Below are positions 1 to 23,711 of a DNA stretch of 23,711 nucleotides, in pieces; position 1 is the first letter of the stretch; the number at the start of each line of letters is the position of its first letter. The notes under the pieces were generated by a model that made no database searches, was not told the origin of the DNA, and saw only the letters and a list, made by a program, of their open reading frames with translations. The DNA is from a virus. The stretch covers positions 1 to 23,711 of the IMG/VR virus record IMGVR_UViG_3300030419_001458, one strand, 5' to 3'. A program made the translations under genes and the position numbers.

Positions 1-131
1 ATGATGGTCCTGCAATAAAATGGAGTGCAACAAATGCTGGTGCAAGTAGTGGTGATTTAGAAACAATTGCTGCTAGTGCAACAGGATTTATTATATTAGA
101 ATTAAGAAAAGACACTAACTGGTCTGCTTAA
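1..131 (+). CDS. 3' end of a small virion-type protein (partial)
   Basis: An open frame runs in from the left edge (first complete codon at position 3) and stops with TAA at 129-131. It gives 42 residues ending in FIILELRKDTNWSA. The Ala/Ser/Thr/Gly-rich composition and the hydrophobic strand followed by a basic residue (FIILELRK) resemble the C-termini of the next two proteins (SYLLVAEFRR and NYTIIVEVR). I therefore read it as the first visible member of a tandem family of small, probably beta-rich virion proteins. No family name can be assigned. The start is outside the window. Confidence 0.6.
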   Translation, partial: DGPAIKWSATNAGASSGDLETIAASATGFIILELRKDTNWSA

Positions 132-147
132 TTTTAAGGGTTAGATT

Positions 148-498
148 ATGACTATAAAAAGAACCGAAGTGGTAGACACTACTGAAAAGGCTATATACAA
201 AGCAAGTGGTGTTGGAAATGAAACTGACCAGATTATTGTAAATGCTGAAAGTGATTTAACTGAAGCAACAAATGAAACAAAGGTTAGTTTGATTGAATGT
301 TTTTATATTATAGAAGGAACAGGAACATTAAAAATTTCTGCTTCTAGTGAGGATAGTGATTTGAGTTTAACTGGTAAAGGTAAATATGGATTAAAACCTG
401 GAGAGTTAAAATTTGGTAATGATAAACAAATAACACTATCAACTGACTCTAATGTAGAGAGTTATTTGTTAGTAGCAGAATTTAGGAGAAATAATTAA
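148..498 (+). CDS. Small putative virion protein, tandem paralog A
   Basis: Encodes 116 residues, acidic and Ser/Thr-rich, with no membrane segment or signal peptide, and predicted mostly beta from its alternating pattern. Residues from about KVSLIECFYI to the end can be aligned by eye with the following protein: KVS start, a central G-K/R-G-x-aromatic-x-L-K motif (GKGKYGLK here, GRGHWDLK there), a Thr-rich strand and a final VxxFR/VEVR strand. It starts at ATG 148 after a weak AAGGG and its stop overlaps the next ATG (TAATG). Its place upstream of the prohead protease and scaffold genes suggests a head or decoration component. Function is inferred only from context. Confidence 0.75.
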   Translation: MTIKRTEVVDTTEKAIYKASGVGNETDQIIVNAESDLTEATNETKVSLIECFYIIEGTGTLKISASSEDSDLSLTGKGKYGLKPGELKFGNDKQITLSTDSNVESYLLVAEFRRNN

Positions 499-917
499 TG
501 GCTGATGCTGTAACCACACAAACGATTGCTGATACATCAGGTGTAAAGACCGTGGTGAAAATGACTAATATGAGCGATGGTACAGGAGAAACTCTTGTAA
601 CCAAAATGGACGCTTCTGAATTAAATGGTATGTCGGAAGACGCTACTAAAAAAGTTTCTAAAATATGGTGGGCGGTAAATACAACTAATGGTAAATCTGG
701 TGTTGAATTGTTATGGGCAGGAAGTGGGGCAAGTTCAGCTAATTCTACTATTGCATTTCTTTCAGGCCGAGGCCATTGGGATTTAAAATCAGCAGGAAAT
801 GAAATTGCAAATAATGCTACATTAACTGCAAGCACATCACCTGCAGGAGATTTATTACTTTCAACTAAAGGTTTTGTGTCTGGTGATAATTACACAATAA
901 TTGTAGAAGTAAGATAA
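498..917 (+). CDS. Small putative virion protein, tandem paralog B
   Basis: Encodes 139 residues, Ala/Ser/Thr/Gly-rich, without Cys and with several Trp in the middle (KIWWAVN, ELLWAG, GHWDLK). This composition is typical of beta-sandwich phage virion proteins. It shares the KVS, G-R-G-x-W-x-L-K and terminal IIVEVR elements with the preceding 116-aa protein and looks like a duplicated copy with a longer N-terminus. Its ATG overlaps the preceding stop by one base and its own stop overlaps the next ATG in the same way, so translation is probably coupled. It may be a decoration or neck-region protein; I recognise no named family. Confidence 0.75.
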   Translation: MADAVTTQTIADTSGVKTVVKMTNMSDGTGETLVTKMDASELNGMSEDATKKVSKIWWAVNTTNGKSGVELLWAGSGASSANSTIAFLSGRGHWDLKSAGNEIANNATLTASTSPAGDLLLSTKGFVSGDNYTIIVEVR

Positions 918-1102
918 TGGCAAAAAAGAACAAAGATTATTCTAAACAAATCCTAGAAAGAATTGTAGGAACGAATAGAAAAACTGAAATAGCAGAAAAG
1001 TTTAAATTAGCTTTTGCTGAAAAGTATAATATTAAAAGAGAAGAATTAAAAAAAGGAATTGTAGATAAAGTCTATAATAATAAAGAGAAGGTGGAGAGAT
1101 GA
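917..1102 (+). CDS. Small basic protein in the gene 67/68 position
   Basis: Encodes 61 residues, very rich in Lys and Glu (KKNKDYSKQILERI, KLAFAEKYNIKREELKK) and probably all helical. It lies directly before the prohead protease gene and overlaps it by the ATGA quartet at 1099-1102. In T4 this interval between gene 20 and gene 21 carries genes 67 and 68, small prohead core proteins. Size, charge and position would fit such a role, but no sequence similarity can be claimed. The gene seems real from its tight overlaps on both sides. Confidence 0.65.
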   Translation: MAKKNKDYSKQILERIVGTNRKTEIAEKFKLAFAEKYNIKREELKKGIVDKVYNNKEKVER

Positions 1103-1746
1103 AACTAATTACAGAAACAATTGAAGATATTGAAGTCTTAACCGAAGCTAATGCAAATGGTGGGAAAGACTACAAAATAAAAGGTGTCTTTATGCAAGCG
1201 GATATTAAGAACCGTAATGGTAGAGTTTATCCAGTTGATACTCTTGCAAAAGAAGTTAAAAGATACACAACAGAATTTATCAATAAGAAACGAGCATTTG
1301 GTGAATTGGGACATCCAGATGGACCAACGGTTAACCTAGAGCGTGTTTCTCATATGATAACTAGTCTTAAACCTGAAGGTAAAAACTTCATTGGAGAGGC
1401 GAAAATTATGGATACACCTTACGGAAAAATCGTAAAGAATCTTATTGATGAAGGTGCTCAACTAGGAGTATCATCAAGAGGTATGGGTTCTATTCAACAA
1501 TCTCAACAAGGGAATGTTGTTGGAAAAGATTTTTATTTAGCAACTGCCGCTGATATTGTTGCAGACCCTAGTGCTCCAGACGCTTTCGTAGAAGGCATTA
1601 TGGAAGGCAAAGAATGGGTTTGGGATAATGGCGTGTTAAAAAGTAAAAGTGTAGAAGAATATAAAGAAGAAATAGAGAAAGCAAGACGCTCAGAATTAGC
1701 GGAAGTTAAGTCTAAAGTGTTTGCGGACTTTATATCTAAACTTTAA
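1099..1746 (+). CDS. 21: Prohead core protease (T4 gp21-like)
   Basis: A 215-aa serine protease of the T4 gp21 type, which processes scaffold and capsid proteins inside the prohead and then digests itself. Visible signatures are the N-terminal block GVFMQADIKNRNGRVYP (about residues 29-45), GELGHPDGPTVNLERVSH (68-85) containing candidate catalytic His residues, LGVSSRGMG (122-130) with the candidate nucleophilic Ser, and IVADPSAPDAFVEGI (153-167) with candidate Asp. This order is the usual one in phage prohead proteases. The length matches T4 gp21. It is translationally coupled to the preceding small gene and followed by scaffold and major capsid genes, as in all T4-like phages. Substrates are inferred to be gp22 and gp23 downstream. 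Confidence 0.93.
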   Translation: MKLITETIEDIEVLTEANANGGKDYKIKGVFMQADIKNRNGRVYPVDTLAKEVKRYTTEFINKKRAFGELGHPDGPTVNLERVSHMITSLKPEGKNFIGEAKIMDTPYGKIVKNLIDEGAQLGVSSRGMGSIQQSQQGNVVGKDFYLATAADIVADPSAPDAFVEGIMEGKEWVWDNGVLKSKSVEEYKEEIEKARRSELAEVKSKVFADFISKL

Positions 1747-1780
1747 AACCTACGCAAAAATACCAAAAAGCGCAGGTTTT
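1745..1780 (+). terminator. Hairpin after gene 21, possible weak terminator
   Basis: The arm AAAACCTACGC (1745-1755) pairs with GCGCAGGTTTT (1770-1780) with a single A/C mismatch, leaving a 14-nt A-rich loop. It starts at the gene 21 stop codon and its 3' arm ends in TTTT. There is no long U tract, so it may only attenuate or protect the 3' end. It lies just before a late promoter. Confidence 0.5.
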
Positions 1781-1794
1781 AAAATGGTAGTTTG

Positions 1795-1802
1795 TATAAA
1801 TA
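1795..1802 (+). promoter_or_regulatory. T4-type late promoter box TATAAATA before gene 22
   Basis: An exact TATAAATA, the consensus recognised by the gp55 sigma factor of T4-like phages, lies in the gene 21-22 gap. It is about 45 nt before the scaffold start codon, leaving a leader with a Shine-Dalgarno. Confidence 0.75.
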
Positions 1803-1847
1803 TTTACAACTGAAAATTAAACTAGTTTAATGTTAAGGAGAGACCGA

Positions 1848-2924
1848 ATGTCTGAAACTGAAATTAAGAAAGAAGTAGAAAAAGTAGAAGTGGCAGAAGC
1901 GCTTGACACGAAGGGCGACCCTAGTGCTCCAGCAAAATCTGGTACTCCGTCTGAACCTACTCACCTTAAAAATGACGCTGAAGATTTGGGACCTGCAGTA
2001 GTTAAACCTACTGACAAGAATCCAGACGCAGCTAAAAAGGTTAAGAAGCACTCGGATCAGGTTAATGCGAATGCTAAGGATGGTTCTTTACCAAAAGATA
2101 ATAAACCATCTGAAAAAAAAGAAGAAGTGGAAGCAAATGACAAAGAAGTTGTTGCTGAAGCTGAAGAAGAGCAATCAATTGACCTTTCTAATGATGTTAA
2201 AGCATTAGTTTCTGGTGACGCTGATTTGAGCGATGAGTTTAAAGAAAAAGCGGCAACCATTTTTGAAACTGCTGTTAAAACACGCATTAAGGAACAAGAG
2301 GCTAAGATTAAGGCTCAGTATGAAGAAAAACTTTCAAAAGAATCTGAAACAATTAAAACAGCTATGGTTGAAAAAGTTGACTCATATCTGAATTATGTTG
2401 TTGAAGAATGGATGAAAGATAATGAATTGGCAGTTGAAAGAGGTATTCGTACCGAAATTGCTGAGGACTTTATTACTGGTCTTAAAACTTTATTCAAAGA
2501 ACATTATATTGATGTTCCAGAAGAAAAATACAATGTGCTTGATGATTTAACAAATCAAAAAGACGAACTTGAAGGTAAGTTAAATGAACAGATTGAAAAA
2601 AATGTTGAGTTGACTAAACAAGTTGGTGAGTTATCTAAAGATAAAATTCTTGATGAAGTAAGCAACGACCTTGCTGATACTGAAAAAGAGAAATTTACAA
2701 AGATGGCTGAAAATGTTGAATTTGAAAGTGCTGACAAATTTAAGGAAAAATTAGAAACCGTTAAGGAATCTTATTTCCCTAAAACAAAACAAGAAACAAC
2801 TACTTCTTCGGATGAAGTTGATTCTGTGGCGGCAATCGAACCGACAAATGTTGGTGAGAAAAGCGATGCTATGGCTGCATATACGGCCGCTATTTCAAAA
2901 ACTATTAAATCTGTTAAGGTTTAA
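1848..2924 (+). CDS. 22: Prohead core scaffold protein (T4 gp22-like)
   Basis: A 358-aa scaffold that forms the prohead core around which gp23 assembles and is later degraded by gp21. It is extremely charged (Lys and Glu dominate), has no Cys and is mostly helical/coiled coil (for example EEKLSKESETIKTAMVEKV and LEGKLNEQIEKNVELTKQV). It has a disordered acidic N-terminus of roughly 120 residues rich in Ala, Pro, Lys and Asp. I start it at ATG 1848, which has AAGGAG 7 nt upstream; an in-frame ATG at 1830 lies upstream of that ribosome site and is less likely. Position between protease and major capsid genes fixes the assignment, since scaffolds diverge strongly in sequence. Confidence 0.9.
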   Translation: MSETEIKKEVEKVEVAEALDTKGDPSAPAKSGTPSEPTHLKNDAEDLGPAVVKPTDKNPDAAKKVKKHSDQVNANAKDGSLPKDNKPSEKKEEVEANDKEVVAEAEEEQSIDLSNDVKALVSGDADLSDEFKEKAATIFETAVKTRIKEQEAKIKAQYEEKLSKESETIKTAMVEKVDSYLNYVVEEWMKDNELAVERGIRTEIAEDFITGLKTLFKEHYIDVPEEKYNVLDDLTNQKDELEGKLNEQIEKNVELTKQVGELSKDKILDEVSNDLADTEKEKFTKMAENVEFESADKFKEKLETVKESYFPKTKQETTTSSDEVDSVAAIEPTNVGEKSDAMAAYTAAISKTIKSVKV

Positions 2925-2945
2925 TTGTGAACAATATTATAATAA

Positions 2946-2963
2946 ATTTAATTTAAATTAAAT
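2946..2963. repeat. 18-bp perfect AT palindrome before gene 23
   Basis: ATTTAATTTAAATTAAAT is its own reverse complement and abuts the Shine-Dalgarno AGGAG of the major capsid gene. It could form a weak 5' hairpin in the mRNA or a symmetric protein site. AT richness makes such palindromes likelier by chance. Confidence 0.45.
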
Positions 2964-2976
2964 AGGAGAGATAAAA

Positions 2977-4305
2977 ATGTATCTTACTGAAAATTTACAA
3001 GAAAAGTGGCAGCCAGTCCTAGAACATCCTGATTTACCAAAAATCGAGGATAACTATAAACGAGCTGTGACTACGGTAATCCTAGAAAACCAAGAAAAAG
3101 CTGTCCGTGAGGATGCTAACTTTCTTGCAGAAGCTGCTCCTGCTAACGCTAGTGGTGCAGGTAATGTTAATAACTGGGATCCTGTTCTAATCAGTCTAGT
3201 AAGAAGAGCTATGCCTAACTTAATCGCTTACGATATCTGTGGCGTTCAACCAATGACTGGTCCAACTGGACTAATCTTTGCTATGAAATCAAGATATTCT
3301 ACGCAAAGTGGTACTGAAGCTCTATTTGACGAAGCTGATTCAGACTTTTCTGCTAGGGATGCTGCTGGCAATACTGGTTCTCCAGATGCTCATTCAGGCA
3401 CAAACCCTGCTGTATTAAACGATAGTCCATCTGCTGGTACTTATACTACTGGTTCTGGATTAACTACTACACAAGCAGAAACTTTAGGTGACGGAACTGA
3501 TGAGTTTGCTGAAATGGCTTTCTCAATCGACAAAGTGACGGTTACTGCGAAGTCAAGAGCTCTTAAAGCTGAATATACTATGGAACTTGCTCAAGATTTA
3601 AAAGCAATCCACGGTTTAGACGCTGAAACAGAATTGGCTAACATCTTATCAAGTGAAATACTTGCTGAGATTAACCGAGAAGTTGTTAGAACAATTTACT
3701 CACACGCTAACGCTGGTGCTCAAGTAAACACAACTACTGCAGGTATCTTTGACCTAGATACAGACTCAAATGGCCGTTGGTCAGTTGAGAAATTTAAAGG
3801 TCTTTTATTCCAATTGGAAAGAGATGCTAACGCTGTAGGACAAAAAACTCGTAGAGGTAAAGGAAATATCATCATCTGTTCAGCTGATGTTGCTTCTGCT
3901 CTTGCTATGAGTGGTGTTCTTGATTACGCTCCTGCTTTATCAACTAACTTAAATGTTGATGACACAGGTAACACTTTCGCAGGCGTTCTTAATGGCAAAT
4001 TCAAAGTTTATGTTGATCCATATTCAGCGAATGTTGCTGCTAAACAATTCTATGTTGTTGGCTATAAAGGAACAAGTCCGTATGATGCTGGCTTATTCTA
4101 TTGCCCATATGTTCCACTACAAATGGTGAGAGCAGTTGGTCAAAACAGCTTCCAACCAAAAATTGGTTTCAAAACTAGATACGGAATGGTTCAAAACCCA
4201 TTCGCAACTAGTGACGGAGACGGTGCATTAGACAATTCTGGTGCAGTTGCTTCTGGAAAATCAAACTTATATTACAGACGAGTTCAGGTTACTAACTTAA
4301 TGTAA
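2977..4305 (+). CDS. 23: Major capsid protein (T4 gp23-like)
   Basis: A 442-aa major head protein that builds the hexameric lattice of the capsid. Characteristic T4-like elements are the N-terminal pro-region, the block WDPVLISLVRRAMPNLIAYD (about residues 67-86) followed by CGVQPMTGPTGLIFAMKSRY, the middle Ala/Gly/Thr-rich insertion, the helix AEYTMELAQDLKAIHGLDAE, and the C-terminal PYVPLQMVRAVGQNSFQPKIGFKTRYG region. FLAE followed by AAP at residue 52/53 matches the [LI]-x-E specificity of the gp21 protease and probably marks removal of the pro-region. A strong AGGAG precedes ATG 2977. A strong intrinsic terminator follows at 4332, ending the head operon. The length is shorter than T4 gp23 (521 aa), as is usual in marine relatives. 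Confidence 0.96.
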   Translation: MYLTENLQEKWQPVLEHPDLPKIEDNYKRAVTTVILENQEKAVREDANFLAEAAPANASGAGNVNNWDPVLISLVRRAMPNLIAYDICGVQPMTGPTGLIFAMKSRYSTQSGTEALFDEADSDFSARDAAGNTGSPDAHSGTNPAVLNDSPSAGTYTTGSGLTTTQAETLGDGTDEFAEMAFSIDKVTVTAKSRALKAEYTMELAQDLKAIHGLDAETELANILSSEILAEINREVVRTIYSHANAGAQVNTTTAGIFDLDTDSNGRWSVEKFKGLLFQLERDANAVGQKTRRGKGNIIICSADVASALAMSGVLDYAPALSTNLNVDDTGNTFAGVLNGKFKVYVDPYSANVAAKQFYVVGYKGTSPYDAGLFYCPYVPLQMVRAVGQNSFQPKIGFKTRYGMVQNPFATSDGDGALDNSGAVASGKSNLYYRRVQVTNLM

Positions 4306-4331
4306 TTAAGACTAGAAATAGAAATAAAATT

Positions 4332-4357
4332 AGGGGGGCTTTTGTCCCCCTTTTTTT
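4332..4357 (+). terminator. Intrinsic terminator after gene 23
   Basis: GGGGGGC (4333-4339) pairs with GTCCCCC (4344-4350) around a TTTT tetraloop, followed by seven T (4351-4357). This is a textbook rho-independent terminator and separates the capsid operon from the transporter-protein gene. Confidence 0.92.
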
Positions 4358-4374
4358 AGCATATTCGGGATGTC

Positions 4375-4382
4375 TATATATA
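4375..4382 (+). promoter_or_regulatory. Possible late promoter box TATATATA before the BMP gene
   Basis: TATATATA differs from the late consensus TATAAATA at one position and lies just after the gene 23 terminator, where the isolated downstream gene needs a promoter. It could instead be chance in AT-rich DNA. Confidence 0.4.
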
Positions 4383-4419
4383 GGTATGAGTTAAGTGTGA
4401 AAGACTATTAATGTTAGGA

Positions 4420-4455
4420 CTGGCAGGTGAGGCCAGCTCGGAAGGAGATTTCCCG
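4420..4455 (+). promoter_or_regulatory. GC-rich structured leader with ribosome site of the BMP gene
   Basis: CTGGC (4420-4424) and GCCAG (4432-4436) form a 5-bp hairpin with a 7-nt loop, followed by GGAAGGAGA (Shine-Dalgarno, about 8 nt before ATG 4456). The stretch is far more GC-rich than surrounding intergenic DNA. TCCCGA at 4451-4456 overlaps the start codon and is complementary to TCGGGA at 4365-4370. That upstream copy would be in the RNA only on readthrough transcripts if the TATATATA box is the promoter. No known riboswitch consensus is recognised. Confidence 0.45.
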
Positions 4456-5508
4456 ATGAATATATTTAAAATACTACTGATAGGTTTCTTCCTATCTTTA
4501 TCTACTACAGCATTCGCTGACCCCAAAATCGGATTCATTTACATAGGACCCCCAGGCGACCACGGTTGGACATATATGCACGACCAAGGCCGTCAGGCAA
4601 TTGATGATGAGTTGGGATTTAAAACTACCTATATTGAAAATGTTCCAGAAAATGCAGACGCTGTCCGTGCTATTAGAAAATTAGCAGATACAGGACACGA
4701 TTTAATTTTTACAACATCTTTCAATTATATGGACCAAACTTTAGAAGTGGCAAAAGAGTTTCCAAATATTAAATTTGAACACGCTACTGGCTATAAAAGA
4801 GCAGATAATGTATCTACTTATTCAGCAAGATTCTATGAAGGTCGTACCATTATAGGACATATTGCAGGTAAAGAAACAAAAACTGGCGTTATAGGTTATA
4901 TCGCTTCTTTCCCAATACCTGAAGTTGTGAGAGGTATCAATGCATTTTATTTGGCAGCGTCAAAAGTCAATCCAGATATTAAGTTAAAAATTATTTGGGC
5001 ATATACTTGGTATGATCCAGGTAAAGAAGCAGACGCCGCTAAAACTTTAATAACCCAAGGTGCAGATATCATTGTTCAACATACTGATACTTATGCTCCT
5101 TGTCAAGCTGCTGAAGAAGCAGGTGTTAGGGCATTTGGTCAAGCAAGTGACCAAGAGAAATTTTGTCCTAATGCACATATGACTGCCATCATTGATGATT
5201 GGTCTTCCTATTATGTTGCAAGAGCTAAAGCTGTTGCAAATAATGATTGGGAAAGTCAAGACACTTGGTGGGGGTTAGATAAAGGAATGGTGAAAATGTC
5301 AAGATATACAAATATGAGTCCTGATACAAAGTTTGAAGCAATTAAGTTGCAAAAAGACTTAACATTAGGTAAAGTTCATTCATTTGAAGGACCGATTTAT
5401 AATCAAGCAGGAGAATTAGTAGTTCCTGCTGGTTCGGTTGCTGATGATGGATTGTTAGCAGGTATGAATTTTTATGTTCAAGGCATAGATGGAGAATTAC
5501 CCCAATAA
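4456..5508 (+). CDS. BMP/PnrA-family ABC transporter substrate-binding protein
   Basis: A 350-aa periplasmic solute-binding protein of the basic membrane protein (BMP, COG1744) family, whose characterised members bind purine nucleosides or related ligands for ABC import. It begins with a Sec signal peptide (Lys at 5, hydrophobic core ILLIGFFLSL, cleavage expected after TAFA at residue 21) and has no lipobox Cys. The mature N-terminus KIGFIYIGPPGDHGWTYMHD, the ENVPENADAVRAIRKLA block, HATGYK, and TDTYAPCQAAEE are typical. It appears full length with no frameshift. Start 4456 is chosen because AAGGAGA lies just upstream; the in-frame ATG at 4411 would bury the signal peptide and lies upstream of that site. 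No permease or ATPase genes are nearby, so it presumably loads a host transporter. It is flanked by terminators on both sides, like a recently acquired host-derived cassette. Ligand is unknown. Confidence 0.93.
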   Translation: MNIFKILLIGFFLSLSTTAFADPKIGFIYIGPPGDHGWTYMHDQGRQAIDDELGFKTTYIENVPENADAVRAIRKLADTGHDLIFTTSFNYMDQTLEVAKEFPNIKFEHATGYKRADNVSTYSARFYEGRTIIGHIAGKETKTGVIGYIASFPIPEVVRGINAFYLAASKVNPDIKLKIIWAYTWYDPGKEADAAKTLITQGADIIVQHTDTYAPCQAAEEAGVRAFGQASDQEKFCPNAHMTAIIDDWSSYYVARAKAVANNDWESQDTWWGLDKGMVKMSRYTNMSPDTKFEAIKLQKDLTLGKVHSFEGPIYNQAGELVVPAGSVADDGLLAGMNFYVQGIDGELPQ

Positions 5509-5520
5509 AACACAATTAAT

Positions 5521-5547
5521 ATAAGGGGGATTTTCCCCCTTATTTTT
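5521..5547 (+). terminator. Intrinsic terminator after the BMP gene
   Basis: ATAAGGGGG (5521-5529) pairs perfectly with CCCCCTTAT (5535-5543) around ATTTT, followed by more T residues up to 5547. The symmetric A/T flanks would allow function in both directions. Confidence 0.9.
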
Positions 5548-5560
5548 AGTATGGACCTCT

Positions 5561-5568
5561 TATAAATA
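5561..5568 (+). promoter_or_regulatory. Late promoter TATAAATA, 5 nt before ATG
   Basis: An exact TATAAATA is followed by GTAAT and then ATG 5574. Since T4 late transcripts start about 5-6 nt past this box, the mRNA would begin at or next to the start codon. No Shine-Dalgarno is present. Confidence 0.8.
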
Positions 5569-5573
5569 GTAAT

Positions 5574-5909
5574 ATGAAAACATTTAAACAAGTAGAAGCG
5601 ATTGATTGTCTTTGTGAACAAACATACAAAGATTTAGAAATTACTGAAGCAGAGTATCAAGGTAAGAAGGTAAAACTGAATGACCCTATACGAGGTGGTA
5701 GTAAAAAATTCTATGTATATGTCAAAGACGGTGATAAAATAAAAAAAGTATCTTTTGGTGATACAACTGGTTTATCTATTAAGCGTGATGACCCTGCTAG
5801 AAGAAAATCTTTCCGTGCAAGACATCGCTGTGATACTGCAAAAGATAAAACAACTGCAAGATATTGGTCTTGTTATCAATGGCGAGCAAACGCTCCAGTA
5901 AATAATTAA
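5574..5909 (+). CDS. Conserved small phage protein with Cys/His/Trp-rich C-terminus
   Basis: Encodes 111 basic residues. The second half contains KFYVYVKDGDKIKKVSFGD (about residues 45-63), then SIKRDDPARRKSFRARHRCD and ARYWSCYQW. This pattern recurs in T4-like marine phages, alone or as a C-terminal domain of larger proteins. The spaced H-x-C and W-S-C-x-x-W residues could bind a metal, but this is inference. It is transcribed from its own late promoter, probably as a leaderless mRNA, and its stop overlaps the ATG of the tail-tube-like gene. The late promoter implies a virion or assembly role. Function is unknown. Confidence 0.8.
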   Translation: MKTFKQVEAIDCLCEQTYKDLEITEAEYQGKKVKLNDPIRGGSKKFYVYVKDGDKIKKVSFGDTTGLSIKRDDPARRKSFRARHRCDTAKDKTTARYWSCYQWRANAPVNN

Positions 5910-6517
5910 TGACAGATTTAAATACATACGGCAGACAGCCTACTAAATTAGACTATGCAAGTCCAATTCAGTTTAGGTTTAAATGCATTAAACTTCCAAA
6001 AGTAGAGTTCTTTTGCCAATCGGCAAATGTTCCTGGTATCACTTTAGGTGAAGCAAATGTAGAAACCCCTTTAGTTAATATACCTTTTCCAGGTGATAAA
6101 ATAACTTATCAAGATTTAAATGTTTCGTTTCTTGTAGATGAGAATTTAAATAATTATAAAGAATTACACGATTGGATGATTGGTTTAGGGTTTCCGAAAA
6201 ACCATACTCAATATGCAGATTTATTGGCTGCAGGAAATGATAGATTTCCTCAATCAAAAGTGGGAACTGCAACACAAAGTAGTGACCCTGGAAGATTAAG
6301 TGCTCCTTTATCAGAAGGTGCAGCTTATTCGGATGCAACATTGACCGTATTAAATAGCAAAAATATTGCAAAAACTGAAATTAGATTTAAGAATATCTAT
6401 CCAATTCAACTTGGTGGATTGTCTTATGACATTAAGGCTAGTGATGTAGATTACTTGCAAGTGTCGGCAACTTTTAAATATATGCATTACGATATAGTTC
6501 AAATTTCTACCAGCTAA
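5909..6517 (+). CDS. Tail-tube-like virion protein (gp19/gp54-type fold)
   Basis: Encodes 202 residues. The layout resembles T4 tail tube protein gp19: an N-terminal strand FRFKCIKLPKVEFFCQSANVPG, a segment PFPGDKITYQDLNVSFLVDE, a helix NYKELHDWMIGLG, and a C-terminal IRFKNIYPIQLGGLSYDIKASD strand pair ending VSATFKYMHYDIV. These are the hallmarks of the tube/tube-initiator family. In marine T4-like phages the gene between 23 and uvsY is often annotated as gp3 (tail completion), so position suggests gp3 whereas the sequence pattern suggests the tube fold. I am confident it is a tail component but not which one. It is coupled to the preceding gene by TAATG. Confidence 0.75.
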   Translation: MTDLNTYGRQPTKLDYASPIQFRFKCIKLPKVEFFCQSANVPGITLGEANVETPLVNIPFPGDKITYQDLNVSFLVDENLNNYKELHDWMIGLGFPKNHTQYADLLAAGNDRFPQSKVGTATQSSDPGRLSAPLSEGAAYSDATLTVLNSKNIAKTEIRFKNIYPIQLGGLSYDIKASDVDYLQVSATFKYMHYDIVQISTS

Positions 6518-6521
6518 TTCC

Positions 6522-6550
6522 TTGACTTTTTCGCCGAAATTTGATATAAT
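6522..6550 (+). promoter_or_regulatory. Sigma70 promoter of uvsY (leaderless)
   Basis: TTGACT (6522-6527), a 17-nt spacer and a perfect TATAAT (6545-6550). The ATG of uvsY begins 8 nt after the -10 box, so the transcript starts at or within a base or two of the start codon. Confidence 0.88.
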
Positions 6551-6558
6551 GGTTTATT

Positions 6559-6987
6559 ATGACATTAGAAGAATTACAACAAATAGTAGATAAAGATTTA
6601 AAACTTGATGATACAGAATTAGATACTGAATCAGCAAGAATACCTTTACTACACAATAAATATCTCCAACATTTTAATAAGTTCAGCCTATTGCTGAAGA
6701 AAGCACAACAAGACTTAAATGGACTTGAACGGGAGAAATGGGAATATTATACTGGTAAAGCAGATGAATCAGTTTATAGAGAAAAACCATTTGATTTAAA
6801 AGTCCTTAAAGCAGATGTGCATATTTACATTAATTCAGATCCTGATTACCAAAAACAGGACCAGAAGGTGGCATATCTAAACACCGTTGTTAAATATTTA
6901 GAACAAATATTACGAAATATAAACAATAGAACCTTTTTAATTAAAAATATGATAGAGTGGAAAAAGTTCACTAGTGGTGCAATATAA
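6559..6987 (+). CDS. uvsY: UvsY recombination mediator
   Basis: A 142-aa mediator that in T4 loads the UvsX recombinase on gp32-coated single-stranded DNA. Similarity to T4 UvsY (137 aa) is visible by eye. Both have the central WEYYTGKAD (T4: LDYYSGRGD), the aspartate/lysine-rich middle, and the C-terminal NNRTFLIKNMIEWKKFTSG matching T4 SRGFAIKHIQDMRAFEAG. It has a host-type early promoter directly abutting the start codon and no Shine-Dalgarno. It begins the recombination block that continues to uvsW and genes 47/46. No uvsX is in this window; it would be expected elsewhere. Confidence 0.92.
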   Translation: MTLEELQQIVDKDLKLDDTELDTESARIPLLHNKYLQHFNKFSLLLKKAQQDLNGLEREKWEYYTGKADESVYREKPFDLKVLKADVHIYINSDPDYQKQDQKVAYLNTVVKYLEQILRNINNRTFLIKNMIEWKKFTSGAI

Positions 6988-7601
6988 TGGACCATCAAAA
7001 GATATTTCCTACTAACATTTTTGTTTTTGATGATTTTCTAAAAAAAGAAGGTGCCTCTCCTGAAGAAGGAATGAAAAAGTATATTTCTGATTTATGGATA
7101 GAAAGAGATTATGATAATAATTGGCAAACTAAATCTGCTGACTTACACAAAAAGAAAGAGTTTGAATTTTTAGTAGATACAATTATTCGCTCTACTTGGA
7201 AAATTTTAGAAAAATTAAAATATGATGTAGAAGATATCATTATAACTGATATGTGGGCAAATGTTTTAAAGAATATGGAACACCATAATGTCCATACACA
7301 TTCTAATAATTTTTTAAGTGGCACTTATTACTTACAATCTGACCAAGGTTCTAGTATTGTATTTCACGACCCTAGGCCAGCAGCTGATGTTATTGTTCCA
7401 AAGAAAAAAGAAACAACAAAGGATAATTCTAGTTTATTGAGTTATGCTTCAAAACAAAATAGAGCAATAATGTTTCCGTCTTGGTTACCTCATTGGGTTC
7501 AGCAAAATAAGTCTAAACATAAGCGTATAAGTATAGCCTGGAATATTCAAGTTAAAGGACAAGTAGGAGAACACCATGAATTCCAATCAGCAGATTTCTG
7601 A
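6987..7601 (+). CDS. Fe(II)/2-oxoglutarate-dependent oxygenase, type 1
   Basis: A 204-aa protein of the putative 2OG-Fe(II) oxygenase family often seen in marine phages (the kind with FPSWLPHxVxPN). Visible features are IFPTNIFVFDDF at the start, MWANVLKNMEHHNVHTHSNN (about residues 89-108), FLSGTYYLQ, IVFHDPRP, MFPSWLPHWVQQN (162-174) and RISIAWN (180-186). Candidate iron ligands are His103, His105 (in place of the usual Asp) and His169, with Arg180 to bind 2-oxoglutarate. Substrate is unknown; such proteins may hydroxylate proteins or modify nucleic acids. The start overlaps the uvsY stop (TAATG), and the C-terminus overlaps the next oxygenase gene by 26 nt. Confidence 0.85.
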   Translation: MDHQKIFPTNIFVFDDFLKKEGASPEEGMKKYISDLWIERDYDNNWQTKSADLHKKKEFEFLVDTIIRSTWKILEKLKYDVEDIIITDMWANVLKNMEHHNVHTHSNNFLSGTYYLQSDQGSSIVFHDPRPAADVIVPKKKETTKDNSSLLSYASKQNRAIMFPSWLPHWVQQNKSKHKRISIAWNIQVKGQVGEHHEFQSADF

Positions 7602-8139
7602 TTACATATATTATTATCCTCAAGTATTAGGCCCAGCTGCTTGTGATAATATAATTTCATACTATAATAAAGATAGTTTTAAAGAGTGGAAAACTTCCAC
7701 TTTTTCAACAGCATATAAAAATACTGGAACATCCCAAGTAGATATGAAAGAATATTGGATAGAACCAAATAAAATGTTTTATAATACAATTAAAATGGGA
7801 TTTGAAACAGCGGTAAATGATTATGTAAAGGAACATAACAAAATTAAAATACAAAGTTATACTCATTTTAGAATCAATAGTTATACAACTGGCGGATTTA
7901 TGAAAGAACATATTGATAATATACACTATTCACACGGACAGAAACAAGGTTATCCACATTTAACATCATTAATATTTTTAAATGATGATTATGAAGGTGG
8001 TGATTTTGTATTATGTGGTGAACCTTTAGAAAAGAAAAAAGGCTCAGCAGTAGTCTTCCCATCCAATTTTATGTATCCACACGAAGTTAAAAAGGTTACA
8101 AAAGGTACCAGATATAGTGTGATGACTTGGATAATCTAG
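7576..8139 (+). CDS. Fe(II)/2-oxoglutarate oxygenase, prolyl-4-hydroxylase type
   Basis: A 187-aa protein with the double-stranded beta-helix motif of prolyl 4-hydroxylase-like dioxygenases. It has HFRINSYTTGGFMKEHIDN (about 97-115) with the His112-x-Asp114 pair, LTSLIFLNDDYEGGDFVL (129-146), and FPSNFMYPHEVKKVTKGTRYSVMTW (161-185) with His169 and Arg179. All four expected catalytic residues are present, so it is likely active. The substrate is unknown; phage homologs have been proposed to modify proteins or DNA. A TAGGAG ribosome site precedes ATG 7576. It differs clearly from its upstream neighbour, so the pair is not a recent duplication. Confidence 0.88.
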   Translation: MNSNQQISDYIYYYPQVLGPAACDNIISYYNKDSFKEWKTSTFSTAYKNTGTSQVDMKEYWIEPNKMFYNTIKMGFETAVNDYVKEHNKIKIQSYTHFRINSYTTGGFMKEHIDNIHYSHGQKQGYPHLTSLIFLNDDYEGGDFVLCGEPLEKKKGSAVVFPSNFMYPHEVKKVTKGTRYSVMTWII

Positions 8140-8142
8140 TTT

Positions 8143-9621
8143 ATGGATACTCTTATTATAGAGAAAAAGAATGAGGTTTATCTAACCGTAGATTGTGACC
8201 CAAATATTCAAAGGGAAATTTCAGAATTTTTTACCTTTTATGTTCCTGGATATAAGTTTATGCCAGCATTCCGTAATCGTATGTGGGATGGTAAAATAAG
8301 ATTATACTCACAAAAGACAAAAGAAATATACTTTGGATTATATCCTTATATTAAAGCATTTGCTGAAGAAAGAGGTTATCAAATTGTTGTTGGTAAAAAG
8401 GTTGATATTGATAACAAAGTGGATAAAGAGGTAGTTGAAAAGTTTGCCAATAATCTTGGACAAAAATTTGAAGCAAGAGATTATCAAATAGACGCTATAT
8501 ATCATAGTTTAAGATTTAATAGAGCATTATTATTAAGTCCTACTGCTAGTGGTAAGTCGTTTATTATCTATGCATTGATTCGTTATTATTCACATTTAAT
8601 AAAGGAAGAAGAAAATAATAGATGTTTATTAATTGTTCCTACAACCTCATTAGTTGAGCAAATGTATTCAGATTTTAAATCTTATGGTTGGAATGTTGCA
8701 AAGAATTGTCATAGACTATATAGTGGGTATTCAAATCAAACGGATAAAAAAGTTTTAATATCTACTTGGCAAAGTTTATACAGATTGCCTAAAGAATATT
8801 TTGAACAATTTGGAGTTGTATTTGGAGATGAAGCACATTTATTTAAGTCAAAATCTTTGACCGAAATAATGACTAAACTTGTTGATTGTAAATATAGAAT
8901 TGGATTAACTGGAACATTAGACGGTGCTCAAACACATAAGTTAGTGTTAGAGGGTTTGTTTGGTGCTGTAAATAAGATAACATCAACCAGAAAGTTAATA
9001 GATAAAAAACAATTATCTAATTTAACGGTTCGTTGTTTAATATTAAAACATACAGAAGAAAATTCCAAAATAGTTGCAAGTGGTAAATATCAAGATGAAA
9101 TTGATTATTTGGTAAGTAGCAATTCAAGACAAAATTTCATTAAGAATTTAGCTTTAAAATTAAAAGGTAATACATTGTGTTTATTCCAATTGGTTGAAAA
9201 ACACGGTGTAAATTTATATGAAAGAATAAAAGAGAAATCGAAAGATGGAAGGAAGATATTTTTTATCTACGGAGGCGTTGAAGCAGAGGAAAGAGAACAA
9301 ATCCGAGCAATTACAGAAAAAGAAACAGACGCCATTATTGTCGCCTCGTATGGAACATTTTCTACTGGTATCAATATCCGTAATTTACACAATATTATTT
9401 TTGCTAGCCCTAGTAAAAGTCGTATAAGAAATTTACAAAGTATTGGAAGAGGATTAAGATTAGGTGATAATAAAACAGCAGCTACTTTATATGATATAGC
9501 GGATGATTTAACATATAGAAGTAGAGAGAATTTTACATTAAAGCATTTTCAAGAACGAATCAACATTTATACCGAAGAGGAGTTTGATTACGAAATGCAT
9601 AATATCCAATTAAAAGAATAG
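8143..9621 (+). CDS. uvsW: UvsW-type superfamily 2 DNA/RNA helicase
   Basis: A 492-aa ATP-dependent helicase. In T4, UvsW unwinds R-loops and branched DNA and drives the switch from origin- to recombination-dependent replication. Motifs in order are an N-terminal UvsW domain with FRNRMWDGKIRLY (about 43-55), the Q-like RDYQ (112-115), Walker A PTASGKS (133-139), DEAH (229-232), motif III LTGT (255-258), IIVASYGTFSTGINI, and motif VI LQSIGRGLR near residue 430. The length is close to T4 UvsW (503 aa). The start is 4 nt after the previous stop without a strong ribosome site, suggesting translational coupling. A late-type box overlaps its stop codon and serves the next gene. Confidence 0.96.
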   Translation: MDTLIIEKKNEVYLTVDCDPNIQREISEFFTFYVPGYKFMPAFRNRMWDGKIRLYSQKTKEIYFGLYPYIKAFAEERGYQIVVGKKVDIDNKVDKEVVEKFANNLGQKFEARDYQIDAIYHSLRFNRALLLSPTASGKSFIIYALIRYYSHLIKEEENNRCLLIVPTTSLVEQMYSDFKSYGWNVAKNCHRLYSGYSNQTDKKVLISTWQSLYRLPKEYFEQFGVVFGDEAHLFKSKSLTEIMTKLVDCKYRIGLTGTLDGAQTHKLVLEGLFGAVNKITSTRKLIDKKQLSNLTVRCLILKHTEENSKIVASGKYQDEIDYLVSSNSRQNFIKNLALKLKGNTLCLFQLVEKHGVNLYERIKEKSKDGRKIFFIYGGVEAEEREQIRAITEKETDAIIVASYGTFSTGINIRNLHNIIFASPSKSRIRNLQSIGRGLRLGDNKTAATLYDIADDLTYRSRENFTLKHFQERINIYTEEEFDYEMHNIQLKE

Positions 9622-9628
9622 ATAAATA
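9621..9628 (+). promoter_or_regulatory. Late-type box GATAAATA, 5 nt before ATG
   Basis: GATAAATA (one mismatch to TATAAATA) overlaps the uvsW stop and is followed by GTAGT then ATG 9634. Spacing and downstream bases copy the 5561 promoter (TATAAATAGTAAT-ATG), so it is likely a leaderless late promoter. Confidence 0.6.
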
Positions 9629-9633
9629 GTAGT

Positions 9634-10116
9634 ATGGAAACTAAAGAACAACCTATATTAAAATTAGTTAAGTTAGTTGATGGTACCGAATTAGTGGGAC
9701 AAATATCGGTAAGCGATAATGATAAATTTCTACGAATTGAAGAACCATTACAATTAAAAACTAGTACCAGACCTACTCAATTTGGAGCAAGAGATGATTC
9801 ATCTCTAGCACCTTGGATTCCATTTTCAGATGATAAATCTTTTGCTATTCCAAAAGAGAGAATCGTAACCATCGCAAGTATTAATAAAGATTTATCTCAT
9901 TATTATGGCGTTATTTTAAATAGGTTGAGATTACAGCCAAAAAAGCCCCCATTGACACCTCAGGAAATGGATAGAATAATTGCTCTTGCAGAACAAATGG
10001 AACAAGACCAAATGAGTAATGAAGAACGAAGATTGCTCCGAGAAGATGAAGAAAGATATAGTGAAGAAGAATTAGATTTATTATACAGACCTGCAGCTAC
10101 TAGGACCTTACATTAG
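9634..10116 (+). CDS. Conserved phage protein with Sm-like N-terminal domain
   Basis: Encodes 160 residues. The first 80 or so resemble a small Sm/SH3-type beta barrel: LKLVKLVDGTELVGQISV, DNDKFLRIEEPLQLKT, IPFSDDKSFAIPKERIVTIASI. The C-terminal half is helical and very acidic (EQMEQDQMSNEERRLLRED). Proteins of this shape commonly sit between uvsW and gene 55 in marine T4-like phages. A nucleic-acid or protein adaptor role could be guessed from the fold, without evidence. It has a late-type box 5 nt upstream of ATG and no Shine-Dalgarno. Confidence 0.78.
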   Translation: METKEQPILKLVKLVDGTELVGQISVSDNDKFLRIEEPLQLKTSTRPTQFGARDDSSLAPWIPFSDDKSFAIPKERIVTIASINKDLSHYYGVILNRLRLQPKKPPLTPQEMDRIIALAEQMEQDQMSNEERRLLREDEERYSEEELDLLYRPAATRTLH

Positions 10117-10145
10117 GTCTATTATCTTGCAGGGACCTACACCTG
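10103..10145 (+). other. Alternative hairpins at the end of the Sm-like gene
   Basis: AGGTC (10115-10119) can pair with GACCT at 10104-10108 or with GACCT at 10134-10138; the two are mutually exclusive. CAGG (10130-10133) can also pair with CCTG (10142-10145). No U tract follows. The element occupies most of the untranslated gap before the gene 55 promoter, and nothing else is seen in that gap. Confidence 0.35.
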
Positions 10146-10186
10146 TAATTATAACAAACGAAGTAGGAAAGTCAAGCAAATAATGC

Positions 10187-10215
10187 TTTACTTTTAGGAA
10201 AAAATATAGTATAAT
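10187..10215 (+). promoter_or_regulatory. Sigma70 promoter of gene 55
   Basis: TTTACT (10187-10192), 17-nt spacer, perfect TATAAT (10210-10215). The start codon lies 26 nt further on, so this transcript has a short A-rich leader with a weak AAGAAAG. Confidence 0.8.
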
Positions 10216-10241
10216 AATAAAAATAATAAGAAAGAAATATT

Positions 10242-10733
10242 ATGGCAAAAAAACAAAGTGTGCATTATGTTGATAATAAAAAGTTTCTGGAGGCGATGAT
10301 TGTCTATAAAACAAAAGTGGACAAGGCGAAAGAAAAGAATAGAAAAAAACCTGATGTAACCAATTATATAGGTGAGTGTTTTTTAAAGATTGCGAATCAC
10401 TTATCTTACAGACCGAATTTCATAAACTATACTTTCCGAGATGATATGATATCGGATGGTATAGAAAATTGTCTGCAATATATGGACAATTTTAATCCCG
10501 AAAAATCTAATAATCCATTTGCATATTTTACACAAATTATCTACTATGCTTTTGTTAGACGAATACAAAAAGAGAAAAAACAAATGCAAGTAAAACAAAA
10601 GATGATTGCTAATGCAGGTGTAGAAAATATAATGGACCAACTAGAAGGAGATGACTCACAATATAGAAGTCAAATGCTAGAGTTCTTGCAAAAGAATCAA
10701 AAAGTAGAGGAACCAGCAACAAAGAAAAAATAA
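10242..10733 (+). CDS. 55: Late-gene sigma factor (T4 gp55-like)
   Basis: A 163-aa sigma factor of the T4 gp55 family, which directs host RNA polymerase to TATAAATA late promoters with the sliding clamp as activator. The sigma region 2 signature is clear: FRDDMISDGIENCLQYMDNF (about 65-84), NPFAYFTQIIYYAFVRRIQKEKKQ (91-114). The protein is short and lacks a region 4 domain, as in T4. The Lys/Glu-rich tail with MLEFLQ near the C-terminus could hold a clamp- or coactivator-contacting segment. An early promoter drives it. It is the probable reader of the late boxes at 1795, 5561, 9621 and 23645. Confidence 0.92.
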   Translation: MAKKQSVHYVDNKKFLEAMIVYKTKVDKAKEKNRKKPDVTNYIGECFLKIANHLSYRPNFINYTFRDDMISDGIENCLQYMDNFNPEKSNNPFAYFTQIIYYAFVRRIQKEKKQMQVKQKMIANAGVENIMDQLEGDDSQYRSQMLEFLQKNQKVEEPATKKK

Positions 10734-10748
10734 TATTATAAGGTAGGT

Positions 10749-11828
10749 ATGAAGATTGCGATTTTGAACGATACCCATTTCGGGGCTCGTAATGATAGTT
10801 TAATATTTGATGATTACTTTCATAAATTTTATGATGAAGTATTTTTCCCATATTTAAAAGAACACAATATTAAAACACTTATTCATTTAGGTGATATTGT
10901 TGATAGAAGAAAATATATCAATTATAGAATAGCACATAATTTTAGACACAAGTTTTTACAAAAATTATGGGACGAAAAGATTGATACCCATATAATAATT
11001 GGTAACCACGATATTTATTTCCGTAATACAAATAAGATAAATGCTGTTCAAGAATTATGCACAGCACCTGATGGTTTAAACGAACCTTGGATTTATGAAG
11101 AACCAAAAGTTGTAAATTTTGATGGTTTAAATATATTAATGCTCCCGTGGATTAATCCAGAAAACGAAAAACATTCCCTAGAAACATTAAATACTGCCCA
11201 AGCAGATGTAGTTATGGCTCATTTAGATTTAAATGGGTTTCAAATGCACGGCGGTATAGTTCAATCACACGGTTATGATAAAAGTATTGTAAGTAGATTT
11301 GAAAAAGTTTTGAGTGGACATTTTCATCATAAGAGTGATGATGGACAAGTATTTTATTTAGGAAGTCAATATGAAATAACTTGGTCAGATTATAATAACA
11401 AAAAAGGGTTTCATATATTTGATACAGCAACAAGAGAATTAGAGTTTATTCCAAATCCAAATGTAATATTTAAAAAGATATTATATAATGATAGTGAAAC
11501 AAACTATGATAAATTTGATGTTAATCCATATCACCATAAATTTGTTAAGTTAGTTGTCACCAGTAAAAAAGATAATGAAATGTTTGATAGACTACTTGAT
11601 AAATTATATAATAATATTTCAGTTCACGAATTAAAAATTTTAGAAGATTATTCCGACTTGGCTCATCATAATGTTCCAGATAGTGTAGTTGAGGGGTCGG
11701 AAGATACAATGACATTAGTTAATAATTATGTTGACCAGTTGACGGTTGATTTAGATAAAGATAAGTTAAAAGGTATGATTAAAGAAACTTATGTGGAGGC
11801 TCAGGATGCAGATCCCATTTCCGAATAA
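10749..11828 (+). CDS. 47: Recombination nuclease subunit (T4 gp47, SbcD/Mre11-like)
   Basis: A 359-aa metallophosphoesterase that with gp46 resects DNA ends for recombination-dependent replication and degrades host DNA. Phosphoesterase motifs are LNDTHFGARND (about 6-16), HLGDIVDRRKY (47-57), IIIGNHDIYF (82-91), VVMAHLDL and SGHFHHKSDDG (near 187). Length equals the T4 protein within about 20 residues. A GGTAGG precedes ATG 10749. Its 3' end overlaps the inserted methyltransferase gene by 23 nt, so the two are translated together. Confidence 0.95.
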   Translation: MKIAILNDTHFGARNDSLIFDDYFHKFYDEVFFPYLKEHNIKTLIHLGDIVDRRKYINYRIAHNFRHKFLQKLWDEKIDTHIIIGNHDIYFRNTNKINAVQELCTAPDGLNEPWIYEEPKVVNFDGLNILMLPWINPENEKHSLETLNTAQADVVMAHLDLNGFQMHGGIVQSHGYDKSIVSRFEKVLSGHFHHKSDDGQVFYLGSQYEITWSDYNNKKGFHIFDTATRELEFIPNPNVIFKKILYNDSETNYDKFDVNPYHHKFVKLVVTSKKDNEMFDRLLDKLYNNISVHELKILEDYSDLAHHNVPDSVVEGSEDTMTLVNNYVDQLTVDLDKDKLKGMIKETYVEAQDADPISE

Positions 11829-12342
11829 GAAGTATAATATCATTTATGCTGACCCGCCATGGCATTTTAAAAAGTGGAGTGATACAAATGAAACAAGAAA
11901 AATACCTTATGATATAATGTCAAAAGAAGAAATTAAAAATTTACCTATAAAAGACATATCTGAAAAAGATTGTATATTATTTTTATGGGTTACCTTTCCA
12001 AATTTATTAGAGGGAATAGAAACGATATCTGCTTGGGGATTTAAATATAAAACTTGTGGATTTAATTGGATTAAAAAGAATAAAAAATCAGATAGTTTTT
12101 TTTGGGGTTTAGGATATTGGACAAGAGCAAATTCAGAATTATGTTTACTTGCAACTAAAGGTAGTCCAAAAAGAAAATCAGCAGGTGTTCACCAACTTGT
12201 AGTAGATTCAATAAGAGAGCATTCAAGAAAACCAGATATAATAAGAAATAAGATTGTAGAGTTATGTGGTGACCTACCTCGTATTGAATTATTTGCAAGA
12301 GAGAAAACTAAAGGATGGGATTGTTGGGGTAATGAAGTATGA
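11806..12342 (+). CDS. MT-A70 family N6-adenine methyltransferase
   Basis: A 178-aa adenine methyltransferase of the MT-A70 class, predicted to transfer methyl from S-adenosylmethionine to N6 of adenine in DNA or RNA. The catalytic DPPW is at about residues 16-19 within KKYNIIYADPPWHF, followed by IPYDIMSKEEIKNLPIKD, CILFLWVT, and the typical FKTCGFNWIKK/FGLGYWTR-like pair (here KTCGFNWIKK and GLGYWTRANSELCLLA). I choose ATG 11806 because GGAGG (11795-11799) sits 6 nt upstream; the in-frame ATG at 11791 precedes that site. It is wedged between genes 47 and 46, which are partners. No restriction enzyme is nearby, so a protective or regulatory methylation role is likely. Confidence 0.92.
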   Translation: MQIPFPNKKYNIIYADPPWHFKKWSDTNETRKIPYDIMSKEEIKNLPIKDISEKDCILFLWVTFPNLLEGIETISAWGFKYKTCGFNWIKKNKKSDSFFWGLGYWTRANSELCLLATKGSPKRKSAGVHQLVVDSIREHSRKPDIIRNKIVELCGDLPRIELFAREKTKGWDCWGNEV

Positions 12343-14054
12343 TAACATTTAAAAAATTACGATATAAGAATTTTCTATCTACTGGCCAACAATTTATTGA
12401 AGTTGCATTAGACAAATCACCAACAACATTAGTAATGGGTGATAATGGTGCAGGTAAATCTACTATGTTAGACGCTTTATGTTTTGGATTGTTTCAACGA
12501 GCATTCAGAAATATTAAAAAAGACCAATTAATTAATACAATCAACGAAAAAGAATGTGTGGTGGAAGTAGAATTTCAAGTTGGTCAAAATGAATATAAAA
12601 TTATAAGAGGCATTAAACCAAATATATTTGAGATATGGTGCGATGGTGATATGTTAAATCAGGATGCTGCTCAAAGAGATTATCAGAAACATTTAGAACA
12701 AACAATATTAAAATTAAACTTTAGGTCATTTACCCAAGTTGTTATATTAGGCAGTTCGTCATTTGTTCCATTTATGCAATTAAGAGCAAGACATAGAAGG
12801 CAAGTTGTTGAAGAAATATTGGACATTGAAATCTTTTCCAGAATGAATTTATTGTTTAGAGAAAAGGCAAAACAACAAGATGAGTTAATTAAAAATGATG
12901 ATTTTGAATATTCAATATTAGATACAAAGATTGAAGATAAGAAAAAATATATTGATGATATTAGTAAAAATACAAAAGATATAATTGATTCTAAAAGAAT
13001 GGAAATACACGGTGCTGATATTGACATAGACAATTACAATCTAAAAATTTATGATACACAAAAAGAAATAACAGAATTACAAAAAGAAATAATTGACCAA
13101 TCAAAAGTAAATGATAAACACAAAAAATTACATACAATGGAAGCAAAGATTGAGAATACTTGCTCTAAACATAGAAAAGATTTAAAGTTTTTTGAAACAC
13201 ATAACGATTGTCCTACTTGTCAACAAGACATTGATACAGAATATAAAAAATTAATGATTGATAAAAAGAAAAATAAAATTGACGAAATAAATGCTGGTAT
13301 GAAACAATTGGATAAAGAAATTAAATCAGTAGAAAGTAGATTACAAAAAATTAATGATACGGCAGTTTTAATAAGAGAAAAAGAATTATTAATTAACCGT
13401 TATGACACATCTATTGGTGAAATAAAAAAACAAAAAGACAAATTACATAAAGATATTGAAGTATTATCTGATGAAAAAATATCTACAGCCACACAAACTG
13501 GAGAATTAAATCAATTGCAAGAACAACTAACACAAGCAGACATCAAAAAGAAAAAAGATAAAGAACAAAAGATTTATATAGATACCGCAAGGGCACTTAT
13601 GCAAGATACTGGTATCAAAACAAAAATTATCAAACAATACCTACCGATAATGAACCAGTATATTAATAAATACCTGGCGGATATGGACTTCTTTGTAAAT
13701 TTTACTCTTGATGAGGAGTTTAATGAAACAATTAAGTCCAGATACCGAGACGAGTTTAACTACCATTCTTTTAGTGAGGGTGAAAAGTTAAGAATAGATT
13801 TATCTATTTTATTTACTTGGCGAGAGATTGCTAAAGTAAAAAATTCTACAAATACAAATCTACTCATATTAGACGAAATATTTGATAGTTCGTTAGACTC
13901 GTCTGGTACCGATGAATTTATGAGAATATTACAAACAACAATGGATAAAGAAAATGTTTTTGTTATATCACATAAAAGTGATACTCTAATTGATAAGTTC
14001 CCTAGAGTATTAAAATTTGAAAAACATAAAAACTTTACAAGGATGGTAGAATAA
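12339..14054 (+). CDS. 46: Recombination nuclease ATPase subunit (T4 gp46, SbcC/Rad50-like)
   Basis: A 571-aa SMC-like ATPase partner of gp47. It has Walker A GDNGAGKST (34-42) in the N-terminal lobe, long Lys/Glu-rich coiled coils (about 180-285 and 300-410), a zinc-hook CPTC at 291-294 midway, ABC signature SFSEGEK (477-483) and Walker B LLILDE (508-513) in the C-terminal lobe. All parts of a working Rad50-type protein are intact and the length matches T4 gp46 (560 aa). It overlaps the methyltransferase gene by ATGA and the deformylase gene by TAATG, so the whole 10749-14632 block reads as one operon. Confidence 0.96.
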   Translation: MITFKKLRYKNFLSTGQQFIEVALDKSPTTLVMGDNGAGKSTMLDALCFGLFQRAFRNIKKDQLINTINEKECVVEVEFQVGQNEYKIIRGIKPNIFEIWCDGDMLNQDAAQRDYQKHLEQTILKLNFRSFTQVVILGSSSFVPFMQLRARHRRQVVEEILDIEIFSRMNLLFREKAKQQDELIKNDDFEYSILDTKIEDKKKYIDDISKNTKDIIDSKRMEIHGADIDIDNYNLKIYDTQKEITELQKEIIDQSKVNDKHKKLHTMEAKIENTCSKHRKDLKFFETHNDCPTCQQDIDTEYKKLMIDKKKNKIDEINAGMKQLDKEIKSVESRLQKINDTAVLIREKELLINRYDTSIGEIKKQKDKLHKDIEVLSDEKISTATQTGELNQLQEQLTQADIKKKKDKEQKIYIDTARALMQDTGIKTKIIKQYLPIMNQYINKYLADMDFFVNFTLDEEFNETIKSRYRDEFNYHSFSEGEKLRIDLSILFTWREIAKVKNSTNTNLLILDEIFDSSLDSSGTDEFMRILQTTMDKENVFVISHKSDTLIDKFPRVLKFEKHKNFTRMVE

Positions 14055-14632
14055 TGAGTGAAGAAAAAAGAATATTACATATGATAGCTCCAAACGACCC
14101 TAGATTGTTGAGTAAGATAGCACCATTCAAAGATGATGATTTAAAATTACACGATTTTAAAGACAGAAAAGATTTGGGTAAGGCTATGTATGATACAATG
14201 AAAAAATATGGAGGCATAGGACTATCTTGTAATCAAGTTGGTTTACCATATCGTATGTTTGTTATGGGCGGACACCCACAAATTGATTTAGGTAGAACCA
14301 AATATTGTTTTAATCCAGAAGTTCTGGATATGAGCAAAGAAATGGTAATGATGAAAGAAGGATGTTTATCTTTTCCTTTTATCTTTTTAGCGATTAGACG
14401 ACCTAAATGGATACAGGTTAAATATGAAGATGAAGAAGGTGAAACTAAAGAAGAACATTTACACGGAATGCTCAGCAGAATCTTTCAACACGAAAATGAA
14501 CATATGAATGGTTTAATATTTAAAGACCTTGTTTCTGACTTTAAATGGAAAAGAGCAAATGAAAAGGCTAAAAAAATAGTAGATAAATTATTAAAAAAAC
14601 AAAAAGATGAAAAAAGCAAAACGATCCACTAA
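14054..14632 (+). CDS. def: Peptide deformylase
   Basis: A 192-aa metalloenzyme that removes the formyl group from nascent protein N-termini. The three family motifs are present: GIGLSCNQ (about 54-61, usual GxGLAAxQ), EGCLS (102-106, metal-binding Cys) and QHENEH (145-150, HExxH metal site). Phage deformylases are known in marine T4-like phages, where they may supply capacity for phage or photosystem proteins. This one is longer at the C-terminus (Lys-rich tail KKIVDKLLKKQKDEKSK) than many phage versions. It is coupled to gene 46 by TAATG. Expected to be cytoplasmic and active. Confidence 0.94.
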   Translation: MSEEKRILHMIAPNDPRLLSKIAPFKDDDLKLHDFKDRKDLGKAMYDTMKKYGGIGLSCNQVGLPYRMFVMGGHPQIDLGRTKYCFNPEVLDMSKEMVMMKEGCLSFPFIFLAIRRPKWIQVKYEDEEGETKEEHLHGMLSRIFQHENEHMNGLIFKDLVSDFKWKRANEKAKKIVDKLLKKQKDEKSKTIH

Positions 14633-14855
14633 AACTTATATCCATGTGAACCAAAATAAGATTAGAAGTAATCTTAAGCACGGAACATTGGATCCAGTTA
14701 TTACTATTAAGAAGGGTAGAGAAAATACATACTGCCACGAAGTAGAAATATTAGGACCAAGTAAAGTTATATATGGAGAAAATGGGGAAAAGATATTGGG
14801 ATGTGGAGCAAGAGTTGTGATTGAAACTGAATCAGATTATAAAATTATAAGATGA
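14607..14855 (+). CDS. Conserved small phage protein (CGARV motif)
   Basis: Encodes 82 residues: a basic N-terminus (KKAKRSTKTYIHVNQNKIRS), then PVITIKKGRENTYCHEVEILGPSKVIY and GCGARVVIETES near the end. Short proteins with the NTYxxEVEI ... CGARVxIET pattern recur in T4-like marine phages, but I know no function. Its start overlaps the deformylase by 26 nt and its stop overlaps the next start (ATGATGA). Mostly beta, soluble. Confidence 0.72.
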   Translation: MKKAKRSTKTYIHVNQNKIRSNLKHGTLDPVITIKKGRENTYCHEVEILGPSKVIYGENGEKILGCGARVVIETESDYKIIR

Positions 14856-15172
14856 TGACAATACCTAAAAATAAGTATAATGAGTTGAAACCATATTATG
14901 ACTTTCAAAGAAAAAAAGAATTTAATAAAGATTGGTGTTCTGCTATTATAAAAAGAGTTTTTACTTTATCAGGCGGTGTTATAGGAGCCGATGAGAAAGG
15001 TTTAGCTGAAGAAATATATGCCAACTTAAAAGAAGAAGATTATCAAACACCACCTATTAATTATGTGCCTGATAATCCTGATTGGCGAATTGAAGGAGAA
15101 AATTATGATAACTGGAAAGAAATTAGAAAGAATATACAGATTGGTGGGCAATTTATATGGAGGGAACAATGA
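14852..15172 (+). CDS. Hypothetical phage protein
   Basis: Encodes 106 residues; soluble, aromatic- and Asn/Asp-rich in the C-terminal half (YVPDNPDWRIEGENYDNW). The start is either ATG 14852 or the adjacent ATG 14855, both in frame within the ATGATGA overlap with the previous stop. It ends in an ATGA overlap with the third oxygenase gene. The overlaps on both ends support it being real. No family recognised. Confidence 0.68.
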   Translation: MMTIPKNKYNELKPYYDFQRKKEFNKDWCSAIIKRVFTLSGGVIGADEKGLAEEIYANLKEEDYQTPPINYVPDNPDWRIEGENYDNWKEIRKNIQIGGQFIWREQ

Positions 15173-15786
15173 GACCTATTTGTAAAGAATTAACACTAGA
15201 AGCATATGATGATATTTCTATATTGAATAGTGTAGCAGCACACCTTGATGGTATAGAATATAAAAAAGTTAAAACAAAATACACAAAAGGTTCAGATTGG
15301 ACTGCTATATCCTTACACGGATATGGACCAGACCCATTAGATATATTAAAACCAGGTGTTTTAAAAAGTTCAGTAAATGAACAAACAAACTTACAATGGA
15401 CACATTTAAAAGATAATAGTATTATGAAACCTATTTTAGATATACTAGAAAGAATACCTGCTGAAAAAGAAAGAGTTAGATTTATGAAACTTGAAGCAGG
15501 AAAGGTTATAGGTAAACATACAGATAAAATAGATAAGTCTATTGGTTTTGAAGATGGTGAGATAGTGAGAATACATATTCCAATTCGGACAAATGATAAA
15601 GTGGTATTTACTTTGTATGAAAGTCCGAAAGATAAAGAAGGAACAGAATACCAATTAAAAACTGGACACTATTATTATTGTGATGTCACAAAGGCTCACG
15701 CTGTCCGAAACGATAGTGAAGTTGATAGAATACATTTAGTTGCCGATTGTTTTGCCAATCAGGAATTACGGAACTTAATTTTATAG
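15169..15786 (+). CDS. Aspartyl/asparaginyl beta-hydroxylase-like oxygenase
   Basis: A 205-aa Fe(II)/2-oxoglutarate oxygenase resembling the aspartyl/asparaginyl beta-hydroxylase family. Key elements are RVRFMKLEAGKVIGKHTDK (about 102-120) with the His117-x-Asp119 iron pair, GEIVRIHIPIRTND (130-143), GHYYYCDVTKAHAVRND (166-182) with the distal His177, and DRIHLVADC (186-194) with Arg187 for 2-oxoglutarate. I start it at ATG 15169, which overlaps the upstream TGA and has GGAGGG just before it, rather than at ATG 15157 inside that ribosome site. It is the third oxygenase here and unrelated in layout to the other two. Substrate unknown. Confidence 0.85.
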   Translation: MRPICKELTLEAYDDISILNSVAAHLDGIEYKKVKTKYTKGSDWTAISLHGYGPDPLDILKPGVLKSSVNEQTNLQWTHLKDNSIMKPILDILERIPAEKERVRFMKLEAGKVIGKHTDKIDKSIGFEDGEIVRIHIPIRTNDKVVFTLYESPKDKEGTEYQLKTGHYYYCDVTKAHAVRNDSEVDRIHLVADCFANQELRNLIL

Positions 15787-15812
15787 ACTTTTAATTAGTT
15801 TTATGTTATAAT
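15784..15812 (+). promoter_or_regulatory. Sigma70 promoter of the GNAT gene (leaderless)
   Basis: TAGACT (15784-15789) overlaps the previous stop codon; 17-nt spacer; perfect TATAAT (15807-15812). ATG 15821 follows after exactly 8 nt, the same geometry as the uvsY promoter, and there is no Shine-Dalgarno. Confidence 0.82.
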
Positions 15813-15820
15813 AGTAAATT

Positions 15821-16258
15821 ATGAAACACGCTAAAATAGAAGATTTTGAAAAAGTAAAAGGAATCTTTTATCAACATAAGAAATGGTTTCCTCACATACG
15901 AACCGACTATATGCGAAGGATGATAGATAAGGGTTGTGTAGTTTTAGAAAGAGATGTTATTATTACATATAATTTCTATAAACGAAAACAAAGAATAGGT
16001 AATGTTTTAGCACAACAAGGTGATTGTATTCTTCATCAAATCGCAGCTAAAAATAAAGATGGTTCTGCTAGTGAGATATTACAAAAGTTTTTTAAGTTTG
16101 TTAAAAGACGAGTTTACTTGAGCGTGAGGAGTGATAATGATATTGCCAAGAAATTTTATTTGAGGAATAATATGAAACTAGTAGGAGGAACAAGTTGGGC
16201 AAGAGGAACACTACCTGGGGATGTATATCTATATGACCAGGTCGAGGAAAATAAATGA
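15821..16258 (+). CDS. GNAT-type N-acetyltransferase
   Basis: A 145-aa protein with the outline of a Gcn5-related acetyltransferase. It has an N-terminal alpha segment (IEDFEKVKGIFYQHKKWFP), central strands around VVLERDVIITYNFYKR and GDCILHQIAAKNKDGSASEILQKFF, and a C-terminal VYLSVRSDNDIAKKFYLRNNMKLVGGTSWARG. The last motif (residue run with N/D-x-x-A-x-x-F-Y-x-x-x-G/M-F/K) is the classic GNAT motif B region. The pyrophosphate-binding Q/R-x-x-G-x-G/A loop is degenerate, so activity is less certain. Substrate unknown; it could target proteins, toxins or the host translation apparatus. It has its own early leaderless promoter and begins a run of small genes. Confidence 0.8.
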   Translation: MKHAKIEDFEKVKGIFYQHKKWFPHIRTDYMRRMIDKGCVVLERDVIITYNFYKRKQRIGNVLAQQGDCILHQIAAKNKDGSASEILQKFFKFVKRRVYLSVRSDNDIAKKFYLRNNMKLVGGTSWARGTLPGDVYLYDQVEENK

Positions 16259-16427
16259 ATGGAGAAGGAATGCATATCCTGCTTGTGTAGGACTTGCAAA
16301 ATCAAATGGTAAAGTGAAAGAATGTTGGAATGATATGAAATTTAGAAAAGTAAAATGGTATTATAATTATATACCTTTCCGATGGTTAGGTTGGGACAGA
16401 AAGGGAATTAAGATATGTTTCAGATAG
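16233..16427 (+). CDS. Small Trp-rich basic protein
   Basis: Encodes 64 residues from ATG 16233 (an in-frame ATG at 16221 would add four). Basic and rich in Trp (EWRRNAY, ECWNDMKF, VKWYYNY, RWLGWDRKG). It overlaps the acetyltransferase gene by 26 nt and the following mini-gene by 13 nt. No ribosome site is obvious and no family is recognised. The overlaps and the non-random composition make it plausible, but it could be spurious. Confidence 0.45.
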   Translation: MTRSRKINEWRRNAYPACVGLAKSNGKVKECWNDMKFRKVKWYYNYIPFRWLGWDRKGIKICFR

Positions 16428-16477
16428 CAGTAATTATATTATTAATATTAATATTAATGAACACTTGTGGGCAATAA
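16415..16477 (+). CDS. 20-aa lipoprotein-like mini-protein
   Basis: A 20-codon frame starting at ATG 16415, preceded by AAGGGA. It is almost entirely hydrophobic (AVIILLILILMNT) and ends Cys-Gly-Gln, with the Cys at residue 18. This looks like a signal anchor with a lipobox-like end, similar to very small entericidin- or lysis-type lipopeptides. Its stop codon overlaps the ATG of the next membrane protein (TAATG), which argues for coupled translation. No homolog is claimed and the lipobox is imperfect (MNTC). Confidence 0.4.
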   Translation: MFQIAVIILLILILMNTCGQ

Positions 16478-16677
16478 TGTTTGAGTTTATAAAACATAAT
16501 AGTATTGGTCTTGCATTAATTTATACATTAGGTCATATTTGTATAGCTATGACCGTTGTAAGAATATTGACAAATGCAAGTATATGGGAATCAGGTGCAG
16601 TTGCTTTAATAGAACCAAGTATAAATGGTATTTGGTTTTATATTTTGCATAGAATTTGGAGACATTATAATGGTTGA
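16477..16677 (+). CDS. Small membrane protein, DUF2061-like
   Basis: Encodes 66 residues with two hydrophobic segments (GLALIYTLGHICIAMTVV and AVALIEPSINGIWFYIL). The pattern of a first helix, short loop, Ala-rich helix with EPxxNxxWFYxLHRxW matches the DUF2061 family of small bacterial inner-membrane proteins, as I remember it. I start it at ATG 16477, which overlaps the preceding stop. Its own stop overlaps the next start at 16670. Function is unknown; phage copies might act in the membrane during takeover or exclusion. Confidence 0.62.
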   Translation: MFEFIKHNSIGLALIYTLGHICIAMTVVRILTNASIWESGAVALIEPSINGIWFYILHRIWRHYNG

Positions 16678-16975
16678 GAAGTTTAAAAAATTAGACCAAA
16701 AGATTAAAGAGTTAAATTCAACTAGAGTATTTAAAAAGATAACACCTAAAGGAGGATTGTCTTGGTATGTAAAATGGATTTCAAGTGCATTTATATTATC
16801 TGCTGTGGCGTGTAGGTCAACAGGTAATCTTGCAGTATTCGATTTATGGTTAAGTTTAATTGGAACATCAGGATGGTTTTGGGTTGGAATGTTATGGCAC
16901 GATAGAGCGCTTATTATGTTGAACGGTGCATTATCTTCCATACTAGTAGTAGGAATATTAAATTATTATGTCTGA
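16670..16975 (+). CDS. Small three-helix membrane protein
   Basis: Encodes 101 residues from ATG 16670. A charged N-terminal helix (VEKFKKLDQKIKELNSTRVFKK) is followed by three hydrophobic segments: WYVKWISSAFILSAVAC (about 31-47), WLSLIGTSGWFWVGMLW (60-76), and ALIMLNGALSSILVVGIL (80-97). WHDRALI between the last two is a distinctive loop. Such proteins occur in marine phages and bacteria without a known role. The start overlaps the previous stop and its end overlaps the methyltransferase start by 8 nt. Confidence 0.7.
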   Translation: MVEKFKKLDQKIKELNSTRVFKKITPKGGLSWYVKWISSAFILSAVACRSTGNLAVFDLWLSLIGTSGWFWVGMLWHDRALIMLNGALSSILVVGILNYYV

Positions 16976-18047
16976 TATATTACAAGAAGCACACGATAGT
17001 TGGAAAGAAAAGGGGTTTCCATATTACCCTACTGATAAGAAATGGCGTGATAATATTTTTAATCAATTAGCAAATTTTAAAAGAGATACACTAATTGATA
17101 GAAAGAATAAAGTCATAGGTCAATCAGCACACGGATTAAATCTTGCTTGGTCATATATGCCACACGCTTGGGATATACAATGTGGTAAAATGAGAACACC
17201 TATGGAAATATGGAATGATGAAGAACACCTTAAAAAAGGATTAAACAAAATATTAACTGGAACATTTTTCGATAAGAAACCTGCTCATATGATTACTGAT
17301 TCAGATATGAGGTCTATGTTAAGAAGATACTCTGGTACCCAAATGGTATCAAATTTCAGACCGACAGCGGCCGCGGCGATGTATGATGTATTTGTAAAAA
17401 AAGATAGTCCATTAGAAGGCACAACAGCAGGAGTTGTATGGGATCCATCTATGGGTTATGGGGGTAGATTATTAGGTGCGATTGCAGCTGGGGTTAATTA
17501 TGTAGGAACAGACCCTTGTATTCCTACTCATACAGGTTTAAAACAGATAAGAGCAGATTACGGACATACTCATAAGTTGTATAAACTATTAAGACAAGGT
17601 AGTGAAACATTTATTCCAAAAGAAGAAACATTAGATTTTGTATTTACAAGTCCACCGTATTTTGGATGGGAAGCATACGGAGATGAACCAGAACAATCTA
17701 GTATTAAATTCAATACAAGTGATGAGTGGAAAGAGAAGTTTTTAAAAAAGACTATAGCTAATGCACATATCGGATTAAAGACAGGTAAGTATCTAGCATT
17801 AAATGTTGCGAACACAAAACAATATAAGACCTTTGAGGAAGATACCGTTTCACTTGCAAAAGATGTAGGGTTTGAACATACAGATACTTGGTGGTTATCA
17901 CTATCTACTCAACAAGGGGGTTCTGCCGTTTCTACATTAGACGGAGATACTACTGAAAAGAAACAAAAACAACAATATATGGGTGAGTATAAAAGACCCG
18001 ATATTCCAGGTCGTAAATTCGAACCGACATTTATCTTTAAAAAATAG
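16968..18047 (+). CDS. DNA methyltransferase (N6-adenine or N4-cytosine)
   Basis: A 359-aa S-adenosylmethionine-dependent DNA methyltransferase. The catalytic TSPPYFGW (motif IV, about 227-234) indicates amino-methylation of adenine or cytosine. Motif I appears as VVWDPSMGYGGRLLGA (156-171) and lies before motif IV; GVNYVGTDPC supplies the acidic motif II residue. The N-terminal 150 residues (NLAWSYMPHAWDIQC, RTPMEIWND, SNFRPTAAAAMYD) are conserved in similar phage proteins and may hold DNA recognition. No restriction gene is adjacent. It ends the operon; an untranslated gap follows. Confidence 0.9.
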   Translation: MSDILQEAHDSWKEKGFPYYPTDKKWRDNIFNQLANFKRDTLIDRKNKVIGQSAHGLNLAWSYMPHAWDIQCGKMRTPMEIWNDEEHLKKGLNKILTGTFFDKKPAHMITDSDMRSMLRRYSGTQMVSNFRPTAAAAMYDVFVKKDSPLEGTTAGVVWDPSMGYGGRLLGAIAAGVNYVGTDPCIPTHTGLKQIRADYGHTHKLYKLLRQGSETFIPKEETLDFVFTSPPYFGWEAYGDEPEQSSIKFNTSDEWKEKFLKKTIANAHIGLKTGKYLALNVANTKQYKTFEEDTVSLAKDVGFEHTDTWWLSLSTQQGGSAVSTLDGDTTEKKQKQQYMGEYKRPDIPGRKFEPTFIFKK

Positions 18048-18048
18048 A

Positions 18049-18066
18049 CGAATCACAGACGATTCG
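18049..18066 (+). other. Hairpin after the methyltransferase gene
   Basis: CGAATC (18049-18054) pairs with GATTCG (18061-18066) around ACAGAC. No U tract follows, so termination is doubtful. The rest of the gap to 18212 holds the GAAC repeat, a 7-bp inverted repeat (ATTCCAA 18118-18124 with TTGGAAT 18164-18170), a TATAAATC near-late box (18133-18140) and the promoter listed separately. Confidence 0.5.
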
Positions 18067-18071
18067 CAAAA

Positions 18072-18086
18072 GAACAAAATAAGAAC
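18072..18086. promoter_or_regulatory. GAAC-N7-GAAC element (LexA-like box), copy 1
   Basis: GAAC AAAATAA GAAC is the reverse complement of GTTC-N7-GTTC, the SOS box of many alphaproteobacteria. It ends 126 nt before the VWA gene start. A near-identical copy is at 21023-21037. Binding by a host LexA is inferred, not shown; the site is upstream of rather than overlapping the best promoter. Confidence 0.5.
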
Positions 18087-18175
18087 ATAGTAGTTGTTGC
18101 AAAAATACAACACATTTATTCCAAAAAACCCTTATAAATCAACAAAAAAATAATCCATTTTTATTGGAATAGTGC

Positions 18176-18204
18176 TTGCATTTATGCCGTAAATAGACTA
18201 GCAT
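18176..18204 (+). promoter_or_regulatory. Sigma70-like promoter of the VWA gene (leaderless)
   Basis: TTGCAT (18176-18181), 17-nt spacer, TAGCAT (18199-18204), with ATG 18213 exactly 8 nt later, the same geometry as at uvsY and the GNAT gene. TATACT at 18204-18209 is an alternative -10. No Shine-Dalgarno is seen. Confidence 0.55.
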
Positions 18205-18212
18205 ATACTTAA

Positions 18213-20687
18213 ATGCGAAATAAAAAACAAAATATAAATGTAATTAACAAAGAATCTAAAGGATATCTTGCTAAATTACTTGCAACAGAAAATATTTCCG
18301 TAGAACATAAAAAAGTGCAAACAGCATCCTTTGATGTTAAGAGTAGAAAATTAACACTTCCTATCTGGAAGAAAATGGATAATAATGTTATTGACTTATT
18401 AATTGCACACGAAGTTGGACACGCCTTATATACCCCTCAAAACGCTTGGGAAAAAGCTATAGACAAAGGTATTCAACATTCATTTTTAAATGTTATTGAG
18501 GATGCTAGAATTGAGAAATTAATTAAAAGAAAATACCCAGGAACTTCACAATCATTTATTAAAGGATATAAAACATTAATTGAAGGTGATTTTTTCGGAA
18601 CTAAAAAAAGAGATATTAATAAAATGCTACTAATTGATAGATTAAATATTCACTTTAAATCTTCCATAGTAGGTTCAATAGTTAAATTTGATAATAAAAA
18701 AGAATTAGATATTGTTAAAAGAATGGAACAATTAGAAACTTTTGATGATGTTGTTAAACTTGCTGAAGAATTAGGGGGTTATTGTAAATCGGAAATGCAA
18801 TCTAAAGGTATTGACCAATTAGATGTTGGTGATGGTGATATTGATGAAGATTCAGAACCATATGATTCAGATGAGATGAGGGATGAACAACAAGGTAATG
18901 ATTCAGACCAACAAAAAAGTGAAGAAGAAAACAAAGATTCAGAAGAAACAGAACAAGACCAAGACGGCCAAGGTAATGCTGATGATAAAGAAGAAAAAAA
19001 AGAAGAAGATAAAAAAGAAAAAAATGAATCAGATAGTCCTGGAAGAAATGCAGGTCATCAGGCAGATGATACTAAACAAACTTGGAATGATTCAGACCCA
19101 GAACCTATTGCTGAGACCGATACTTCTTATGAAGAAAATAGTAAAAAATTATTAGACAAAGACTCTAAAGAAAATGAATATTTTTATATTCACAATTTTA
19201 AAAACTACAAAGACTTTGTTTGGGACTATAAAAAAGTATTAAAAGATTTCCGTAATCACCATAATGTATTTTTTAATGGAACTGACAGAAATGAATATTA
19301 TAAAAGTCCAGAAAGAAACAAAGCTTGGCAATTCGGTGTTAGTGAATATCAAAAATTTAAAAGAGATAGTTCAAAACAAGTTAATTATATGGTTAAAGAA
19401 TTTGAGATGAAAAAAGCAGCAGCCGCATATAAGAGGGCACAAACATCCAATTCAGGAGTTATTGACCCATTAAAATTACATAGTTATAAATTTAATCAGG
19501 ATATTTTTAAAAGATTAACTGCTACACCTGATGGTAAGAATCACGGTTTAATAATGTATATTGATTGGTCAGGTAGTATGAGTGATAAATTATTTGATAC
19601 TATTAAACAATTAATGAATTTAACTATGTTTTGTAAAAAGATTAATATACCTTTTGAAGTATATGCTTTCAATAACGGTCGTTGGGAAAGTAGTGTGGAA
19701 AGAGATAAGGAAGATAGAAAATGTATTTATCAAAATAAAGATGTCACTATTGACCATAATTTAAGAATAATAAATTATATTTCTTCAAAAATGAATGCTA
19801 GAGAATATGAAACTGGAATGATGAATTTATATATGTTAGGGTTATCAAAAAGCAGAGATTATTATTCATATTTCCATCCAAGAAAATTTCATAGAATGAG
19901 TGCTGAAGAACAAGAAAAACTTATAGCTGAACAGGAATTGATGAGAAATTTACCAGATACTCCTTCAGGTTATGGGTTAAGTTCAACACCTTTAAATGAT
20001 ACTATTATGGCAGCGATGTATATGGTTCCAGAATTTCAATTAGAATATAATATTGATAAAATGATTACCGTATTTTTAACTGACGGTTCTTCCGATGGTA
20101 ATGAAAGAGTTGCTATTACAGACCCAGCAGATAAAACTAAAGAGATGGATGATGATTGGTATGTAAAGTCACCAAACAAATATTATGCAGGCACAAATGC
20201 ATATGGAAGTATTCATCTAGGATATAATACTAACCACATTATGGTTGATAGAATTACTAAAAATCAATATTCAAATACTGGTTCCAGAACCACTATGACC
20301 GATAATTTATTAAGAGCATTAAAAGAAAGAACAGGAACTACACTTATTGGTTTTTATATTACTAGTGGGAAAAGATTAGACTATTATATGTTGGACGATT
20401 ATTTTCCACAAAATACTTTTTATTCAGAAAAAGGTAAAAAAACATATGATAGAAATTTAATTAATGCACATTGGAGAAAACACAAATATTTATGTGCTAC
20501 AGATAATACAGGTTATGATGAATACTACCTCATTAGTGGGGCAGGTATAAAGATTACTGATGGTCAAATGGCAACACCATCTGATAATGCAAAAAAGGGA
20601 GAAATAAAAAGGTTGTTCTCACAAAACTTAAAGTCGAATAGACAAAGTAGAGTGATAATGCACCGATTTATTTCACAAGTTGCTTAA
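18213..20687 (+). CDS. Metallopeptidase-motif and VWA-domain protein (CobT-like)
   Basis: An 824-aa protein in three parts. The N-terminal 200 residues contain LLIAHEVGHALYTP with a zincin HExxH at 66-70 and NVIEDARIE (93-101) with Glu96 as a possible third zinc ligand. Residues about 205-325 are a low-complexity acidic/Lys-rich linker. The C-terminal half is a von Willebrand A domain: MYIDWSGSMSDK with the MIDAS DxSGS at 451-455, and ITVFLTDGSSDG later. VWA proteins of this type work with MoxR/CobS AAA+ ATPases, as in CobT-CobS cobalt chelatase, and such an ATPase is encoded two genes downstream. Phage versions are usually annotated CobT, but the HExxH makes a peptidase or unfolding role possible. 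It has its own early promoter. Confidence 0.85.
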   Translation: MRNKKQNINVINKESKGYLAKLLATENISVEHKKVQTASFDVKSRKLTLPIWKKMDNNVIDLLIAHEVGHALYTPQNAWEKAIDKGIQHSFLNVIEDARIEKLIKRKYPGTSQSFIKGYKTLIEGDFFGTKKRDINKMLLIDRLNIHFKSSIVGSIVKFDNKKELDIVKRMEQLETFDDVVKLAEELGGYCKSEMQSKGIDQLDVGDGDIDEDSEPYDSDEMRDEQQGNDSDQQKSEEENKDSEETEQDQDGQGNADDKEEKKEEDKKEKNESDSPGRNAGHQADDTKQTWNDSDPEPIAETDTSYEENSKKLLDKDSKENEYFYIHNFKNYKDFVWDYKKVLKDFRNHHNVFFNGTDRNEYYKSPERNKAWQFGVSEYQKFKRDSSKQVNYMVKEFEMKKAAAAYKRAQTSNSGVIDPLKLHSYKFNQDIFKRLTATPDGKNHGLIMYIDWSGSMSDKLFDTIKQLMNLTMFCKKINIPFEVYAFNNGRWESSVERDKEDRKCIYQNKDVTIDHNLRIINYISSKMNAREYETGMMNLYMLGLSKSRDYYSYFHPRKFHRMSAEEQEKLIAEQELMRNLPDTPSGYGLSSTPLNDTIMAAMYMVPEFQLEYNIDKMITVFLTDGSSDGNERVAITDPADKTKEMDDDWYVKSPNKYYAGTNAYGSIHLGYNTNHIMVDRITKNQYSNTGSRTTMTDNLLRALKERTGTTLIGFYITSGKRLDYYMLDDYFPQNTFYSEKGKKTYDRNLINAHWRKHKYLCATDNTGYDEYYLISGAGIKITDGQMATPSDNAKKGEIKRLFSQNLKSNRQSRVIMHRFISQVA

Positions 20688-20706
20688 ATTGAAGGGAACT
20701 TATATT

Positions 20707-20970
20707 ATGGAAAACAATCCAAGTGTAAAACTTTCAGATAGTCAAAAAGAGTTTGTTGAATTAGCAAATTCAGAAGGCTTTAATTCTACTATTACTAGAA
20801 AAGATATTATTTCTTTACAAGGTAAACACGGAATTAAAAAACCTGCTTGGCTTATGAAAAATATGAGTTATAGAATCGGTAGAGCTCAATATAGTTTGCC
20901 TACAATAGGGCAAGTTATGAGCGAATCAACTGATTCGGTAACTACTGATACCGAGGTTAATGACCAATAG
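20707..20970 (+). CDS. Stand-alone copy of the CobS-like N-terminal domain
   Basis: Encodes 87 residues from ATG 20707, which has GAAGGGA 9 nt upstream; a TTG start at 20680 overlapping the VWA gene is less likely. Residues from SDSQKEFVELANSEG to RIGRAQYSLPT align with residues 6-59 of the AAA+ protein downstream (NSQKEVVEALNAHYG to KIGRGMYKLPV), including K-x-P-[AS]-W-L and Y-[RK]-IGR-x-x-Y-x-LP. The domain resembles a small helix-turn-helix or winged helix. As a single-domain copy between the VWA and AAA+ genes it could act as an adaptor, competitor or regulator of the pair. A strong hairpin follows. Confidence 0.82.
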   Translation: MENNPSVKLSDSQKEFVELANSEGFNSTITRKDIISLQGKHGIKKPAWLMKNMSYRIGRAQYSLPTIGQVMSESTDSVTTDTEVNDQ

Positions 20971-20988
20971 TATCAAAAAAATACTAGG

Positions 20989-21012
20989 AATGGGGGTTTT
21001 TAACCCCCATTT
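20989..21012 (+). terminator. Strong hairpin, probable terminator
   Basis: AATGGGGGTT (20989-20998) and AACCCCCATT (21002-21011) form a perfect 10-bp stem with a TTT loop. Only a short T run follows, so termination may be partial. It separates the VWA/87-aa unit from the AAA+ gene. Confidence 0.7.
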
Positions 21013-21022
21013 CGGACAAATA

Positions 21023-21037
21023 GAACAAAATGAGAAC
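21023..21037. promoter_or_regulatory. GAAC-N7-GAAC element (LexA-like box), copy 2
   Basis: GAAC AAAATGA GAAC differs from copy 1 at one base over the 15-nt core and lies 123 nt before the AAA+ start, nearly the same distance as copy 1 from the VWA gene. Both copies directly follow a hairpin. Confidence 0.5.
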
Positions 21038-21122
21038 AAAGAAAATGGAAAAAGCGCAGAAAATAAGGGCTTTTTTATCCATTATTTGCTTGAGAATAAT
21101 CCGAATCTATGTTAAGCTTAAG

Positions 21123-21128
21123 TATAAT
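21123..21128 (+). promoter_or_regulatory. Possible -10 box of the AAA+ gene
   Basis: A perfect TATAAT precedes the AAA+ gene by 32 nt, but the hexamer 17 nt upstream (TCCGAA) is a poor -35. TTGAGA at 21090-21095 is a better -35 but pairs by spacing with TAAGCT (21113-21118). The promoter is likely, its exact boxes are not. Confidence 0.4.
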
Positions 21129-21160
21129 GAAAATTGAAAACTATATTATGAAAGGAAAAA

Positions 21161-22360
21161 ATGACTACATTAAATAATTCACAAAAAGAAGTAGTTGAAG
21201 CATTAAATGCTCACTATGGAAAAACTGAATTAAGTCGTTCCGAAATAAATGATTTTATTAAATCATCTAGTTTTAAAAATCCTAGTTGGTTAAAATCTGA
21301 AAAATATAAAATCGGAAGGGGTATGTATAAATTACCAGTTGATGGTGATATCAATATACCTACAAAGACAGATTCAGTTGTTAATAAAACTGAAACGGCA
21401 GATGTTCCTGAAACTATTAATCAGGCGGCATTTATTGTTTCAAGTTTAACAGGTAATATTGTACCTGTTAAAGACCCAGTTTTTGTGCCTTGGGGGCATT
21501 TTAAAGACATTAAATCAATTGTTACCTCAAAACAATTTTATCCAATATTCATTACTGGACTTTCTGGAAACGGAAAGACTATGAATGTTCAACAAGCTTG
21601 TGCTCAAACAAAAAGAGAGTGTATTAGGGTTAACATTACTATTGAAACCGATGAGGATGACTTACTCGGCGGATATAGATTGCAAGACGGTCAAACCGTT
21701 TGGCAAAATGGTCCAGTTGTTGAAGCAATGGAAAGGGGTGCCCTTTTATTGTTAGATGAAATTGACCTTGCTTCTAATAAAATTATGTGTTTACAACCTA
21801 TATTAGAAGGTAACGGTGTCTTTCTTAAAAAGATTAACAAGTTTGTTAAACCTGCACCAGGGTTTAATGTGATTGCAACTGCCAATACTAAAGGGCAGGG
21901 ATCCGAAGATGGAAAGTTTATCGGAACTAATATTCTTAACGAGGCATTCCTTGAAAGATTTCCAATCACGGTTGAACAATCTTATCCAACTAATAAGATT
22001 GAAACTAAAATCTTAAATAATGTTATGTCCGAAAACGGATTAACAAAAAAAGATGATGAAAAGTTTGCTACAAATTTAATTACTTGGGCAGACATTATCA
22101 GAAAAACTTATTATGAAGGCGGAGTTGATGAAATTATATCAACAAGAAGATTAGTCCATATTGTTTCTGCCTTTGCTATTTTTAAAGATAAAATGAAGGC
22201 AATTGAATTATGTACCAATAGGTTTGATTTGGATACCAAAACTTCATTTATGGACTTATATACGAAAATTGACGGAGGGGAAGATGTTGCTTCCTGGGGT
22301 CAACCAAGTGTAGAATCAGATTCCGATAATGATGAGGAAGTTGATCCAATAAATCAATAA
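21161..22360 (+). CDS. cobS: CobS/MoxR-type AAA+ ATPase with N-terminal HTH-like domain
   Basis: A 399-aa AAA+ ATPase. Residues 1-60 form the small domain shared with the 87-aa protein upstream. A linker leads to the ATPase: PWGHFKDIKSIVTSKQFYP, Walker A GLSGNGKT (133-140), the MoxR-like insert ETDEDDLLGGYRLQDGQTVWQNGPVVEAM, Walker B LLLLDEID (195-202), LQPILEGNGV, sensor 1 IATANTKGQGSEDG (Asn242) and STRRLVHIVSAF near 330 for sensor 2. The C-terminus is acidic. Homologs in marine phages are annotated CobS. With the VWA protein it forms the usual ATPase-VWA pair. Whether it inserts metal, remodels a host complex or drives the HExxH protein is unknown. Start supported by AAAGGA. Confidence 0.9.
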   Translation: MTTLNNSQKEVVEALNAHYGKTELSRSEINDFIKSSSFKNPSWLKSEKYKIGRGMYKLPVDGDINIPTKTDSVVNKTETADVPETINQAAFIVSSLTGNIVPVKDPVFVPWGHFKDIKSIVTSKQFYPIFITGLSGNGKTMNVQQACAQTKRECIRVNITIETDEDDLLGGYRLQDGQTVWQNGPVVEAMERGALLLLDEIDLASNKIMCLQPILEGNGVFLKKINKFVKPAPGFNVIATANTKGQGSEDGKFIGTNILNEAFLERFPITVEQSYPTNKIETKILNNVMSENGLTKKDDEKFATNLITWADIIRKTYYEGGVDEIISTRRLVHIVSAFAIFKDKMKAIELCTNRFDLDTKTSFMDLYTKIDGGEDVASWGQPSVESDSDNDEEVDPINQ

Positions 22361-22385
22361 AAATTCATTAATCATAATGTAGTCT

Positions 22386-22416
22386 AGGGCGGAGTCCAAT
22401 CCGCCCTTTTCTTTTA
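22386..22416 (+). terminator. Intrinsic terminator after the AAA+ gene
   Basis: AGGGCGGA (22386-22393) pairs with TCCGCCCT (22400-22407) around a 6-nt loop, followed by TTTTCTTTT. A strong rho-independent terminator. Confidence 0.9.
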
Positions 22417-22438
22417 TATCCAATTCCGATAAAAGTGC

Positions 22439-22467
22439 TTGACTATATGATAAAATTTTTGTATAAT
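22439..22467 (+). promoter_or_regulatory. Sigma70 promoter of the zincin gene (near-leaderless)
   Basis: TTGACT (22439-22444), 17-nt spacer, perfect TATAAT (22462-22467). ATG 22478 begins 10 nt after the -10 box, allowing only a leader of a few bases. Confidence 0.85.
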
Positions 22468-22477
22468 AGAAAACATA

Positions 22478-22840
22478 ATGAGCGAATTAAAAGATTATAT
22501 TAAAATCGGATACCGAAACTATAAGTTAGATGTTTGGCCTGATACCTTTGCTTCTACTGAAGAAGCAGAAGGAGAGTTTTTTGCTAAAGATGGTAAGATA
22601 GGTATTAAAGGTTCTACTTTAGGTAGTATGCACGGTGCAAATACTTTACTACACGAAATACTACACGCTATTGTTTATCAATATGGTTTAGCAGAGGACA
22701 TAAAAGATAAAGAAGAAAAGATAGTTAATACTTTAACAAATGGTTTAAGTGCTGTATTTATTGATAATCCTTGGTTGCTAGATTATTTAAAAGATAAAGT
22801 AAAGAAAGAAAAAGAATCAGTTAATGAAAAAACAAAATGA
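22478..22840 (+). CDS. Small zincin-like metallopeptidase
   Basis: A 120-aa protein with NTLLHEILHAIVYQYGL (about 55-71) carrying an HExxH zinc site at 59-63, followed by EEKIVNTLTNGLSAVF, where Glu or Asn/Thr residues of the next helix may complete the site. The N-terminus has two strand-like segments (YIKIGYRNYKLDVW and KDGKIGIKGSTLG). Small phage zincins of this build are common and their targets are unknown. It begins an early operon with the coiled-coil, bS21 and winged-helix genes and overlaps the next gene by 17 nt. Confidence 0.82.
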   Translation: MSELKDYIKIGYRNYKLDVWPDTFASTEEAEGEFFAKDGKIGIKGSTLGSMHGANTLLHEILHAIVYQYGLAEDIKDKEEKIVNTLTNGLSAVFIDNPWLLDYLKDKVKKEKESVNEKTK

Positions 22841-23027
22841 GAATGATGAACCTTTTAAACCTTTTCCATTAGATATAGGAAGTTATGATAAAGTTGGTTC
22901 TGAATTATCTGAAATTGCAAGTGAATTAAAAAAGATTAATGAAAGGTTGGACAAATTAGATAAACATATAAATTGGATTGAAAAGATTGTTCCAAAATTT
23001 ATTAAAAAGAAATTTAAACTATGGTAG
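22824..23027 (+). CDS. Small coiled-coil protein
   Basis: Encodes 67 residues. The N-terminus is polar (DEPFKPFPLDIGSYDKV). The middle is an amphipathic heptad-like helix (ELSEIASELKKINERLDKLDKHINWIEKIV) and the end is basic-aromatic (KFIKKKFKLW). It probably forms an oligomeric helix bundle. It overlaps the zincin gene and lies 7 nt before the bS21 gene. No function recognised. Confidence 0.65.
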   Translation: MKKQNENDEPFKPFPLDIGSYDKVGSELSEIASELKKINERLDKLDKHINWIEKIVPKFIKKKFKLW

Positions 23028-23034
23028 GTGTTAA

Positions 23035-23241
23035 TTGACAATAGAGGTTATAGTAAGAAATAATAATGTAGAAAAGGCTATGAGAGTCTTAAAAAAGAAA
23101 CTACAAAAAGATGGATTGTTTAGAGAATTAAGATTAAGACAATACTATGAAAAACCGTGTTTGAAAAGACAACGGAGACATAAAGAAACCTTAAGGCGTG
23201 TTGCAAAGGCAAAGCGTCTAAAAGAATTAAGAGAAGGTTAA
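23035..23241 (+). CDS. rpsU: Ribosomal protein bS21 homolog
   Basis: A 68-aa protein matching bacterial bS21: VIVRNNNVEKAMRVLKKKL, then DGLFRELRLRQYYEKPCLKRQRR, then a basic helix KETLRRVAKAKRLKELREG. The YYEKP with preceding R-x-R is the family signature. bS21 sits on the 30S platform near the anti-Shine-Dalgarno and influences initiation. Phage-borne copies are known in marine phages and may replace the host protein. The only start that keeps the conserved N-terminus is TTG 23035, preceded by GGTAGGTG; the first in-frame ATG (23080) would delete the first strand. The rare start suggests deliberately low or controlled translation. Confidence 0.92.
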   Translation: MTIEVIVRNNNVEKAMRVLKKKLQKDGLFRELRLRQYYEKPCLKRQRRHKETLRRVAKAKRLKELREG

Positions 23242-23251
23242 AAGAATTATT

Positions 23252-23275
23252 TGATACTTTTGCTCGCCAGTATCA
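23252..23275 (+). other. Hairpin between the bS21 and winged-helix genes
   Basis: TGATACT (23252-23258) pairs with AGTATCA (23269-23275) around a 10-nt loop. No U tract, so processing, attenuation or mRNA protection is as likely as termination. Confidence 0.5.
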
Positions 23276-23325
23276 TCTATGTATTAAACAACGGCGGCAT
23301 ATAAACTTGAAGGAGTTGATATATT

Positions 23326-23649
23326 ATGGGTAGAAAAGCCTTAACAAAAAAACAAAAAGTGTTAAATCTTTTATCAAATGGTAAACCAGTTAGCTGGAAA
23401 ACTATTAGAAATAGATTTGACTTGACTTCACCTAGAGCAATGGTTGATACATTGAGAGAAGAAGGTCATATGGTGTATATTAATCAAACATCAAACGGAA
23501 CTACTTACCGTTTGGGTACACCAACTAAAGCGATTTTAGCTGCAGGTGTTAAAAAAGTGTTAAAAGGTAACACTTCTGAAATAGTTGCTGCTGGTATCAG
23601 AGCTTTATATGGCAAACAGAAATACGCTTATAAGTATTCTGCTGTATAA
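23326..23649 (+). CDS. Winged-helix-like small DNA-binding protein
   Basis: A 107-aa basic protein. Its first 65 residues fit a winged helix: KKQKVLNLLSNGKPVSWKTIRN (helices 1-2), RFDLTSPRAMVDTLREEGH (recognition helix), MVYINQTSNGTTYRLG (wing). The C-terminal 40 residues are Ala/Gly/Lys-rich (KAILAAGVKKVLKGN, VAAGIRALYGKQKYAYKY). Similar short HTH proteins are frequent in T4-like marine phages. It may be a regulator or a DNA-associated virion protein. AAGGAG precedes ATG 23326. A late box overlaps its stop codon. Confidence 0.75.
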   Translation: MGRKALTKKQKVLNLLSNGKPVSWKTIRNRFDLTSPRAMVDTLREEGHMVYINQTSNGTTYRLGTPTKAILAAGVKKVLKGNTSEIVAAGIRALYGKQKYAYKYSAV

Positions 23650-23652
23650 ATA
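23645..23652 (+). promoter_or_regulatory. Late promoter box TATAAATA at the right end
   Basis: An exact TATAAATA overlaps the stop of the winged-helix gene and is followed by GTAAT, as at 5561. The transcribed unit lies mostly beyond the window. Confidence 0.6.
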
Positions 23653-23653
23653 G

Positions 23654-23711
23654 TAATGCAAGGCAGTTCGTAAGTCCTGGCATTAAGAGGTAGAGTGTCT
23701 TCCGCAAAGAC
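23654..23711 (+). other. Structured RNA-like segment, cut by the window edge
   Basis: TAATGC-A-AGG (23654-23663) pairs with CCT-G-GCATTA (23676-23685) with one mismatch, and GTCTT (23697-23701) pairs with AAGAC (23707-23711) around CCGCA. GGTAGAG between them recalls a tRNA D-arm, but no complete tRNA can be folded from what is visible. It may be an RNA gene or leader continuing to the right. Confidence 0.35.

Follow-up and report, generated by a model that had tools for sequence, protein, structure and literature searches.

Both cobS and its neighbour gene, which also occur in pelagiphages, are often counted as vitamin B12 auxiliary metabolic genes, and the locus described here raises the question of whether such a pair, accompanied by a third, small gene, serves cobalamin synthesis or the remodelling of other proteins. 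The pair itself is already known: cobS and peptidase genes have been described in cyanophages (PMC3037559), cobS being a core gene of the marine T4-like cyanophages, a viral ‘cobST’ cluster was described by Liu et al. 2021 (PMC8651126), and the pairing of a MoxR ATPase with a metallopeptidase-vWA protein was described in group 2.2 jumbo phages by Iyer et al. 2021 (PMC7824862). The new part is a stand-alone domain, no earlier description of which was found in the literature.

The window, i.e. the whole stretch of viral DNA that was analyzed (23,711 nucleotides; positions 1 to 23,711 of IMG/VR record IMGVR_UViG_3300030419_001458), is presumed to belong to a marine phage of SAR11 bacteria, this host family being deduced from isolates and from a SAR11 gene that is 72-76% identical. 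A first-pass annotation of the window had proposed a module of three genes, encoding an 824-aa protein with HExxH and VWA parts, an 87-aa protein and a CobS/MoxR-type ATPase. The three open reading frames are indeed present (P0001, 824 aa; P0002, 87 aa; P0003, 399 aa) and are accompanied by two hairpins:

18213..20687, + strand: P0001, putative zincin (HExxH)-acidic linker-VWA protein (phrog_459 ‘peptidase’, E 2.5e-206)
20707..20970, + strand: P0002, stand-alone paralogue of the ATPase N-terminal domain, predicted to be winged-helix-like, with its ATG start at 20707
20989..21011, + strand (listed on the - strand in the hairpin scan): hairpin AATGGGGGTT-TTT-AACCCCCATT, directly 3’ of the P0002 gene
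21161..22360, + strand: P0003, MoxR/CobS-type AAA+ ATPase (phrog_249, AAA_5)
22386..22407, + strand: terminator-like hairpin 3’ of the ATPase gene, with 8 pairs and a T-rich tail (terminator scan)

Within the two larger proteins, the following elements are relevant to function:

18408..18422, + strand: HEVGH, residues 66-70 of P0001, predicted zinc site
18498-18503, + strand: E96/D97 of P0001
19563..19577, + strand: MIDAS sequence DWSGS, residues 451-455 of P0001, invariant in 48/48 sequences
19986-19988, + strand: T592 of P0001, completing the MIDAS, invariant in 48/48
20082-20084, + strand: D624 of P0001, completing the MIDAS, invariant in 48/48
20667..20684, + strand: conserved hydrophobic C-terminus FISQVA of P0001, with an FI..VA-type ending in relatives
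21161..21364, + strand: N-terminal domain of P0003, with homology to P0002
21557..21580, + strand: Walker A motif GLSGNGKT, residues 133-140 of P0003, found in 80/82 relatives

Residues H66, E67, H70, E96, D97 and R99 of P0001 are invariant among 48 diverse sequences, and the HExxH motif is retained in all 114 full-length phage relatives, which points to a metallopeptidase domain, zincin-like and intact in its active-site motif, in the N-terminal part of the protein; the third zinc ligand can only be guessed at, the pair E96/D97 being a candidate by its invariance. The MIDAS is complete (D451, S453, S455, T592 and D624), and the gene encoding it neighbours that of the ATPase. In a structure search with the P0001 model (pLDDT 73.5), which effectively covered residues 381-824 and barely residues 1-380, the VWA part was matched best by the NorD VWA in its complex with NorQ (Z 16.0 over 255 residues) and also by the MDN1/Rea1 MIDAS (Z 13.5-15.6). 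P0003 can be classed as an AAA_5/MoxR-type ATPase on the basis of its AAA_5 score (E 1.3e-19, 71 bits against a cut-off of 22), its Walker A motif and its sensor 1, and its best sequence relatives in the PDB are midasin, CobS (E 4.5e-21), NorQ and CbbQ.

The sequence shared by P0003 and CobS is one argument for the reading derived from Liu et al. (PMC8651126), according to which the pair joins a host CobN as a cobaltochelatase and so raises the cobalamin supply. The other is the likeness of P0001 to CobT: when the profile of the P0001 family was compared with CobT domain by domain, with SAR11 CobT and the CobT-like plasmid protein P0005 added and with another alignment setting, a colinear match of low significance was obtained, at 60.6% probability for the N-domain and 40.5% for the VWA domain, the cross-controls giving 0.1-0.2%. 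The whole-length comparison at the first setting had given 8.9%, and considering that the figures quoted come from the better of two settings, this homology is provisional. Plasmid CobS-like matches were used solely as a route to CobT-like proteins, and a BLASTP comparison of P0001 with P0005 was insignificant. The phage VWA protein may be remotely related to cellular CobT. The CobT/CobS pair of Alphaproteobacteria, including SAR11, displays the same order of N-domain, acidic linker and VWA domain.

Yet the HExxH motif is absent from 25 of 25 cellular CobT sequences, and the equivalog scores are far below their cut-offs, namely 69.7 bits against 558.55 for P0003 (its PD_CobS match; TIGR01650) and 10.5 bits against 759.05 for P0001 with CobT (TIGR01651). 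No CobN/Mg-chelatase large subunit was detected in any of 110 genomes from the presumed host family, or in three related phages with complete genomes, HTVC008M, Mosig and P-SSM2 (0/3). The earlier statement that cobN is lacking is borne out by these phages and the host family, the 25.5-kb fragment being no basis for judging it. SAR11 moreover possesses a CobT homologue of its own (96/110 genomes). With both scores below the cut-offs and CobN absent from related phages and host family, cobalamin synthesis was rejected as the role of the pair in this phage group, and the cobaltochelatase reading is regarded as very improbable. The viral ‘cobST’ and the cyanophage genes belong to the same families, phrog_249 and phrog_459, both of which occur in P-SSM2 and HTVC008M; the viral ‘cobST’ cluster was annotated for cobalamin, whereas in the present case HExxH is invariant, CobN is missing from phages and host family alike, and there is an extra free-domain gene, absent from HTVC008M and P-SSM2.

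Two findings, the unvarying peptidase motif and the absence of CobN from the SAR11 host family, suggest that the pair forms a protein-remodelling machine in these phages, probably a proteolytic one, in keeping with the earlier proposal of an AAA+/VWA remodelling pair unconnected with cobalamin. Such a machine would be of the MoxR-VWA kind (NorQD, CbbQO, RavA-ViaA, midasin), with a VWA partner bearing a zincin-like domain. NorQD (PMC13036017) and midasin/Rea1 are among the nearest known systems, by VWA/MIDAS fold, by the relationship of P0003 to NorQ and midasin, and by the hydrophobic C-terminal end, and they served as the template for the assembly and cycle envisaged here. In this scheme, the ATPase would probably form a hexameric ring, each subunit bearing an N-terminal winged-helix-like domain, and the VWA protein would probably dock on it through its VWA finger and its hydrophobic C-terminus, the FISQVA end lying where NorD has the C-terminus with which it docks on NorQ (NorD deletion data, PMC13036017). 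The MIDAS would then grip a target protein by way of an acidic residue, and ATP turnover would pull or twist this target so as to expose it to the zincin of the same polypeptide. The free domain, most likely an accessory subunit, would present the same ligand surface as the N-domains of the ring (conserved R31, W48, L49, K51, Y55, R59, Y62, L64 and P65, some of which are probably core residues), and would either deliver a ligand or target to the machine or adjust the number of ring N-domains that are engaged. Assembly, proteolysis and the role of the free domain are all inferred, and an ATP-driven remodelling complex of the NorQD/midasin type, coupled to proteolysis and with the free domain as its accessory subunit, is given about an even chance. 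To our knowledge, NorD and midasin have no zincin domain, whereas one is predicted in P0001.

The small protein had been described as a copy of the ATPase’s own N-terminal domain, and this description is upheld by the alignment of P0002 with the P0003 N-terminus (30/79 identical, 38%, E 2e-13): P0002 is, as judged by sequence, a real paralogue. The gene was found on 68 IMG/VR contigs, with the ATPase gene directly downstream on 57 and directly upstream on 8, while the remaining 3 end too near the small gene to show this neighbour; the free domain is thus a neighbour of the ATPase gene, on one side or the other, wherever the contig extends far enough to show it, and lies mostly between the VWA and ATPase genes. 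All members form a single clade (support 99/99) and so have one origin, by a single duplication in one pelagiphage lineage, and purifying selection acts on the coding region (median dN/dS 0.175, against 0.158 for the ATPase N-domain). An independent distribution of the three genes had been named as evidence against a module: no free copy was found outside the module on the IMG/VR contigs, and the proposal withstood this test, but the pair is also found alone, both in a sister group of contigs and in HTVC008M, Mosig and P-SSM2. With so many relatives devoid of it, the free domain is not essential to the machine. Neither tandem copies of the domain within one protein nor a clear clade-specific insertion that could act as a docking site in the VWA proteins of free-domain phages was seen. 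Searches of Pfam, PHROGs, NCBIfam and PDB sequences gave no convincing match to P0002, and similarities at E 0.09 to proteins from Proteus phage phiP4-3 and from a Shigella phage were taken as chance, the phiP4-3 protein being set aside because it is without most of the domain’s invariant residues.

Adaptor, competitor and alternate targeting subunit are hypothetical roles for the free domain. As a brake, it would sequester the ligand of the ATPase N-domain from the ring. It has the domain and the invariant residues of the ATPase N-domain without a motor, and its separate gene allows a dosage different from that of the ATPase. Nothing, however, tells a brake from a loader, and the changes specific to free copies (an extra residue in WL[M]K, R56 for K, F16 and A20) point to specialisation beyond mere duplication, so that a brake is considered rather unlikely. 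Slightly less doubtful is that the domain is a nucleic-acid-binding winged-helix regulator of the module or of phage replication DNA, and that this nucleic acid is also bound by the ATPase N-domain: the predicted topology is H-S-H-H-S-S (model pLDDT 80), the matches include BlaI, MCM8 WH and other winged-helix proteins, and the core net charge is +4.6 in free copies compared with +3.0 in ATPase N-domains. These fold matches are weak (best Z 4.6; Foldseek rows unspecific, E 0.3 and worse), though, many winged helices bind protein, and the charge is modest.

A more specific form of the accessory-subunit reading is, at perhaps one chance in a few, that the free domain is a dedicated substrate adaptor of a phage AAA+ unfoldase-peptidase, derived by duplication of the N-domain of its motor, and that phage ‘CobT’ belongs among the relatives of CobT and keeps an active zincin, of which the cellular CobT N-domain is an inactivated descendant or sister; a literature search combining CobT, metalloprotease and phage found nothing. 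If true, the cobST genes of marine myoviruses would be no vitamin genes but would encode a machine for targeted proteolysis. The free N-domain offers a small, testable way into the question of how a machine of this sort chooses its targets.

As to that target, the jumbo-phage pair (PMC7824862) likewise combines a MoxR ATPase with a VWA protein that has an N-terminal metallopeptidase domain, and it was proposed there, on the model of a tail-assembly system in an archaeal virus, that the machine processes virion proteins during assembly. Such a target is compatible with the remodelling complex preferred here and is somewhat unlikely, seeing that in HTVC008M, Mosig and P-SSM2 the pair lies near genes for recombination endonuclease, sliding clamp or clamp loader and not among virion genes, a setting which would also suit a nucleic-acid-binding domain. 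The present module differs from the jumbo-phage pair, with which it was compared by published description, in its occurrence in pelagiphages and in the free copy of the ATPase N-domain.

P0002 is presumably co-transcribed with the VWA gene, and the hairpin at 20989..21011 may mark a transcript 3’ end. Since the promoter scan gave no excess in the region (23 sites against 25.7 in shuffles), a separate promoter for the ATPase gene is a suggestion only. Terminator-like sites numbered 6, against 1.9 expected from shuffling, and a hairpin follows the small gene in most related loci; in another subclade its stem differs in sequence.

The analyzed region, belonging to an IMG/VR record of 25.5 kb, had been proposed in the first-pass annotation to contain a module of three genes, and these were found, along with a hairpin, at the following positions:

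18213-20687 (+), HEVGH and VWA protein of 824 aa (P0001)
20707-20970 (+), free domain of 87 aa (P0002)
21161-22360 (+), AAA+ ATPase of 399 aa (P0003)
22386-22407, terminator-like hairpin 3' of the ATPase gene

The 87-aa protein had also been described as a copy of the N-domain of the ATPase, and it indeed matches residues 1-81 of the latter (38% identity, E 2e-13). No description of this free domain was found in the open-access literature, a scope which does not in itself prove novelty. A scan with the free-domain alignment retrieved it on 68 contigs, where the ATPase gene is located directly downstream on 57 and directly upstream on eight (L284, L287, L288, L289, L295, L310, L313 and L318), while the remaining three end too near the free gene to show the position of the ATPase. 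The gene has therefore moved within the module. The free copies form a single clade (99/99) apart from the ATPase N-domains, in a tree whose few columns and long internal branch mean that its fine structure is not trusted, and nearly all of them are marked by one additional, diagnostic residue (WL[MLV]K versus WLK in the ATPase N-domains). The gene is absent from the complete phages HTVC008M, Mosig and P-SSM2, as well as from L026 and from a set of contigs whose VWA and ATPase genes are 62-108 bp apart; the collections are composed of fragments, and an absence counts for little outside complete genomes. From this clade, linkage and these absences, the gene most likely originated once within one pelagiphage lineage and has remained linked to the ATPase/VWA pair despite at least one rearrangement of the module. 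Median dN/dS is 0.175 for the free domain and 0.158 for the ATPase N-domain.

At most loci, the free gene either overlaps the VWA stop codon or begins within tens of bases of it, and in most loci of that layout it is followed 3' by a strong hairpin, the stem of which varies by subclade (GGGGG/CCCCC versus GAGTGTTGC/GCAACACTC); only weaker hairpins occur at this position in L040, L041, L045-L047 and L054-L056. This close spacing and the hairpin suggest that the free and VWA genes share a transcript end.

The P0002 model (pLDDT 80) has a winged-helix-like topology with weak fold matches (best Z 4.6, mixed winged-helix proteins), and sequence searches with this protein found nothing convincing. 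Residues R31, W48, L49, K51, Y55, R59, Y62, L64 and P65 are invariant or nearly so in both free copies and ATPase N-domains, which suggests a common ligand surface, several of these being probably core residues; core net charge is +4.6 and +3.0, respectively.

The ATPase/VWA pair is of a known kind. P0001 and P0003 correspond to phrog_459 ('peptidase') and phrog_249 ('porphyrin biosynthesis'), types present in hundreds of cyanophages and also in pelagiphages; a MoxR ATPase paired with a metallopeptidase-vWA protein was described in jumbo phages by Iyer and colleagues (PMC7824862), and viral cobST clusters were reported by Liu and colleagues (PMC8651126), who consider the cyanophage name 'peptidase' a mistake and propose that viruses hijack host CobN. 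HExxH is present in 114/114 full-length P0001 relatives, with H66, E67, H70, E96, D97 and R99 invariant across 48 diverse sequences, and in none of 25 cellular CobT proteins. Despite this absence, domain-wise profile comparison of the P0001 family with CobT gave probabilities of 60.6% (N-domain) and 40.5% (VWA domain), with 0.1-0.2% for crossed pairs and 8.9% in an earlier whole-length comparison, so that P0001 may be distantly related to CobT, with a zincin site that was kept or gained. Cellular CobT N-domains (L249-L273) often display HHD/HHE...H then EQARxEA at the place of the phage HEVGH then EDARIEK (18408-18530), and may represent inactive relatives of the phage zincin. On an Acinetobacter replicon, being a plasmid or phage-plasmid (L168, 2415-5726), a MoxR ATPase is adjoined by a CobT-like VWA protein (PF06213 and PF11775) without HExxH, and genes for a sigma factor and a DNA polymerase lie nearby.

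As to cobalamin, P0003 scored 69.7 bits for CobS (cut-off 558.55) and P0001 10.5 bits for CobT (cut-off 759.05), and no CobN/Mg-chelatase family member was found in HTVC008M, Mosig or P-SSM2, all of them complete genomes; the pair is unlikely to serve cobalamin synthesis. The isolates nearest by ATPase are the Pelagibacter phages Mosig (66% identical) and HTVC008M (61%), both Kyanoviridae. Directly after a major-capsid-like gene, positions 4411-5508 encode a product with a signal peptide that looks by sequence like the substrate-binding protein of a BMP-type ABC transporter. Its identity to proteins from SAR11 genomes is 72-76%, and no isolated phage has a close match to it, the best one reaching 41.5%. 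From the related isolates and this identity to SAR11 proteins we infer a SAR11 host. CobN/Mg-chelatase members were found in 0/110 SAR11-family genomes, control genomes giving matches; chance is an unlikely cause of 110 misses, the completeness of these genomes not being stated. Considering that 96 of the same 110 genomes contain a CobT homologue, adjoined by a CobS-like ATPase in the three loci checked (L343, L344 and L345; SAR11 genome G001 and relatives), SAR11 seems to keep its own CobST-like pair without CobN.

The MIDAS residues of the P0001 family are all invariant. In the predicted structure (mean pLDDT 73.5 over the whole model) the VWA domain is nearest to NorQ-bound NorD VWA (Z 16.0) and the MIDAS domain of midasin (Z 15.6), in a search scarcely covering the N-terminal half. 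By analogy with NorQD (PMC13036017), the ATPase ring would bind the VWA finger and hydrophobic C-terminus of its partner, the MIDAS would hold a target protein, and ATP turnover would rotate or pull; the conserved C-terminal FI..VA of P0001 fits the need of such a dock. Once remodelled, the target would be cleaved by the predicted zincin on the VWA chain. For the free domain, the best reading is an accessory subunit that would share the ligand of the ring N-domains; it may act as a loader, a tuner, a blocker or a DNA binder. 3' of the ATPase gene, positions 22478-22840 encode a small HExxH (HEILH) protein of 120 aa (phrog_1233) with a weak SprT-like signal, a type that lies close to the module in many other loci too.
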